Below the pieces are notes generated by a model. The model was not told the DNA's origin and searched no databases. It saw only the letters and a list, made by a program, of their open reading frames with translations. Position numbers and translations under genes: made by a program. A DNA stretch of 64,000 nucleotides. Source: Petroclostridium xylanilyticum (GTDB lineage: Bacteria > Bacillota > Clostridia > SK-Y3). Where the stretch lies: NCBI RefSeq assembly GCF_002252565.1, contig NZ_NPML01000029.1:1-64000 (forward strand), written 5' to 3'. Positions 1-64,000 of this stretch are shown piece after piece (the first letter of the stretch is position 1; every line of letters begins with the position of its first letter).

Positions 1-106
1 GCTGTCCTTCGTGCTCTTTTTTTATTGCTTCCTCAACAAAATTCCTTAAAATACCTTCGACTTTTATGAGATTTTGTGTTAAAATCTCATTGGTATTTTT
101 GATCAT
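1..106 (-). CDS. Partial unrecognised ORF running off the left edge
   Basis: An ATG at 106 on the minus strand opens 35 codons that continue past base 1, preceded by a purine-rich AAAAAGGGG ribosome site. The visible residues are a charged amphipathic helix beginning MIKNTNEILTQNL. I do not recognise it. Its position beside an imperfect inverted repeat and an IS200 remnant would suit the start of a transposase, but that is inference. Confidence 0.35.
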   Translation of the reverse strand, partial: MIKNTNEILTQNLIKVEGILRNFVEEAIKKEHEGQ

Positions 107-165
107 AGTCTAAGACACCCCTTTTTAAAATTTAATTTACATGGGTATCTTAGACTATTTTTTTG
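106..165. repeat. Imperfect 15-bp inverted repeat with T-tract
   Basis: Arms at 106-120 and 143-157 (GGGTATCTTAGACTA on the right) match at 14 of 15 positions. The right arm is followed by a run of T. It may be a bidirectional terminator or a terminal repeat of an insertion element whose gene starts at 106. Confidence 0.45.
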
Positions 166-213
166 TCTCTTTTCAAATGAAATTCTTTCCTTGGAATATT
201 ATTCATCAACTAA

Positions 214-450
214 ATTAAATGCACCCTTGTATTTGCACCAAAATATAGACGACAAATAATATACGGCAAAATAAAAGAAGATATAGGGAAGATATTGAGA
301 AAACTATGTGAATACAAAGGAGTAGAAATAATAGAAGCAAATGCATGCAAAGATCATATTCATATGCTTGTGAGTATACCACCGAAATTAAGTGTGTCAC
401 AGTTTATGGGATATTTAAAAGGAAAGAGTTCGCTTATGATATTTGATGCA
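214..450 (+). pseudogene. tnpA: IS200/IS605-type tnpA, 5' part (interrupted)
   Basis: The open frame encodes the core of the small HUH (Y1) transposase that moves single-stranded IS200/IS605 DNA. Visible are the family's KYRRQIIYGKIK stretch, the DHIHMLVSIPPK segment carrying the HUH histidine pair, and the QFMGYLKGKSS segment. The usual N-terminus is missing or scrambled before codon 214, with a stop at 211. The frame is cut after LMIFDA by the RIT element, and the coding sequence resumes near 3984. The gene is therefore broken twice and cannot make transposase. Confidence 0.85.
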
Positions 451-472
451 TTATCCCGAATTCGGGATAACC

Positions 473-503
473 TATCTTATCCCGAAAGATTTGTTATCCC
501 GAA
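473..503 (+). repeat. RIT left inverted repeat
   Basis: This 31-bp arm, containing two TTATCCCGAA units 21 bp apart, is an exact reverse complement of 3952-3982. Just upstream, 451-470 is a perfect 20-bp palindrome of the same unit. The repeated unit is a candidate recombinase binding site. Confidence 0.9.
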
Positions 504-565
504 GAATGCTTTTTATTATAGTGTTTGCAAGGATTTGCGTCTGCATATTTCGGGATAACTAAATT

Positions 566-1597
566 CTATAGACCCAATAATTTACGTAGTGTTTCCTCAT
601 CATCTTCATCCCAGATGACCGTTTCCTCTATTTTATTCTCTTTTGAGCAGGCTTTCTGGATAGCATTCCTTTTCATCTCTGTATCAGCATATGCATAAAC
701 TCTGGTGGTTTCCAGTTCTACATGGCCCAGAAATTCAGCAAGCAATGCAAGCGGCATTCCTCCACGGTAAAGATGGATTGATCTCGTATGGCGGAGTTGG
801 TGAGGATGAACACGTTTTGGAATTTCATCGCATACTTGAGCAGCACATTTACCATATTTCATCATGAATTTTTCCACATTGTCGGGGGACATCTGGTGCT
901 TTACCCCATGGCTTATTGTATAGAAAAGATAATCATCACGGCATGTATTGCCTTGATGGAACTGTTCCAAATATAAATTAAGATGCTGAACCGTTTTGTC
1001 CATCAAAGGAACCGTTCTTGTTTTTCTGCCTTTTCCTAAAAGATGTACATATGGGTTTTTACCATCAAGGACGAAATCCCCCAGTTTAACATCCAACATC
1101 TCCTGACATCGGGCTGCCGTATCATACATCAGTATCATAAAAAACCTGTCACGCATACCTGCTTTGCGCCTAGTGTCAGGAGCTTCCAACAATGCCTTTA
1201 GTGCCGACTCAGTCAAAAATTCTACGATTTTCTTTGGCGCCTTCTGTATTGGAATTTTTGTCAACTCCATCCTCACAGAAAGATTTGCAACATCCTGCAG
1301 CCCGGCATATTTTGAAAAGGATCGCAGTGCCATGAGACGCTGGTTTCTTGTTGACGAAGAACAGCGTCTGTTATTTTGGAACCAGTCCAAAAAGTCTGCT
1401 ACATTTTCCGCATTAAAGCAACCAAAGGATAGTTTAGATAGAGGGATATTCTTTTCTGAGCCAAGAAATCCTATGAAAAGGTTTAAAGCCAGGCGGTAAG
1501 ATTTTACTGTGTTAGGACTGTAGCATTTCTGTCTCGGAAGGTAAACGGTTAGGAAATCGCGCATTGTCCTGTAAAAACTTATATCTTTGATGTTCAC
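566..1597 (-). CDS. ritC: Tyrosine recombinase, third gene of RIT element (RitC-like)
   Basis: 343-aa phage-integrase-type tyrosine recombinase. An N-terminal SAM-like DNA-binding domain (about 1-110) precedes the catalytic domain. The first arginine lies in DTAARCQEMLDVKLGD, the H-x-x-R box in HPHQLRHTRS, the second histidine in EFLGHVELETT, and the nucleophile is the tyrosine of TTRVYAYAD. Its ATG overlaps the stop of the preceding recombinase by 4 nt (ATGA), implying translational coupling. It is the last gene of the trio and ends about 65 bp inside the left inverted repeat. All catalytic residues are present, so it should be active. Confidence 0.85.
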   Translation of the reverse strand: MNIKDISFYRTMRDFLTVYLPRQKCYSPNTVKSYRLALNLFIGFLGSEKNIPLSKLSFGCFNAENVADFLDWFQNNRRCSSSTRNQRLMALRSFSKYAGLQDVANLSVRMELTKIPIQKAPKKIVEFLTESALKALLEAPDTRRKAGMRDRFFMILMYDTAARCQEMLDVKLGDFVLDGKNPYVHLLGKGRKTRTVPLMDKTVQHLNLYLEQFHQGNTCRDDYLFYTISHGVKHQMSPDNVEKFMMKYGKCAAQVCDEIPKRVHPHQLRHTRSIHLYRGGMPLALLAEFLGHVELETTRVYAYADTEMKRNAIQKACSKENKIEETVIWDEDDEETLRKLLGL

Positions 1598-2571
1598 AAA
1601 CCCACCTCCGGCAAAAGTTTTTCATATGATGAAAAGTCCATCTGCGACATATGTGGGAATATCTCCGGCACAAGGTGAATGTAGTAAGCTGTATCCGAAA
1701 ACCGTTCATGCCCCATATATGCACTCAAGTATGGAATCATTGCTTCTATGTCTTTGCCCTCTTTCATCCATTGGTAGAGACGCCTCGTAGCAAAAGTGTG
1801 ACGAAAGCTATATGGCCTGGGGCTATCACCACCATATGTATCAATGCCGGCAGAGTTCCAGCACGTCCTGAACAGCTTGGCGAGACCAATACCTGTGTAT
1901 GGGTTTAGGTGCTCCAATTGCGAAGGGAAGAAATATTTGCTTCCCGGACATGTTTTCTGAAGCAGTCGTGCATAATTTCGGCAGATTTCTAATAAATCAG
2001 GTGGCATTATGACTAGACGGTCCTTATGCCCTTTGGATTCCCGTATCTGTATTTTGCCGTTGTTCAAATCAATATCCGCAGTTTCGAGGATTCGTGCTTC
2101 ATGTGGACGGAGCCCGCAACAGTATAGCATTCGGAAAATGACCGGAAGTGCAAGATGCCGTAATGTACACCGTTTGTTTATCTCAAGACTGTCAACTGCC
2201 GCAAAAAACAATTCCAGTTCTCTGTCGGTAAAGATATGGGGAGTTTTTTTCTTCCCGCGTGTACATTTAGGTCCCACTTCCATAGGGATAACATACGCAT
2301 CAAAACCAAGCCTCTGTATGTAGCGCGCAAGTTCTCGGACAGGTGCCATCCTGTTTTGAAAAGTAACTGCACTCTCGGTTGGACTAACGACAGCCCAATG
2401 CTGTCCGATTTCAACCGTAAGACTTTTTTCTTCCGGGAAATTCATCAAACAGAATTGGTCGAAATTTTTCAGAACTCTTTCACTTTCAAGATAAGGATAG
2501 CCAACAGAATGTTTCTGGTTTATCAGCCCGTCAATGTAATTGCTGAGTTTACTATTAAATGTATATTTCAT
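1594..2571 (-). CDS. ritB: Tyrosine recombinase, second gene of RIT element (RitB-like)
   Basis: 325-aa tyrosine recombinase and middle member of the trio. The catalytic domain shows the first arginine in YCCGLRPHEARIL, an R box in SFRHTFATRRL (serine-phenylalanine replaces the usual histidine two residues earlier), GH in SAYMGHERFSDT, and the candidate nucleophile in TAYYIHL. It overlaps the upstream recombinase by 17 nt and the downstream one by 4 nt. The three proteins differ clearly in sequence, which argues for division of labour rather than simple duplication. Confidence 0.85.
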   Translation of the reverse strand: MKYTFNSKLSNYIDGLINQKHSVGYPYLESERVLKNFDQFCLMNFPEEKSLTVEIGQHWAVVSPTESAVTFQNRMAPVRELARYIQRLGFDAYVIPMEVGPKCTRGKKKTPHIFTDRELELFFAAVDSLEINKRCTLRHLALPVIFRMLYCCGLRPHEARILETADIDLNNGKIQIRESKGHKDRLVIMPPDLLEICRNYARLLQKTCPGSKYFFPSQLEHLNPYTGIGLAKLFRTCWNSAGIDTYGGDSPRPYSFRHTFATRRLYQWMKEGKDIEAMIPYLSAYMGHERFSDTAYYIHLVPEIFPHMSQMDFSSYEKLLPEVGL

Positions 2572-3814
2572 TTGTCAGCTCCTTTCTCAGACATGGGATT
2601 CCATCAAGGCTAAGGGGACATTTACCCAGATACGATTCCTGCAGTGCAAGATATGGTTTTGTAGAATCACTACTTGTATGTCCGAGAACTTCACTTATGG
2701 TTCCCAATGGAATCTCTGCTTCCAGCATCCAGTTTCCAAGTCCGCGCCTGAAGCTGTGCATCCCATTACGTTTATTGGAAACCCACTCTATTCCTGCAGC
2801 AATGGCGTTCCGACGGACAATTGAATGACCACTCCAGCTTCTTAGCGGATTATATGGCGGCCTTGCCCTTAGAAATATATACTGTGATTCAGATTGAGGA
2901 CGGCCATGCAGTATATAATCAGCTATGGCATTACATACCGGTATTTCTATTGGGAGGGTAAGTGGTACGTCTGTTTTATGCTGTACTATCCTTAATTCTT
3001 TTCTGTTCCAGTCCACATCCGAAAACTTGAGCCCGAGGATGTCAATGGAACGGAGTCCCGTGTTTTTTGCCAGAATCATTATTGCGAAATCCCTTTTCCC
3101 GCATGCTGTAGTACGGTCTGGTGCTGAAACTATCATGTCTGCTTCCGCCTGGGTAAAACCGGATGAATACTTGCGATGAGCTGGAGCCGGTATCTGTAAC
3201 AGCAGTTTCATGTCAAAAGAAATCATCTTGTTTTCAGTAAGGTAATCAGAAAAAGTACGTATGACAGATAGTACATCACCTACCCGTGAATATTTTTTTG
3301 CGACAGTATTTATATATTCCACTATATCATCCTTGGATAGTTGATCAAGTGAGGCGTACCCTCTATCCTCACAAAAGAAAAGGAAATGGCGGATGATTGG
3401 CTTTTGTCCTCTCATGGTCGTGATACTGCATCCGGTACGGAGCCTTTTGTCAACATAATTATTAAGGCATTTCTCAAAGGGAGTACTTAATTTTCTGATT
3501 CCCCAATGGGGAAGATGACGCCATTGGACGTGCCCAGTTTCATAGCACTCATGTATACGTTCAGCGATGGTCCGGAGAATCCGGAATTTTGTTTCTGGAA
3601 TGAGCCCTGCTTCATATTCAGCCCGTATTTGGCGAACAACTTCCAACGCCAGTTTTTCTGAGTAAAACAGTTCATTTGCTTCATTATGTTTACGACTGAT
3701 GAGATTAAACCCATAGCACTGATATAACTGTATTGTCTTTTTCTTAATACCATGTGCAATTAAATCCTGCTTTGTCATATCAATTAATTTTGACAGCAGT
3801 ATAGTCTCCTTCAT
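2555..3814 (-). CDS. ritA: Tyrosine recombinase, first gene of RIT element (RitA-like)
   Basis: 419-aa tyrosine recombinase, the longest and first-transcribed of the trio. It has an extended N-terminal region (about 1-140), a SAM-like domain, and a catalytic domain with R in KNTGLRSIDILGLKFSD, HSFRRGLGN as the H-x-x-R box, GH in SEVLGHTSSD and tyrosine in TKPYLALQ. An AGGAGGAAT ribosome site lies just upstream of the start. The promoter must lie between this start and the right terminal repeats, so the repeats may also act as operator sites; that is inference. Confidence 0.85.
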   Translation of the reverse strand: MKETILLSKLIDMTKQDLIAHGIKKKTIQLYQCYGFNLISRKHNEANELFYSEKLALEVVRQIRAEYEAGLIPETKFRILRTIAERIHECYETGHVQWRHLPHWGIRKLSTPFEKCLNNYVDKRLRTGCSITTMRGQKPIIRHFLFFCEDRGYASLDQLSKDDIVEYINTVAKKYSRVGDVLSVIRTFSDYLTENKMISFDMKLLLQIPAPAHRKYSSGFTQAEADMIVSAPDRTTACGKRDFAIMILAKNTGLRSIDILGLKFSDVDWNRKELRIVQHKTDVPLTLPIEIPVCNAIADYILHGRPQSESQYIFLRARPPYNPLRSWSGHSIVRRNAIAAGIEWVSNKRNGMHSFRRGLGNWMLEAEIPLGTISEVLGHTSSDSTKPYLALQESYLGKCPLSLDGIPCLRKELTNEIYI

Positions 3815-3951
3815 ATGACGATTCCTCCTGTAATTGTTGTCGGGAAAATCCCGCTATTTACAATTATATAGAACGCCATAGAATACGGACAAAAATATTA
3901 TCCCGAAATTTTTGTCTTCATGTTCAGGTATATCAGGAGTTGGATACATAT

Positions 3952-3982
3952 TTCGGGATAACAAATCTTTCGGGATAAGATA
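3952..3982 (-). repeat. RIT right inverted repeat
   Basis: Exact 31-bp reverse complement of the left repeat at 473-503. A further TTATCCCGAA copy lies inward at 3899-3908, about 50 bp away, mirroring the inner copy at the left end. Confidence 0.9.
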
Positions 3983-3983
3983 G

Positions 3984-4185
3984 ACATGCAAATTTAAAAT
4001 ATAAGTATGGAAATAGACAATTTTGGTGTAAAGGCTATTATGTAGATACAGTAGGCAGAAATAAAAAAGTGATAGAAGAACATATAAAAAATCAATTACA
4101 AGAAGATCTGACATATGATCAAATAAGTTTAAAAGAGTACATAGACCCGTTTACAGGTGAGCCTGTGAATAAAGGCAAAAAATAA
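3984..4185 (+). pseudogene. tnpA: IS200/IS605-type tnpA, 3' part
   Basis: Resumes the transposase frame cut at 450. It reads HANLKYKYGN (with a small slip), then the QFWCKGYYVDTVGRNKK segment that carries the catalytic tyrosine region of the family, and ends EPVNKGKK-stop at 4183-4185. Together with 214-450 it reconstitutes most of a roughly 150-aa Y1 transposase, which proves the RIT element landed inside it. Confidence 0.85.
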
Positions 4186-4315
4186 ACCCCTTTAGGGGTA
4201 GCCTGAAAAAATATGCGGTTGGCAGATCTTTCAGTGTGTCTTTAGACACAGCCAGTAATATGCCCTTATAGGGCTAAAGCAAACCACCCGTTTAACGGGT
4301 GGTCATGATTGTTTA
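4186..4315 (+). repeat. IS200 right end with subterminal hairpin
   Basis: Non-coding tail of the IS200 copy. The perfect hairpin ACCACCCGT-tt-ACGGGTGGT type at 4283-4303, followed by CATGATTG, is the structure usually recognised by the Y1 transposase at the right end. Smaller hairpins lie upstream at about 4188-4280. Confidence 0.7.
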
Positions 4316-4349
4316 TATAGGCACTTTGTAAGATGCCGCTCTCCTCCCC

Positions 4350-4365
4350 TTGTTCTTCATTTTTC
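4350..4365 (+). repeat. Arm of an inverted repeat bracketing the sigma/RNA unit
   Basis: TTGTTCTTCATTTTTC here is the reverse complement (one extra T) of GAAAATGAAGAACAA at 5251-5265. The pair encloses the sigma-like gene and the candidate RNA. It could be a long-range RNA pairing or a relic of element ends. Confidence 0.5.
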
Positions 4366-4400
4366 AGATTTTAAAAAATCCGGAAATGGAGGACAAGCTT

Positions 4401-4811
4401 ATGAGAGAAAAGGAGAACAAATACACATTGGTTGCTAAAAAGAAACGGATAGTCGTAACCGAGGAAGTCTATAAAGCTTACTATCAGCTAAAAGAAAGGG
4501 AGCGCTATCTTGATAAACTGGCTGCAATACATGATATATCCCTTGAAGCATGTGAAGAAAAGGGTATTCAGGTCGATTATCTAGTGCCAAGAGCGGAAGA
4601 ATCTATAGAGGACATAATAATAAAGCGAGAAATGCTTAAGAAGCTGATGCTAGCTATGAAAATGATATCCGAAGAAGAACGGCTGCTGATTCATGAACTG
4701 TTTTTCAATAGGAAAACAGAGACTGCATTAGCTAGGGAATTAGGTATTAGTCAATCAAACATTAATCGCAGAAAAACAAGAATACTCTCCAAACTAAAAA
4801 AAATTTTATAA
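4401..4811 (+). CDS. Sigma-70-like / helix-turn-helix protein of recombinase island
   Basis: 136-aa protein with a C-terminal region-4-like helix-turn-helix (EEERLLIHELFFNRKTETA, then ARELGISQSNINRRKTRIL) and a charged helical N-terminal half. The start is set at the ATG at 4401 because GGAGG at 4388-4392 sits 8 nt upstream; an in-frame upstream codon at 4350 has no ribosome site. Short sigma-factor-like proteins of this type often accompany site-specific recombinase genes in clostridial islands. It probably regulates the island rather than acting as a general sigma factor. A strong terminator follows at 4835-4874. Confidence 0.75.
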   Translation: MREKENKYTLVAKKKRIVVTEEVYKAYYQLKERERYLDKLAAIHDISLEACEEKGIQVDYLVPRAEESIEDIIIKREMLKKLMLAMKMISEEERLLIHELFFNRKTETALARELGISQSNINRRKTRILSKLKKIL

Positions 4812-4834
4812 AAATTTAAAAATATTGCGCATAG

Positions 4835-4874
4835 CCCCCTCACTTTTTTCCTTAAAGAAGTGAGGGGGTTTTTT
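4835..4874 (+). terminator. Rho-independent terminator after sigma-like gene
   Basis: An 11-bp stem CCCCCTCACTT / AAGTGAGGGGG (4835-4845 with 4858-4868) is followed by TTTTTTC. It separates the sigma-like gene from the structured region downstream. Confidence 0.9.
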
Positions 4875-4889
4875 CTTCCCCTCACTGTT

Positions 4890-5265
4890 CTTTGAAAACT
4901 ATCGGTGCAAGCCGTCTATATCCAACATCTCAAATACATTAGCTGTTCAGCCGCAGAAACGGAAAGCGACATTGGTAAACACGCCAGGACTGCCTGCGGA
5001 CTAATTGTCCGTCAAAACGATGGCATCGAAGGTGACGAGCGAGAATGTTTGACCATAAAACAATCTGTGGTAGATTGTTTCGCCAAAACCTGAACAGCCT
5101 ACAATGATACTCCTGCATGGTCGAGGTTGAGTCCTAGAGTGCAGCCCGGAGGCCTTCGGGGAGGTGAGATTCCTGTGATGCCTGCTGACCACGGGCAGTT
5201 TAAGCTGTTGCTCTCGTGCTTGGGAAGTAGTGTCGAATAAAGCATTGCCTGAAAATGAAGAACAA
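4890..5265 (+). ncRNA. Candidate structured non-coding RNA, family not identified
   Basis: This 370-nt gene-free interval is more GC-rich than its surroundings and holds many mutually compatible helices. A long-range 9-bp helix joins 4942-4950 to 5090-5098. Inside it are CGGAC/GTCCG (4997-5001 with 5007-5011) and a 9-bp hairpin (5058-5066 with 5072-5080, loop GTGGT). Beyond it are CTGCA/TGCAG (5113-5117 with 5140-5144) and GCCTG/CGGGC near 5180-5196. No convincing ORF or ribosome site is present. It sits between a terminator and the recombinase genes. I cannot name the family; a regulatory RNA or element-specific RNA is inference. Confidence 0.55.
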
Positions 5266-5363
5266 CCCTAACCCCTTTAATATCAGAAACTATGCAGCGG
5301 AGTCGAAAATCTCCGCTGCATCCTTCTGGTATTAAACATGAATTTATAAGGAGGCACAGAATT

Positions 5364-5753
5364 ATGGATCAAAGAAAAAGAGCGTGGCTTTACTGCCGCA
5401 TTGATGCTCCTGAAGATGAGCATGGGCGCCTTAAAGGGCAGAAAAAAGAACTTACGGATTACGCTGAGCAAATGGGTTTTGAAATCGCTGGGGTCTCACA
5501 GGATACGGCAAGCAGTCTGAGATTTGAAAGAAATGGACTAGTTGAAGTGACTGAGGCTGCAGCTGCAGGCAAAATGGATGTTCTTCTGATCATTAATCTC
5601 TCCCGCCTTGGGAGAGATGCCATAAAAACGCTGGATTTTATCCGTTGGCTTCATGATCAGGGAATCAGGGTTTACTCTCCCATGGAGGGCGAAATTACGG
5701 TGGGAGTTCACGGTGAAATTGGTTCAAAAATCATAAGCACACTGAACTTATAA
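5364..5753 (+). CDS. Short resolvase-like protein lacking the catalytic serine
   Basis: 129-aa protein equal to the N-terminal catalytic fold of serine recombinases only. WLYCRIDAPEDE aligns with the [10 protein letters not shown] box of the large recombinase encoded downstream, but the catalytic serine position is aspartate. The SRLGRDAIKTLDFIRWL helix is conserved. AAGGAGG at 5348-5354 supports the start at 5364. With no DNA-binding C-terminal domain and no nucleophile it cannot recombine DNA alone. A role as partner or modulator of the large recombinase is inference from gene order. Confidence 0.75.
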   Translation: MDQRKRAWLYCRIDAPEDEHGRLKGQKKELTDYAEQMGFEIAGVSQDTASSLRFERNGLVEVTEAAAAGKMDVLLIINLSRLGRDAIKTLDFIRWLHDQGIRVYSPMEGEITVGVHGEIGSKIISTLNL

Positions 5754-5767
5754 GGGAGGGAAAAACT

Positions 5768-5929
5768 ATGTCACAAACTCAAATAACCAATGAAATCAAA
5801 TATAAAATGGCTCTTTCCCTGCTGAGGTCCCTGCTCGAAAAGGGTCTTATTACACTTTCCGAATACAAAGAAGTGGATGCAATAAATCAGCGTTTGTACA
5901 AACCGCAATTAGTAGAGGTATATATGTAA
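5768..5929 (+). CDS. Small SHOCT-like protein of the recombinase operon
   Basis: 53-aa protein starting [14 protein letters not shown] with a GGGAGGG site 14 nt after the preceding stop. The middle, [20 protein letters not shown], resembles the short SHOCT motif (helix-GLIT-EEY/F). It lies in the operon between the serine-less resolvase-like gene and the large serine recombinase, a position in which such small proteins are commonly found. Function unknown. Confidence 0.7.
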
Positions 5930-6012
5930 AAACACTTGATATAGTGTATTTTGTGTGGTACTGTGTGTTGCTGACAGGACATCTTGTTCTGAAAAAGGAA
6001 AGGAGGATGTGT

Positions 6013-6213
6013 ATGCCCAAGGTCACAGTGATAAATCCGATCGGTAAAAAAGCTGAGAAAAAAACGATTCCTAAACTGCGCGTATGCGCATACTGCCGTG
6101 TTAGTTCAGACCACGATGAGCAGCAACAGTCCTTTTCGACACAGGTAGCGCACTACACCGAGTTGATCGAAGCGAACGATGCCTGGACATTTGCCGGCAT
6201 TTACGCCGATGAA
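6013..6213 (+). CDS. Large serine recombinase, exon 1 (split by group II intron)
   Basis: First 67 codons of a large serine recombinase. The start ATG at 6013 follows AAAGGAGG at 5999-6006. [14 protein letters not shown] (about residues 27-40) carries the catalytic serine. The frame is interrupted after Ala-Asp-Glu at 6213 by a group II intron that begins GTGCG. Joining 6213 to 8618 restores ADE-GITGTSTKNR, the normal family sequence, and gives a 538-aa protein. Without splicing, translation ends a few codons into the intron. Confidence 0.9.
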
Positions 6214-8617
6214 GTGCGCCCAGACTAGGGCTTTGTTTAAAGTAGAATTTATGGAACTACACTGCAAGATAACGCAGTAGTCAACCTATCTTACTGCAAG
6301 GGGAAACCCGATACAGGAACATAGCATGATAGGAAAGCGACAAGTTGGCTTAGGACAAAAGCCACGACTTATGTTGCAATGACAAGTGGATATGAGGATA
6401 AGATTGTATTTATCGAATGTGAGGTCTAAGCTGCCATTGCGTAGGGTCTAAGGAAATGTCCTGATACCTTAGCTGTAACATCTATATGTACCTTCGTCGC
6501 ATATAGAGTTATCAATAAATTACAGAGCAGGCACGAGAACGTGTTATAACAGACTGAAAGCATATCCGACAATCCACATTTCCAAGAAACAAAGCTAAAC
6601 TGGGGATTACCTAAGCAAGTTTCACTTGTATGGTAACAGAGTTTCCATAGTAGTCCGAGATGAGTAAGGCTCATTACATGGCGAAGGGAAACAGTTAATA
6701 AATTTCAAAATTAGAAAGTTGAAAGGCAGGAGAATCCTGAATGAAACCAACAGCTGAAATTTTGGAGCGTATCAATAAAAATTCAAATGAGCACAAAGAT
6801 GGAGTATATACTCGCTTATACCGTTATCTTTTAAGGGAAGATATTTATTACAGTGCATACCAAAAATTATATTCCAATAAAGGAGCATCAACTGAAGGTA
6901 TTGATAATGATACTGCTGATGGATTTGGAAAGAAATATGTAGAAAGTTCAATAGAAGAATTAAGCAATAATACTTATAAACCCAAGCCGGTACGCAGAGA
7001 ATATATCAAGAAATCCAATGGGAAAATGCGACCTTTAGGAATACCGTCATTTAGAGATAAGCTATTACAAGAAGTTATGCGTAGATTTTTAGAAGCTATT
7101 TATGAACCGATTTTTAGTGATTTTTCACATGGATTTAGACCTAATAGAAGTTGTCACACTGCATTAAAGCAGACACTTCCATATTTCAAAGGTGCAAGAT
7201 GGTTTATAGAAGGAGATATAAAAGGCTGTTTTGATAATATTGACCATGATAAGCTTATTGAAATATTACAAAGAAAAATTAAAGACAGTAAGTTTATAAA
7301 CATTATTCGTAGTTTTCTAAAGGCAGGATATATAGAGGATTTCAGATATAACCAAACATATTCTGGAACACCTCAAGGAGGGATTTTATCCCCAATACTT
7401 GCCAATATTTATCTGAATGAATTGGATAATAAAATCATGGAGATTAAACAAAACTTCGATAAGCCGGCAACAAGGTGTGTAAATCCAACATACGACGAGA
7501 TTAGAGGGAAAAGATATTGGTTACAGCAGAAACTTAAAAATGCTACTGATGAAGAAAAACCGGTTCTGATTTCAAGAATTAATGAATATAGTAAGAAACT
7601 TTTGAAATTACCCTATAAATCACAAACGGATAAAAATATAGCTTTTGTAAGATATGCTGATGACTTTTTAATAGCAGTAAGAGGAAATAAAGAAGATTGC
7701 ATTAAAATTAAAGAACAATTAAGAGAATTTCTAAATGATGAATTAAAGCTTACCTTAAGTGATGAAAAGACTTTGATTACTCACAGTAGTGAAAAAGTTA
7801 GGTTCTTAGGATATGACATTTCAGTTAGACGTAATCAACAAATATCAACTAATTCATTAGGACACAAGAAACGTCAGCTGAATGGCACTGTAGAATTATT
7901 AGTTCCTTTAGAGAAGATAGAAAAGTTTATGTTTGATAAAGGTATCATTAGACAGAGCAAAGCTAAAAAGTTTCACCCGATACACAGAAAAGGATGGCTA
8001 TATCTCCCAGACCAAGAAATCTTGGAAAGATACAATGCTGAAATTCGTGGAATACTCAATTATTACCACCTAGCCAACAATTATAATAAACTTAATTATT
8101 TTCAATACTTGATGGAATATAGCTGCCTTGCAACTTTAGCAGGAAAGCATAATTCTTCAATAAGTAAAGTAATTGACAAATATAAAAGCGGCAAAGGTTG
8201 GGCAATAAAATATAAAACAGAAAAAGGTAAAACACGAGAAAAGAGAATTGTAAAACTTCAAGATTGCAAAGGGTTCTGTGATGATAATATTGTTAGACAC
8301 ATTTATTCTGTAAATACCAATGCTACTATTAGAGCAAGACTGCAAGCAGGAGTTTGCGAGCTTTGCGGTAGCAGGGGAAAGTCTAATTATGAGGTTCACC
8401 ATGTTTCAAGTGTAAAGGGACTAGAAGGCAATAAGCTTTGGGAGCAGATAATGAAAATCAAAAATAGAAAAACATTAGTGGTATGCGAGGATTGCCATAA
8501 GGCAATACATAGTTAATTTGAATTTTAAAATGATATGGTAATTATTAACGGAGAGCCGTATACGTCGAGAGGTGTACGTACGGTTCGGTGGCGAGGGATT
8601 TTGTGCCCTTAGCCTAT
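6214..8617 (+). mobile_element. Group II intron, Ll.LtrB-like (IIA / mitochondrial-like lineage)
   Basis: A 2404-nt intron. It begins GTGCGCCCAGAC, matching the 5' end typical of Ll.LtrB-type introns, and ends CCTAT, giving the expected 3' AY. Domain V is visible at 8554-8586 (GAGCCGT...ACGGTTC), and domain VI follows with a likely branch-point A at 8611, seven bases from the end. The loop at 6493-6498 (TTCGTC, in a 7-bp hairpin CTATATG/CATATAG) pairs with the last six exon bases GATGAA. GCGTAGG at 6439-6445 pairs with exon TTTACGC. These are the EBS1-IBS1 and EBS2-IBS2 interactions. The ORF lies in domain IV. Confidence 0.93.
6741..8516 (+). CDS. ltrA: Group II intron reverse transcriptase/maturase with HNH endonuclease
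   Basis: 591-aa intron-encoded protein closely resembling lactococcal LtrA from its first residues (MKPTAEILERI). The reverse transcriptase domain (about 60-380) carries SYGTPQGG-type TYSGTPQGGILSP and the catalytic YADD near residue 305. The maturase (X) domain follows. The C-terminal zinc-type HNH nuclease shows CELCG near 539, YEVHHV, and CEDCHKAIH. It promotes intron splicing and retrohoming by target-primed reverse transcription. All motifs look intact. AGGCAGGAG precedes the start. It is encoded inside domain IV, so its translation competes with splicing. Confidence 0.95.
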   Translation: MKPTAEILERINKNSNEHKDGVYTRLYRYLLREDIYYSAYQKLYSNKGASTEGIDNDTADGFGKKYVESSIEELSNNTYKPKPVRREYIKKSNGKMRPLGIPSFRDKLLQEVMRRFLEAIYEPIFSDFSHGFRPNRSCHTALKQTLPYFKGARWFIEGDIKGCFDNIDHDKLIEILQRKIKDSKFINIIRSFLKAGYIEDFRYNQTYSGTPQGGILSPILANIYLNELDNKIMEIKQNFDKPATRCVNPTYDEIRGKRYWLQQKLKNATDEEKPVLISRINEYSKKLLKLPYKSQTDKNIAFVRYADDFLIAVRGNKEDCIKIKEQLREFLNDELKLTLSDEKTLITHSSEKVRFLGYDISVRRNQQISTNSLGHKKRQLNGTVELLVPLEKIEKFMFDKGIIRQSKAKKFHPIHRKGWLYLPDQEILERYNAEIRGILNYYHLANNYNKLNYFQYLMEYSCLATLAGKHNSSISKVIDKYKSGKGWAIKYKTEKGKTREKRIVKLQDCKGFCDDNIVRHIYSVNTNATIRARLQAGVCELCGSRGKSNYEVHHVSSVKGLEGNKLWEQIMKIKNRKTLVVCEDCHKAIHS

Positions 8618-10033
8618 GGGATTACCGGCACCAGTACGAAAAACAGAACAGGGTTCAATAAATTGATTGAAGACTGCATGGCAGGCAAGATTGACCTGGT
8701 GCTGACAAAATCCATCAGCCGTTTTGCAAGAAACACCCTTGATTGCATTCAATACATACGGAAACTGAAAGAGAAAAACATCGGCGTGTTCTTCGAAAAA
8801 GAGAACGTCAACACCCTGGACAGTACCGGAGAATTTCTCATCACCATCCTCGGAAGCTTGGCCCAGGAAGAAAGCCGTTCCTTAAGCACCAACACAAGGT
8901 GGGGTGTCGTTCGCCGGTTTGAGAAAGGACAGGTTATGGTCAATCACAACAAGTTTTTGGGATATACGAAAAATGAGGCCGGTGAATTGGTGATAGTGCC
9001 GGAGGAAGCAGAAATAGTAAGGCTGATTTTCAGGCTTTATTTAGAGGGTCAAAGCATTACCCAAATTAAAAAATACTTGGAGGAAAACGGTATAAAAACG
9101 GTTACCGGAAAAAACCAATGGTCTACTACCACCATCAACAGGATGCTTTCCAATGAGAAGTATATGGGAGATGCCCTGCTGCAAAAAAGCTACACAATAG
9201 ATTATCTCACCAAGAAAAGAGTAAAAAACAATGGAATTGTCCCCCAGTATTATGTGGAGGACAGCCATCCGGCCATCATCTCAAAAGACTTGTTTCACCG
9301 GATACAGGAAGAAAAAGCACGCCGGGCCAGCCTTAAGAAATCTGCTGATAAAAGAGTCAAAACCGACAGTGGAAAATACAGCTCAAAATATGCTCTAACC
9401 GAATTACTAATATGTGGAGAGTGTGGCAAACCTTACAGACGGGCATCCTGGACAGCATATAGTGAGAAAAGGATTGTCTGGCGGTGCTTTAACAGGCTGG
9501 AGCATGGGAAAAAATACTGCCCAAAATCTCCCACAATTGATGAAGATGTTTTACATAGAGCCATTATAGATGCTTTTAATTCACTCATACAGGATAAGGG
9601 AGATTTTGTGGACACTCTACAGTCCAACATTCAGCTGGTGATGAGCAACCGGGCTAAACGGATGGACATAACAAGAATAGAGAAACGGATCGCGGAATTA
9701 AAAAAAGAGATGTTAGGCTTCGTAGAGGAAAATGCAAGATGTGGAGCAGATAATACGGACTTTGACGAGCATTATGCCAAAATCTCCTCCGAGTTGAAAG
9801 AACTCCAGAAGAAGAAAACGCAATATACTGAACAGGAAGCCAGTCAAGACAGCTTCCAGAGAAGAATTGGGGATATGAAGAAGTTTCTGAACGCTGCAGA
9901 CTGCAACTTATCGGAATTTGATAACCAGCTTGTCAGGCAGCTTGTACATAATATTAAGGTCATGTCAAAGGATAAGATTCTCATAAGATTCAAATCAGGT
10001 TTAGAGATGGAACAAGAGCTATCTATAAAATAA
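8618..10033 (+). CDS. Large serine recombinase, exon 2
   Basis: Codons 68-538 of the recombinase begun at 6013. It opens with GITGTSTKNRTGFNKLI and continues through SRFARNTLD and EEKARRASLKK. The recombinase domain spans roughly 150-260 of the joined protein. The zinc-ribbon follows with CGECGKPYRRA and CFNRLEHGKKYCP, then a coiled-coil segment (KRMDITRIEKRIAELKKEM). This is the architecture of integrases of Tn5397/phage-type mobile elements, which act on attP/attB without replication. It is probably the integrase of the island. The flanking att sites were not identified. Confidence 0.9.
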   Translation, partial: GITGTSTKNRTGFNKLIEDCMAGKIDLVLTKSISRFARNTLDCIQYIRKLKEKNIGVFFEKENVNTLDSTGEFLITILGSLAQEESRSLSTNTRWGVVRRFEKGQVMVNHNKFLGYTKNEAGELVIVPEEAEIVRLIFRLYLEGQSITQIKKYLEENGIKTVTGKNQWSTTTINRMLSNEKYMGDALLQKSYTIDYLTKKRVKNNGIVPQYYVEDSHPAIISKDLFHRIQEEKARRASLKKSADKRVKTDSGKYSSKYALTELLICGECGKPYRRASWTAYSEKRIVWRCFNRLEHGKKYCPKSPTIDEDVLHRAIIDAFNSLIQDKGDFVDTLQSNIQLVMSNRAKRMDITRIEKRIAELKKEMLGFVEENARCGADNTDFDEHYAKISSELKELQKKKTQYTEQEASQDSFQRRIGDMKKFLNAADCNLSEFDNQLVRQLVHNIKVMSKDKILIRFKSGLEMEQELSIK

Positions 10034-10208
10034 CATTACCGAGAAGAGATAACCGCCAAACTATGGAAAGCATAATGACGGCTGTTTTATTCATGTATAT
10101 TACTTGCTCGATTAGTTCCTTCATAGAAATAATTCACAGAATTCATTGTTTTCATTCGTTTCTTCGTATATAATATTATTTGGAAAATATTTCTGCGAGG
10201 TATAAAGA

Positions 10209-10388
10209 ATGGATTATATTACTGCAAAAGAAGCAGCAGAAAAATGGGGGATATCCCAGCGCAGGGTTCAGCTCTTATGTGAGCAAGGACGAGTGGCAGG
10301 GGCGGTTCGGTTAGGATGGGCATGGGCAATTCCAAAAGAAGCGGACAAGCCTGCAGATGCTCGTACAAAAGATAAAGACAAGATATAA
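10209..10388 (+). CDS. Small helix-turn-helix protein
   Basis: 59-aa protein MDYITAKEAAEKWGISQRR with an excisionase/MerR-type helix-turn-helix (AEKWGISQRRVQLLC) followed by a short wing RLGWAWAIPKEA and a lysine-rich tail. GCGAGG lies about 10 nt upstream. It sits between the recombinase and the defence genes. It could be an excisionase-like directionality factor or a local regulator; the sequence does not decide. Confidence 0.7.
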   Translation: MDYITAKEAAEKWGISQRRVQLLCEQGRVAGAVRLGWAWAIPKEADKPADARTKDKDKI

Positions 10389-10500
10389 TCTTTTGGTATT
10401 TTTTCGGTTGATTATGACGTGATTTAAAAATTATAGCGGGAAATGAGAGAAAGCAAATATAATTATTTGATATAAGTGAAAACAAAAGGGGATGGATAAT

Positions 10501-12552
10501 GTGTTCATATCCAATATTAAAATAGTAAATTTTAGGAATTTTAAAAACACTGACATAAAATTTAATGATGGTGTAAATGTAATTATCGGACATAATAATG
10601 CAGGAAAATCAAATCTAATAAAAGCCTTGGCATTAGTGCTTGATTCTAAAGTGACAAAGCAGTTAGACATCGATGATTTTAATAAACATATTACACTTGA
10701 TGAATTGAAGGCTAATCCACCAAAAATAAGTATAGCTATTACAATAAATCAAAGTATTGATGAAGATTTAAATTCTGATGACTTAGTAACTGTAGGTAAT
10801 TGGCTTACTACTCTAAACGAACCTTATCAGGCATTATTAACCTATGAGTTTTTTCTTCCCGAAAAAGAAAGAGATAAATATTTAAAAATAATTAAATCTG
10901 CTACAAATCTAGATATGGCTTGGAAGTTAATAAAACACGATTTTATAAGGCTCTATGTATACAGAATTTGGGGTGGTGACCCAATAACCCAAACCGTTGC
11001 AGATAGCGATTCGTTACAGAAATTTGATTTTCAATTTTTGGATGCAATTCGTGATGTTGAAAGAGATATGCTTACTGGCAAAAATACGCTTCTAAGAAAT
11101 GTCTTAGACTTTTTTATGGATTATGAAATAAAATCTGATGCCACAAAGTCAGAGGAAGATAAAAGGACGGAAATAGAAAAGAAAAAGCAGGATTTTTCTG
11201 AGCGGGCAGATGCATTACTTCTTGACCTTCAGGCAAGAATGAAGCAAGGCAAGGAGCAAATTCTTTCATACGCAAAGGATACAGGGGCATCATTTCATAA
11301 AGCTATACCAAATTTCGAGGGGAGCATTTCGGATATTGAAATGTTCTCTGCGCTTAAGCTAATTGTGGAGTATGAAACTGGTATAAAAATACCTGCAACA
11401 CACAATGGACTCGGATATAATAATTTGATTTTCATGTCGTTGCTTTTATCTAAGATGCAAGTAAATTCAGATGGCAAATATTTAGGAAGTAATGCAAAAG
11501 TTTTCCCTGTTTTGGCAATTGAAGAACCGGAAGCACACCTTCATCCCGCGATGCAATATCAGTTTTTGAGATTTTTGAAAAAAAATAAAACAGAGAAAAA
11601 AGTAAGACAGATTTTTGTAACAACTCATTCAACGCACATTACTTCTTCCGTTTCATTAGATGAGCTGATTTGCCTGCATAATGAAGCAGGAGAAACATTA
11701 GTAGGATATCCAGGGAAAGTATTTCCGAGTGATGGAAAAAGTAAAAGATATGTTCAGCGTTTTTTGGATGCAACCAAATCAGATATGCTTTTTGCCCAAA
11801 AAGTGATTTTAGTAGAGGGAATAGTCGAGCAATTACTTTTATCAATTCTAGCAAGGTATGAGGGGAAGTCATTAGAGGAAAATCATATTGCAGTAATAAA
11901 TGTAGGTGGAAGATATTTTGATCATTTTTTACATTTGTTTGATTCTCAAAAGCCATATACAATAAATAAAAAAGTTGTTTGCCTAACCGATATAGATCCT
12001 GAGAGAAGGAAGAAAGATCAAGGCGTAAACTTTAAAAAATGCTATCCATTTGAATTGAATATCGATAGTACAACTTACGAGTATAAAGTCAACACCAGTT
12101 TAGATAGATATGAAGAAGGTAAGCATCCTAATATTGTTTCATTTACTCAAGATAAAGTTTACGGAAAAACATTTGAATATGATTTAATTTTAAATAATCC
12201 AACACTTGACTTATTAATAACTGAATCGATGAGCAATAGAGAAGAAATTATACAACTCATGCAATTATATAAAAATAAAAGCCCGATTTCTGAATATGAA
12301 AAAAAGTTAAATAAAAGTGATGAAAACCAAAGAATTATTGATAGTTTATGTACAAATACCTTATGGGAAGACGATCAAAAAGCTAAAGCTATTATAGCTG
12401 CTCGATATCTTAACTCAGTTGGGAAAGGAGAAAATGCGATGGAATTAGTATATGCGTTAGAGGAAAATCTAACAAAAAAGGGAACTGCCGAATATAAAGA
12501 ATTTATTGTTCCTGATTATATTAAGAAAGCCATCGCATGGATATGCAAATGA
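10501..12552 (+). CDS. gajA: OLD-family ATP-dependent nuclease, Gabija GajA-like
   Basis: 683-aa protein combining an ABC-type ATPase and a TOPRIM nuclease domain, as in Gabija GajA, which nicks or cuts phage DNA. Walker A is GHNNAGKSN (about 30-38), Walker B/signature IEEPEAHLHP near 340, then VTTHSTHI. TOPRIM acidic residues appear in ILVEGIVEQ (about 436) and LTDID (about 496). I prefer the GTG at 10501, 9 nt after AAAGGGG; an ATG at 10492 abuts that site directly. It overlaps the helicase gene. It is about 100 aa longer than the archetypal GajA, so a divergent OLD/UvrD pair is also possible. Confidence 0.82.
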   Translation: MFISNIKIVNFRNFKNTDIKFNDGVNVIIGHNNAGKSNLIKALALVLDSKVTKQLDIDDFNKHITLDELKANPPKISIAITINQSIDEDLNSDDLVTVGNWLTTLNEPYQALLTYEFFLPEKERDKYLKIIKSATNLDMAWKLIKHDFIRLYVYRIWGGDPITQTVADSDSLQKFDFQFLDAIRDVERDMLTGKNTLLRNVLDFFMDYEIKSDATKSEEDKRTEIEKKKQDFSERADALLLDLQARMKQGKEQILSYAKDTGASFHKAIPNFEGSISDIEMFSALKLIVEYETGIKIPATHNGLGYNNLIFMSLLLSKMQVNSDGKYLGSNAKVFPVLAIEEPEAHLHPAMQYQFLRFLKKNKTEKKVRQIFVTTHSTHITSSVSLDELICLHNEAGETLVGYPGKVFPSDGKSKRYVQRFLDATKSDMLFAQKVILVEGIVEQLLLSILARYEGKSLEENHIAVINVGGRYFDHFLHLFDSQKPYTINKKVVCLTDIDPERRKKDQGVNFKKCYPFELNIDSTTYEYKVNTSLDRYEEGKHPNIVSFTQDKVYGKTFEYDLILNNPTLDLLITESMSNREEIIQLMQLYKNKSPISEYEKKLNKSDENQRIIDSLCTNTLWEDDQKAKAIIAARYLNSVGKGENAMELVYALEENLTKKGTAEYKEFIVPDYIKKAIAWICK

Positions 12553-14330
12553 TCTCAATAAATTCAGATACACTAATTCCTATTGAAGAACATTTTCGAG
12601 TATCTGCTGGCCCCGGTGCCGGTAAGACATATTGGGTAGTAAAACATATAAAGAATATTTTACATACGTCAAAAAGGCTAAAGAAAACTCGTAAGATTGC
12701 TTGTATTACGTATACAAATATTGCGGTAGAAACAATTTTGAAAAACTTAGGAACTAATACAAGCCAAGTCGAAGTTTCTACAATTCATAGCTTTTTATAT
12801 AAGCATATTGTAAAGCCATATGTGTCATTTTTAGCCGCTGATTACGGTTTGGATGTAGTGGAATTAGATGGTCATAGTGATCCTGTTTTGCATTTTAAAA
12901 AAGTTGTTGAATGGATTGAAAATCATCCCTATGCTAATGAGCTAAAGCACCCATATACTATAAACCAACTGATAAAATTGGATACTAACAAAAGCGCACT
13001 TATAGGTTGGTTATCGTCGTTAAGTTATAAAATGGATCATTACAATAATTTGAAAATTATAGGAGACAGAGAAAAAGCCTTTTATTTAGTAGAAAACAAA
13101 GGAAAGATAGAACGCAGATATTTAAATAAAAAATGTCTGGATATTCTTGAAGCAGACTTACTAGAATATAAAAAACTTTATTGGCAAGAAGGACTTATAG
13201 ATCACGATGATGTTCTCTTTTTTAGTTATCAACTTATAAAAAAGTACCCTTTTATTTTAACTATTTTGCGAGCAAAATTCCCATATTTCTTCGTAGATGA
13301 GTTTCAGGATACCAATCCAATTCAAGTAGCTATCTTGAAATTAATAGGTGAAAAAGAAACTATTATTGGAATAATTGGTGATGAGGCTCAATCAATTTAT
13401 TCATTTCAAGGTGCAGACCCAAAACAATTTCGTTCTTTTGAATTGCCGCACATAGTGGATTATGTAATACCTGACAATAGAAGAAGTACAAATCGAATCA
13501 TTGATGTATTAAATAAAGTTCGTACAAATATTAAACAGAATAAAATAAGAAACATAGATGGAGAAAAACCAATTATTATTATTGGCGATAAAGTTGCCGC
13601 TCTTAGAAAGGCAATAGAAATAAGTAATAATGAGCCAGTATATTCATTATCAAGAGATAATATAACATCGAACGTAATGAAGAAAGAAATCGGAGAAATG
13701 TATTTTAATGATAAGTTAATCGACGAACTTTCAGATATAGACAAATCAAGTAGTAGTAATCATTATAGAAGTAAAGTGGTGATTAGTTGTTTAAAGGCAA
13801 CAGAACTTGCTCATGAAGGAAAATTTAAAGAAGCAATTAAAGAATTAGAACAATTGTTTAGAGAGAAGAATGATAAAAGCAAAGGGAAAAAAGAAGCGCT
13901 TAAGTATTTATGTTTACTCTTAAAAAACTATGATGAATTCAAAGATAAGTCTTTCTTTGATTTCTATTCATTTGTGAAAAGTAAAATTAAACCGGAGATT
14001 TCAAATCTGAAAAGTGGTGCAGCTAAAACTTTTTATGAAAAGCATAGTTATTTACAATTAGCCTTGTGTGTGAATTTCAATGAAGACATTAGCAAAGATA
14101 AGACTATCCACAAAGCAAAAGGTGATGAATTCAATAATGTTTTTGTTGTCTTAAATAATGAAAAAGATTTAGATTTTCTTTTGAGACCTGATTTAAACGG
14201 AAATGAAGAACACAGGATTTATTATGTAGCAATAAGTAGGGCGAGAGAGAGATTGTTTATTAATATACCATCATTATCTAATAATGATTTATCAATATTA
14301 GAGGGTTTATTTAATATAATTAGTGTTTAA
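12549..14330 (+). CDS. gajB: UvrD/Rep-like helicase, Gabija GajB-like
   Basis: About 593-aa superfamily 1 helicase. Motif I is GPGAGKT near residue 20, motif II VDEFQDTNP near 250, motif III GDEAQSIYSFQGADP, motif V region TIHKAKGDEF and motif VI YYVAISRARE. An ATGA overlap with the nuclease gene (ATG 12549) implies coupling; in-frame ATGs at 12537 and 12543 are alternatives. In Gabija, GajB senses DNA termini or nucleotide depletion and activates GajA. The direct pairing with an OLD nuclease is the main evidence for the system. Confidence 0.82.
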   Translation: MISINSDTLIPIEEHFRVSAGPGAGKTYWVVKHIKNILHTSKRLKKTRKIACITYTNIAVETILKNLGTNTSQVEVSTIHSFLYKHIVKPYVSFLAADYGLDVVELDGHSDPVLHFKKVVEWIENHPYANELKHPYTINQLIKLDTNKSALIGWLSSLSYKMDHYNNLKIIGDREKAFYLVENKGKIERRYLNKKCLDILEADLLEYKKLYWQEGLIDHDDVLFFSYQLIKKYPFILTILRAKFPYFFVDEFQDTNPIQVAILKLIGEKETIIGIIGDEAQSIYSFQGADPKQFRSFELPHIVDYVIPDNRRSTNRIIDVLNKVRTNIKQNKIRNIDGEKPIIIIGDKVAALRKAIEISNNEPVYSLSRDNITSNVMKKEIGEMYFNDKLIDELSDIDKSSSSNHYRSKVVISCLKATELAHEGKFKEAIKELEQLFREKNDKSKGKKEALKYLCLLLKNYDEFKDKSFFDFYSFVKSKIKPEISNLKSGAAKTFYEKHSYLQLALCVNFNEDISKDKTIHKAKGDEFNNVFVVLNNEKDLDFLLRPDLNGNEEHRIYYVAISRARERLFINIPSLSNNDLSILEGLFNIISV

Positions 14331-14332
14331 TT

Positions 14333-14542
14333 TTTAGAATTGACAGTTATCCATATTGCTCTACTATAGTTTTTGAGCCAGCTAAAAATTATCTTGTTCA
14401 TGCCATCAAGGCACGTGGAGACAATAACAGTGCTATATCGGGAGTGAAGGGGTTCGAGCAAGGGTTGGAGAGGATTTGGAAGGACATGGGTATGTTACCG
14501 TGGACGTGGGAAGAAAACAGCTTATTGTTACCAAATGGATAA
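14333..14542 (+). pseudogene. 3' remnant of an unrecognised gene
   Basis: An open frame without a plausible start ends at TAA 14540-14542. It has a protein-like composition (VFEPAKNYLVHAIKARG, then LPWTWEENSLLLPNG). It looks like the last 65 codons of a gene whose front was lost when the neighbouring Gabija module arrived. No family was recognised. Confidence 0.45.
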
Positions 14543-14616
14543 TGAGGTAAATAATAAATATAGAAAAACTCGTTAACTTTTACGAAAAAAGTTGATTGCT
14601 TAAAAGGAGTTAAAAA

Positions 14617-15402
14617 ATGGATTACAATAAGATTGAATGGAATGATAAAGTTGATATTACGAAAGAACAATGGAAGAATATACTCGTTGATGAAAGACTT
14701 GTTAAACCATATAATTTAGATTTAATTCTAATGGTTTACAACGAGCCAAATCATATGGCGACAGCGACAGACATAGCAATAAAAAGGGGTCAATCACCCA
14801 AATCATATAATTCGAATGTTGGACAATTAGGGAAGAGGATCACAAAGTATTTAGGAATAGAAGCTCCTTGGCAAAAACATGATAGTACGAAGTTTAATTA
14901 CTGGCATATAATGTTTTTAGGTGCGAGACATAAAAATGGGAAAAATTTTCTTTGGATTTTAAGACCTGAATTAAAAGAAGCAATAGATGAACTAATTATT
15001 GAAAAAAGGTTAAGTATTTTAGACGCTGTGGATGAATATGTTAAAATGCTGTACGAGATAGATAAACAGGAAGAGGAAAGTCTTTTTGAAGGTGCGATGA
15101 AAAAGATCACAGTAAATGCGTATGAACGTAACCCAAAAGTAAGAAAACTATGTCTTGAAAAATATGGTTATAAATGCTGTGTATGTGAATTTGATTTTGA
15201 AAAGGTTTATGGTGATATTGGAATTGGGTACATCGAAGTTCATCATATCAAGCCATTAAATGAGATAAGTAAAGAATATATAATTGACCCTGTTAATGAT
15301 TTAAGACCTATATGTCCGAACTGCCATTCTATGTTGCATAAGGCAAATATTTCGGTTGAAAACTTAATAGATATAGTTGAAAAGAACCGTAGGAATTTAT
15401 AA
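14617..15402 (+). CDS. HNH endonuclease with N-terminal recognition-type domain
   Basis: 261-aa protein. The C-terminal HNH nuclease (about 175-255) has CCVCEFDFEKVYG, EVHHIKPLNEIS, NDLRPICPNCHSMLHK, giving two CxxC pairs and the HH plus H catalytic set. The N-terminal 130 residues (QLGKRITKYLGIEAPW, WILRPELKEAIDE) resemble domains fused to McrA-like or McrB-like restriction proteins, so restriction of modified DNA is a reasonable guess. AAAAGGAG precedes the ATG. Its 3' end overlaps the convergent SymE-like gene by 6 bp. A roughly 215-bp relative of its 3' end lies at 24890-25107. Confidence 0.75.
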   Translation: MDYNKIEWNDKVDITKEQWKNILVDERLVKPYNLDLILMVYNEPNHMATATDIAIKRGQSPKSYNSNVGQLGKRITKYLGIEAPWQKHDSTKFNYWHIMFLGARHKNGKNFLWILRPELKEAIDELIIEKRLSILDAVDEYVKMLYEIDKQEEESLFEGAMKKITVNAYERNPKVRKLCLEKYGYKCCVCEFDFEKVYGDIGIGYIEVHHIKPLNEISKEYIIDPVNDLRPICPNCHSMLHKANISVENLIDIVEKNRRNL

Positions 15403-15591
15403 TTCTATCTGTTTTATTTTTTCGTCTTTCACAACCCTAATTACCAGTTCTTCCGGCTTCTCAATTACCTCTACTTTATCTCCAATTCTAAACCCTGCAT
15501 CTTCAAGCCATTTACCATGAAGCCGGATAAAAGGAGTTTCTTTACAGTTATAGCTTGAATAATATGAAACTGTCAAAATTCGCTTATTCAA
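15397..15591 (-). CDS. SymE-like toxin (AbrB/SpoVT fold)
   Basis: 64-aa protein with the SymE signature TPFIRLHGKWLEDAGFRIGDKV and VIEKPEELVIRV, an AbrB-derived fold found in type I toxins with RNase activity. In enterobacteria symE lies beside restriction genes and is silenced by an antisense RNA; here it lies between an HNH nuclease and a restriction-methylase operon. An antisense RNA would be expected on the plus strand over its 5' end near 15560-15650, but I cannot demonstrate one. Its stop overlaps the HNH gene stop. Confidence 0.75.
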   Translation of the reverse strand: MNKRILTVSYYSSYNCKETPFIRLHGKWLEDAGFRIGDKVEVIEKPEELVIRVVKDEKIKQIEL

Positions 15592-15686
15592 AGGGTTTCA
15601 CTCCATTCAGGAAAAGATTTACTTTTGCCATGATGGAGTATAAAGGAAGGTAGGAACAGAATCAAGTAAATTGCTATGATTTCGAT

Positions 15687-16019
15687 TTATTTCTTGACGT
15701 TAATAATTGCTTTTGAAACTTCCAGAATTAATCTCATATCCAATTCACTACAGTCTTTCACAAGCCTTGCAAATTCATCTCTTAAGTATTCCTTAGACTT
15801 ATAAACAGAATCAAGGAGCAATAAGTCTGGAGTTATTTCTAATGCATTACATATTTTTACAAGTGTCGGAAGACTAAGTTTTGTAGTACCGCACTCAATA
15901 TGGCTTACATGTTCTTTTGACATGTTTATTAACTCTGCAAGTTTTTCTTGTGAGATATTCTTTTTTAATCTTTCTTCTTTTAACCTTATGCCTATTTTCT
16001 TATAATCCAATTCTAACAC
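15687..16019 (-). CDS. XRE-family transcriptional regulator
   Basis: 110-aa protein with a typical Cro/CI helix-turn-helix at about 8-63 (RLKEERLKKNISQEKLAELI, then SKEHVSHIECGTTKLSLPTL) and a short C-terminal helical region. It is divergent from the truncated helicase and restriction-methylase genes, and its start is only about 85 bp from the truncated helicase frame. A controller role for the R-M locus is possible. The junction with foreign sequence between them weakens this. Confidence 0.8.
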   Translation of the reverse strand: MLELDYKKIGIRLKEERLKKNISQEKLAELINMSKEHVSHIECGTTKLSLPTLVKICNALEITPDLLLLDSVYKSKEYLRDEFARLVKDCSELDMRLILEVSKAIINVKK

Positions 16020-16102
16020 TCATATCACCTTGCATAAAAATATAACAGATTATACAAATTTTCAGAATGAACTACATAAGCATTTTGCTTATAATAGGTT
16101 GA

Positions 16103-17221
16103 AAAGTAGCTGTGTTCAGTGGTGAAAGCAGCAGTTACTTGAAAAGGGAAATAGAGAAGAACTTTAATCCTGCTGCAAAAGAAAGGGAGGATAGAATTAA
16201 TATTCTCATTACAACGGATATACTTGCGGAAGGTATTAATCTTCACCGATCCAATGTAATCGTTAATTATGATTTACCTTGGAACCCTACCAGAATAATG
16301 CAACGAGTAGGACGTATAAACAGAGTAGGAACAGAACATGACAGGATATATGTATTTAACTTTTTTCCTACTGCCCAGGCAAATGCTCAAGTTCCTCTTG
16401 AAGAAAATATTATGCAGAAGCTTCAGGCATTTCATGATACTTTAGGTGAAGATTTCAAATATCTGTCTGAAGATGAACAAGTTACTTCACACAAATTGTA
16501 TAATGTCCTTTCCGGAAAAGAAAGTTTGGAAGATGAAGAAGAAGGCAGTAATCCCGAGCTTGCATACCTTAATGTTATTAGAAAAATTAGAGACTATGAC
16601 CAAACACTTTTTGAAAAAATAAAACATCTTCCTTTAAAAGCTAAAGCCGCAAGAAGATTTAAAAGTATTCAGAGAAATGCAACTGTGACATTTATAAGAA
16701 AGGGATCCCTTAAAATGTTCTTCATGACAGATGGAGACGAAACAAGAGAAATATCGTTTATAGATGCTATCTCGTATATAAAAGCAGATAAAGACGAGCC
16801 AGTATTGCCTGTGCCGCAAGAATATTATAAGCATCTTGATTGCAATAAAAATGCTTTCGATGAAAGATTATTGTTAGATGATGAAATAGATACAGAAAAA
16901 ACAAGGCAAAGCGGTAATGATGCGAAAATGATAAAGCTGCTTAAAGCAATATCTAAATGCAAATCTTTTACAGACGAACAAGATGAAATGTTGATAAGGA
17001 TTAGAAAACTATGGGAGGATGGAGAAATTCCACAGTCCCTTACAAAAGAAATTTTAAAGTCTGTTGAGGGAATTTCAGACCCTATGCAGATATACTATGA
17101 GATATACGACAGAATACCAGAAAAATATTTAGAGGATAGAAAGACCAGAAAAAACTTTTTATCAGGTAATAAGCAGGTTATTCTTTCGGCATTTCTTTAC
17201 AAGGGGGAAGTTGACGCATGA
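16103..17221 (+). pseudogene. 5'-truncated superfamily 2 helicase of an R-M/defence operon
   Basis: The open frame starts abruptly after a stop at 16100-16102 with KVAVFSGESSSYLKREIEKN, which corresponds to the second RecA domain of a SNF2/DEAD-type helicase. Motif V (ILITTDILAEGINLHR) and motif VI (PTRIMQRVGRINRVG) are intact, but the entire first RecA domain, with Walker A and B, is missing. A GTG at 16112 could start a 369-aa product that cannot hydrolyse ATP. It overlaps the methylase gene by 4 nt, so the original operon order was helicase then methylase. Confidence 0.8.
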
Positions 17222-20200
17222 GTATAAAAAGGCAGATACTTGAGGAAACGTTCAAGAAACCTTTTGATATTGAGAGATTTGTAAAGTTTACCACAGAGTT
17301 TTTTAATGGCCCTCAAATATTGTCTCCATATAAAAGGAATGAGAAAGTGTGGAAGGAATACTGGTATTATATAGATTCCTACAGGCACGTTGCCAAGTAT
17401 ATAGACAGTAAAGATAATAAAATTTTAATACTTGCTGTTCAGTTAAAAAAAGGAAGAAGCGTAGAACGAGCAAGGAGTATGCAGAGGAACTTTATTTCAA
17501 GGCTTATTTCAGATAAACAATATGATGCAGCTATTGTGGCTTTTTACAGTGAAGATGAACCTACCTGGAGATTATCTTTTGTTAGGCTGGACTATGAATT
17601 TACAACTAAAGGTGTTAAACTTGATCTCACGCCAGCTAAAAGATATTCATATCTTGTTGGAGAGGGTGAACCGAGCCACACTGCACAAGAGCAATTGCTG
17701 CCAATATTTGAAAGGGAGAGTTACAATCCGACACTTGATGAAATTGAACATGCGTTTAGCGTTGAAACTGTAACTAAGGACTTTTTTGAGAAATATAAGG
17801 AAAAATATTATGACCTCAAAGAGTATCTTGATAATAACGAAGCATTTAAAGAAGAGGCGGAAAGGCATAATTTCACAAGTGAGCAATTTGCAAAAAAACT
17901 TATGGGTCAGCTTGTATTCTTGTATTTTCTCCAGAAAAAAGGATGGCTTGGGGTTAAGGTACTGCCTGAAAACAGACAATTAACGGAAGAAGAGTTTAAA
18001 AAGATATTTTATAGGCAAAACAAAGTTGGAAAGGATGTTTTGTTAAAAGTTTTTCCAGTTTGTGAAAATGGCATAAGAAAAGTCAATACATACAATCTTA
18101 GCAGGCTTAGTGACGAAGAGGGTGAAATACTGGCAGGATGTTTTAAAGGAACTGAGTATGAAAAACCGTGGGGGAGTGGGACGAGAACATTTATAAGAGA
18201 CCTCTTTACCCATTGTGTCGAAAATACAAATAAGAATTTTTTTGATGATTTTCTTGAACCTTTATTTTATGAGGCTTTAAATAAAAAGCGTGGAGAAAAC
18301 CATTATTACCCAAAGTTCAACTGTAAGATTCCGTTTCTCAATGGAGGCCTATTTGAACCTCTGGATAATTATGACTGGCGGCATAATGATTTTAATATTC
18401 CCAATGAAATATTCTCCAACTCAAAAACAAAAGGTAGAGAAGCAGATGGTATTCTTGATATTTTTGACCGCTATAATTTTACCATTAATGAAGATGAGCC
18501 TCTTGAAAGAGAAGTTGCCGTTGACCCTGAGATGCTTGGCAAGATATTTGAAAACCTGCTTGATGCAAAAGACAGGAAGTGTAAAGGAGCTTTTTATACC
18601 CCACGTGAAATTGTACACTATATGTGTCAGGAGAGCCTTATCAACTACCTTGTAAATGAAACCGGAGTTCCTTACCAGGATATTAAGAATTTTATACTTT
18701 ATGGTGAACTTATGAAAGATGAAGACTGCAGTAGAGCGCTTGAAGAAGGTAATAAAGAGCAAAGAATCCCTAAAACAGTTTTTGAAAATCTGAAAAAGAT
18801 AGACAATGCGCTAGAGCAGGTAAGAATTGCTGATCCGGCAGTGGGATCTGGGGCATTTCCACTTGGTATGCTTAATGAAATTGTAAAGGCAAAGATGAAC
18901 ATTACTGAATATCTTGTTAGAGATATTCCAGCTGAGAACAAGTATGAACGGTTTTTATTAAGAAAGAACAGGCATCCATACAGGATAAAATGGGAAACAA
19001 TTAAAAATTCAATTTTTGCAGTGGATATTGAAAGCAGTGCGGTTGATATTGCCAAGCTTAGACTCTGGCTTTCCCTTGTTGTTGATCAGGAAATTGATGA
19101 GGAGAATCCATGCCCGCATCCGCTTCCTAACCTTGACTGCAATATTATGTGTGGCAACAGTCTGATAGATGAATTTGAAGGGATAAAACTTTTTGATGAG
19201 AGTTTACTTTCAAAACAGGAACACTCAAAAGATAATACATTTGAGAGCTATCAGATATCCATTTTTCAGGATCAGATAGAAATGCTTCTGGAAGACTTGT
19301 TCGAACAACAGGACAGGCTTTTTGTGGAAGAAGATACTGCTAAAAAGATGGAGATAAAAAAGAACATAGATAAAATTATTGATTCTATAATAAGGGCAAA
19401 GCTTTCAAGGGATAAAAATAAAGAGGGATTGATAAAGTATGAACAATCCCTAAAAGAAAAGACAAAACCATATTTTTTATGGAAACTGGAGTTTGCAAAA
19501 ATATTCAAGGAAAAGGGTGGATTTGACATTGTTATTGGGAATCCACCGTATATCGGATTTCATCATGTTCCTGATAAAGATTATTTTAAGCAAAACTACT
19601 TTGTTGCAAATGGGAAATATGACTTTTATGTTCTTTTTATTGAAAATGGTCTAAAAATACTTAAAACTGACGGTATTTTATCTTTTATATGTCCTTCGTA
19701 TTTTTATAAGCGTAATTATGGTAAAAATACAAGAAAACTAATACTTGACACAACACGAATACTATATATTGCAGATTTCAAAGACTTTCAGATATTTGAT
19801 TCTGCATTAACTTATACATGTATATTTGGTTTACAAAAAAATACTGATAATAGAAAAACATGGTTTAAAGTATTGGGTACTACATTAAATGATGAAGATT
19901 CTTTTAAAATTGAGCAAGTTTCACTTAAAGAACCAAGTTGGTCACTTGAAAATGAAAGCAGCAACACAATTATAAAAAAAGTGAAATCAATGTCAAATTT
20001 TACTTTTGGAAGTATAACTAAATCAATATCCCAGGGCATTGTTACCGGTTTTAATGATGTATTTTTGATAACAGGTGAATTTATTACTTCAAATTGTATA
20101 GAGATGGATTATTTAAAGAAAGTTTATAAAGGTAAGGATATAAGAAATGGTCAATTAATTGACTCGAACCAATTTGTGTTTTATCCCTATGAAGAAGCTG

Positions 20201-20757
20201 AAGATGGAAAAGATATATGCATTTCTGAAAATATTCTAAAACAGAAATGTCCAAATTTATATTCATACCTTGAGTCAAATAAAGATAAATTGTTAAGCCG
20301 AGATTACTTTTTAAAAAGTAATAAGAAGTGGTATGAGCTCTGGAATCCAAGGAAAAAGAGGCATTTTGAAAATAGAAAGTTTGTTTTCTCAGAAATAAAT
20401 ATTCGTAATGATTTTGTACTAGTAGGAAGTTGCTATTATACAGACAGTGCATGTGGAGCTGAGTTAAAAGAGGAGAAGCAGAAATATGAAAAGTATCTAT
20501 ATCTTTATCTCAATTCAGACTTGATTACCTACGTGTACAGAAAAATGTCTGTACCAAAAGCTAATGGATATTTAATATATAAGAATGCTTTTCTTAAAGA
20601 GCTGCCTATCCTTATTAATGATTCAATTGATGAGAACATTAGTTCTTTTGAAAATATGAGTCAGGTAGAATTTGATAAACTTCTGTTTAATTTATTTAAC
20701 ATAAGTGATGATGAAATATTATTGATTAGGAATGAACTATCTACTTATACAAGCTAA
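17218..20757 (+). CDS. Eco57I-like restriction-modification methyltransferase
   Basis: 1179-aa N6-adenine methyltransferase of the Eco57I/type IIG class. The N-terminal part (about 1-200) holds a possible nuclease-like region (ILAVQLKKGRSVERA). The SAM-binding motif is DPAVGSGAFPLGML near 538, and the catalytic NPPYIGF lies near 774. The C-terminal half should be the target recognition domain. ATGA overlap with the upstream helicase remnant shows they were one operon. Such helicase-methylase pairs occur in phage-defence islands. With the helicase truncated, methylation may survive while restriction is lost; that is inference. Confidence 0.8.
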   Translation: MSIKRQILEETFKKPFDIERFVKFTTEFFNGPQILSPYKRNEKVWKEYWYYIDSYRHVAKYIDSKDNKILILAVQLKKGRSVERARSMQRNFISRLISDKQYDAAIVAFYSEDEPTWRLSFVRLDYEFTTKGVKLDLTPAKRYSYLVGEGEPSHTAQEQLLPIFERESYNPTLDEIEHAFSVETVTKDFFEKYKEKYYDLKEYLDNNEAFKEEAERHNFTSEQFAKKLMGQLVFLYFLQKKGWLGVKVLPENRQLTEEEFKKIFYRQNKVGKDVLLKVFPVCENGIRKVNTYNLSRLSDEEGEILAGCFKGTEYEKPWGSGTRTFIRDLFTHCVENTNKNFFDDFLEPLFYEALNKKRGENHYYPKFNCKIPFLNGGLFEPLDNYDWRHNDFNIPNEIFSNSKTKGREADGILDIFDRYNFTINEDEPLEREVAVDPEMLGKIFENLLDAKDRKCKGAFYTPREIVHYMCQESLINYLVNETGVPYQDIKNFILYGELMKDEDCSRALEEGNKEQRIPKTVFENLKKIDNALEQVRIADPAVGSGAFPLGMLNEIVKAKMNITEYLVRDIPAENKYERFLLRKNRHPYRIKWETIKNSIFAVDIESSAVDIAKLRLWLSLVVDQEIDEENPCPHPLPNLDCNIMCGNSLIDEFEGIKLFDESLLSKQEHSKDNTFESYQISIFQDQIEMLLEDLFEQQDRLFVEEDTAKKMEIKKNIDKIIDSIIRAKLSRDKNKEGLIKYEQSLKEKTKPYFLWKLEFAKIFKEKGGFDIVIGNPPYIGFHHVPDKDYFKQNYFVANGKYDFYVLFIENGLKILKTDGILSFICPSYFYKRNYGKNTRKLILDTTRILYIADFKDFQIFDSALTYTCIFGLQKNTDNRKTWFKVLGTTLNDEDSFKIEQVSLKEPSWSLENESSNTIIKKVKSMSNFTFGSITKSISQGIVTGFNDVFLITGEFITSNCIEMDYLKKVYKGKDIRNGQLIDSNQFVFYPYEEAEDGKDICISENILKQKCPNLYSYLESNKDKLLSRDYFLKSNKKWYELWNPRKKRHFENRKFVFSEINIRNDFVLVGSCYYTDSACGAELKEEKQKYEKYLYLYLNSDLITYVYRKMSVPKANGYLIYKNAFLKELPILINDSIDENISSFENMSQVEFDKLLFNLFNISDDEILLIRNELSTYTS

Positions 20758-20779
20758 AAAATATTAGGGAAGAATGATT

Positions 20780-20959
20780 ATGATAGACATCAAATATGAA
20801 ATTATTGAAAATTACGGTATGCTATCAGAATCAGCAAAAGGCTAAAAAAAGAACTTGATCTCGTAAGTTGGAACAATAAAGAACCGAAGTATGACATTGG
20901 AGATTGATCTCTAGATGAATTGGGGAATTCTTTAACTTTCAGTACTTTAAAGATATAAT
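20780..20959 (+). pseudogene. YdbC/PC4-like gene remnant (frameshifted)
   Basis: The frame starts MIDIKYEIIENYGMLSESAKG then stops; a shifted frame continues KKELDLVSWNNKEPKYDIGD before another stop. Together they match the N-terminal part of the YdbC (DUF2128) family of PC4-like single-strand-binding proteins. The AGGGAAGAATG ribosome site is still present. The C-terminal half is lost. Confidence 0.6.
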
Positions 20960-21051
20960 TTGTCGAAACTTGCGGTGAAAAAATAAAGGAATATAGCATT
21001 TTGTGGAGAATAATATTTAGTATATTCTTTAATTAAGGTTGGTTGATTTTC

Positions 21052-21174
21052 ATGATGTTGAATGACCTTATAAGCATTATAAAAAATGAATTCCCTGAAA
21101 AGGCTATTGATTTGTCTGAAAGCCTTACTTTACTTAGGGAAACGATTAATGACTTGATGGAGGCCGTTTGCTAA
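21052..21174 (+). CDS. Small hypothetical protein, possibly truncated
   Basis: 40-codon ORF, MMLNDLISIIKNEFPEKAID, ending LMEAVC-stop. It has a weak upstream ribosome site (GGTTGG). A second frame just past the stop keeps a coding look (KTWQNYKTQYKRG), so a frameshift may have shortened it. Function unknown. Confidence 0.4.
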   Translation: MMLNDLISIIKNEFPEKAIDLSESLTLLRETINDLMEAVC

Positions 21175-21244
21175 AGACTTGGCAGAATTATAAAACCCAA
21201 TATAAGCGTGGATTGGGAAGTCAAAACAAATGGGAGGTTGGGTT

Positions 21245-22240
21245 ATGGCAGACAGAAATAATATAGAAGATATATATCAGATTGTCTGGGATGACTTTAA
21301 TTGGGTTATAGAAGATATGACTCAACATAGAAACTTGATTAAGGAAAAAATGATTCAATGTTTGCAGGATGATAATATTGATGAGATTGATGATTACAAA
21401 CAAAAATATGAAAATATTAGCAAATTAATATCAAAATTGGAGAATATCAAACAAGAATATGCATCTATAACAAAAGATGATAGTTTGGAGAATAATAGTG
21501 AATCACAAGATGTAAGATATAATGATTTGGAGGATTGGACAGATACCAATCCTGAAGAGATTTTGTTATTTGGAAAGAAATACGAGGTTAAATATTGGAG
21601 AGATATTCTAATAATTTTGTTAGAAGAACTTATCAAAAGAAATAAAGATTTTGTAGATAACTTGGATAAAATGAATGACTTTAAAGGGAGAACAAGATTG
21701 TGTTTTACATACGATGAGACACTTATTGATGTAAGATTTTATAAAAAAATATCAAATGGTTTATATGTGATGGTAAACAATAATGCAAATTCTATAGTCA
21801 CTTTATGTAGAAAGATTTTAAGAATCAGCGGGTATTCACATGATGAACTGAAAATAAGAATTAAAGAAGATGAAAAGGCCAAAACAGGTATAGTTGAAAA
21901 ACTAGAAACGGATAATTCAAGCAACTTAATAAAACTTCCAAAAAAATATGCTAGTATTTCATTAGACAAGCAGCTTTTTAAAACTATTGTAAATAGTATT
22001 ATCAAACGGAAAGAGGAGTATGGAACAGAATATATTGAACCAAGAAAAATAGAAGAAAAATATGAAAAAATTATTCTAGATACTACAAAATATACCATTG
22101 CATATCATGTGGTTATAAATATTATAAAATATCTTAAAGATAGTCACTTTATTGATAATTATAACGGTACCAAAAAAGGAAAATACATTGTTGTTGATGA
22201 TGGCTCTTTACAATCGTGGATTGAAAATAATATAAGGTAG
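21245..22240 (+). CDS. Unrecognised 331-aa protein downstream of R-M genes
   Basis: The start is the ATG at 21245, 7 nt after GGGAGG. The N-terminal 85 residues are coiled-coil-like (ISKLISKLENIKQEY). The middle section KKYEVKYWRDILIILLEELI, then GLYVMVNNNANSIVTLC, looks like a small domain seen at the ends of several restriction-type proteins, including DUF262-like ones. The C-terminal section (about 240-331) resembles a winged-helix-like fold. Being directly after an R-M locus suggests defence cargo. No catalytic motif was found. Confidence 0.55.
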   Translation: MADRNNIEDIYQIVWDDFNWVIEDMTQHRNLIKEKMIQCLQDDNIDEIDDYKQKYENISKLISKLENIKQEYASITKDDSLENNSESQDVRYNDLEDWTDTNPEEILLFGKKYEVKYWRDILIILLEELIKRNKDFVDNLDKMNDFKGRTRLCFTYDETLIDVRFYKKISNGLYVMVNNNANSIVTLCRKILRISGYSHDELKIRIKEDEKAKTGIVEKLETDNSSNLIKLPKKYASISLDKQLFKTIVNSIIKRKEEYGTEYIEPRKIEEKYEKIILDTTKYTIAYHVVINIIKYLKDSHFIDNYNGTKKGKYIVVDDGSLQSWIENNIR

Positions 22241-22274
22241 ATAAACCCGGCTATTAAAGGAAGGAGTGTTCCAA

Positions 22275-22505
22275 ATGGAAGAATTGATAATGCTGATGCA
22301 GGAAATCAAAGATATACTGCTTACTATCAATTCAAACATTGAACAATTAAATACAAATGTAGAATCTCTTGCAAATGGAGAAGCATATTCAATTTCCAAT
22401 ATCTGTGACAAATTGGACTCTATAGCTTCTACTATGAGCAGCATAGAAACTACTGTTAATTCAATAGACGTATCGGTTGATAGTATTGAGTTGAATATGT
22501 CGTAA
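22275..22505 (+). CDS. Small coiled-coil protein
   Basis: 76-aa protein, MEELIMLMQEIKDILLTINS, rich in I/L and N/S heptads to the end (SIDVSVDSIELNMS). It is predicted to be an extended coiled coil or tail-fibre-like helix. AAGGAAGGAG gives a good ribosome site. It follows the 331-aa gene by 34 nt, probably in the same transcript. Function unknown. Confidence 0.55.
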   Translation: MEELIMLMQEIKDILLTINSNIEQLNTNVESLANGEAYSISNICDKLDSIASTMSSIETTVNSIDVSVDSIELNMS

Positions 22506-22532
22506 AACTGATTAAGTTTCAGGAGGGCTAAT

Positions 22533-22736
22533 ATGCATGAAGAAAATGCTCAATGCAAAAATAATGTAAATATAAAAAGGTTAGATTCAGATTATCAAGA
22601 TTTAATAGAAAATATCAAAGGTAAAACAGTTGCAAGATATCCGAAAAAAAGTTTAAAAATAAGAAAAGTACATTCGTTATTAGATGAAGAGTATCTAGAT
22701 TATATATTAAACTCAAACTTCGCAGCACTAAAATAG
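22533..22736 (+). CDS. Small hypothetical protein
   Basis: 67-aa basic protein with AGGAGGG 7 nt upstream of ATG. It contains KRLDSDYQDLIENIKGKTVA and a basic patch RYPKKSLKIRKVHS. It is the last gene of the block before the IS4-like insertion. Function unknown. Confidence 0.5.
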   Translation: MHEENAQCKNNVNIKRLDSDYQDLIENIKGKTVARYPKKSLKIRKVHSLLDEEYLDYILNSNFAALK

Positions 22737-22745
22737 ACTATGCTC

Positions 22746-24295
22746 CTTGAAAATTCAATATTTCACGGCAATTATAAATGTATTAACTTGCTAAGAAGCC
22801 TTTTTTTTGTACCAGTTTCCTTGACAGGTATTCTGGTAGCTTGAGAATAAATGCTTCAATAAACTGCCTGATCTGCTCATCTGTTAGAAACAGGACTTCC
22901 TGAAGCGTTTCTTCCAGGATTTTAAGTATGATTGCCAAGGTCTCAGCAAACTGTATATCCTGAAGTTCATCGTATGCAAGGTAGAATATCTCTCCTAACG
23001 TGCGTACATCTTCTTTGTTCCTGCATTCTACAGCCAACATCATGTACCGAACCAGCACAATTGCAGTGTGTGCAACCATTGCATCATAGGAAAGACACTG
23101 GAACTCCTTGTTCAGGTTCAGGTAAGACTTGCATACTTTAAAGAATACCTCGATGCTCCAGCGTTTGCCGTATATACGGATGATTTCCTCTTCGGGCAAG
23201 CTCATGTCGGTAGAGATTAAGGCAATCCACTTTTTGCGGTTGTTTCGGTCACGCACAAACACAATCATGACAGGCAGCTTGTTGTCGTGCTGATCATAAA
23301 TCTCAGCAGCAACGGATAGAAGGTATTTGGACTTCCCGCGGCGCTTCTTATTGGCATTGTATATCTGAGTCAAAGTTTTCTTTTCCCCATCAATCAGGTA
23401 TTTGATTTTGGGTGAATTTTTTAATCTGGCAATGGTATGAAGCTTTAGTTCAAATATCTCAACGATTGTGGTCGAGAAAGAAAATCAACTGTCAAACAGT
23501 ACATGCTTTGCTTGGATACCTGATTTAACAACTGTTCTAAGCATTTCAAGCATTACAGCCGGGGCCTTTGTGATTGCTTGCGTTCTATGCTTGTAAGCAA
23601 TAGAACGCTTGTCAAGACCGTCCTTCATCTCACAATACCTGTTTTTCTTATCTTCCGAGCTTAACAAGCTGAAGATAAGCGGTATGAAGGTGTTGCCGTT
23701 CGTCCAGCCTAAAGTGAGCATTCTGAAGCCTTTTTTGAACTTACTTCCCTTGCCTGCGTGGTCATGCACATTGGCAAGAAGTTCGACGCATTTGCTTCTA
23801 AGCTTTCCGTAAAACGTGTCATCGATAACGATAGCATTGATGCGGTTTTCGGAAGTTAAGCCTAACAGATGGGTATTGATGATGGTTCCTGCCAAATGTA
23901 CTAAAAATAACTGTCAGTTGATATACATGGAGTTAAGAAACCTGTACACGACATCCTTTGCAAAGCCTGGATGATTCGTGCCGTTTTGATAATTCATGTA
24001 CATGCTCTTTTTGGTATATACAAGCTGCAACAGATAGAAAAAAATGCTGAGAACAGGTATACCACTTTCTTTATAGCAATTTGCTTTTTTCAGGGCACTT
24101 ATGACCTTGAAATTCTTTATGAAATTCATAATTGAACGCATAATTTGCTTTTCATTTTCATTGTATTGTGGTATATTGTTCATATCAGCAAATCCTCCTA
24201 GTTGTGGAATTTATGTTGTTTTTTGGCGATTACATCATACCACAATTATGAGGATTTTGCTATATATAATTGCCTTAAAGTATTGAATTTTCAAG
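22746..24295. mobile_element. Degenerate IS4-family element
   Basis: About 1550 bp bounded by inverted repeats. CTTGAAAATTCAATA at 22746 is mirrored exactly at 24281-24295, and the homology continues inward as GGCAATTATA. The transposase inside is broken into several frames. No clear target duplication was seen. Confidence 0.8.
22783..24183 (-). pseudogene. IS4-family transposase, broken
   Basis: Reading from 24183 leftwards: an N-terminal piece (MNNIPQYNENEKQIMRSIMN), a middle piece from 23895 with the first catalytic aspartate (VIDDTFYGKLRSK) and a second at LFDS, and a C-terminal piece from 23373. The C-terminal piece carries YGKRWSIEVFFKVCK, a Y-(2)-R-(3)-E-(6)-K signature that defines the IS4 family and contains the catalytic glutamate. 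Stops at about 23484 and 23913 separate the pieces. Point decay rather than gross deletion explains most of the damage. Confidence 0.85.
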
Positions 24296-24355
24296 ATTCG
24301 GTAACACCTTTACGGGTGCGAAGTTTGAGAATGTAAATTTTAAATCTGAATATGT

Positions 24356-24384
24356 TTGATATTTTATTTGTCTGGTAGTATAAT
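24356..24384 (+). promoter_or_regulatory. Sigma-A-type promoter
   Basis: TTGATA (24356-24361) and TATAAT (24379-24384) are separated by exactly 17 bp. It should drive the small gene at 24418. Confidence 0.75.
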
Positions 24385-24417
24385 AAAAGTGAAGGCAAGA
24401 AAAAGAGGTGATCAAAG

Positions 24418-24591
24418 ATGGCAACAATTTCATTTACAAAGGATTTTGCCGTAACAAAAAGAGAGACCGTTGAGAGGCTTGAAAAAGGAATTCAGAATAC
24501 AAAGCCTTTAAATATAGATTCCAGAAATGTTATTGCTGATTTGAAAAGGAGTGAGGGAAAATTATTGAGTTTGCTTCGCTCCAAAGCTTGA
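24418..24591 (+). CDS. Small protein, possible antitoxin partner of an acetyltransferase-like gene
   Basis: 57-aa protein, MATISFTKDFAVTKRETVER, with AGAGGTG 8 nt upstream of ATG and a strong promoter. Its end overlaps the start of a decayed acetyltransferase-like frame, a layout like two-gene toxin-antitoxin operons. The antitoxin idea rests on gene order only. Confidence 0.5.
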   Translation: MATISFTKDFAVTKRETVERLEKGIQNTKPLNIDSRNVIADLKRSEGKLLSLLRSKA

Positions 24592-24880
24592 TTAAAGCAA
24601 AGGACATTGATGAGAATTTATGAAGAGACGCGTTCTCTCTTTTTTATTGTAAAAAAGATGAAGACATTACCGATTTTATTAAAAACAAAGCCATTGAATA
24701 TGAAAAAAGAGACAAATGCAGAACATACATATATTTTGATTCGAATTATCTTGAGGAGACCGGGAGATTGAAAATTGCTGGCTTTTTTTCTATTGCGATG
24801 AAGACGATAAAGGTTCCTGTGATAGAGACCATGTCAAAGAACCTGCGAAAAAAGTTAGGCAACCTTTCAGACTATAAATA
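24558..24880 (+). pseudogene. GNAT-type acetyltransferase-like gene, broken
   Basis: A continuous frame, KIIEFASLQSLIKAKDIDENL-stop-RDAFSLFYCKKDEDITDF, runs on through KAIEYEKRDKCRTYIYFD and LKIAGFFSIAMKTIKVP. This resembles the front part of a family of GNAT-like proteins found on clostridial mobile DNA. An in-frame TGA, no ATG at the front and an abrupt join to an HNH fragment at TATAAAT make it a pseudogene. Confidence 0.5.
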
Positions 24881-25107
24881 CTGTGTGTGGATTTGACTTT
24901 AAAGAGTTTTATGGTGATATTGGAATTGGGTACATCGAAGTTCATCATATCAAACCATTAAATGAGATAAGTAAAGAATATATAGTTGACACTGTTAATG
25001 ATTTAAGACCTATATGTCCGAACTGCCATTCCATGTTGCATAAAGCAAATATTTCGGTTGAGAACTTAAGAGATATTGTTGAAAAGAACCATAGGAAGTT
25101 ATTTTAG
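24873..25107 (+). pseudogene. 3' fragment of an HNH endonuclease gene
   Basis: From about 24890 to the stop at 25107 the sequence is close to 95% identical by eye to the last 215 bp of the HNH gene at 14617-15402. It encodes EVHHIKPLNEIS, NDLRPICPNCHSMLHK and a near-identical tail. The first CxxC and everything upstream are replaced by the acetyltransferase-like pseudogene. Confidence 0.85.
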
Positions 25108-25295
25108 CTACGTAATAATTATTAGATGAAATCATTCAATTTGAAGTACTAAAAGCAGCGTAGTTGCACTAAATCACTATAAAAGAATCAAATGCAATAC
25201 TGGAAGAATGATAATAACTTTGTACTGTGATAAGAAAATATGCTTGAAAAGTTGTGATGCATGTGAATATTGAAAAAATAGATGGAGGGATTATT

Positions 25296-25826
25296 GTGCT
25301 ACCGCCTGATAAACTGAAAAAGGCATTTAAAAGAGTTGAAGAAGAGAACTGGATGCTGCGTGCATTCTTAAAAGGTCAGGACCCGGATGAGGTGGACAGT
25401 ATCGTACATAAGCTGCATAAAGAACTGTTTGAGGGTTATGACTGTATTGACTGTTCCAATTGCTGCAAGGCTATTGTACCAATAGTTGAAGAAAATGAAA
25501 TAAAAGCAATTTCAAGGCAATTGAAATTAACTGCAACTGAGTTCAAAAGCAAATACCTTATCAAAACAGATGAAGGGTTCATAATAAATAAAAAGCCATG
25601 CCCCTTTTTGACTGAAAGTGGTTGTTCAATCTATGAGTATAGGCCAGGGAATTGCAGAGAGTATCCTTTTACCGATAAAGAAGAAATATGGACAAGGCTT
25701 ATCAATCTTGTAGAAAACTGCGCTGTTTGTCCAGTGGTGTTTGAAATATTTGAGAGGCTAAAGAAACATTACAGGGATGAATTTGAGAGTTATAAAGTTG
25801 AATATGAGGAAATATGGGGAAACTAA
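25296..25826 (+). CDS. YkgJ-family cysteine-cluster protein
   Basis: 176-aa protein with the YkgJ-type zinc/iron-binding cysteine pattern CIDCSNCCKAIVPI, then KKPCPFL, GCSIYEYRPGNCREYPF. I place the start at GTG 25296 because GGAGGG at 25284-25289 lies 6 nt upstream; an ATG at 25257 would add 13 residues but has no ribosome site. Function of the family is unknown; metal binding is likely. The stop TAA is followed directly, in the same frame, by the next ORF. Confidence 0.7.
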   Translation: MLPPDKLKKAFKRVEEENWMLRAFLKGQDPDEVDSIVHKLHKELFEGYDCIDCSNCCKAIVPIVEENEIKAISRQLKLTATEFKSKYLIKTDEGFIINKKPCPFLTESGCSIYEYRPGNCREYPFTDKEEIWTRLINLVENCAVCPVVFEIFERLKKHYRDEFESYKVEYEEIWGN

Positions 25827-26270
25827 GATGAATATGAAGACGAATATGATGAGATGGAAGAATGGGAAGCTGATGCGGGGTTTTTTGATCAGGAAGATTG
25901 GGAGGGTTTGGTAGAATACAGATGTCAGAAAGCTGAGCAGTATCCTGATGATCCGAAAATTCAGCATAGTCTTCTGGATGCACTATTTGCAATTGGGAAA
26001 GATGAAACAGCTATAAACTGGATTATTAAGCCAAATATTCTGAGACTAGATAATAATATTTTGGATTATTGCTATAATTTTCTAAAGACAAAAAGAAAGC
26101 CAAGAACTGTCCATGAACTATACCTGGAGTTGTGCTGTGAGGGTTATCCAGCATTTGATGATAATCAGCTAATGGACTTTTTACTTTCAGATAATAGGTT
26201 TGTGTTTACGGGAAGTACTGATAAAAGCTATGATTGTTTTGTCAGTGCTATCAGAAAAAGCAATAATTGA
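25827..26270 (+). CDS. Acidic hypothetical protein, in frame after the YkgJ-like gene
   Basis: From the TAA at 25824-25826 the same frame stays open for 147 codons, beginning with an acidic run DEYEDEYDEMEEWEAD and continuing EGLVEYRCQKAEQYPDD, then a helical TPR-like section. The first ATG is 25854 and lacks a ribosome site. Either this was the C-terminal half of a longer protein cut by a nonsense change, or it is weakly translated by reinitiation. Confidence 0.5.
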   Translation, partial: DEYEDEYDEMEEWEADAGFFDQEDWEGLVEYRCQKAEQYPDDPKIQHSLLDALFAIGKDETAINWIIKPNILRLDNNILDYCYNFLKTKRKPRTVHELYLELCCEGYPAFDDNQLMDFLLSDNRFVFTGSTDKSYDCFVSAIRKSNN

Positions 26271-26409
26271 GAGGATGAAATAAATGCTTGCGAAGAAAAG
26301 TACAAATCAGATACGAAACATTATGAAAATCAGTACAATGGATAGGAATTGGACTCTTCCAAGCTGATTGGAACACAACCCTATGATCTGAATGGTTGAG
26401 ATTAATTGA

Positions 26410-26869
26410 TTCATTAATAACATAAAAGGAAGACCGATATTAAAGCCGGAAGTTAAAATAGCAATTATTGAATGGGAAAAAGCAAACATAGAAATGGGTC
26501 CGCCAATAAACCATAGAAGATGATAATTATTTTGAAGCATTGGAGTTTATAAAATATACAAAGATGGAATTAATTGAAGGACTTAGATATAGTATTTGGG
26601 AGTATAATTTTGTACATTCATGGGTTAAGCCTGATTCTATTAGTGAGGAAGAATTCAACAAGGAAAAGGAATATTTTGAGAAAACGTTTTATGAGAAGAC
26701 AGATATCAAAGAATATTTGCCCAATGAATACTTTAAGAGAAGAGCATCAATGGAGAACGAGAGAAGGAATAGAAATACTGTTAGAAATGAGGGTATAAAA
26801 ATAGGACGTAATGACCCGTGTCCGTGCGGCAGCGGCAAGAAGTACAAAAAATGCTGCGGTAATAAATGA
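26410..26869 (+). pseudogene. SEC-C motif protein, 5' end frameshifted
   Basis: The intact 3' part (open from 26540) ends in a SEC-C zinc motif, [18 protein letters not shown]. Upstream, shifted frames keep coding sense (ILKPEVKIAIIEWEKANIEM, then [15 protein letters not shown]), so the gene has lost its front through at least two frame changes and stops near 26510-26525. SEC-C motifs bind zinc and occur at protein C-termini, including SecA. A paralogous SEC-C gene lies at 27040. Confidence 0.65.
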
Positions 26870-26882
26870 AAGAGGACTGACT

Positions 26883-26993
26883 ATGGACTTTGCTGGAACA
26901 TGGCATATATACGAAATGGAAATGTGGGACGAGGATTATTTTAACATGGAAGTACAGGCTTATATTACAATGACGATTCATCAACATTTTTAG
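26883..26993 (+). pseudogene. Truncated small gene
   Basis: 36-codon ORF, MDFAGTWHIYEMEMWDED, following AGAGGACTG. It has the look of the N-terminus of a longer conserved protein and ends prematurely. Unrecognised. Confidence 0.4.
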
Positions 26994-27039
26994 CGAGAAA
27001 GGCAAAAAACAATAGTAAGGTCTAAAAGAGGAGGATTAT

Positions 27040-27585
27040 ATGCAGTTTGTTCCATTTCATAAATATTTTCCTGGTGTAGCTGAGAGAGAAACAAGGGAGA
27101 TATTTGTTAACAGTCAATCAGGTAGATTATCAGGTGGTTATGCTTTGCTCGAAATGTATTGTAAAGACCCTGAATGCGACTGTAGAAGGGTAATGTTCAA
27201 TATAATATCCGAAAGAGAAAAAAAATTTGTAGCGGTGGTAAACTTCGGCTGGGAAAGTGAAAAGTTCTACGAAAAGTGGTATGGGGATAAGGATGAAAGT
27301 ATAATCAAAGAGATAAAAGGTCCCAGTTTAAACCCAGCAAGTCGACAGTCCCAATATGCTCCTGAATTACTGCAATTGGTGAAAACTATTGTTTTAAATG
27401 ATAGAAGCTATGTGAACAGACTTAAAAGGCATTATAAAATGTTTAAAGAAAAAATGAAAGAAGAGAATTCTAATGAGGAAAAGGTGAAAATGGAGTCACC
27501 TGTAGAATACAAACCGGGGCGTAATGATCCGTGTCCTTGTGGAAGTGGGAAGAAATATAAAAAATGTTGTCTTGGAAATGAATAA
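27040..27585 (+). CDS. SEC-C motif protein
   Basis: 181-aa protein with GAGGAGG upstream. The N-terminal 130 residues include [15 protein letters not shown], a cysteine cluster that may bind metal. The C-terminal SEC-C motif [18 protein letters not shown] is nearly the same as that of the preceding gene. A linker rich in E and K separates the two. Function unknown; a nucleic-acid or protein-adaptor role is usual for SEC-C proteins. Confidence 0.75.
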
Positions 27586-27817
27586 AAGTAGAGAACAAAA
27601 TATTGTTGCATATTGGAAATGAGTATTTTAAAAACCTACTTAAAGAAAATTCATCTTTTTCATCTACTCAAGGCATACGGAGGCCGTCGCGAGGATTGAG
27701 AGGGTAAAAGGTTGATGGATAGAGGGTTAGGGGCACTTTGAAAATTTGCTGATTTTGGGTAACCCTTGAGTGTACAAAAAAGATATTTTCAGAAAGCGAA
27801 TTAATTGAAGAATCAGT

Positions 27818-27919
27818 ATGTGTAAGATTTGCACACTGCCAAGAACGGCAAAACTTATAATAAATACAGTCGATCACTTAATTCAGGATAAGCATTCAAC
27901 AATAAACGGATATCATTAA
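27818..27919 (+). CDS. Possible 33-aa peptide or gene remnant
   Basis: MCKICTLPRTAKLIINTVDH continues to a stop at 27917. The CxxC start resembles small phage/ICE zinc-finger-like proteins, but no clear ribosome site is seen. The rest of 27586-28074 is AT-rich with no other coding signal. Confidence 0.2.
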   Translation: MCKICTLPRTAKLIINTVDHLIQDKHSTINGYH

Positions 27920-28074
27920 CATTAAAAACCACTTGAATTTCTTAGTAAATAAAAATTTTGATTTTGGCAAAACTAAAATCAACATTATTTGTTCCGTTTT
28001 AGAACTTATACTCATATAATGTGATTAACAAAAATAAAAAAGTTCTATATAGTGGATATAGAGGAGTGATAGAA

Positions 28075-28443
28075 ATGTTTAATACCATAGATGACAAAAT
28101 TTCATCAATCAGAAAAAACTTGGGAATGACACAGCAGGAGCTGGCAGATAAAATTGGTATAAGCAGACCTTCTTTAGTTAAAATAGAAAATTCTCAAAGA
28201 GCAATTTCTTTGGATGAGGGGAATGCCATAAGCAAAGTGCTTGGAATCAGTTTGGAAACTTTACTAGCAGAAGAAAAAGAAGAAACTGCTTCTCAAAGCT
28301 TTGTTAAGGCTTTCAAATCCAAAGATATGACTGAAAACGACATCGAAGTTTACATTCATTTCTGTGTCCATGTATCCTGGAGCTATAGCATTAACGTTAA
28401 CTCCTTTAGATGCCCATTCATTAGAAAGCAGAAAGAACAATAA
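28075..28443 (+). pseudogene. XRE regulator with foreign 3' end
   Basis: ATG at 28075 has GAGGAG 10 nt upstream. The N-terminal 68 residues are a clean Cro/CI helix-turn-helix (SIRKNLGMTQQELADKIGIS, then PSLVKIENSQRAISLDEGNA). After DMTENDIE (about residue 91) the sequence turns into the antisense of an SDR dehydrogenase gene, so the natural C-terminus is lost and 32 nonsense residues are added. The DNA-binding domain may still be made. Confidence 0.75.
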
Positions 28444-28552
28444 TTGCAACCTCAACTCCCGCTTCCATTAAACCTTCAGCCATACCATATGCAAGTCCCT
28501 GTGCAGCACCTGTTACGATTGCCTTTTTACCCGTTACATCAAATAAATTCAT
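28348..28552 (-). pseudogene. SDR dehydrogenase remnant (KduD-like), internally deleted
   Basis: From ATG 28552 the frame reads MNLFDVTGKKAIVTGAAQGL, the Rossmann glycine motif. After VEVAII it jumps, with a frame change, to NEWASKGVNVNAIAPGYM, which belongs about 110 residues later. The catalytic Ser-Tyr-Lys region is absent, and the tail is cut at the junction with the XRE gene. The pattern fits 2-deoxy-D-gluconate 3-dehydrogenase-type SDRs. It followed the GntR gene in one operon. Confidence 0.75.
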
Positions 28553-28606
28553 ATCAAAAATCCCCTTTCCTAATATAAAATATAAAAAATATATGTGCAA
28601 ATAAAA

Positions 28607-29290
28607 TTATAACATTCTATCTACTTTTAAAATAAGCCCAACAGTCCTTTTAGAATTGAGAATATGAGTTGTTACTGCCTCTTTCAAAGCTTGTTCATCC
28701 TGTGAGAGGATGGCATTTAAAATAGCTTCATGTTCTTTTACGCCTGCAACATCTCTGTCAGGAGATTGCTTTCTAAAGAAATAATTGGTGTACATATATG
28801 GATTGAGGTTGTGGAAGATTTCAACAATTTTTTTGCTACCTGAACTTTTTAAATAAAGTTCATGAAATATCTTATCATATTCATAATTAATGATATAAGC
28901 ATCAATAGGCATAGGTTTAGAAACTATTTCAAGATGCTCCTTAACATTTTTTTCTAACTGTTCACGCAATGAATCATTATTGTTAACAGTAGTGATGATT
29001 TCCTTTGTGTAAAATAAATCAAGCATTAATCTCATATCAAAAATTTCATCAATTTCATCTGGTTGAAGAGTTTTTACCTTCATGCCTTTTCGTGGAATGT
29101 TTTCAATCAAATTTTCAGAAATAAGACGATTTAAAGCTTGTTTAATAGGAGTTTCACTGGCGCCATACCGTTCAGAAAGCTTTTTTATATTTATTTTTTC
29201 TCCTGGTTCTAATATTCTTTGAGCAATATCCCTTTTTATATTGTGATAAATAGTGTCAATTAACGTTGCTTTTGAAGTATGTTTGTCCAT
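28607..29290 (-). CDS. GntR/FadR-family regulator (FCD domain)
   Basis: 227-aa regulator. The winged helix at about 10-75 (LSERYGASETPIKQALNRLI, ENLIENIPRKGMKVKTL) is followed by an all-helical FCD ligand-binding domain (FDMRLMLDLF through KEHEAILNAIL). AAAGGTG precedes the ATG. It is 54 nt upstream of the KduD-like remnant and probably controlled that uronate or sugar-acid operon, which is now destroyed. Confidence 0.85.
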   Translation of the reverse strand: MDKHTSKATLIDTIYHNIKRDIAQRILEPGEKINIKKLSERYGASETPIKQALNRLISENLIENIPRKGMKVKTLQPDEIDEIFDMRLMLDLFYTKEIITTVNNNDSLREQLEKNVKEHLEIVSKPMPIDAYIINYEYDKIFHELYLKSSGSKKIVEIFHNLNPYMYTNYFFRKQSPDRDVAGVKEHEAILNAILSQDEQALKEAVTTHILNSKRTVGLILKVDRML

Positions 29291-29395
29291 GTTTTTTCAC
29301 CTTTGATTTCTTTGATAAAGATAATTTATATAGTAAATAATTCAGTTAACTTAAATTGTGCACTTAATTGTAAACAATTGTATATTGCATTCGGG

Positions 29396-29563
29396 CTACC
29401 TTTTGTTTTGATTAGCTATTAACCAATTATTTATGATATCATCTAACTTTTGACTTAGCTTAAGTAACCGACTAAAATCTGTATAATTATTTCTTTCAAT
29501 TAAAGTACTAATTTCATCTTGTAGTAGTTTTATTTGTTTTTTAATTACTTCGGTATTCTCCAT
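29396..29563 (-). CDS. Spo0E-like sporulation regulatory protein
   Basis: 55-aa protein MENTEVIKKQIKLLQDEIST with the family signature SQKLDDIINNW near the C-terminus. Spo0E-type phosphatases remove phosphate from Spo0A~P and delay sporulation. AAAGGTTT precedes the ATG. The size fits the family. The terminal Tyr of the usual SQxLDxLIxxY motif is Trp here. This is the clearest sign that the host sporulates. Confidence 0.75.
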   Translation of the reverse strand: MENTEVIKKQIKLLQDEISTLIERNNYTDFSRLLKLSQKLDDIINNWLIANQNKR

Positions 29564-29769
29564 GTCTTAAACCTTTATATAATATAGTGAATAATAATAC
29601 GCATCAAATATTGCAGTTATTTACATATTGATGCACAAGTCAAGTCAGTTAAATAAACTTTTATAGGAAAAATTTTTCAACTAGAAATAAAAATTTTTTT
29701 CTCATATATAAAAATTATCATCCATAGTTTAAAATAAAATTAATGCTTTGTCAATATAATAAAAATTAA

Positions 29770-31267
29770 TGGACATACCCCATTTTTTTCTTTTAATAAA
29801 ATTATCCACAAAAAGAAGCTGAAAATGAGAAGTTATCAGGAGATTTGAGAAATTTGTCCACAGATTTGTAAAAACACGAGAAAAGCCCCCAAATTTATGG
29901 TATTGTTAAGATATCGAAAAAAAAACACATAAACCACATAGAAAGGGGCTTTCCTACATGTTTGATTATAGCAAAACAGCATATGATTTGAAAAGAAGTA
30001 TTTGTAATTTTTGTTCCAGATTGGCTCAGGGTCTCCCTGTTCCCTTTAAGAAATTCTTATCCTGCATGGTCTTTGGCATACTCGCATCCAAGACAGTAAT
30101 ACTGGCTGAAATATCCCGTTCTTTAAATGAGGATATAAAGTTAAAAAAGACTATAGAACGCCTTTCCCGTAACCTTGAAAAATTCTCCTATACTGATGAT
30201 GTACTTAAGAACCTCTCTTCTGAAGTTAAAAGGTATATTCACCATGATACGCCTATCATTATCGACTTAAGTGATATTGTTAAAAAGTACGGCGTAGTCT
30301 TTGAAAATATGGGCAAGATCAGGGATGGAAGCACAAAAGAAACCAATATGGACGGGTACTATCTACTTGAAGCACTTATATATAACCACGGAGACAAGCT
30401 TCTTGTCCCAATATATTCAGATTTATTCTCTCCAAGTGAACCGGGATTTAAAAGTGAAAATGAAGAAATCATAAAGTGTTTGGACAAGCTCAGAAGCTTA
30501 TACGGGACCAAGGGCATTTACACCATGGATAGAGGTATGGACAATGTACTGTTCTTTAATTATTTTGAAAACAACTCTCAAAAGTTTGTCATAAGGCTTA
30601 AGAAAAACCGCAATGTCATTTTCAAAGGTAAGGAAATAAATATTGTCGACCTTGTTAAAAAATATAAGGGTAAATATTCAACAATCATAAAGAAAAAGAA
30701 CGGTAAGCAAAGAAAAATTCAGTTCGGTTTTCTGCCTATAGAGTTGCCTGAGATTACTGGCAAAGTATTTAACCTTGTCTTTGTAAGAGGGTATGCCAGA
30801 AAAGGGCTTATGCTTTTAACTAACCTTGATATAAAAGATGGTAAAGACTGTTTAAGACCTATACTTTGCTACATATCCAGATGGAATGTAGAAGAGTTCA
30901 TAAGATTTAAGAAAAATCAATACAAGCTTGAAGATGTAAGAGTCCAGTCCTATCAAAGGCTTAAAAACATAAACTTTTTATTAACCATGGCAATGAGCTA
31001 TATTTCTCTTACTTCAAAATCCATAAGTAGCAGGAAGATGATTTTTATTTTGCAGGAGATATCCAAAAGAGTACATGGCATACCACCTTTCCCTTACTAC
31101 AGTACCGCGGATGGAATTTATGAAGTGCTTAAGAAACACAAAACTGGTATTGCTGAATTTTTGAACTATACAAAAAAGAAGCCCAAATCGCAGCAGCTGA
31201 GTCTCTTCGAACTCAGATACTGCAAGAGCTTGCTGGTTTCTTAAATTAAATTTTGGGGTATGTCCAT
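29770..31267. mobile_element. IS4-superfamily insertion sequence, apparently intact
   Basis: About 1.5 kb bounded by inverted repeats TGGACATACCCCA at the left and its complement at the right (ending 31267). An 11-bp direct repeat ATAATAAAAAT occurs just outside the left end (29756-29766) and at the right end (31266-31276), a likely target duplication. It has one full-length transposase gene. Confidence 0.8.
29958..31244 (+). CDS. DDE transposase (IS4-type)
   Basis: 428-aa transposase. Catalytic acidic residues are visible in IIIDLSDIVKKYG, YTMDRGMDN and RWNVEEFIRFKKNQYKLED (the last is the glutamate with the R/K spacing of IS4-like enzymes). GAAAGGGG lies about 10 nt upstream of the ATG. 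The length is normal and the frame unbroken, so the element may be active. Confidence 0.85.
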   Translation: MFDYSKTAYDLKRSICNFCSRLAQGLPVPFKKFLSCMVFGILASKTVILAEISRSLNEDIKLKKTIERLSRNLEKFSYTDDVLKNLSSEVKRYIHHDTPIIIDLSDIVKKYGVVFENMGKIRDGSTKETNMDGYYLLEALIYNHGDKLLVPIYSDLFSPSEPGFKSENEEIIKCLDKLRSLYGTKGIYTMDRGMDNVLFFNYFENNSQKFVIRLKKNRNVIFKGKEINIVDLVKKYKGKYSTIIKKKNGKQRKIQFGFLPIELPEITGKVFNLVFVRGYARKGLMLLTNLDIKDGKDCLRPILCYISRWNVEEFIRFKKNQYKLEDVRVQSYQRLKNINFLLTMAMSYISLTSKSISSRKMIFILQEISKRVHGIPPFPYYSTADGIYEVLKKHKTGIAEFLNYTKKKPKSQQLSLFELRYCKSLLVS

Positions 31268-31268
31268 A

Positions 31269-31349
31269 ATAAAAATCAGGAAAGACCCTAAAACCATTGC
31301 AATGCTTGTCAAAGATGGAAGATATGCAGAGCCAAATATACCCGTATGA
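31269..31349 (+). pseudogene. C-terminal remnant of an amidohydrolase-like gene
   Basis: 26 codons ending RKDPKTIAMLVKDGRYAEPN then a stop. The DP...I..MVVKDG pattern closes many metal-dependent amidohydrolases. The front is missing; the IS at 29770-31267 sits at the break. Confidence 0.5.
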
Positions 31350-31380
31350 AAGGGAACTCGTATTGAGTTCCCTTAATTCT
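31350..31380 (+). terminator. Hairpin terminator
   Basis: Perfect 10-bp stem AAGGGAACTC / GAGTTCCCTT (31350-31359 with 31365-31374), loop GTATT, directly after the amidohydrolase stop. It has a weak T-tract. Confidence 0.7.
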
Positions 31381-31518
31381 TATAATTTTAGAATCCTTTT
31401 TCGCTTTTTTCTTATATAAGATCTAACACGAATTGTTCAATTAGTTTCAAAAAAGAAGATTCTTAATTTTAAGAAATTTTCTACACTAAACCAACCTAGC
31501 CTCATAATGTTTTTAGTA

Positions 31519-32040
31519 TTATTCACATATGCCTTGTTTTGGAACAGGTTTACCTCTATTTTCATTGAAGTTCCAGTATGTCCATGTTTTATATCCATCA
31601 ATTTCGTTCTCTCTAGCTGAATTATATGGTTCTTTATAATATAAAGATTCAAATTGATATATGTCTTTTTCATCATTCTGCAAATAAAAAGTTATAGATA
31701 CATTTGGATAAATCTTTTGCTCACCAGTGTTATTATAATATTTTTTAAAAAATTGTTTAAAAAATTCTTCCTGAAAATCTTCTTTTAGAATTAGTTCTTT
31801 TGTTTTATAAAAAATATGAAACATTTGCTTTTCACTTATTTCTTTTTTAAATGAATATATAAATGATAAGCAAGATACAGAATATTGAACTTTTAAGCTA
31901 TTTATTTCTTCATATTCAGATGTAATATTTTTTTTAAATTCTGTTATTTGCGGAATATTTAAACTAGAATAAGCAGTACAAGCAGTGAAATATATTAATA
32001 GTAAAATAATTAAAAAAAGTTTGATTAATCTAGTCATCAT
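31519..32040 (-). CDS. Small lipoprotein of unknown function
   Basis: 173-aa protein with a signal peptide (LIKLFLIILLLIYFTAC) ending in a lipobox FTAC, so the mature protein is anchored at the membrane exterior. The rest is charged and tyrosine-rich with no recognised domain. It lies 95 bp downstream of the C39-like peptidase gene, with a short inverted repeat ATAGTGCTATG...CATAGCACTAT between them (about 32077-32105). Confidence 0.7.
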   Translation of the reverse strand: MMTRLIKLFLIILLLIYFTACTAYSSLNIPQITEFKKNITSEYEEINSLKVQYSVSCLSFIYSFKKEISEKQMFHIFYKTKELILKEDFQEEFFKQFFKKYYNNTGEQKIYPNVSITFYLQNDEKDIYQFESLYYKEPYNSARENEIDGYKTWTYWNFNENRGKPVPKQGICE

Positions 32041-32135
32041 GTTCCTTTCTTTTAATATAATTTAGTTTTTAAATAGTGCTATGAATATTTATTACATAGC
32101 ACTATTTAAATCAAATCATAGTAATTCAAAATATT

Positions 32136-33482
32136 TTATTTGAAATACATTAATCCACCGCCTAGGTCTCCATCACCATCCATAGCATCGAATGCTGTCC
32201 TATAATTAATACTATATCTTTTTCCCCAACTAGATACAGCAATCCATCTATTATCATTAACATCCCTAAAGTATTTTGTTATTGTCATCCAATGCCATGC
32301 ATATTCATAATCGCCTCCAGGCAGTGTAAGATTTAAAATGGCAACAGGGCAATCACTATTCAATCCGTTTTTAATATAAGTTGCTGTATTATCTAAAGTA
32401 AATGATGCGCTACTTATCACTCGCTTCAATGAGACCCCTTTATCGGAAGCATATTTTTCAATATTACTTGTAAAATTCTCCAAAGATGTTTCCCCTAAAA
32501 TCCCAGGATTTATATAACTATATAATGTATCCATATGTTTTAAAAAATCAGCTCGAGACATACTTGAAGGAGAATATAATTTCCCGTATTTACTGCTATC
32601 CTTCTTTGCTAAATAACAGGTTATATTTGCTGCTGCAGTAGGCCCACAACCTCGTGTTTCTTTGGTGCTACCATCAGGCCACCACATCTGACTGCCACCA
32701 TAATAAGTTGTACTTCCATAAGTAACGGGGACAAATTTACCTTTTGCTTCATTTACAAGCCTGACATCCTCCTCATCTACACTTGATTCATAATTAATTT
32801 GTGATGTTTGAATATTTAAATTTTCTGTATTACTATTTTTTAAAATATTTTGGAGTTGAACTTTATTTCTATTATTCCTAATTTTATTATAACGTTTTCT
32901 GATTTTGTCAACATTGTTATCAATAGTATTTGTTATATCCATATAAGATGGCTCATTTTTTTTAGAAATATCAAAATACTTAATATTTTTTCCTTCATTC
33001 GCTTTAATTATATAAGAAACTGGAGGAATAAATACAAGTTTACTTTCCTTAAACCTACTCTGTTCATTTAAACTTGCTTTAATCTTACTAACTATATTAC
33101 TATCAATAAATATTTCATATACATTATATCCATCTTCAATTGCACCTACAGTAATATAGCCAATTTCTCCATTACCTTTTTCAATTAGCGGAACAATATA
33201 TGCAAAAAGATTGTCATTTATATCATACAAATTAATAAAATCTCTAGACGCTACTATTTCTTTTCCTTTTGTTTGAATATCATTTTTTAGATAATTATTA
33301 ATATGATATTTAGCAATTTTTATTACATCACTCTCTTTTAACAATTTAGCACTTTTTAAATCTCTTGTTATGTTGTCAATGGTGGTACCTTTATTAATAT
33401 CACTATCATTAGCAAAAGCACAAATAGATACTAACGATATAGCAGTAACAAATATAAAAATACTTGATAATATTTTTTTCAT
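32136..33482 (-). CDS. Secreted C39-like cysteine peptidase
   Basis: 448-aa protein with a Sec signal peptide (MKKILSSIFIFVTAISLVSI, cleavage after AFA). Residues about 30-240 form a variable pro-region. The C-terminal papain-like domain has the catalytic cysteine in TRGCGPTAAAN (near 277) and histidine in YAWHWMTITKY (near 396), with an Asn/Asp later. Such proteins are exported C39-like peptidases that act on peptides or the cell wall. The upstream region is interrupted by an IS110 element within 100 bp, so its promoter may be altered. Confidence 0.75.
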   Translation of the reverse strand: MKKILSSIFIFVTAISLVSICAFANDSDINKGTTIDNITRDLKSAKLLKESDVIKIAKYHINNYLKNDIQTKGKEIVASRDFINLYDINDNLFAYIVPLIEKGNGEIGYITVGAIEDGYNVYEIFIDSNIVSKIKASLNEQSRFKESKLVFIPPVSYIIKANEGKNIKYFDISKKNEPSYMDITNTIDNNVDKIRKRYNKIRNNRNKVQLQNILKNSNTENLNIQTSQINYESSVDEEDVRLVNEAKGKFVPVTYGSTTYYGGSQMWWPDGSTKETRGCGPTAAANITCYLAKKDSSKYGKLYSPSSMSRADFLKHMDTLYSYINPGILGETSLENFTSNIEKYASDKGVSLKRVISSASFTLDNTATYIKNGLNSDCPVAILNLTLPGGDYEYAWHWMTITKYFRDVNDNRWIAVSSWGKRYSINYRTAFDAMDGDGDLGGGLMYFK

Positions 33483-33589
33483 ATAGATATTACCTCGTAT
33501 AATAGTGTTTGGAGGGTTTAAGTTAAGAAATTTCCAGTTACAAACCCTAATAATTCGACCTTTATTTCCAAAAACTCACTGGAAATTTT

Positions 33590-33890
33590 CATGAACATTG
33601 ATAATTTAATATTTTCAATGCCCATGGTACAATGGTATCAGCCATTGAGGATAGTTTTGTTTTACCTTGTCGAACCCATGTGGTTACTTCTTAGGGAGTC
33701 TGTTCCCCTGGCCTGGTGTTATCTTCGAACCACTGGTTGTTTACCTGGCTTCCTCTTTCTCCTTTATGGCAGTCGGGAGATTCATGCACAGTTGGTTTCC
33801 AGGGCGGATTCTTATGGCGAGGGTGTTGATGCATCAGGCACCTGGGCATTGGTTAAATCAATGGCTTTCATACTCTTTGCTCTGAAAGGA
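33590..33890 (+). ncRNA. Likely IS110 bridge RNA region
   Basis: The 300-nt leader between the left end and the recombinase start has no credible gene. In IS110-group elements this interval encodes the bridge RNA, whose two internal loops pair with target and donor DNA. The sequence is relatively GC-rich with short complementary stretches. The call rests on position and established biology of the family, not on a folded model. Confidence 0.45.
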
Positions 33891-33900
33891 GGTGTTTGCT

Positions 33901-35133
33901 TTGCCTAGTTCCTTATTTGTTGGCATTGATGTAAGTTGCAAGGATAATAAAGTTCAGCTGCTCCATTTAGATGGTGCTGAAATTACAAGGTTTTCTGTCC
34001 CAAATAATCATCCCGGTGCCAAATCCCTCTCTGAAAAAATTACCGGAGTCATGGGTAAGAACAAATTTGATTCCCTTGTAATTGGTTTGGAAGCCACTTC
34101 AGTCTATGGTCATCCTCTTGTCTATTTCCTAAGGCAAGAACCATCAATCAAGGCTCTAAATCCAAGGATTCATGTTCTTAACCCCAAACAGGTTGCAAAC
34201 TTCAAAAAGGCTTATCCTGAACTGCCAAAGAATGACTGGGTAGATGCTTGGGTTATTGCTGACAATCTCCGTTTTGGACGTATTACAAAGGAGGTTTGCA
34301 TGGACGAAAAGTTTGATGCCCTGCAAAAGCTTACCCGTGAGCGCTACCATGTGGCCAAAAACTTAACTCGGGAAAAGAACCGGTTCTTAAGCAACCTGTT
34401 TTTGAAATTCAGCACCCTTGCTCAGGAAGACATATTCTCTGACAAGTTTGGAGCTACATCTACAGCCATAATTGAGGATTTCTTTTCGGTTGATGATATT
34501 GCTTATATGGATGTGGACAAACTGGCTGAATTCCTTAACAAGAAATCTAAAGGCCATTTTGCCGATCCTCATGAACTGGCTGAAACCATCAAGAAAGCTG
34601 CCAGAAGTTCTTACAGGCTGCCCAAAACAGTTAATGACTCTGTAAATCAAGTGCTTGCTGTATCCTTGGTAGCCATTAAAGCTTTAAAAAAGCAGCTTGA
34701 AACACTTGATAAAGCCATTGAAACACAGTTTGCCCTTATACCCAATACACTACAGTCAATAAAGGGAGTAGGACCTGTGTATGCAGCTGGTATAGTAGCT
34801 GAAATCGGCAATATTAAGCGTTTCCTAAACCATGCTGCATTGGCTAAATTTGCGAGTTTGGCGTGGTCCGAACATCAATCGGGTCAGTTTAAAGCCGAGA
34901 ATACCCATATGATACGTTCCGGCAATAGATACCTTAAATACTACCTCATAGAAGCCGCTAACAAGGTGAGAGTGAATGATCCCGAGTTTAAGCGCTTTTA
35001 TGAGTTAAAGTATGCTAAAACCCCAAAAACGCCACATAAACGTGCACTTGCCTTGACTGCCAGGAAATTTGTCCGGCTTGTCTATGCACTGCTACATAGC
35101 AACCGGCTTTATACGCCACCAAAAGGAAAGTAA
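33901..35133 (+). CDS. IS110-family DEDD transposase/recombinase
   Basis: 410-aa recombinase. The N-terminal RuvC-like DEDD domain has FVGIDVSCKDNKVQLL (first D), VIGLEATSVYG (E), and KNDWVDAWVIAD (D..D). The C-terminal transposase_20 domain has IKGVGPVYAAGIVAEIG and the serine-containing SGNRYLKYYLIEAA. AAAGGAGG sits 8 nt upstream of TTG 33901, a better start than the GTG at 33892 inside the ribosome site. The frame is intact. Confidence 0.9.
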   Translation: MPSSLFVGIDVSCKDNKVQLLHLDGAEITRFSVPNNHPGAKSLSEKITGVMGKNKFDSLVIGLEATSVYGHPLVYFLRQEPSIKALNPRIHVLNPKQVANFKKAYPELPKNDWVDAWVIADNLRFGRITKEVCMDEKFDALQKLTRERYHVAKNLTREKNRFLSNLFLKFSTLAQEDIFSDKFGATSTAIIEDFFSVDDIAYMDVDKLAEFLNKKSKGHFADPHELAETIKKAARSSYRLPKTVNDSVNQVLAVSLVAIKALKKQLETLDKAIETQFALIPNTLQSIKGVGPVYAAGIVAEIGNIKRFLNHAALAKFASLAWSEHQSGQFKAENTHMIRSGNRYLKYYLIEAANKVRVNDPEFKRFYELKYAKTPKTPHKRALALTARKFVRLVYALLHSNRLYTPPKGK

Positions 35134-35554
35134 TTTCCAATTGGTGTTCCATAACTTACCATATTTGTAAATTAAATTTGGTAAGTCTATTAAGGATGGT
35201 CTTTTTGTCCCAAAAACCCCTTAAAAACTATTAAATTTTCAAAAATTTTTTCCAATCACCTCTTGACTTTTTACCACTGGATTCCAATAAATTTATTTTT
35301 AAAAATTTAAATATTTTATAGTTAAGCACTTAACAATTACTATTATACCATATATTTCACTATATTCAATATTTTTTATTAATTTACACAAATTTTGCAT
35401 CAAATTTCCAATCAAGCTATTTTCTTTATAGGAAATTTGATGTTTTCTATTTTATTGTAATTTTGGAAGATAAAAAGGCCGTAGTCCGGATATTTGGGTA
35501 TACCTTCCCCCTCCCCATTATAGCAAGAAACTATATTTCCAATTTTAATTTCGG
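35134..35554. other. Gene-free AT-rich stretch
   Basis: It contains the IS110 right end (to about 35281), then very AT-rich DNA with a short inverted repeat (CATCAAATTTCC...GGAAATTTGATG, about 35398-35443). No gene or clear promoter was seen. The last 90 bp probably belong to the DDE element whose gene lies at 35555-36349. Confidence 0.4.
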
Positions 35555-36349
35555 CTATGCACTATTAAAAATCGGATTGCCCCAATCCTTGATTAATAAC
35601 ATTTCGTCTTTTAAATCCTCTATTATATCTATTTGCAGAAAATCTTTCTTCCGGAATCCTCTAATATTTCTAAAGAAATATAGTTGAGTTAAGTTAAAAG
35701 CTATTATCATAAAACCAACTGTAGCCTCTATGCCCGTAGGGCTATGCAAATAGCAATGATCAAAATGACATTCTGTTTTTAATTGATGAAATACGTTATT
35801 TTCAATGTCCCATCTTTTATGGATTATCTTCCATAGAGTTTCAGCACAAATACTTTTGTTAGTAGTTACAATCCATACTTCCTTTGATTCTTTTTTATCT
35901 TCAACGTCATAGATTTCTTCAACAAACCTTATAAATCGTACCTTCATGTCCATACCAGTCATTTCAACTCCATCAATAGCAGCTACTTTTATATCATCTA
36001 TTGTTCCATTTCTAAACACCTTATTTTTAAATATAGTTTTTATTATATGATCATGCATATCATGTAAACTGTCTATATCAAAGCTACTTAAGGAACGCCT
36101 AATGGCGTCAATATGAGGCAATCTTGTTTTCTTTGGAAATAAATTTTTAAATCTTCCTTTTTCCAACCAATGTTCTAATCTATTAAAACTTCTAAGTCTG
36201 CAAATAAATGCGAACAGAACTATAAATGAGATAGTTGAAGTTTCAATTTGCGGACTCAATCTTCCATCTTTTAACCTCTTGATTTTTTCTCCAAGTTGGT
36301 ATACCTTAGAAAAGTAAGAGAGCATTTGTTTTAAATAACTTTTGTTCAT
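35555..36349 (-). pseudogene. DDE transposase with internal deletion
   Basis: 264-aa frame starting MNKSYLKQMLSYFSKVYQLG behind a good site (AGAAAGGATG). The first catalytic aspartate (VAAIDGVEMTG) is present, and the C-terminal glutamate region IHKRWDIENNVFHQLK is intact. Only about 60 residues separate them, far fewer than in full-length relatives, so the central section with the second aspartate is deleted in frame. The family is not assigned. Confidence 0.7.
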
Positions 36350-36597
36350 CTGAAAACATCCTTTCTATTGGGTTTATCGCAAAATTTAATTATAGAAAGG
36401 ATGTTTTTATTTTTAAACCCTAAATTTTTTCCAGTAAAAATCGGAATTTACATATTTCAATCGTAATTCATCTAATCCTTGATATGCCAAAGGCCTACTC
36501 CCTATTTATTTTCTTAGATGCGAAACTTCTGATTACTATATGATTTGCAAACATTTTCAAGTTTAATCAGACTCATTTTTTTCCTCTACTTTTGCAT

Positions 36598-37077
36598 TTA
36601 CTCACCCTTTAGTGCCAATACTGCCTTGTTTCTCATATATTTAGATATCAAAATTCCATGTACAGCTCCTTCGATGAACAATAAAAGCAATAAAATCGGA
36701 TTCACAACCAAAGCAGTAAAGATGGTACTTAGCCAATTTAATATTATAAATCCACCAATCACTTTCATTGGATATTTTCCAATTAATTTATAAACTCCAA
36801 ATTCTTTTTTTCGCAATTCCAAAAAAACTGTAACTATCGATACAACGCAGAGTAAAAAAGACAATAGATTGATAGTCATATAAAAAAGTGAGTTGTAAAG
36901 CGCCAATTGTTTATTTCCCTTTACAATATCATACTCTGCATTGACAGAATCGATTCTTATACTGTTCGTATCTATTCCAAGACTAAGCAATTCATGTTCA
37001 ATTTTTTCTGCACTTTCTTTAGTTAGGAAAACTTCACCACTATTTAAGTATAGTACTTTTTTTAATTTGAGGATATT
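36598..37077 (-). pseudogene. FtsX-like permease C-terminal fragment
   Basis: The open frame from 37077 (NILKLKKVLYLNSGEVFLTK) to the stop at 36598 encodes about 160 residues with two or three membrane segments (FYMTINLLSFLLCVVSIVTV, and FIILNWLSTIFTALVVNPIL) and ELRKKEFGVYKLIG, typical of the end of MacB/FtsX-type permeases, including bacteriocin-associated ones. A stop at 37078-37080 and unrelated upstream sequence show the N-terminal part is gone. Confidence 0.7.
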
Positions 37078-37232
37078 TCATAATTCAAAAATCAAGAATG
37101 TGGATAACATTTGCTAAAATAACTGAAAATGTGCAAAAAAGGGTAGACTATCCCTGCAATAGATAGTTATCCACAATTATGAAGTTTCTAAATTAATGAA
37201 ATATCATCTCCTGTTCTTTGATCATTAAATTA

Positions 37233-38444
37233 TTAAGCTGCAATATTTTTTGATTGTTCTGCTTTTGCAATTCTTGCAGCAATAATTGCAATGCAGGTCA
37301 AGTCCACAAATACTTTTGCTTTTTTTAATCCTGCTACTCGTAGATTATTCAAAGCATAGTTTTCTTTTCCATTACCAAAGAAACGTTCAACAGATGTTCT
37401 TTCGTCATATAGATTATCCCATGCTTCTGTTCCTCGTAATGGATAAGAAATAAACCTTGGATTGTCTTTGATTTTAACCTTGCCCACATACCCTGATTTT
37501 GCAGTGGTACACCAATTTGAACCCATAGGACAATTAGCTTTTCCGCAAGTATGAGGACATAATAACCGAATGGTTCCATTATCATTGCCGCCATTCACAT
37601 ATGGAAAATTCATGGTGCAAACAAGTTGACCTTCCCAGTTGATGCCTTCAGGCGGAATTTTTGTATTTCTCCAATTAATGGATATGATGGCTTGAGCACC
37701 AAGCAATATGGCATGCTGATAGATGGCTGGTGTATCATAGCCTGTATCCATAATGTAATATGATGGTTTGAATAAGTTTTCATAATCTTCTTTAAGCTTA
37801 TTCATGAGTGGTATTGCCATTACCATATCTGCTATATTTGCAGGGGTTATGATATACCCTAATGGTATACCGCTTGTTGTATCAACTACGGCGTGCATCT
37901 TCCAGCCAAACCATTTTATCATATTACCGTTGGTATCTTGCTTGGCACCCCAGTGAGGAAACTCAGGATTGTTTTCCAGTATCCTCGATTTTGGTATAGC
38001 ATGCTCAAAAGCACCAATTTTTGATGCATCAATAGAAACGTGAGTACCATCAATAAGTCCCAAGGTTTTAGCTCTACGTACCATTCGGTGAAAAGTCTTT
38101 TCAAGCACATTTGTTTTAGAAAGCTTTTCAATAAATCTTGAAAAAGTTGCTGCACTGGGTGTTTTACCAACAGCATCAAAACCACAGGTTACTCTTAAAA
38201 CAGGGTCGGTTTTTAACCTTTTAACCAATGCCTTAACGGTAGGAAGTTGTTCAATCTGCATTGCAAGCAAGGCATTGAGCAAGCTGGAATATGAAAAACC
38301 TTTAGGACCTCGCTTGCTGGCATCAATTTTAAAAGCTTCAAGCATAATTGAATAATCAACAAATGTTAAAATAGCTTGTAATTTTGTTAATGGTTGAATT
38401 TCTAAAATTTGATCTAAAGTAAATAATGTTGTTTGCCGATACAT
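37233..38444 (-). CDS. IS1182-like DDE transposase
   Basis: 403-aa transposase. The N-terminal DUF772-type helical domain (SYSSLLNALLAMQIEQLPTV) precedes a DDE domain with ASKIGAFEHA preceded by VSIDAS (D), YIMDTGYDTPAIY (D) and YDERTSVERFFGNGKEN (E). A cysteine group (CPHTCGKANCPMGSNWC) lies just before the glutamate. AGGAGT precedes the ATG. It appears intact. Element ends were not resolved; TTATCCACA-like repeats lie near 37100-37180. Confidence 0.8.
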   Translation of the reverse strand: MYRQTTLFTLDQILEIQPLTKLQAILTFVDYSIMLEAFKIDASKRGPKGFSYSSLLNALLAMQIEQLPTVKALVKRLKTDPVLRVTCGFDAVGKTPSAATFSRFIEKLSKTNVLEKTFHRMVRRAKTLGLIDGTHVSIDASKIGAFEHAIPKSRILENNPEFPHWGAKQDTNGNMIKWFGWKMHAVVDTTSGIPLGYIITPANIADMVMAIPLMNKLKEDYENLFKPSYYIMDTGYDTPAIYQHAILLGAQAIISINWRNTKIPPEGINWEGQLVCTMNFPYVNGGNDNGTIRLLCPHTCGKANCPMGSNWCTTAKSGYVGKVKIKDNPRFISYPLRGTEAWDNLYDERTSVERFFGNGKENYALNNLRVAGLKKAKVFVDLTCIAIIAARIAKAEQSKNIAA

Positions 38445-38622
38445 AATTCGTAGTTTACTCCTTTCTGTGGATTATTTGGACGAATTATTTATCGGATTGG
38501 GGTAAACTATTTTTTATAACCTTTTCTAATCCTTTGATTTCAAGGGTTAGAAATTATGAAATTAACTCAGTATAATAAAAATATGATAAGAGTAAAATAA
38601 TGCTACGGAAGGAGTACAATTT

Positions 38623-38802
38623 ATCAATATAAAGCCGTCGGCAGCAATCAGAAAAAACTATAATGAAATTTCGGAGCTGTGCAAAAGATCAGGAGAACCT
38701 GTCTATCTTACCAAAAATGGTGAGGGCGACCTGGTTGTTATGGATATTGAAGCGTTCACAAAGCGAGAAAGGTATTTTGGCAAAGAAAAACGGCAGACAT
38801 AA
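38623..38802 (+). pseudogene. Phd/YefM-type antitoxin gene without a start codon
   Basis: INIKPSAAIRKNYNEISELC through VYLTKNGEGDLVVMDIEAF is a clear Phd/YefM N-terminal DNA-binding domain. AAGGAG lies at the right distance, but the expected ATG is TTT (38620-38622), followed by ATC. Unless ATC or a downstream codon initiates, it is silent. No RelE/Doc partner follows on this strand. Confidence 0.65.
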
Positions 38803-38810
38803 GATTGCCG

Positions 38811-39077
38811 TCAAATCTTATCTACTACCGAGTGATGGCCGATATCGAGGGTAATGATAATATCTTCGCCGTCATACCGCCAGAGAATCCGTATATCCAT
38901 ATTCACACTGCATTCAAATAAATTTTGAAAGCCTTGCACTTTTTTGGTGCGAAGCGATGGATAGAATGGATTCTCCATCATCAGCATGAGTTTCTTTGCT
39001 ACGATTTTCTGCTCTTTTGCTGTTAATCTTTTGAAGTTTTTCTCAAAAGTTTTTGTAGGTTTAATCTTGTATTTCAT
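38811..39077 (-). CDS. RelE/ParE-family toxin
   Basis: 88-aa protein, MKYKIKPTKTFEKNFKRLTA, with the RelE-fold pattern KVQGFQNLFECSVNMDIRIL and WRYDGEDIIITLDIGHHSVV. RelE-type toxins cut mRNA on ribosomes; others of this fold act on gyrase. It overlaps the upstream AbrB-type gene by 17 nt, the usual toxin-antitoxin arrangement. Its start is internal to the antitoxin gene end. Confidence 0.85.
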   Translation of the reverse strand: MKYKIKPTKTFEKNFKRLTAKEQKIVAKKLMLMMENPFYPSLRTKKVQGFQNLFECSVNMDIRILWRYDGEDIIITLDIGHHSVVDKI

Positions 39078-39333
39078 CGAGGTTTATACCCATGTCGCTA
39101 AACATCTTGGAAACATCATCATAAGCCTTAATATTGCGAGATTCAATATCGGTATCCTTGATGAGCTTAGCGATCCTCTCCATTTCTGATTTAGGATAGA
39201 CAACCACCGGGCATAGAAAAATTCCGCCGTCTTTTTCAATTACCTCAAATTTATCGCCTTCTACAGCCCCTATTTTTTTTAGTATTTCAGCAGGAATGGT
39301 AATTTGGGAACGGGAACGAAGCTCTACCAACAT
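39061..39333 (-). CDS. AbrB/MazE-type antitoxin
   Basis: 90-aa protein. The N-terminal swapped-hairpin AbrB domain (MLVELRSRSQITIPAEILKK, then GDKFEVIEKDGGIFLCPV) binds DNA; the C-terminal tail should wrap the toxin. The start at 39333 follows AAAAGGAG by 9 nt. It precedes the RelE-like gene and overlaps it. Autoregulation of the operon is expected from the family. Confidence 0.85.
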   Translation of the reverse strand: MLVELRSRSQITIPAEILKKIGAVEGDKFEVIEKDGGIFLCPVVVYPKSEMERIAKLIKDTDIESRNIKAYDDVSKMFSDMGINLDEIQD

Positions 39334-39448
39334 TGCAAACAACTCCTTTTCTGAAATTCATACTTTCTGATTTCATTATATGATGAGTAATGCAATTTGT
39401 CAACTATAGCGTTCCCGAAACCTATCCGCTTTAAACTGGAGGTGAATA

Positions 39449-39700
39449 ATGTTAATTAAAATCATGCAATCCAAACATGGCGAAGGCTACATTGATGTGG
39501 CGGTGCTGGTGCTGTGCGCAATGCTGGTCATTGTTCTTGCGGTCAAGATTTTCCCTCTCTACATTGCCAAAAACCAGCCGGATACCTTCGCCAATGAACT
39601 GTGCAGGGAGGCTGAAATTGCGGGACGTGTGGGCAGCGAAACCAGCGCAAGAGCGCAGGTGCTTCGGCTCCTTTCCTATCACTTTGACGGCAAAGGCTAG
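39449..39700 (+). CDS. DUF4320-like small membrane protein, possibly shortened
   Basis: 83-aa protein with GGAGGTG upstream and one membrane segment (YIDVAVLVLCAMLVIVLAVK). The sequence up to RAQVLRLLSYHFDGKG resembles DUF4320 proteins encoded in conjugation/pilus modules of clostridial ICEs, but it stops early. It is more GC-rich than its surroundings, consistent with transfer from another element. Confidence 0.6.
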   Translation: MLIKIMQSKHGEGYIDVAVLVLCAMLVIVLAVKIFPLYIAKNQPDTFANELCREAEIAGRVGSETSARAQVLRLLSYHFDGKG

Positions 39701-39724
39701 TGGAAAGGGGGAAGTATATTGGAA

Positions 39725-39883
39725 ATGAATAGAATAAAGTGTATAATAAAGGAAAAGAAAGGCTCCTCGTTTCCGCTGGCGGTTGCCGTTGCCTTTGCAT
39801 TAGTATTCATTATGTGCGGGACATATGAATACATGCGGCTGATGATTATTGCTTCCGGTGTTCGGGATGCTGTTGTTAGATAG
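39725..39883 (+). pseudogene. TadE-like pilin gene, truncated
   Basis: 52-codon frame starting MNRIKCIIKEKKGSSFPLAV with a hydrophobic helix, like the N-terminus of TadE/pilin-type proteins of ICE pilus modules. It breaks off at ASGVRDAVV-R-stop, where unrelated sequence begins. With the preceding gene it marks the edge of a lost conjugative module. Confidence 0.55.
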
Positions 39884-39909
39884 CTTTCAATACTATACTT
39901 AAGATATAC

Positions 39910-40028
39910 CCATCCTCTTTTAGAATTCTATTATGCTTTATAAATCTTTGTAAAGCCTGAAATGAACGGGCTTACGCCCGGGCTTGACAAAGATTTAAAA
40001 GCACAATTTGTTACAGTTAAGAGGATGG
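39910..40028. repeat. 119-bp imperfect palindrome (MITE-like or structured RNA)
   Basis: Nested inverted segments: CCATCCTCTT (39910-39919) with AAGAGGATGG (40019-40028), GCTTT with AAAGC, AAATCTTTGT with ACAAAGATTT, and a tight central hairpin CGGGC-TTAC-GCCCG. No gene lies inside. It could be a miniature mobile element or a large RNA hairpin. Confidence 0.6.
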
Positions 40029-40173
40029 AAAGGGAAAATGTATGGGGGGATGCACTAAAAGCGGCTCAACATACTGATAATACTTAAGTTCGTGCGATTA
40101 AGATATAAAAACTTTTGACACTACCGGGAATAATAGACTGGTATAATAATGATTTAAAGTCGGGGGATACATA

Positions 40174-40863
40174 ATGATACCAATTAGAGATACTATACCA
40201 AGTAGACACAAGCCTTTAATGATACGTTATATTATAACTGCAAATATATTTGTTTTTTTACTTCAGTTTATTATTCCTGACAATCAACTGAGCGGATTAG
40301 TTTGTTATTTCGGGTTTATTCCACGAGAATTTAACGAGTTATTACAGAATCAACCTGTATCAATATTTAGCTATTATCCACTTATAACCGGTGTATTTCT
40401 TCACGGAGGATTGTTTCACCTAATAAGTAACATGTGGGCACTGTGGATATTTGGGGATAATGTAGAGGATTTGATGGGACATTCCCGCTTTTTAGTCTTC
40501 TACCTTTTATGCGGTATAATTGCTAATTTTGCTCACTTTATATTCAACGCAACATCACCAGTGCCTGCAATAGGCGCTTCCGGGGCAATAGCAGGTGTAA
40601 TGGGAGCTTATCTTATAATGTTCCCATATTCTCGTATTGTAACTCTTATACCTTTATTCTTTATACCATTTTTTATTGATATTCCAGCAATTATATATCT
40701 CTTAGTATGGTTTTTAACGCAAATTTACTCAGGAGCAGTATATACACTTTTTGACGGTAGATTGGCAGGTGGGATTGCATGGTGGGCTCATATTGGAGGT
40801 TTTATTGGAGGAGCAGTTCTTCATAAGTTTTTCCTAAAACGAAGAAGTTACAGGTATATATAA
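40174..40863 (+). CDS. Rhomboid-family intramembrane serine protease
   Basis: 229-aa multi-pass membrane protein. The catalytic serine is in AIGASGAIAGVMGAY (near residue 135) and the histidine in WWAHIGGFIGG (near 204), forming the rhomboid Ser-His dyad. LFHLISNMWALWIFG is the conserved HxxxN segment. GGGGGAT precedes the ATG. The protein cleaves substrates within the membrane; its substrates are unknown. Confidence 0.9.
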   Translation: MIPIRDTIPSRHKPLMIRYIITANIFVFLLQFIIPDNQLSGLVCYFGFIPREFNELLQNQPVSIFSYYPLITGVFLHGGLFHLISNMWALWIFGDNVEDLMGHSRFLVFYLLCGIIANFAHFIFNATSPVPAIGASGAIAGVMGAYLIMFPYSRIVTLIPLFFIPFFIDIPAIIYLLVWFLTQIYSGAVYTLFDGRLAGGIAWWAHIGGFIGGAVLHKFFLKRRSYRYI

Positions 40864-40923
40864 AACAAAAGAATTTTAAAAGTTATATTTCAATTTTTTT
40901 ATAAACTGCATTTATCTTTCTCA

Positions 40924-41127
40924 ATGCAGGAAGTTTTGCAGCAGGCACCCTTTGGTTATGCTTACCACAAAATATTGTTTAATGAGCAGGGTGAGGCCGT
41001 AGACTATATCTTCCTGGATACAAACTCTGCTTTTGAAGAAATGACCGGCTTAAAAAGAGAAACCATCCTCGGCAAAACGTATTCACTCAATATACCTGTC
41101 TTAAACTTTAAGAAGATAGCTGTATAA
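40924..41127 (+). pseudogene. PAS-domain fragment
   Basis: MQEVLQQAPFGYAYHKILFN through FLDTNSAFEEMTGLKRETIL is the first half of a PAS sensor domain, cut after about 50 residues. Its last codons overlap the 3' end of the convergent ABC transporter gene. No ribosome site is evident. It is a relic of a signalling protein. Confidence 0.6.
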
Positions 41128-41734
41128 CTTTATCAGCAAAGTAGTCTGCATCATCTCTATTGTGTGTAACGAGAACAGTAGTGATTTTTTGCGATTTTAT
41201 AATTTGCTTTAAATCCTTTCGTAATTCATCCACCAGATTTGTATCAAGGTTGCTAAAGGGTTCATCCATTAAAAGAAGCGCTGGCTTTGAAGCAAGGGTT
41301 CGGGCTAAAGCTGTCCTTTGCTGTTGGCCTCCGCTCAATTCATGAGGATATCTTTTTTCCAAGCCTTCCAAATGCGTTAACTCCAGCAATTGATGTAACT
41401 GTTCAGAACATGGCTTCTTCATACCGAATCTAATGTTTTGTTCAACTGTCATAAAAGGGAAAAGGGCGTAGTCCTGGAACATAAACCCTATGTTCCTTTT
41501 TTCAACCGGTACAAAGACTGACTGGTCCTGAAAAATTGTATTTCCAACCCTTATGATTCCTTGCGCGTTCTCTTCCAACCCCGATATTATGCGAAGCAGT
41601 GTGCTTTTTCCACAACCGCTGCTTCCTAAAACAGCTAGAATCTCACCCTCCTCAACTGAGAGACTAAATCCGTTAAATATCCTTTCTGCCTTTGTATGGT
41701 AGCTGAAGTTTAAGTTTTCGATGACAAGTTTCAT
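41108..41734 (-). CDS. fbpC: Iron(III)-type ABC transporter ATP-binding protein
   Basis: 208-aa ATPase. Walker A GSSGCGKST (about 37-45), Q-loop FMFQDYALFPF, signature LSGGQQQR, Walker B LLLMDEPFSNLD and H-loop VLVTHNRDDA are all intact. It lacks the C-terminal regulatory TOBE domain of longer FbpC proteins. It overlaps the permease gene by 4 nt and is the last gene of the operon. It powers uptake of ferric iron with the permease and binding protein. Confidence 0.85.
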   Translation of the reverse strand: MKLVIENLNFSYHTKAERIFNGFSLSVEEGEILAVLGSSGCGKSTLLRIISGLEENAQGIIRVGNTIFQDQSVFVPVEKRNIGFMFQDYALFPFMTVEQNIRFGMKKPCSEQLHQLLELTHLEGLEKRYPHELSGGQQQRTALARTLASKPALLLMDEPFSNLDTNLVDELRKDLKQIIKSQKITTVLVTHNRDDADYFADKVIQLSS

Positions 41735-43398
41735 TTTTTCTTTATCCCTCCTTTTCTGGAATTTATCCTTACAAGCAATATTACAGCCAGGATACTCAAG
41801 AAAATAATTATCAGTGCGGGTACCGAAGCTTCGTGAATTCTTTCGTCATTTGCATATTCATAGACTCTGCTTGCAAGGGTATTATAGTTAAATGGACGCA
41901 AAAGCAGAGTGAGTGGAAGCTCCTTTAAGATATCAATAAACGTAAGTATAAAACCGGCGATTAAGGAGTTTTTTAGCATGGGAAGCTCAACCTTCAGCAT
42001 TGCTTTTGTTCTGCTTATTCCTAAAGTCCTTGCAGCATCGTTATATTTTAGACCGACCTTTGCAAAGGCAGAGTTTACACTATTGTACCCTATAGCCATA
42101 TAACGGACTACAAATGCAAACACAAGCATAGTAACACTGGTACTAAGCAGCAGCTTTTTAGCATTTGGGTCAAAAAAGCGGTACAGTGGATGCAACAAGC
42201 CATCAAAGGCAACGAAAATTGTTATAGTACCTATTGCTATGATCGCGCCAGGCATAGAGTAGCCTAATTGAGTCAGCTTGCTCATAATAAAACCGGATTT
42301 TGTACTCATCCATCTTCGGCTGTGAGCAATCAAAATATTGAGTATGAGAATGATTATGGTAGCCAAAGTGCTGTAAAGCAAGGTGTTGAATATTATCTGG
42401 CTTAGGTTTGCAAGGCTTACCTTTTGGAAGGCAAGGATTGCCCAGACCACCATTTGACCTACAGGGATCAGGAATGCAACAGTAATAAACAGAATTAAAA
42501 AGAAAATCATCGCATATCTTTTGAACCCTTTCAGTTTTATTGCAGTAATTGGCCTTGCACGTCCGCTGCCTAGATTATATTTTTTTCTTCCCCTCATTAT
42601 TTCTTCTATTACCTGTAGTGCAATTATAAAAATCATTACATAGAAAGAGAGGCGTATAGAAACTCCTGTTTCTCCCATGCCAAACCATGAATTGAAGATG
42701 GTGGAGCTCACTGTTTGAATATTAAAGTATTTTATGACGCCATAATCGCTCACAACCTCCATCATAACCAGCATGAATCCACCAATGAGAGGAATGCGAA
42801 TCAGAGGGAGAATGACTTTCAAAAAAAGCTTTATTGGTTTGTAACCAAGTACTCTTGCAGTATCAATAAAGTTTCCAGAGTGATTCTCCAAAAAAGATTT
42901 CACTACTCCATAAATGTAAGGGTACAGTGTGATAGAATAAATAAAAACTGCACCTCGTATATTCATAATATCCAGCCATTGAGGCTGAAGCGATATGTCC
43001 CAATCTCTGCATAATCGCTGAATTACGCCTGTATAGCTCAGCATTCCTGCATAAACGTAAGCAGCTATATAGGGTGGAATGGTTATTGGAATATAAAGAA
43101 CCCACTCAAAAAAACGCTTCAATGGGAAGTCAAAAAGCGCAACAGCAGTAGCTAGTAGTACACCTATAGTCCCTGAGAGCAATAATGTAATTATAACTAG
43201 AAGAAGTGTATTGCTGACTGCATCCGGCAGAAGATATTGCTTAAAATGCTTCCAATTACTATTTGATGAAAAATTAACCCTGCTTACGATGGCTATAATC
43301 GGTAGGTTTATTATTATTATTGAGAGAAAAGCCAGCACGGAGCGCATACTGACTTTTCTTTGTATATTCATTTTTCCTTGAATACTCATTATTTCCAA
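41731..43398 (-). CDS. fbpB: Iron(III)-type ABC transporter permease
   Basis: 555-aa fused permease with about twelve membrane segments and two copies of the permease EAA-type loop (DTARVLGYKPIKLFLKVILP, and DAARTLGISRTKAMLKVELP). This two-domain form is typical of FbpB/SfuB ferric transporters. It overlaps the binding-protein gene by 10 nt and the ATPase gene by 4 nt. Confidence 0.85.
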   Translation of the reverse strand: MEIMSIQGKMNIQRKVSMRSVLAFLSIIIINLPIIAIVSRVNFSSNSNWKHFKQYLLPDAVSNTLLLVIITLLLSGTIGVLLATAVALFDFPLKRFFEWVLYIPITIPPYIAAYVYAGMLSYTGVIQRLCRDWDISLQPQWLDIMNIRGAVFIYSITLYPYIYGVVKSFLENHSGNFIDTARVLGYKPIKLFLKVILPLIRIPLIGGFMLVMMEVVSDYGVIKYFNIQTVSSTIFNSWFGMGETGVSIRLSFYVMIFIIALQVIEEIMRGRKKYNLGSGRARPITAIKLKGFKRYAMIFFLILFITVAFLIPVGQMVVWAILAFQKVSLANLSQIIFNTLLYSTLATIIILILNILIAHSRRWMSTKSGFIMSKLTQLGYSMPGAIIAIGTITIFVAFDGLLHPLYRFFDPNAKKLLLSTSVTMLVFAFVVRYMAIGYNSVNSAFAKVGLKYNDAARTLGISRTKAMLKVELPMLKNSLIAGFILTFIDILKELPLTLLLRPFNYNTLASRVYEYANDERIHEASVPALIIIFLSILAVILLVRINSRKGGIKKK

Positions 43399-44465
43399 CC
43401 AACTTCATTCAAAATCTTTACTGCTTTTTCGTTGAGTTCACCCAGCTTTGACAAACTTATCGGCTGTTCTTTAAAGGAACCCCATGACTTCAAGAGGTCG
43501 GAGGAGTCAACGCTTTTAAGGACAGGATATTCGTAGTTGGCTTCTGCAAAGGACTTCTGAGCCTTCTCACTTGCCAGGAATTCAAGAAGCTTTACTGTGT
43601 TTTCCTTATTCTTTGCACTTTTTACTACACCTGCACCGGATACATTGATGTGTGTACCAGTGCCATTTTGGTCAGGAAAGAATATTGCCAATTTTTCAGC
43701 TGCTTTCTTTTCCTCCGGGTCGGATGAATTTAACATATGGCCAAAGTAATAGGTATTCATGATTGCAATATCACCTTCACCTGCAGCTATTGCTTTTGCC
43801 TGATCTCTGTCGCCGCCTTTAGGCGCTCTTGCCATGTTTGCGACGATTCCGGAAGCCCATTTCTTAGCATTTTCTTCACCCATGGTCTCGATAAAGGATG
43901 CAAGTAACGACTGGTTGTAAACACTGTCTGCACCCCTGACCAGTATTTTACCTTTCCACTTAGGATTTGCCAAATCCTCATAAGTAGATAGCTCTGAAGG
44001 CTTTACCCTGTCTTTAGCATAAACGATGACACGGGCTCTTTTAGTTAATCCAAACCAGTAGTTTTCTTTATCTCTTAAGTTTTCAGGTATGTTGGTCTTA
44101 AGTACCTGGCTGTCAACAGGCTGAAGAAGCGAAGATACCTTAGCCCTATGTAATCGGCCTACATCTGCTGTAATAAGTAGATCTGCCTCTGTGTCTGCAC
44201 CTTCAGTTTTGAGTCTTTCAATTAACTCGTCGGATTTTCCTTTGACAACATTTATTTTAATTCCGGTTTCCTCTGTAAAAGCGCTGTAGAGCTTGTCATC
44301 TGAGTCATAATGCCTGTCTGTATAAAGGTTAACAACTTTAGGCTTTGTTTCATCAGCTTTTGAGTTGTTTTCTGATGGTCTTTCAGAAGTAGATGAGCAC
44401 CCTGTAAATAACATGATTGCAGATAGACCCATCGCAAGTAGAGTAGTAGATTTAAAAACTTTCAT
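43389..44465 (-). CDS. fbpA: Iron(III)-type substrate-binding lipoprotein
   Basis: 358-aa periplasmic-binding-type protein. The start is ATG 44465, 8 nt after GGAGGT; an upstream ATG at 44525 lies within the operator. Signal peptide with lipobox LFTGC. The mature part (VVNLYTDRHYDSDDKLYSAF) matches ferric-binding proteins, with the tyrosines (TYYFGHML) expected near the iron site. It is the first gene of the operon, downstream of a Fur box. Confidence 0.85.
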   Translation of the reverse strand: MKVFKSTTLLAMGLSAIMLFTGCSSTSERPSENNSKADETKPKVVNLYTDRHYDSDDKLYSAFTEETGIKINVVKGKSDELIERLKTEGADTEADLLITADVGRLHRAKVSSLLQPVDSQVLKTNIPENLRDKENYWFGLTKRARVIVYAKDRVKPSELSTYEDLANPKWKGKILVRGADSVYNQSLLASFIETMGEENAKKWASGIVANMARAPKGGDRDQAKAIAAGEGDIAIMNTYYFGHMLNSSDPEEKKAAEKLAIFFPDQNGTGTHINVSGAGVVKSAKNKENTVKLLEFLASEKAQKSFAEANYEYPVLKSVDSSDLLKSWGSFKEQPISLSKLGELNEKAVKILNEVGWK

Positions 44466-44493
44466 ATGTATGTACCTCCCAAAAAAATGAATT

Positions 44494-44508
44494 TGATAAT
44501 CATTATCA
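44494..44508. promoter_or_regulatory. Fur box upstream of iron transporter operon
   Basis: TGATAATCATTATCA is a perfect 7-1-7 inverted repeat matching the Fur consensus. It lies 29-43 bp before the fbpA start, where bound Fur-Fe(II) would block transcription. Confidence 0.9.
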
Positions 44509-44711
44509 ATATTAATTATAATCATAAAATTTGAATTGTCAAGTCCTATTGTGTGTAAACCTATAAGAAAACTAGGGATTAATCATAAAAACTTTTTAGA
44601 TGTTATTGTCCTCGTTATTGCCGGTCTCATTGTAATTAACAGAAGTTTAAAGCGCAGGGCGGTTTGTTCGCGGGTTGAGGTGCTATACGCTTTAAACAAC
44701 CGTTACAGGAC

Positions 44712-44790
44712 TCGGGGACTGGACATCCTGTCTTGTGCGGTTTTTACAAGACAGAGGACCTGTCCCCGTGTGTTGCCTGTCCCCGTGTGT
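44712..44790. repeat. REP-like palindrome with GTCCCC repeats
   Basis: CGGGGAC on the left pairs with GTCCCCG on the right around an inner hairpin CTGTCTTGT/ACAAGACAG. It is followed by a direct repeat of TGTCCCCGTGTGTTGCC (44761 and 44778). This resembles dispersed clostridial REP sequences moved by REP-associated Y1 transposases. The rest of 44540-44844 shows no gene. Confidence 0.6.
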
Positions 44791-44811
44791 TGCCCTGCAA
44801 GAAATAAATAA

Positions 44812-44842
44812 AAAATCCCCGGAGTTCTTCCGGGGATTTTTT
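44812..44842. terminator. Bidirectional rho-independent terminator
   Basis: AATCCCCGGA / TCCGGGGATT stem flanked by A-run and T-run, so it can act on both strands. It ends the minus-strand HD-GYP-like gene transcript. Confidence 0.9.
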
Positions 44843-44844
44843 GC

Positions 44845-46086
44845 TTAATAAAACGAAGTATTTTTGGATAGATCGATAATTTTCCCATTTTCTAATCGTA
44901 CAATTGGAAGGTGGGGTGACTCTAAAAAATCTGTAAAGCCAATTATTTCACCTTTTTGATTGTTAGAAAGGAATATTGTTTCACCTATCTTATAATAAGT
45001 AGTTCTATAAATAAAAATATTTAAAATCTTTGGATCAAATTTCATATCTTTATTTTCATAAATAACTTTTAAAGCTTCTCTAGGTAAAAGTACCCTACCA
45101 TCCAAATATCCTCCTACCATTTCATCATAGGATTGAGCAATTGAAAGTATTCTTCCAAATAGACTAATTTGATTACCCTTTTTCCTATTTGGATAGCCTT
45201 TACCATTATAATATTCGTGATGATCCAGAATACCGTATATAATTGACTTTTTTCTAAGCATAATAGACTCAGAAGTTAGCTCTGTAAATAGTTCAAGATG
45301 TTTCTTTAACAGGTGCGTATGACTATTAATATCTCGTAGGTAGTCTTTAAAGCTATCTTTAGGGACCTCTGTAAAGCCAACATTTGAGAATAGTGAGGCA
45401 ATTGCTAAATCAATTAAGTCACCATTATTAAGTTCTAAAACTAGTCCAATCATAAGAGAGATACAAGTAGTATTTATACTGTGGATTAGTAGTACATCAT
45501 TATATTCTTTAATTTTATTTAATAATTTAAGAAAAATATTATCACTGGATAGAGTATTTAGTAAATCATTCTTAATACTAGCTGCCCTAGTTTTGGATAC
45601 ATCTGATTCCAATCTATTATCGAAAGTCATCCATAAAGGTGAAGATGAAAATAATTTTATAAAATAGTTATTTTCTGACGGCATATTTGTTTTTTGCTCC
45701 ATTTCGTTAGTTTCGACTACAGTCGAGCGTTCTTGCATTAAAGAATCCGTAGATATTGCTATCGAAGCAACACTATTGTACTCCTCCGCTAAATTGCTTA
45801 AATTTTCAATAAATTCTGCATTGGAAGACCCTGTGCCTTGTAAAAATATTTCATAATCACTTTCTGATGAAGCAACCAAAACTGGTAAGTCCGGAGTAAT
45901 ATGTCTATGTATTATCTTAATTAGTGATGAAGATAGCTTTTTATATTTATTAATTAGCATTAAGCCATCTGATCGATAAATAGGATGTAAAACAATATCA
46001 CCGGGCAAAAGATCTTTGATTTGCTTTCGAATATAGTTACTAGGAATTGAATTCTTTATGGGATAAACATCATTTTCGCTAACCAT
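44845..46086 (-). CDS. Degenerate HD-GYP domain protein
   Basis: 413-aa protein starting at ATG 46086, preceded by AAGGAGG. The C-terminal half aligns with HD-GYP phosphodiesterases: HTHLLKKH, LDHHEYYNGKGYP, FGRILSIAQSYDEMVGG. The signature HD pair that binds metal is replaced (LFSNVGFTEVP where HDIGKIGIP is expected), so cyclic-di-GMP hydrolysis is doubtful. It may bind nucleotide or protein as a pseudo-enzyme. The N-terminal half is unrecognised. Confidence 0.75.
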   Translation of the reverse strand: MVSENDVYPIKNSIPSNYIRKQIKDLLPGDIVLHPIYRSDGLMLINKYKKLSSSLIKIIHRHITPDLPVLVASSESDYEIFLQGTGSSNAEFIENLSNLAEEYNSVASIAISTDSLMQERSTVVETNEMEQKTNMPSENNYFIKLFSSSPLWMTFDNRLESDVSKTRAASIKNDLLNTLSSDNIFLKLLNKIKEYNDVLLIHSINTTCISLMIGLVLELNNGDLIDLAIASLFSNVGFTEVPKDSFKDYLRDINSHTHLLKKHLELFTELTSESIMLRKKSIIYGILDHHEYYNGKGYPNRKKGNQISLFGRILSIAQSYDEMVGGYLDGRVLLPREALKVIYENKDMKFDPKILNIFIYRTTYYKIGETIFLSNNQKGEIIGFTDFLESPHLPIVRLENGKIIDLSKNTSFY

Positions 46087-46249
46087 TATAGAATCCTCCT
46101 TAAATAATTCAAATATAGTTTTTGGTACTTTCACTTTTGCATTATTATTTATTATTCTATACTAATTTAAAAATTCCTCTTCTTGATGAATTGTTACTTG
46201 CCAATATATACGAATATTTACTATATGTAAAAAGATAGTTTAGCATAAA

Positions 46250-46693
46250 ATCAACGAACAAATACAAGAAGGTCTATAAAGGAAACCTTTGAGAAGGTGC
46301 AACAGGAAATGGAGCGGAAGCCCAGGCTAAAAGGCGTTACCGATGAAAAACGCAGCAGGCACAGCAACAAGTATGCCTTTTGTGGAAAAATTATTTGCGG
46401 CAACTACGGCGCCCATTTTCGGAAAATCCGCTGGGGCAGGCAACCAAAGTATAAAGTACGTGCGGATTTGCAGGAATCGTGATAAAAAAGGGCCGGAAGG
46501 CTGCAGTATCAAGGCGGTGGATGGAGAAAATCTGAAGGCAGCTTTCATCATCAGGGTGGTCAACCGCCGGATAAAAGATAAGGATAGATTTATATCAAAA
46601 ATTCTTGAGAATATTGAAAGAGTCTTTATAGAAAAAATAGAAAAAAACAAGAAGGAATTTTGGAATTTTTATCGAAATTTATTAATAAATTGA
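46250..46693 (+). pseudogene. Serine recombinase C-terminal remnant
   Basis: KETFEKVQQEMERKPRLKG, then NKYAFCGKIICGNYGAHFRK is the zinc-ribbon region of a large serine recombinase with its second cysteine pair damaged (CGNY). A frameshift near 46480 leads to GCSIKAVDGENLKAAFIIRV and a C-terminal coiled region. The catalytic domain is absent. It is a different recombinase from the intron-split one. Confidence 0.75.
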
Positions 46694-46895
46694 TGTCCTA
46701 ATATTAAAAGGGTATCGGTCTATTAATATGTCGAATAGATAATACAAATGTTAAAGATACAAGAACTCTTACTTTCTGCAGTGGAATTTAAATTATAATT
46801 ATAATAGCAATAAGATCAAAGCAACTGATAATAGAAAAAGTTTTAACTACAACAAAACTTAATTTTTCAACAGCTTGGATTTGGAGTGCAAACAT

Positions 46896-49382
46896 ATGAC
46901 ACTACGTAAAAAAACACTGATTATCATTGGCGCAACACTTGCGGGTTTGATGGTAGTCTTATATGCCACATTGAAAGTTATTTTACTGGACAGTTTTATC
47001 AAATTAGAGGAACAAATTACCCGTCGGAATGTGGAACGAATTCTGAGTGCCTTGTACGATGAACTCTCAACTTTGAATATTACGACTGGCGATTACGCCG
47101 GGTGGGACGATACTTACGCCTTCATTGAAAGCGAGGACAAAGGCTATGTTGAGGCAAATCTCGTTGATGAGACTTTTGCTAAGCTAAGGCTCAATCTTAT
47201 GCTATTTGTCAACTCTTCCGGCCGGATTGTATTTGGTAAAGGATTTGACCTGAAGAAGGGGAAAGAGTTACCCGTTCCTAAGAGTTTACAGGAACACCTC
47301 TCGGACAACAGCCCACTGCTGCGTCACACTGCTACAGAAAGCAGCATAACAGGGATCATTCTCCTACCTGAAGGTCCCATGCTTATTGCTTCGCAACCTA
47401 TCCTGACCAGTGAATATAAAGGTCCTATCCGCGGGGCATTGATTATGGGACGATATCTGGATTCTGAAGAAATTAAGCGGCTGGCTGAAATAACACATTT
47501 ATCTCTCACAATGTACCAAATCGCTGATATACAAAGAATACCCGATTTCCAGGCGGCCTTTTCCTCTTTGACGGATGAGAAACCTATTTGCATCCGCCCG
47601 CTGGGCAAAGATTCCATAGCGGGATATAGTGTGATCAAGGATATTTACGGAAAGCCTGGTCTTATGTTGAGAGTGGATAGTCCCAGAGCAATATACAAGC
47701 AAGGCCAGAATAGCATGCTCTATCTTATTTTATCACTCCTAACATCCGGTTTGGTGTTTGGTTTGGTAATCCTGCTGCTTTTGGAGAAGGCGGTGCTTTC
47801 TCGGTTAACTCGTCTTACTGCCAGCGTCAGTAGAATTGGTGTAAACTGTGATCCTTCGCAGCGTGTGTCGATGACTGGAAGAGATGAATTGGCATCTCTA
47901 GCCAATTCTATTAATGGGATGCTCACAGCACTGGAGCAGTCCCAGTGGAAACTGCAGGAGAGCGAAGATCGTTACCGCCGCCTAGTGGAACTATCTCCTG
48001 ATGCAATTGCCGTCTATGACTATATAGAAGACCAGGTTGTATTTGTGAATAATGCAGGAGTAAAACTTATGGGAGCGGTAAGTGATCAGGAGATAATTGG
48101 CAAATCATTAACTGATATAGTACACCCGGATTTCCGGGAAATTGCCAGGCAACGGGTTCGGGATATAAGGAAAGAGGGAAAAGAAACGTCGCTGGTTGAA
48201 GGAAAGTTTATCCGACTCGATGGGACAGATGTAGATGTTGAGGTTGCGTCCGCTCCCATTACCTATGAGGGTAAGCTTGCGATGCAAGTTATCTGCCGGG
48301 ACATTACCGGGCGCAAACAGATGGAGAAAAAATTAATATATCTTGGCTTGCACGATTCCCTTACCGGGCTCTATAATCGTGCCTATTTCGAAGAAGAGAT
48401 GTGCCACCTTGATCATGGACGCCTTGCTCCGGTAGGCATAATCCTGTGTGATGTGGATGGGCTTAAACTTATTAATGATACCCTGGGGCACAAAGCCGGA
48501 GACTCCCTGCTTGTGGTTGCAGCCAACCTAATCAGGGAATCCTTTTGCGAAGGAGATGTAGTGGCCCGCATCGGAGGGGACGAATTTGCTGTGCTGCTTC
48601 CAAAAAGTGACCAGATTGCAGTAGAAAATGCCTGCCACAGGATCCAGGAGACCGTTGCCAGGTATAACGCGTTAAACCCGGAACTTCCTCTGAGTATATC
48701 CGTCGGGTTTGCAGTTAGCAGTGAAACATCTACAAGTATAACTGACCTTTTCAAGGAGGCAGACAACAACATGTATCGAAAAAAACTTTGTAATAACCAA
48801 AGTAACCGCAGTGCGATTGTCCAGGCCCTGATGAAGGCATTGGAGGCAAGGGATTTTATCACTGAGGGTCATGCTGATCGTTTGCAAGACCTAATGATAG
48901 ATATGATTGAGGCCACCGGATTGCCTGAGCACAAGGCAACAGACCTGCGTCTCCTGGCCCAGTTTCATGATATTGGTAAGGTGGGCATACCGGACCGCAT
49001 TCTCTTTAAAACGGGTCCCCTTACTTCTGAGGAAGCTGCCGAAATGCAGCGACACTGTGAGATTGGCTATCGAATTGCTCAGTCCGCACCCGACCTGGTT
49101 CCCATTGCTGATTGGGTCCTCAAGCATCATGAACGGTGGGACGGTAAAGGTTATCCTCTCGGGCTAAAGGAGGAAGAGATTCCGTTAGAATGCCGTATCC
49201 TGGCCATTGCTGACGCCTATGATGCTATGACCAGCGACCGGCCCTACCGTAAAGCCATGTCTTGCGAGGAAGCCGTGGCAGAACTTTTAAGGTGTGCTGG
49301 AACCCAGTTTGATCCACAGTTGGTATTAATATTTGTACAGATGTTAGAAGACAGGAACCTGCACAGTAAAGTAAAAGCCTGA
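46896..49382 (+). CDS. Membrane sensor with CHASE4-HAMP-PAS-GGDEF-HD-GYP
   Basis: 828-aa c-di-GMP signalling protein, start ATG 46896. Order: TM helix (TLIIIGATLAGLMVVLYATL), extracellular CHASE4-type domain (DYAGWDDTYAFIE), second TM near residue 280, HAMP, PAS (about 358-470), GGDEF with an intact RIGGDEFAVLL near 558, HD-GYP with HDIGKVGIPDRIL near 690 and HHERWDGKGYPLGL near 743. Both synthesis and hydrolysis motifs are intact, so ligand sensing may switch between them. A 362-bp copy of its 3' end lies at 52174-52535. Confidence 0.9.
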   Translation: MTLRKKTLIIIGATLAGLMVVLYATLKVILLDSFIKLEEQITRRNVERILSALYDELSTLNITTGDYAGWDDTYAFIESEDKGYVEANLVDETFAKLRLNLMLFVNSSGRIVFGKGFDLKKGKELPVPKSLQEHLSDNSPLLRHTATESSITGIILLPEGPMLIASQPILTSEYKGPIRGALIMGRYLDSEEIKRLAEITHLSLTMYQIADIQRIPDFQAAFSSLTDEKPICIRPLGKDSIAGYSVIKDIYGKPGLMLRVDSPRAIYKQGQNSMLYLILSLLTSGLVFGLVILLLLEKAVLSRLTRLTASVSRIGVNCDPSQRVSMTGRDELASLANSINGMLTALEQSQWKLQESEDRYRRLVELSPDAIAVYDYIEDQVVFVNNAGVKLMGAVSDQEIIGKSLTDIVHPDFREIARQRVRDIRKEGKETSLVEGKFIRLDGTDVDVEVASAPITYEGKLAMQVICRDITGRKQMEKKLIYLGLHDSLTGLYNRAYFEEEMCHLDHGRLAPVGIILCDVDGLKLINDTLGHKAGDSLLVVAANLIRESFCEGDVVARIGGDEFAVLLPKSDQIAVENACHRIQETVARYNALNPELPLSISVGFAVSSETSTSITDLFKEADNNMYRKKLCNNQSNRSAIVQALMKALEARDFITEGHADRLQDLMIDMIEATGLPEHKATDLRLLAQFHDIGKVGIPDRILFKTGPLTSEEAAEMQRHCEIGYRIAQSAPDLVPIADWVLKHHERWDGKGYPLGLKEEEIPLECRILAIADAYDAMTSDRPYRKAMSCEEAVAELLRCAGTQFDPQLVLIFVQMLEDRNLHSKVKA

Positions 49383-49430
49383 ATGAATAAACTCTATCCT
49401 GCTGGAGAAAAGCCTGCAATCAATAGCTTC
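49069..49430 (+). repeat. 362-bp direct repeat, copy 1
   Basis: Spans the last 105 codons of the HD-GYP gene plus 48 bp beyond its stop. It matches 52174-52535 with one mismatch seen (G 49416 / A 52521). As the rest of the intact gene continues upstream here, this is the original copy. Confidence 0.95.
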
Positions 49431-49727
49431 GAGGTTCCCATATTTTTTGTCATTTTTCAAGTTGTAATTATTGTAAACTTACCATAATGTGGCTTAACTT
49501 AACGCTTATGATGGATTAATAAGGTTTTTTCTTAGATATTGTAATAATATAAAAAAATTATAATAATATAACATTTATACTCTATACAGGATGAATCAAT
49601 AAGAAAATTGCAAACTTCTACTTGACACAAACCCATTCCAGATTCGGGTGGATTTTCTGAAAAGGGCTGTGATATAATATAATAAACAGCACTATAGATA
49701 CAGTAAAGTTCAAAGGAGGCAAGAGCT
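49431..49727. other. Intergenic region upstream of mntA
   Basis: AT-rich, no gene. A likely promoter precedes mntA: TTGACA near 49623 and TATAAT near 49674-49681 are too far apart to pair, so the -35 remains uncertain. GTGATATAATATAATAAA is a good extended -10 region. Confidence 0.4.
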
Positions 49728-50030
49728 ATGTCAGCGAAAAAGTATACGATAGAAGAAATCAGGACTATTGTAGAACCGATTGCACGGAAATACGGTGTGG
49801 AACGTGTGTATCTGTTTGGCTCTTATGCCCGTGGAGATGTTACTGAAAACAGTGATGTGGATTTACGAATAGATAAAGGGTCCCTTAAAGGGATGTTTGC
49901 TCTATGCGGGCTGTATACAGAAATTGAAGAAGCTTTGCAGATGAAAGTCGATATTCTGACAACGGGAAGTCTGGAGGATGACTTTCTTCGTAAAATACAG
50001 AAGGAGGAGGTGCTTTTATATGGGGGATAA
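49728..50030 (+). CDS. mntA: MntA-like minimal nucleotidyltransferase antitoxin
   Basis: 100-aa nucleotidyltransferase with the GSYARGDVTENSDVDL active site, followed by a third acidic residue in MKVDILTT. In MntA/HepT systems this enzyme adds AMP groups to the HepT toxin and silences it. AAAGGAGG is a strong ribosome site. Its 3' end overlaps hepT by 11 nt, ensuring coupled translation. Confidence 0.9.
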   Translation: MSAKKYTIEEIRTIVEPIARKYGVERVYLFGSYARGDVTENSDVDLRIDKGSLKGMFALCGLYTEIEEALQMKVDILTTGSLEDDFLRKIQKEEVLLYGG

Positions 50031-50409
50031 CCGAAACGCTGATGTACTCCGGCGTATCATTTCATATTGCAATGATATTTCAGAGGCAATCCAGCGGTTT
50101 GGAGAGGATTATACGGTGTTTGCACGAGATTCCGTTTATAAGAATGCCACAGCTCTTTGCGTGTTGCAGATTGGAGAACTAACCACACATCTCACGGATG
50201 ATTTCAAACAAACCTATACCGGAATGCCATGGACACAAATCAAGGCATTACGCAATGTGGTTGCTCACAACTATGGTAAAATTGACGATGAGAGCTTGTG
50301 GGAAACCATTACAAGCGATATTCCGAAACTGAAAGATTATTGTTCCAGCATTATTCAACAGTTTGATGTTCTAATGCAGGAGAGCACCAATGAACCCGAA
50401 GATGAATAA
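50020..50409 (+). CDS. hepT: HepT-like HEPN RNase toxin
   Basis: 129-aa all-helical HEPN-family toxin with the catalytic RNVVAHNY (R-x4-H then Y, the AMPylation target region). AAGGAGGAGG lies 9 nt upstream of ATG 50020. It overlaps mntA. HepT proteins cut RNA (reported on tRNA), and AMPylation of the tyrosine by MntA turns them off. Confidence 0.9.
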   Translation: MGDNRNADVLRRIISYCNDISEAIQRFGEDYTVFARDSVYKNATALCVLQIGELTTHLTDDFKQTYTGMPWTQIKALRNVVAHNYGKIDDESLWETITSDIPKLKDYCSSIIQQFDVLMQESTNEPEDE

Positions 50410-50448
50410 AAAATTACAGGTATTTCAATGGATTAAGCAAGTAGAAGG

Positions 50449-50482
50449 ACACGCTAATCTGAAGTGATTGAGCGTGTTTTTT
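50449..50482 (+). terminator. Terminator after mntA-hepT
   Basis: ACACGCT / AGCGTGT stem, extended by AATC/GATT, followed by TTTTTTATT. Confidence 0.85.
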
Positions 50483-50580
50483 ATTGCATAAGAAAGTATA
50501 AAATTAGACTATAGTTATACCAAGCTTTTTAATTGTCTAGGAAAGTGCGTTTTTTGATAAAATGACATCAGTTTAAATCA

Positions 50581-50932
50581 GTGATAGCAAGGGTTATCAG
50601 ATATAAATTCGGGCACAGGGTAAGACCTGTCGTAATCAAGGAAATCAAGAAGATATTAGGATGTGGCTCATTTGCGAAATGAAAGGGCATTATCAGTCAG
50701 TACCTTTTCCTTAATCTCAGAAAGGGAAAATGCTATGGAATGCCTCTCTCCTACCGCAACTACCTCGACATCCTTAAAGGCTGTGTCCGGAGAGCAGGCA
50801 TAGACGCCGCAAAAATAAGGACACACAGCGGCCGCAGCGCCGATTCCATTGAGCCATACCGCAACCACAATAATCAAGTGATTGCCAGGGCTGTAAGATT
50901 GCCATAGATGAGGGCAGACTCTTCGAGGATTT
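50581..50932 (+). pseudogene. Possible tyrosine integrase remnant
   Basis: Two frames separated by a stop at about 50681. The second reads IISQYLFLNLRKGKCYGMPL, then GCVRRAGIDAAKIRTHSGRS, which resembles the catalytic end of phage-type integrases (H-x-x-R box as HSGR). It ends without the tyrosine. The rest of 50483-51192 is unassigned and AT-rich. Confidence 0.35.
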
Positions 50933-51192
50933 AAGCAAAACGTAAGGCAATGCACTGTTTGGCGTTTCTTTTTGTTTGAGATGAATGCAACGAATCTCTT
51001 GTTTTTCTTTGTCTTTTTTCCAAGTGCATTTTTTATACCCTTATCTCTAATGCCCTTGCTGTTCCTGCATAAAATTCCCTTATTAAAAAATTTTTTAAAA
51101 TAAAGAAGGATTTTTACAATTAGTGGCGAAATGTAATATGCATATAACTTGTAGAACAACCAATATGTTAATGGAAGAATGAGAAGGGAATA

Positions 51193-52083
51193 ATGGGAAA
51201 AATAAAATCAATTCAAAAAAAGAATGTTGTGGATGAAGTATATGCTCAAATGAAGGAACTTATTGTGAATGGTGACTGGGAGCCGGATAGTAAAATACCT
51301 TCAGAACACGAATTAGCTAAATCGTTTAATGTAAGTAGAAATACGGTGAGAAGTGCTATTCAGAAATTAAGTGCCATAGGAGTTTTAATTACTAGACAAG
51401 GGCAGGGAACATTTGTATGTAAATCGATTATAAATACTATTAAAGAATATGTTATAGGAAGAAGTGCCGGTGATATTGAAGATATATGGCAGGTGCTTTA
51501 CAGAGGAGGATTTTATCGCGGAGGACCAATACTAACAAGTGCTATTTCAGGAATAGAACAGGCGCTTTGGGATATTAAGGGTAAAGCCCTTGGTGTACCG
51601 GTATATGAATTACTTGGTGGAGCTGTAAGAGATAAAATCAGGGTTTACTGCTGGATTGGCGGAGACAGGCCTCAGAATATTGCTGAGGCAGCTAAAGAAA
51701 AGATGGAGCAGGGATATACGGCAATAAAAATGAATGCTACTCCTGAAATAGGGTGGATTGATTCGTTTACAGTGGTACAGGATGTGCTGGAAAGAGTACA
51801 GGCTATACGTGATGTAGCCGGATACAAATTGGATATAGCAGTAGATTTTCATGGACGTGTCCACAAAGGTATGGCAAAGGTTCTAATGAAAGAATTAGAG
51901 CCATATAAATTAATGTTTATAGAAGAGCCAGTATTATGCGAAAACGAAGAGGCATTTGTTGAACTCAAACGATATACAAGCACACCAATTGCAACAGGAG
52001 AGAGAAACTATACCCGCTGGGGATTCAAAAAGCTGTTACATGATGGCGGGGTAGATATTATACAAGCGGTATTGTTTCTATAG
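51193..52083 (+). pseudogene. Chimeric gntR::dgoD fusion gene
   Basis: 296-aa frame made of two unrelated parts. Residues 1-78 are a GntR/FadR winged helix (ELAKSFNVSRNTVRSAIQKL, RQGQGTFVC) with a purine-rich upstream site (GAAGGGAATA). From about residue 85 it is enolase-superfamily galactonate dehydratase (EYVIGRSAGDIEDIWQVLY, IRVYCWIGGDRPQN, GYTAIKMNAT, DFHGRVH, FIEEPV), ending at GGVDIIQ where DgoD should continue. The ligand domain of the regulator and both ends of the dehydratase are missing. The metal-binding residues are incomplete, so the product is probably inactive. Confidence 0.8.
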
Positions 52084-52173
52084 TAAGAGGAATAGATGAA
52101 TCAAAAATTTATAAAACAGTGAAGGCTTTATATGATGGAGGTATTAGAGCTATTGAGATTACACTGGATACCC
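52064..52173 (+). pseudogene. KDPG/KDPGal aldolase (eda-like) 5' fragment
   Basis: In a frame different from dgoD: IVSIVRGIDESKIYKTVKAL, then YDGGIRAIEITLDT, the N-terminal strand-helix of class I 2-keto-3-deoxy-(6-phospho)-sugar-acid aldolases with the catalytic glutamate (EITLDT). It is cut at 52173, where the duplicated HD-GYP segment begins and continues in frame. With gntR and dgoD it traces a De Ley-Doudoroff galactonate operon. Confidence 0.75.
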
Positions 52174-52535
52174 ATCGAATTGCTCAGTCCGCACCCGACC
52201 TGGTTCCCATTGCTGATTGGGTCCTCAAGCATCATGAACGGTGGGACGGTAAAGGTTATCCTCTCGGGCTAAAGGAGGAAGAGATTCCGTTAGAATGCCG
52301 TATCCTGGCCATTGCTGACGCCTATGATGCTATGACCAGCGACCGGCCCTACCGTAAAGCCATGTCTTGCGAGGAAGCCGTGGCAGAACTTTTAAGGTGT
52401 GCTGGAACCCAGTTTGATCCACAGTTGGTATTAATATTTGTACAGATGTTAGAAGACAGGAACCTGCACAGTAAAGTAAAAGCCTGAATGAATAAACTCT
52501 ATCCTGCTGGAGAAAAGCCTACAATCAATAGCTTC
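52174..52535 (+). repeat. 362-bp direct repeat, copy 2 (HD-GYP gene 3' end)
   Basis: Near-perfect copy of 49069-49430. It supplies 104 codons and the stop (52485-52487) to an ORF that begins in eda sequence at about 52119. It keeps HHERWDGKGYP but not the HD pair. This copy is the inserted or recombined one since its left flank is unrelated. Confidence 0.95.
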
Positions 52536-52631
52536 AGCATGGGCATAGAGAAAAATTTTTTCATAGTTGTAACAAGATCAGATATATTTACATATTTTAT
52601 ATTATGTAATATTAATAAGGAGGTTAGAACT

Positions 52632-52976
52632 ATGAATATATACAATCCATCTAAAACTGCTGAACGGATGCATGTTCATGAGTTCTTAGGAAGTACCGGG
52701 TTTGCCGAGCCGGGTGAAGAAAGGCACAACCATCGTTTTGCTGGAGTTACAGGGGAAGCTATTCCGTTAGGAAACGGTAGGCATGTCCATGAGTTTCGTA
52801 GTAACACGGATTTTGTCGAAAATCATATACATGTGGTTCAAGGAAAGGCAGGGCCTGATATTATGGTAGGAGATAACAAACATATACACTTTGTTGACTC
52901 GTTTACAACAGTTGATGAAGGACATAGACATAGATTTACCTTTGCTACACTTATTGGTCCTAGTTCTGTTGAATAG
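52632..52976 (+). CDS. ymaF: YmaF-family protein
   Basis: 114-aa histidine-rich protein with repeated H-x-H patterns (RMHVHEFLGSTGFAE, ERHNHRFAGVTG, GRHVHEFRS, NHIHVVQGK, HRHRFTFATLI). This spacing is characteristic of YmaF. The histidines suggest metal binding. AAGGAGG precedes the ATG at 52632. Function unknown. Confidence 0.85.
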   Translation: MNIYNPSKTAERMHVHEFLGSTGFAEPGEERHNHRFAGVTGEAIPLGNGRHVHEFRSNTDFVENHIHVVQGKAGPDIMVGDNKHIHFVDSFTTVDEGHRHRFTFATLIGPSSVE

Positions 52977-52980
52977 CAAT

Positions 52981-53003
52981 AGAGCTTTTAAGGGCTCTTT
53001 TAT
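52981..53003 (+). terminator. Terminator after ymaF
   Basis: AGAGC / GCTCT stem with loop TTTTAAGG and a TTTTATTTT tail, 5 nt after the stop. Confidence 0.75.
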
Positions 53004-53256
53004 TTTGATTCAAAAATACAACAAACACGAAAAAGCATTGTTTTGTTCAGAAACTATATGGTTCTAAAGACTTAGTACCATAGTCTTTTATTCCTAAAAT
53101 CAGAAAAATATCTTGAAAAATAGCGAAATTAGTAGTATTATAGCATTAAAGAAATATTTTACTGTTGAAACTTTTATTGGATACATTGGTTTATTATCCT
53201 ACAAAAGTTCAGATAAGAAAGATTTTTCATTTCCCCTCCTTTTTTATATAGATATA

Positions 53257-53292
53257 GAATATCCCTTAGCCATTTAAGGGATATTCTTTTGT
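53257..53292. terminator. Strong hairpin, orphan terminator
   Basis: 12-bp perfect stem GAATATCCCTTA / TAAGGGATATTC with a 6-nt loop, followed by TTTTG. No gene ends nearby on either strand, so it may end a small RNA or a lost gene. Confidence 0.65.
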
Positions 53293-53367
53293 TTTGATTT
53301 TAAAGGAAAGATTTTGTTAACCCAATATATAGTAGATGACTGTTCTTCCACAACAAGTTAACAACAG

Positions 53368-53399
53368 TATCCACAGAGTTATCCACAGAATTATCAACA
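53368..53399 (+). other. Cluster of DnaA-box-like nonamers
   Basis: GTATCCACA (53368), TTATCCACA (53379, a perfect consensus box) and TTATCAACA (53391) are in the same orientation, spaced 11-12 bp, within AT-rich DNA. It might bind DnaA; an origin is not indicated by any neighbouring gene. Confidence 0.35.
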
Positions 53400-53598
53400 T
53401 ATGCGGAAAACAATGTTAATATTTTTAAATAATTCCACATTATGCAAGATTATATAAGGTACATTTAGGTTAAAAATAAGGTTTTTAATACTTGCCAGGA
53501 ATATGCAGCAAAAAAATAGGATTTTTACACATAAAAATGTAACAAAAATAATTCACATAACATAGAATGTAATATAAATAATTCTATATTCCATGAGA

Positions 53599-53655
53599 TT
53601 ACCTCTGTTGGTGATAGAGGTAACCGTGCAAGGGCAGAGCGAAAATTCTGCCCTT
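53599..53655. other. Tandem hairpin pair of unknown role
   Basis: Hairpin 1: TTACCTCT / AGAGGTAA with loop GTTGGTGAT (53599-53623). Hairpin 2: AAGGGCAGA / TCTGCCCTT with loop GCGAAAAT (53630-53655). Located 240 bp upstream of dapL with no T-tract. I do not recognise a riboswitch class; the rest of 52980-53892 holds no gene. Confidence 0.45.
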
Positions 53656-53892
53656 TAATATTTATACATTTTTTCACACTTTTATCATAATAAAAACCTT
53701 TTTTGTTTTCATAGGCAGAAGAATTACCTGTATATATATAAATGAAAGTTCTAGGATTAGGACATGATAGGCGCTGCATATTAATGTAATATAACTATAT
53801 TTTGTTAAACTTTTATGAGGTTGAAGGACTTAATGTATCATGCAAGCACTTTTTATATATTAACCTGAATCTGATTTTAAAGGAGGCTGTTT

Positions 53893-55059
53893 ATGAAGCA
53901 AGCAAGAAGACTTGATAATGCACCGCCGTACCTGTTTGTCGAAATAGAAAATAAGATTAAGGAGGCTCAAAAAAAGGGAGTAGATGTAATCAACCTTGGT
54001 ATTGGAGATCCTGATATTTCAACTCCTGATTTTATAGTGAATAAAGCAATAGAGGCTATAAAAAATCCTACATATCATTGTTATCCGGAATACGATGGCT
54101 GCATTGAGTACCGGAGTGCTGTAGCACGATACTATAAACGAAGATTCGGAGTCGAGCTTGATCCTGAGAATGAAATAGTAGCTCTTCTAGGTTCAAAGGA
54201 AGGAATAGCACATATATTTTTTGCCCTTGTAAATGATGGGGACTTTACGCTTGTGCCGGATCCCCAGTATCCAGTATATAGGCTTGCCACATCCCTAACG
54301 GGGGGCATTCCCTATCCAATGCCTCTTATCCCAGAAAATGGTTTCTTACCCGATTTTTCAATGATTCCTATCGAAGTATTAAAGAGGACGAAAATCCTAT
54401 TTATAAATTACCCGAATAATCCTACAGGAGTGGTAGCAAACCTGGATTTTTATAAAAAAGTAATTGAGATAGGTAAGAAATATGAAATACTCATTTGCAA
54501 TGACAATGCATATTCTGAATTTACATATGATGGGGTAGTTGCGCCCAGTTTACTGCAAGTGGAAGGTGCAATGGATACGGCGATAGAATTTCACTCCTTA
54601 TCCAAATCTTATAATATGACAGGTTGGAGGTTGGGCTATGCAGTAGGAAACAGTGATGCAATCGCAAAACTGAAGAAGATGAAGCATAATATTGACTCGG
54701 GAATTTTTACGGCACTCCAGGTCGCAGGAATAGAAGCTCTGGATAATGGTGACTCTTTTATCAAAAATATGGTAAAAATTTATGAGCGAAGAAAGGATTA
54801 CGTACTTGGCTGTCTAGATCGTCTTGGGTGGGAATATGTGAGGCCTGAAGGCGCATTCTATATCTGGGTTAAGGCACCGGGGCAGTATTCATCCAGTGAA
54901 TTTGCATCATTGCTCTTAAAAAAGTATGGTATCGTTGTTGCGCCTGGAAATGGGTATGGAGATTATGGAGAAGGGTATATAAGAATATCCTTAACGATAA
55001 GTGATGAGAGGCTTAAAGAGGCTTTTGAAAGGGTTAATAGCAATCCAATTGGTAAATAG
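53893..55059 (+). CDS. dapL: LL-diaminopimelate aminotransferase
   Basis: 388-aa class I/II PLP aminotransferase. It converts tetrahydrodipicolinate to LL-diaminopimelate in one step for lysine and cell-wall synthesis. The PLP lysine is in HSLSKSYNMTGWRLGY. Other family marks are INLGIGDPDIS, NYPNNPTG and EGAFYIWVK. The DapL-type N-terminus (RRLDNAPPYLFVEIENKIKE) favours this over a generic aminotransferase. AAGGAGG precedes the ATG. The length is normal. Confidence 0.8.
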   Translation: MKQARRLDNAPPYLFVEIENKIKEAQKKGVDVINLGIGDPDISTPDFIVNKAIEAIKNPTYHCYPEYDGCIEYRSAVARYYKRRFGVELDPENEIVALLGSKEGIAHIFFALVNDGDFTLVPDPQYPVYRLATSLTGGIPYPMPLIPENGFLPDFSMIPIEVLKRTKILFINYPNNPTGVVANLDFYKKVIEIGKKYEILICNDNAYSEFTYDGVVAPSLLQVEGAMDTAIEFHSLSKSYNMTGWRLGYAVGNSDAIAKLKKMKHNIDSGIFTALQVAGIEALDNGDSFIKNMVKIYERRKDYVLGCLDRLGWEYVRPEGAFYIWVKAPGQYSSSEFASLLLKKYGIVVAPGNGYGDYGEGYIRISLTISDERLKEAFERVNSNPIGK

Positions 55060-55352
55060 ATATTAAGCCTTGCAGCTCAGTTCCTGGAATTATATAAGCT
55101 ATATATTTTACATTAAAGAATTTTCATTGGTGCACAAAGAAGGAATGCGGCTTGGGAACGGTTGGTCTGTCGCATACGCTTTTCATGCGACGGAAGAGTG
55201 GGGAGTAAAGCTACTGTACAGGCTATTTTCATCTATATTTGTGATCTGTAAAGGTAGATCGTGGCGGTTAATATAAAAATATTTGGTGAAAATAATACTA
55301 TATGACATAAATAGTTTGCTACCTACTGTCGGTGCGTATGTAGGACCGGAAA
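55060..55352. other. Intergenic region with small hairpin
   Basis: No gene. A 7-bp hairpin GTCGCAT / ATGCGAC lies at about 55168-55191 without a T-tract. The next gene start has only a weak ribosome site. Confidence 0.35.
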
Positions 55353-56543
55353 ATGGCAGAGATAGAAAGAGGTGCAGTGCATATAGTATTATTTAGTGCC
55401 TTGTTGATAGTATTTTCGCCTTACCTGGCATTCGTGCCCACTATTTTTACGACATTTCGGATGTTACAAAAAGGCGATTTTATATTAGTTACTGTTTGGG
55501 ATATAGGATTGTTTTTTCTTTTTATTTGGTCTTTATTTGTAGGTGTTATAAATACAAATGAAATTTCTGCAGTAGCCTCACTGGCGATACTGTTTTATTT
55601 TTTTCTTAGTGTATATTTGCAAAATTACTACAATAATGAGGAAGAAATTGAAAAACTTTTAGGAAATTTTTTATTCGTTTCAATAGGGTCTGCTTTTATT
55701 GGAATTATAGAGAGATACACAACAATCCATTATGAGCCCGCATGGTGGAAGCACCTGTTTGGAATTTACCCACTGGTTTCATTCAGGGAAAGCAGTAGAA
55801 TTTCTGGAACTTTTGGTAATCCAAATGTAGCAGGAATTTGGTATGCGGTCATGACACTTATATGTTATTATTTTTATCAAAATTCTTCTAAACCTAAGAA
55901 AGGGTTTTATGTACTTGGAATAGGATTATTTATTAGTGTTTTACTGATGACGGGATCGCGTGGGGCCATAATTGGCTTAATATTAGGATTAGCTGTATAT
56001 GCCTATTTTACAGGACATAAAAAAAGGATGGTGTTCCTAATACTTCTTTTAATATCAGGGGTAGCGTTAATGTTTATTTTTCCGGAATGGTTTCCCAGGG
56101 GGCATAATCTATTTAACTCAGTCAAGGACCGCGGGGCAATTTGGGCAAATTGTTTCAATATGTTTAAGTATAAACCTATTACTGGATGGGGGTTAATGGG
56201 AATTTACTTTGCAAACGATAGCGTTTACCATTATTTAAAAACCTTTCACGGGCATAATATTTGGATTACGATAGCAACCACCATGGGGATAGTAGGATTA
56301 GGTATTTTTATATATATGAAATATTATTTGTTTGAACAGATTAAAGTACTTAACCAATATCATTGCAGATTGACACCTTTGCTAGCCGGCATAGAAGTCG
56401 CAGTTTTAGGACAAGGATTATTGGATTTTACAATAATGAATCCACAGGCAGGTATTATATTCATTAGTTGTTCAGCAATCATCAATGGTTTGGCGTTTCA
56501 GTATAGCAATAGAATTATTGGACAATATTTTTATATTCGATAA
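55353..56543 (+). CDS. O-antigen ligase/polymerase-like membrane protein
   Basis: 396-aa protein with about ten membrane segments. The central section ISGTFGNPNVAGIWYAVMTL and MTGSRGAIIGLILGL, with the long loop holding NMFKYKPITGWGLMG and FHGHNIWI, is the Wzy/WaaL (O-antigen ligase) signature. It probably transfers or polymerises surface glycans. The ATG at 55353 has a weak site (AGGACCGG), and the protein starts directly near a membrane segment, so a few residues at the N-terminus may be mis-assigned. No sugar genes are adjacent. Confidence 0.75.
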   Translation: MAEIERGAVHIVLFSALLIVFSPYLAFVPTIFTTFRMLQKGDFILVTVWDIGLFFLFIWSLFVGVINTNEISAVASLAILFYFFLSVYLQNYYNNEEEIEKLLGNFLFVSIGSAFIGIIERYTTIHYEPAWWKHLFGIYPLVSFRESSRISGTFGNPNVAGIWYAVMTLICYYFYQNSSKPKKGFYVLGIGLFISVLLMTGSRGAIIGLILGLAVYAYFTGHKKRMVFLILLLISGVALMFIFPEWFPRGHNLFNSVKDRGAIWANCFNMFKYKPITGWGLMGIYFANDSVYHYLKTFHGHNIWITIATTMGIVGLGIFIYMKYYLFEQIKVLNQYHCRLTPLLAGIEVAVLGQGLLDFTIMNPQAGIIFISCSAIINGLAFQYSNRIIGQYFYIR

Positions 56544-56769
56544 ATTATTACCATTTTTAGGAGGTTATCGGTAACTAAGGTTAAAAGCGTCGGTTATTTA
56601 TTTTGCTGGAAGTATTGACAATATTTCTATTTGAGATATTATTTAATGGGATGGAAGATAAAATTAGAAGAAAGGTTAAGGGTGGTGCAATGATGAGAGA
56701 GCAGACCGGATTGGAACCAGTTCAGGCGTGAATATTATAAAGAAAATAAGATAAGAGGAGGTATATTTT

Positions 56770-57531
56770 ATGCAGCAAGCTATAGAATTAAGATGCGATG
56801 GTTTAACTTTAAGAGGTATGATTCATATTCCAGAACTAGGAAAAAGCAAATATCCTTTTGTTGCAATCTATCATGGATTCACAGGAAATAAGATGGAACC
56901 TCAGTTTATGTTTGTGCGTCTCTCAAGGGAATTGGAAAAAGCGGGTGTGGGAAGTGTGCGGTTTGATTTTTCCGGTTCGGGAGAAAGTGATGGGTTGTTC
57001 GAGGAGATGAGTGTTTCAAATGAAATTAAAGAGGCAAAGCATATCTTTAAATTTATGTCTGAGCTTGAATATGCTGACAAGAATAATTTATTTATGGTAG
57101 GCCTGAGTATGGGAGGGTTGGTTGCCAGCGTGGCCGCACCTGAAGTTGATAGGGTAAAGGCGCTGGTCCTTTGGGCGCCGGCAGGGAATATGGCAGAAAT
57201 TGCAGAATATGCTTCCCAAAAAAATGAATATTATGTAGATGAAAAAGGCAGGATAGACATTGGAGGTTTATGGTTAGGGCCGCATTTTCTTGAGGACGTA
57301 AAGGGTATTGATGTATATGGAAGGGCTGTTCATTATAAAGGTGATGTATTGCTTGTTCATGGAACTGCAGATGCTACTGTACCTATACAGGCTTCATATA
57401 AATATAAGGAAACTTATGGGGAAAAGGCCCAGTTGATTGAAATTGAAGGTGCCGACCATACATTTCAGAGAATGGACTGGAAGAATGAATTAATCGATAC
57501 GACTATAGACTTTATAGCTAGACATACATAA
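56770..57531 (+). CDS. Alpha/beta hydrolase (serine aminopeptidase-like)
   Basis: 253-aa alpha/beta hydrolase. The nucleophile elbow is GLSMGGLVAS, the acid is in GTADATVPIQ and the histidine in GADHTFQR; YHGFTGNKMEPQ provides the oxyanion region. The fold resembles small esterases/S33-like hydrolases. AGAGGAGG is a strong ribosome site. It is a monocistronic cytosolic enzyme; the substrate is unknown. Confidence 0.85.
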   Translation: MQQAIELRCDGLTLRGMIHIPELGKSKYPFVAIYHGFTGNKMEPQFMFVRLSRELEKAGVGSVRFDFSGSGESDGLFEEMSVSNEIKEAKHIFKFMSELEYADKNNLFMVGLSMGGLVASVAAPEVDRVKALVLWAPAGNMAEIAEYASQKNEYYVDEKGRIDIGGLWLGPHFLEDVKGIDVYGRAVHYKGDVLLVHGTADATVPIQASYKYKETYGEKAQLIEIEGADHTFQRMDWKNELIDTTIDFIARHT

Positions 57532-57649
57532 GAGAGTATTACAAGGATTATTTGATGCTATTTTTCTTATTACTATAGGGAGATATAAAATAAAGAAATG
57601 GGAGGAGTTGCAGTGGGCATTACTTCCATTTCTTTATTTTGGCTTTAGA

Positions 57650-58414
57650 TTACTTGCGTCTCAATTCCTTAATGTTTGATAAGTAATATTGTTCCTCTCT
57701 AATCATATGATCTGGAAAAAGAGGTTTGAGCGTGCTCATAGCTTTACATTTTTTTCTTAAATCCCGTATTTTACTTAAAAAATGTATAAAATCTTCAATA
57801 TTTTTTTCAACTTGCTCATTTAGCCATTCCAGAGAACCATTATTGAGATTGGTCCTTTCAAGCATTTGACCTAACTCTGTAGCCTTAATAAATAAATGTT
57901 CAAAAGTATTTTTAAAATTTTCAGCTTCCTTTATAAGTATAGTTTCGGTTGCATCCAGGTCGGATGCTATTGCTGCAGCATGACCGGCAGCATCTGGAAG
58001 CCATATTTTATGCAAAAGTATGTTTCCGGCAGTTGTGTTTCTAGGTATATTTGTCTGAATCATACACAGTGTCCGATAAAATTCCATGGCTTCATTGATC
58101 ATATGGTTAATGAAAGTAGGTGGTAAGCCGAGCTCTATATCACACTCAAGCAGCTTTCTCACAAGCAAGCGTTTATAGTTTATAAAATTTACCAAAACAG
58201 GAATAACACGGCTGATGAGTTCTTTTACAGCCGGACAGGTGGGCTTTTCTAATAGCTTTTCCGCTTCATTTCTTAATGAGATGAAGGCATTTTTAAAATA
58301 TTGCGATGTTATTATATATTGAGGTTCCCTTGAAGATAAAGTAATGAGTTGAAATTCGCCGTGATCTCTCATAATACCTGACCAAAAAAATATCTCCTGA
58401 GCAGCATTAGACAT
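57650..58414 (-). CDS. DUF2935 family protein
   Basis: 254-aa all-helical protein starting at ATG 58414 (GGAGGG upstream). It has two repeated helical halves, each opening with a conserved acidic/His stretch (FFWSGIMRDHGEFQLITLSS, and KIWLPDAAGHAAAIASDLDA). This matches DUF2935, a ferritin-like, putatively metal-binding family of Clostridia and Bacilli. Function unknown. An upstream ATG at 58471 has no ribosome site. Confidence 0.8.
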   Translation of the reverse strand: MSNAAQEIFFWSGIMRDHGEFQLITLSSREPQYIITSQYFKNAFISLRNEAEKLLEKPTCPAVKELISRVIPVLVNFINYKRLLVRKLLECDIELGLPPTFINHMINEAMEFYRTLCMIQTNIPRNTTAGNILLHKIWLPDAAGHAAAIASDLDATETILIKEAENFKNTFEHLFIKATELGQMLERTNLNNGSLEWLNEQVEKNIEDFIHFLSKIRDLRKKCKAMSTLKPLFPDHMIREEQYYLSNIKELRRK

Positions 58415-58537
58415 AAAACATCCCTCCACAAAATTTTTGTTATATAATACATGATATGTATAAAATGCCATAATTTGTTACTATGCAGGATTAAAAAATC
58501 CATTACCCCAATAGTAAGATTTTTAAAAGGAAATAAG

Positions 58538-58592
58538 TTGACATACCGGAATAATGTGATACAATGAATATATACCCTACCCGGAGTAGGGT
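58538..58592 (+). promoter_or_regulatory. copZ-csoR promoter with CsoR operator
   Basis: TTGACA (58538-58543) and TACAAT (58560-58565) with a 16-bp spacer form the promoter. Immediately downstream, ACCCTAC-CCGGA-GTAGGGT (58574-58592) is the GC-rich inverted repeat bound by copper-sensing CsoR, placed over the likely start site for repression. Confidence 0.88.
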
Positions 58593-58659
58593 GGGTTATC
58601 GGTTTTAAAATTGGTTAACTATAAAAAATTAAAAGTATATAACGAAAGGAATGATTTAT

Positions 58660-58869
58660 ATGTCAAAGAAAATCTATATTGAAGGAATGAGCTGCGGGCA
58701 TTGTGTCAGTCATGTTAAGGAAGCTTTGAAAGAAATAAATGGTGTAGGTTCAGTGTCGGTAAGCTTAGAAGGTAAATTTGCAACAGTAGAATTAACCGAT
58801 GAAGTAAGTGATAATGCTTTAAAGGCAGCTATAGAAGAGGCTGGATATGAGGTTACAAAAATAGAATAG
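58660..58869 (+). CDS. copZ: CopZ-like copper chaperone
   Basis: 69-aa heavy-metal-associated protein with the copper-binding MSCGHC motif (residues 10-15) and the ferredoxin-like HMA fold (VSVSLEGKFATVELTDEV). ATG 58660 has AAAGGA 9 nt upstream; an ATG at 58651 overlaps that site. It leads the operon with csoR 10 nt downstream. It delivers Cu(I) to a P-type ATPase, which is not encoded here. Confidence 0.88.
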   Translation: MSKKIYIEGMSCGHCVSHVKEALKEINGVGSVSVSLEGKFATVELTDEVSDNALKAAIEEAGYEVTKIE

Positions 58870-58879
58870 GAGAAAATAT

Positions 58880-59143
58880 ATGGTAAGTCAGGATAAACAA
58901 ATACTTAACCTGTTAAAGACATCCAGAGGCCAGCTGGAAGGTATAATAAAAATGGTAGAAGACGGCCGGTACTGTGTAGATATATCAAAGCAAATACTGG
59001 CAGTGCAAGCTCTATTAAAAAAAGCAAATTTGAAAATATTAGACAACCATATTAAAAGCTGTGTAAAACAAGCATTTGCTGAAGGACAAGGTGATGAAAA
59101 GGTAGATGAGATAATTGAAATAATAGATAAATATGTAAAATAA
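58880..59143 (+). CDS. csoR: CsoR-family copper-sensing repressor
   Basis: 87-aa all-alpha repressor. The metal site is C-H-C, seen as GRYCVDISKQ, DNHIKSC. RGQLEGIIKMVEDGR is the conserved DNA-contacting helix. Cu(I) binding releases it from the operator at 58574-58592. AGGAGAAA precedes the start. Its length fits the family. Confidence 0.9.
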   Translation: MVSQDKQILNLLKTSRGQLEGIIKMVEDGRYCVDISKQILAVQALLKKANLKILDNHIKSCVKQAFAEGQGDEKVDEIIEIIDKYVK

Positions 59144-59150
59144 GTTCACG

Positions 59151-59217
59151 GTTCACAGTTATCAGTCCGTAGTAACTATAGAATGGACAATGGCAATCAA
59201 CTGTGAACTGTTTTTTT
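59151..59217 (+). terminator. Terminator after csoR
   Basis: GTTCACAGTT (59151-59160) pairs with AACTGTGAAC (59199-59208) and is followed by TTTTTTT. The long loop makes it an elongated hairpin. Confidence 0.75.
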
Positions 59218-59249
59218 GGTCTATATTAGTAATTGTAGGTAACAATTAA

Positions 59250-60545
59250 TCACATAATATTATAGCGGGAATTGCAATTATATTTTCATTATTCCAACTT
59301 TATGCTTCCTTGTCCGGTATGATTCCAGAACGGCTCTTGCGTGCTATACATCTGGGATTTGTATTATTACTGGCATTTTTGCTCTACCCTGCTATAAAAT
59401 CCATGTCAAGAAGAGAAATGCACTGGATGGATGTTGTATTAGGCGTATTAGGTGCAGGGGTTGCCAGCTATATTGTATGGAATTACAGGGCGCTTATTGA
59501 CAGTTGGCTGAAGCACTGGGGATGCCATATATTGAAGTTGCAAAAGCTGCTGTAATTCCAGCTTTACTGTATTTTACAGGAATATGGATTATGATTCATT
59601 TTGAAGCTAAAAAGCTGGGAATGAGAGGACTTAGCAAAGACGAACTTCCTAAGATCTGGGATGTTTTAAGAGAGAGGGCACCTATTTAGACCGCTTATTG
59701 CCATTATTTACTTTTTGGTAGAGGGTTCTACGCCAATGAGAGCTGCTCTGTATGGTATTTTGTTTTCTATTATAGCAAGCATGCTTAAGAACAGTACTAG
59801 AATGAGCTTTAGGGATTTTATGGATGCTCTTGAGATGGGAGCAAGAAATATCATAGGGGTTGCTATTGCCTGTGCTGCAGCAGGAATTATTATTGGAGTG
59901 GTAACTTTAACCGGATTGGGATTAAAGATGGCTTCCGGGCTTCTAGGGCTTTCCGGAAGTATAAAGATCCTCACTCTGTTCTTCACCATGGTGGCCTCTC
60001 TTGTGTTGGGAATGGGTGCCCCAACTACAGCAAACTATATTATTACCTCCACCATCACTGCTCCTGCGGTCATGCAGTTGGGAGTACCTGCATTAGCAGC
60101 CCATATGTTTGCTTTCTATTTTGGAATTGCAGCAGATATTACCCCGCCGGTAGCTTTAGCTGTTTATGCTGGTTCAGCCATTGCAAAGAGTGATCCTCTG
60201 AAGACAGGTATACAAGCCACAAAATTAGCTATTGCTGCTTTCTTGATACCATATATATTTGCGTATAATCCGGCTCTATTGTTAATCAATACCACACCTC
60301 TTCAGGTGGTGCAGATTGTTATTACATCGCTCATTGGTATGGTTGGAATAGGGGCAGCTATGGAAGGATATTTATTAACACATACCGGCAAAATTGAGCG
60401 TGTTATCCTCCTGGTAGGCGGACTCTTGCTAATCGATCCTGGCTTGATTACAGATATTGCAGGAATTGGTTCCATCGTTGCTGTATTCTTATATCAGATG
60501 AAAAAAGTAAGAAGCAGCAGACAGATGACAGTGATAAGTGAATAA
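59250..60545 (+). pseudogene. TRAP transporter fused permease, broken
   Basis: The first frame (IIAGIAIIFSIFQ, SGMIPERLLRAIHLGF, HWMDVVLGVLGAGV) is the N-terminal DctQ-like part. After 59500 the sequence jumps to AEALGMPYIEVAKAAVIPAL, deleting roughly 200-250 residues, with a frame change, and another shift near 59695. The last part, open from 59715, has TRAP DctM helices (VLGMGAPTTANYIITSTITA). A TAXI-type fused permease is the best match. It is non-functional unless the C-terminal part alone is made. Confidence 0.8.
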
Positions 60546-60571
60546 TAAATATTAAATATTAAATATTAGAT

Positions 60572-60617
60572 AAACCCAAAAATACCATCTATTTAAATAG
60601 ATGGTATTTTTGGGTTT
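60572..60617. terminator. 46-bp perfect palindrome (bidirectional terminator)
   Basis: AAACCCAAAAATACCATCTA is mirrored perfectly on both sides of ATTTAAAT. Its A- and T-rich flanks allow termination on either strand. Confidence 0.8.
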
Positions 60618-60704
60618 GCCTTATTTTCTTATTTTATATGTTATGTTGAAAGCTCAAAAACAGTATGATATAATATACAAAAAATACCAAAAGAGGTGTT
60701 ACAG

Positions 60705-62642
60705 GTGGGTTTGGGTAAGATTATTCATGATATTATAGGAATGATTAAGAAACTAGTAAAAACCTCTAATGCAATACTTGCAAGTATTTTTAGCCCTGGA
60801 AGTTGCATAAGAAATATAAGTATTCAGACAAGGCTCTTGAGTTCATTTTTTGTTTTTTCATTAATTCCACTTTTAATTACAGGTACCTTCTCTTATTACA
60901 TGTCAAGCAGCGCTATAAAAGCTAAAATAAGTACATATTCACTTCAGATAATGAAACAAATAAGCAAAAATATCCAAAGAGAAATAAACAAATTTGAGAA
61001 TGACAGTATAGAAATCCAGTTCTCAGATATTGTTCAAGATGCATTAAAAAGATATGACAAGATGGGCCAATGGGAAAAAAAAGATTTGGAAAGTTCGTTG
61101 AAGGATATAATTATTAAGAAGTTTTCATCTCTTTATGACGTTTCGGATGTACTGATTTATACAAACAATGTGGACAAGATTATTGCATATGGAAATGATT
61201 TATATATTTTAAAACTCAAGCCCGAATATTTAAATATGATTTTAAACGATGCATTAGAAAAAAAAGGAGTACCTGTTTGGACTGCGGCTAATTTAGACCA
61301 TGAGATGCATTACCTGAATAATATTTATGATAGCAACGAGAGAAATGGTATATTGTTGTGCAGAAGTATAAGGGATATTGCAGATGGCGAACAGATAGGA
61401 TATATCCTTATGAGAGTACATGAAAAATATTTTTCAAATATCTACAGGGATATTGATATTGGTAAAGATTCGTTAATTTTTGTTTTGAATTCTAATGGGT
61501 GGGTAATATCAAGTCCTTATCCTGATATGGAGGTGGCGAAAGAATATAAACATCAGGAATTGTTAAGTGAATTAAAATATCATCAGCAGAAAGGAGAAGG
61601 AATCTTTAACAAAAGTATTGATAATAACAACTATCTGGTTGCTTTTTCACACGTAGAAAATACAGACTGGTATGTTGTTAGCTTAATTCCATATGCTTAT
61701 CTCACTGCTGAAGCGAGAAGGGTTGGGTTGTATACTGTAATTGTCAGTATGGCATGCTTAATTTTGGCTATATCACTTTCCTTTCTAATATCAAAAAGTA
61801 TATCGGTTCCTTTAAAAAGGCTTATTCACTCAATGAACGAGATGAAGGAAGGAAATCTTTCAATTAGTATTGAAGACAAAAGTAAGGATGAAATTTCAAA
61901 AGTTACAAATAACTTCAACATGATGGTTGAAGAGATAAAAACACTTTTAAGAAATGTGGAAATGAAAGAAAGACAGAAAAGAATTGCTGAATTGAAAGCT
62001 TTGCAAGCGCAAATTAATCCACATTTTCTATCTAATACGTTAAATAATGTCCGGTGGCTGGCTCGTATACAAAATGCTGATAACATAGAAAAACTTATTA
62101 CTTCGTTAATTTATCTTCTTCATGGAAGTATGGGGAAAGGTGACGAACTAATAACCGTTATGGAAGAAATCAATTATTTAAAAAATTATATTACTATACA
62201 AGAATATAGATATTATGATAAGTTTAAAGTGTCATTTAAGATAGAAGAAGAAGTGCTTAACTATAAAATATTAAGATTTGTACTGCAGCCAATATTGGAA
62301 AATTCTATTATTCATGGAATAGAGCCTATGAATGGACAAGGTTTAATTGTCATAAAAGCATTTACAGATGCCGATCATTTGAAAATAACAGTCACAGATA
62401 ATGGTGTGGGAATTCCCAAAGAAAAATTGGAGGGCACTTTATCTCATGATCCTTATACAAGAAGATCAAGATTTAATGGTATGGGCTTAGCAAATGTTGA
62501 AGAAAGAATTAAATTGTTTTTCGGGCCGCAATATGGTATTTTTATCCAAAGCATACCGGATTTCTATACAACTGTAGAAATAATACTGCCAATCATTAAG
62601 AAGGAAGGTGGCTTAGAAAATGCTCAAGGTATTAATAGTTGA
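60705..62642 (+). CDS. YesM-type sensor histidine kinase
   Basis: 645-aa membrane kinase. GTG 60705 follows AAGAGG by 8 nt. An N-terminal TM helix (near residues 45-65) precedes an extracellular Cache-like domain, then a second TM (about 340-362), HAMP (SVPLKRLIHSMNEMKEGNLS), the His_kinase domain with phospho-acceptor QINPHFLSNTLNN (near 438) and HATPase N- and G-boxes (LENSIIHGI, DNGVGIPKEKL, GMGLANVEERI). It overlaps the downstream response regulator by 24 nt. Such pairs usually control carbohydrate or peptide uptake genes. Confidence 0.9.
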   Translation: MGLGKIIHDIIGMIKKLVKTSNAILASIFSPGSCIRNISIQTRLLSSFFVFSLIPLLITGTFSYYMSSSAIKAKISTYSLQIMKQISKNIQREINKFENDSIEIQFSDIVQDALKRYDKMGQWEKKDLESSLKDIIIKKFSSLYDVSDVLIYTNNVDKIIAYGNDLYILKLKPEYLNMILNDALEKKGVPVWTAANLDHEMHYLNNIYDSNERNGILLCRSIRDIADGEQIGYILMRVHEKYFSNIYRDIDIGKDSLIFVLNSNGWVISSPYPDMEVAKEYKHQELLSELKYHQQKGEGIFNKSIDNNNYLVAFSHVENTDWYVVSLIPYAYLTAEARRVGLYTVIVSMACLILAISLSFLISKSISVPLKRLIHSMNEMKEGNLSISIEDKSKDEISKVTNNFNMMVEEIKTLLRNVEMKERQKRIAELKALQAQINPHFLSNTLNNVRWLARIQNADNIEKLITSLIYLLHGSMGKGDELITVMEEINYLKNYITIQEYRYYDKFKVSFKIEEEVLNYKILRFVLQPILENSIIHGIEPMNGQGLIVIKAFTDADHLKITVTDNGVGIPKEKLEGTLSHDPYTRRSRFNGMGLANVEERIKLFFGPQYGIFIQSIPDFYTTVEIILPIIKKEGGLENAQGINS

Positions 62643-64000
62643 TGATGATATTCTTTCACGTGCCAATCTTAAAAGTCTGTTGGATTGGGGTAAACATGGA
62701 TTTGAAATCTGCGGAGAAGCAAGTAATGGGCAAATTGCAGTAAACATGATTGATAAAATGATACCCGATATTGTAATTACAGATATAAGCATGCCTGTTA
62801 TGGATGGTATAGAGCTCATTGAATATATTGAGCGTAAATATGTAGAAATAAAAGTTATTGCATTAAGTGGTTATAATGATTTTGACTATGTAAGACAAAG
62901 TATGAAAAAAGGTGCCGTTGATTATATACTTAAACATGAACTTGATTCTAAAATTTTAATTAACGCTTTGGAAATGGCCCGTTACAATATTCTAAGCGGG
63001 AGGAGTGAATTACATAGGAAACAACAATTGGAAATTGAGCTTGCTTCTGCCAAGCCCATACTCAAGAATAACTTCATAAAGCAGTTAATCTATGGGGAAA
63101 TAGTTGATAAAAACAGAATAGAGAGAGAAGTTAAAACACTTGATATAAATATGGAAACAACAAATCTAACCATCATTGCGGTAGAAATTGACGACTACTC
63201 ATTTTTAGAGGAAAAGTATGCTGCTATTTCTGAAATAAATAAGTTTACCAAAGCATTTTTAGACATATGCCAGGGGGTTTTAAATGACTGGGGAAAGGCT
63301 GTAATATCCCATGTGGAAAAAGGAAAATTTGTTATAATTCTTTCTTTGGGGAGAGTATACAGTTTATTATATGTCTACAATAGTATCAATGCCGTAATAG
63401 AACAGATAAGGAGTAGCATAAAAAGATATCTAAATATTACTGCTTGTTTTGGCATTAGTGAAATCTGTAATGATATAGAAAAGATACGTATCTATTATAA
63501 AGACGCTGAAGAAAAGTTAAAAATAAAATTTTATCAGGGAAAAGACAAAATACTTAGAGAAAAGAGTACAGGGCATGTTGACGACAATTTTACCAACCTT
63601 GATTTAAATGATGAGCAAAATATTATTCTTAGTGTTAAATCTTTTGATTTCTTGAAAGTCAAAGAATATATAGATTTGATTTTTAAGAGAATTATAAACA
63701 GCAAAATGAATAATAAGTCCACGCAGATGATTGTAATTGAACTTATTAACATTGTAAACAGGATAGCGAGAGAATCGGCAATTGATATCAATCTTATTTA
63801 TTCACAAAATGACATACCTTATTTAAAATTTCAAAAGTATGATACGATATACGATATAAAAAACTGGATTGAGGATATTTTTGAAAAACTTATCAATGAA
63901 TTGAAGTCGCAACAGATCGATGAAATATATACTGATATTACAAAAAAAGCGATAGAATACATTCATGCTAATTATCAGAGAAACATTTCTCTTAATGAGG
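62619..64000 (+). CDS. YesN-type response regulator (AraC), runs off the end
   Basis: At least 460 codons. The receiver domain starts MLKVLIVDDD, with phospho-acceptor aspartate in ITDISMPVMDG, Ser/Thr in ALSGYND and Lys in DYILKHE. A long linker of YesN type follows (about 125-430). IEYIHANYQRNISLNE at the end is the beginning of the AraC DNA-binding domain, cut by the window. AAGGAAGGTGG is the ribosome site for ATG 62619. Confidence 0.85.

Follow-up and report, generated by a model that had tools for sequence, protein, structure and literature searches.

The window analysed here comprises 64,000 nucleotides of Petroclostridium xylanilyticum contig NZ_NPML01000029.1. It starts at base 1 of this contig, and the left part of the mobile element described below lies off the contig. 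Near this end, a sigma-like gene and a strong intrinsic terminator are followed on the same strand by a gene-free segment, and then by genes for a small resolvase-domain protein, a SHOCT_2 protein and a large serine recombinase (Table 1). An initial annotation had proposed that this segment carries a structured RNA set between the sigma-like gene and the recombinases and preceded by a strong terminator, and the gene and terminator boundaries agree with that description. The 9-bp long-range helix and the 9-bp hairpin it reported (here P1 and P4) are both present. Together with all other stems listed in that annotation, they are enclosed by an outer helix, P0, within an RNA of ~300 nucleotides whose 3′ end lies about 150 nucleotides ahead of the first start codon.

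Table 1. Features of the locus (positions in the window) and c-di-GMP-I riboswitches of sister elements (positions in the respective loci)
Feature	Position	Strand	Remarks
Sigma-like gene	4401-4811	+	Sigma70_r4 only, Pfam PF04545, E 1.1e-6; position equivalent to Tn916 orf7
Strong intrinsic terminator, between sigma-like gene and RNA	4833-4876	+	17-pair stem (4833-4870) and T-run
boxA-like sequence TGTTCTTTGAAAACT	4886-4900	+	Upstream of structured RNA
canT/pemK-type structured RNA	4918-5213	+	Full match to covariance model R1, 296 bits (the 14 training sequences include that of the window)
P0, 5′ strand	4924-4935	+	Pairs with 5198-5209; two mismatches in the window copy
P1, 5′ strand GCTGTTCAG	4942-4950	+	9-bp long-range helix with 5090-5098
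Hairpin P4, ACAATCTGTGGTAGATTGT	within 5058-5080	+	Comparative pairing
P1, 3′ strand CTGAACAGC	5090-5098	+	Directly 5′ of pemK core
pemK RNA core (RF02913)	5101-5178	+	56.8 bits, gathering score 34.8, E 1.5e-7
P0, 3′ strand, end of RNA	5198-5209	+	Comparative structure
Second conserved hairpin, P7	5276-5336	+	Internal loop AACTATGC/GCATCCTT; just 5′ of the ribosome-binding site of the first gene
Small resolvase-domain protein without catalytic serine	5364-5753	+	PF00239, E 8e-16
SHOCT_2 protein	5768-5929	+	PF20612, E 1.3e-17
Large serine recombinase	6014-10033	+	Split by group II intron (about 6229-8617); PF07508/PF00239/PF13408 on 8588-10030
Inferred right end of element	about 10062		Similarity to the C27 copy in L100 ends there
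c-di-GMP-I riboswitches (RF01051)	L037:3307-3396, L038:3521-3610, L040:3615-3704, L041:3465-3553, L042:800-890		
c-di-GMP-I riboswitches (RF01051)	L043:3112-3198, L044:2350-2441, L045:3300-3388, L046:3137-3227, L047:2647-2735		
c-di-GMP-I riboswitches (RF01051)	L049:3086-3177, L051:2563-2652, L055:2735-2822, L101:7239-7328		

Comparative evidence for a conserved fold

Judged by single-sequence folding energy, the window RNA does not stand out from shuffled sequences (z -0.72, with 27 of 100 shuffles equally good). Therefore, the RNA cannot be proven from one sequence, and the case for it rests on comparison. The consensus fold computed with RNAalifold for 14 window-type homologs contains 77 pairs, for which 95.6% of the cells are paired, versus 35-42% in slid controls. 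Changes affecting both sides of a pair occur at 48 of these pairs compared to 29.7 in shuffles, a control that is inflated by kinship, such that the slid control and independent loci carry the weight. Among the individual elements, P1 and hairpin P4 are 98% and 99% paired, respectively, and double-sided changes are found in eight of the 12 pairs of P0 and in four pairs of P4. The initial annotation had suggested that compensatory changes be sought in the stems of homologous islands, and covariation there is strong. No reading frame stays open across the homologs, and on this ground we rejected a coding function for the stretch. A conserved open reading frame was the observation that the annotation had named as evidence against an RNA, and its proposal of a structured RNA in the gene-free segment thus stands. 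We conclude that the folded RNA is real and that it has been conserved in evolution.

The hairpin P7 is likewise well conserved, with pairing in 92.5% of the cells across 14 loci versus 35-46% in slid controls. This hairpin, with its constant internal loop, is found only in window-type islands, where it may serve as an RNA regulator or as a DNA site. An alternative hairpin at 4859-4886 that would use the 3′ arm of the terminator is, by eye, not conserved, and we therefore claim no attenuator.

The pemK RNA model represents a fragment of a larger RNA

The initial annotation could not match the RNA to a known class. This no longer holds, as evident by a cmscan search in which nucleotides 5101-5178 align with all 61 positions of the Rfam pemK RNA model, well above the gathering score. 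In the window, the only other Rfam family to reach its gathering score is the group II intron, and neither EAR (B. subtilis eps) nor other described RNA families yielded a window match above the Rfam cut-off. The same 78 nucleotides exhibit weak similarity to dinG RNA (RF03082; 24.8 bits, below the cut-off). The dinG and pemK RNAs share a AAUGAUACU start, and the two families may be related.

Of 391 genomes searched from the class, 119 (about 30%) carry RF02913 above its cut-off, and the 14 control genomes gave no such match. The host genome carries three full-length copies of the RNA, namely that in the window and two others at C27:24463-24829 and C27:104430-104790 (87% and 80% identical to the window copy), as well as a fourth copy consisting of the core only (C4:97383). 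Rfam types pemK RNA as Cis-reg. In the literature searched, the name returned only database or method papers, in which it figures as part of a dataset or as a structure-revision case, along with unrelated ones, and by this measure it is an orphan family.

The 61-nucleotide Rfam model is a fragment of a larger RNA. When pemK loci were searched for helices with a 3′ strand that stops directly ahead of ATAATGATACT, a P1-type helix scoring at least 20 was found at 54% of loci versus 5% of cross-locus pairings, and pairing is kept while the sequences vary between loci. P0 begins 5-6 nucleotides 5′ of P1, from which it is separated by the spacer ACRTT(A), and closes 3′ of the core. A composite P0-ACRTT-P1 score of at least 32 is attained by 64 of 80 loci versus 62 of 790 cross-locus pairings (7.8%), a control that takes in related loci and is therefore conservative. 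The sequence GAGCG occurs 57-74 nucleotides 5′ of the core in 55 of the 80 loci. Seven control windows were examined for comparison, of which one gave 21% and the others 0-2%. Across the 80 loci, a hairpin at the position of P4 is enriched 3′ of GAGCG.

Homology to canT of Tn916

To examine more distant relatives, covariance models were needed because the RNA is too diverged for searches by DNA similarity, which gave no match to the window RNA in phage and plasmid collections. Model R1 was built from the 14 window-type RNAs only, with no Tn916 sequence in training, and model R2 represents the 5′ domain and the first 13 nucleotides of the core. For Tn916 we used the sequence on plasmid pCTN1046 (locus L056), in which orf8 ends at 2040. 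R1 matches this element over its full length at L056:2175-2453 (88.4 bits, E 1.6e-25 in 637 kb), and R2 also matches (41.7 bits, E 2.7e-9). Additional full-length R1 matches are present before tndX (93 bits) and in an element with vanB (95 bits), which, from their gene content (tndX; vanB cluster with xis/int), we take to be Tn5397 and Tn1549. Nine ‘viral’ contigs from IMG/VR (L111-L119) carry the RNA as well, with R1 scores of 47-219 bits, suggesting that it is present in, or misfiled with, phage-like elements.

Tn916 canT is a cis-acting, orientation-specific, processive antiterminator that functions on heterologous terminators and without other Tn916 genes, and whose structure was left uninterpreted by its discoverers (Wirachman and Grossman, 2024; PMC11658703). 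Counting from the orf8 stop codon, as in the published coordinates, the active 452-bp fragment corresponds to L056:2166-2617, an inactivating 162-bp deletion to 2269-2430, and an inactivating ATA-to-TGC change to 2323-2325 (PMC11658703). The latter three nucleotides indeed read ATA, as the published mutation requires. The R1 match lies inside the active fragment, and RF02913 matches Tn916 at L056:2323-2423 (55 bits). Therefore, the deletion removes the whole pemK core, and the 3-bp mutation alters precisely the first three nucleotides of this core. The effect of this mutation is small when it is placed in a canT fragment of 400 bp (PMC11658703). At the site aligned with that of the S3 mutation, the window RNA carries ACA where Tn916 carries ATA, and the ATGATACT that follows is identical. 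Helices corresponding to P1 (CGATAAGAA/TTCTTATCG) and P0 (AGTAATCGAATA/TGTTCGATTGCT) are present in Tn916. The antisense ‘orf5’ of Tn916 has been shown to be non-coding, and represents the same coding artefact as the open reading frames in the window RNA stretch. Judged by sequence, structure and position, the window RNA is homologous to Tn916 canT.

A boxA-like sequence precedes the RNA

The 15 nucleotides of TGTTCTTTGAAAACT upstream of the window RNA are identical to those at L056:2160-2174 in Tn916. A boxA-like motif is found at the equivalent place in 53 of 67 loci (79%) versus 0-12% in control windows. The consensus TGYTCYTTGAMAAYTGAAT is located 27-30 nucleotides before the end of P0, or 44-46 or 53-55 nucleotides before it where additional sequence is inserted. 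In rRNA operons, boxA is bound by NusB/S10, and the three host rrn leaders examined carry GGTCTTTGAAAA about 255 nucleotides before 16S. By analogy, the boxA-like sequence of the window RNA would recruit NusB/S10. The 452-bp active canT fragment starts inside the motif and is without its first 6 nucleotides, and activity of a fragment without the complete motif argues against a strict need for boxA in Tn916.

Gene context and the mobile island

At 42 of 73 loci, the RNA is preceded by a Sigma70_r4-like gene, and the gene after the RNA encodes HTH_17 (17 loci), PemK (11), ParA-like (8), Tn916-Xis (8), resolvase (6) or SHOCT_2 (6) proteins. The window, Tn916 and Tn5397 share a gene order in which a sigma-like gene and the RNA are followed by xis/int or by a serine recombinase gene such as tndX, and the window RNA, like canT, is on the same strand as the recombination genes. 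A terminator precedes the RNA in 41% of all loci, and is near-identical in most window-type loci. A scan of the window's + strand between 4887 and 10800 revealed no terminator-like site. Antitermination would predict an enrichment of terminators downstream of the RNA, and this prediction gained no support from other loci, in which few + strand sites occur within ~1.2 kb after the RNA and there is no excess over the - strand, a count that does not reach distant terminators. As in Tn916, the RNA is a few kilobases from the right end of the element, which we place shortly 3′ of the large serine recombinase. Therefore, it is positioned to modify a polymerase that crosses the joined ends of the excised circle.

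In sister elements, c-di-GMP-I riboswitches are located 1.1-1.9 kb 5′ of the antiterminator RNA and are mostly followed directly by an intrinsic terminator (Table 1). The sigma-like gene lies between riboswitch and RNA in the loci from genome contigs. Unlike these sister elements, the window copy is without a c-di-GMP-I riboswitch. Excision or expression of the riboswitch-bearing islands may respond to c-di-GMP.

Several other features of the islands were observed. In all 14 homologs, the catalytic serine of the ~129-amino-acid resolvase-domain protein is replaced (YCRIDAPED or a non-Ser variant), and this protein is apparently a conserved, catalytically dead recombinase paralogue that perhaps serves as an accessory or directionality factor. 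The intron within the large serine recombinase gene includes RVT_1 and maturase matches on 6741-8513 and a gpII domain at 8551-8617, and near-identical introns interrupt this gene in all three full-length island copies of the host (the others at about 10.9-13.27 kb of L099 and about 13.4-15.77 kb of L100). A Gabija defence pair is encoded just outside the inferred right end (10492-14330; GajA 1032 bits, GajB 762 bits). Type I restriction-modification-like genes were recognized from open reading frame translations 5′ of the RNA in sister copies (L099:75-7943; L100:1127-6935), which suggests that the islands carry defence cargo.

A proposed cis-acting antiterminator

We propose, with a probability of roughly 80%, that the recombinase operon of this serine-recombinase island has a canT-type antiterminator in its leader, namely the window RNA, which would act in cis. 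On transcription of the operon, the nascent RNA comprising the boxA-like sequence, P0/P1, P4 and the pemK core would fold and then work in cis. Its target would be the elongating polymerase, on which it would act directly, with Nus factors as possible partners. The modified polymerase would then read through later intrinsic terminators and, as in Tn916, transcribe the recombinase genes. After excision of the element as a circle, this polymerase would probably pass the junction of the two ends and go on to transcribe genes of the element's left part. The initial annotation had envisioned an element-encoded RNA that regulates excision or transcription. Homology to canT favors the latter, whereas excision as the target finds no such backing, given that canT mutants excise at normal frequency (PMC11658703). 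By the same analogy, the window copy is presumably active on later terminators. Several observations count against an antiterminator, namely the two mismatches in P0, the lack of terminator-like + strand sites between 4887 and 10800, the location of the obvious terminator before the RNA rather than after it, the start of the active Tn916 fragment inside the boxA-like sequence, and the small effect of the 3-bp mutation in the 400-bp fragment.

It is improbable that the RNA is instead a cis-regulatory leader or riboswitch-like element controlling only the translation or expression of the next gene. The RNA is always 5′ of genes in the same orientation, Rfam files it under Cis-reg, and P7 adjoins the ribosome-binding site, as might be expected for such a leader. 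However, the first downstream genes belong to many unrelated families, the RNA ends well ahead of the start codon, and its Tn916 homolog acts on distant, heterologous terminators without any Tn916 gene. The diversity of these genes (HTH/Xis, PemK, ParA, resolvase, SHOCT) is more readily explained by a processive antiterminator than by a switch dedicated to one gene. Tight linkage to recombinase genes might also be expected of a trans-acting small RNA, or of a guide or cofactor for the recombinase that acts in excision, but canT works only in cis and its loss leaves Tn916 excision unchanged, and RNAs of this kind are found next to genes for tyrosine integrases, serine recombinases, ParA and PemK alike. 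We therefore consider a role of this kind very improbable.

Hardly credible is the notion that the TTGAAA or TTGACA motif is a -35 element and that the stretch is mainly a promoter region. The resemblance of TTGAMA to a -35 box is offset by the distance to any -10-like position, which is at least 21 nucleotides and variable, and by the three distance classes that separate the motif from the end of P0. Furthermore, the region is lined with covarying pairs, and a promoter scan gives fewer sites than in shuffles. We rejected this reading of TTGAMA on the basis of the variable spacing. A different concern is that the RNA is real but that its window copy has decayed, as a remnant within an island that is no longer active, as might be signaled by the P0 mismatches, the recombinase gene split by a group II intron, and the missing c-di-GMP riboswitch. 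We judge this unlikely, as the inner helices are all intact and the copy scores 296 bits against a model that it helped to train, group II introns can splice out, and P0 is better in two closely related copies that the host genome also carries.

Implications of joining pemK RNA and canT

The window RNA is a member of a pemK/canT class rather than a categorically new RNA. New here are the joining of pemK RNA with canT, the comparative structure, and the boxA; no statement of the link between pemK RNA and canT was found in the literature searched. The link unites an orphan family with a single experimentally found antiterminator, and suggests what this RNA, which about 30% of the genomes sampled from the class carry, probably does. 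Other mobile elements, among them Tn5397 and the vanB element Tn1549, are thereby predicted to be controlled in the same way. For the window element, the function is predicted by homology, and the comparative fold (P0, P1, P4, core and boxA) supplies base pairs by which it can be tested.

More tentatively, and at a little short of even odds, we suggest that the pemK family as a whole constitutes the conserved core of processive antiterminator RNAs of ~230-430 nucleotides (boxA, P0/P1 and core) in Bacillota ICEs and recombinase islands. Their boxA would borrow the NusB/S10 antitermination system that the host uses for rRNA. In one branch, that of the window relatives, a c-di-GMP-I riboswitch with its own terminator could gate the cascade.

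Comparison with known systems

Tn916 canT resembles the window RNA in its full-length covariance match, its location between sigma-like orf7/orf8 and the recombination genes, its boxA-like sequence, the placement of P0 and P1, and its pemK core. The two elements differ in that Tn916 encodes xis/int (a tyrosine integrase) and the HTH gene orf8, whereas the window encodes the Ser-less resolvase-like protein, SHOCT and the large serine recombinase, and has a strong terminator before the RNA. The right end of Tn5397 is similarly composed of a sigma-like gene, the RNA and then directly the serine recombinase gene tndX. However, it has a single recombinase, and its RNA, about 87% like that of Tn916, is distant in sequence from that of the window. 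Rfam RF02913 covers the 3′ core alone, whereas P0, P1, the 5′ domain and the boxA-like sequence of the window RNA are outside the model. EAR, HK022 put and pLS20 conAn2 can be viewed as work-alikes, in that each is a structured RNA that targets RNA polymerase in cis, and at gathering scores the window RNA matches no Rfam family but pemK. The pLS20 conAn system additionally needs a protein, ConAn1, whereas Tn916 canT needs no element-encoded protein (PMC11658703).
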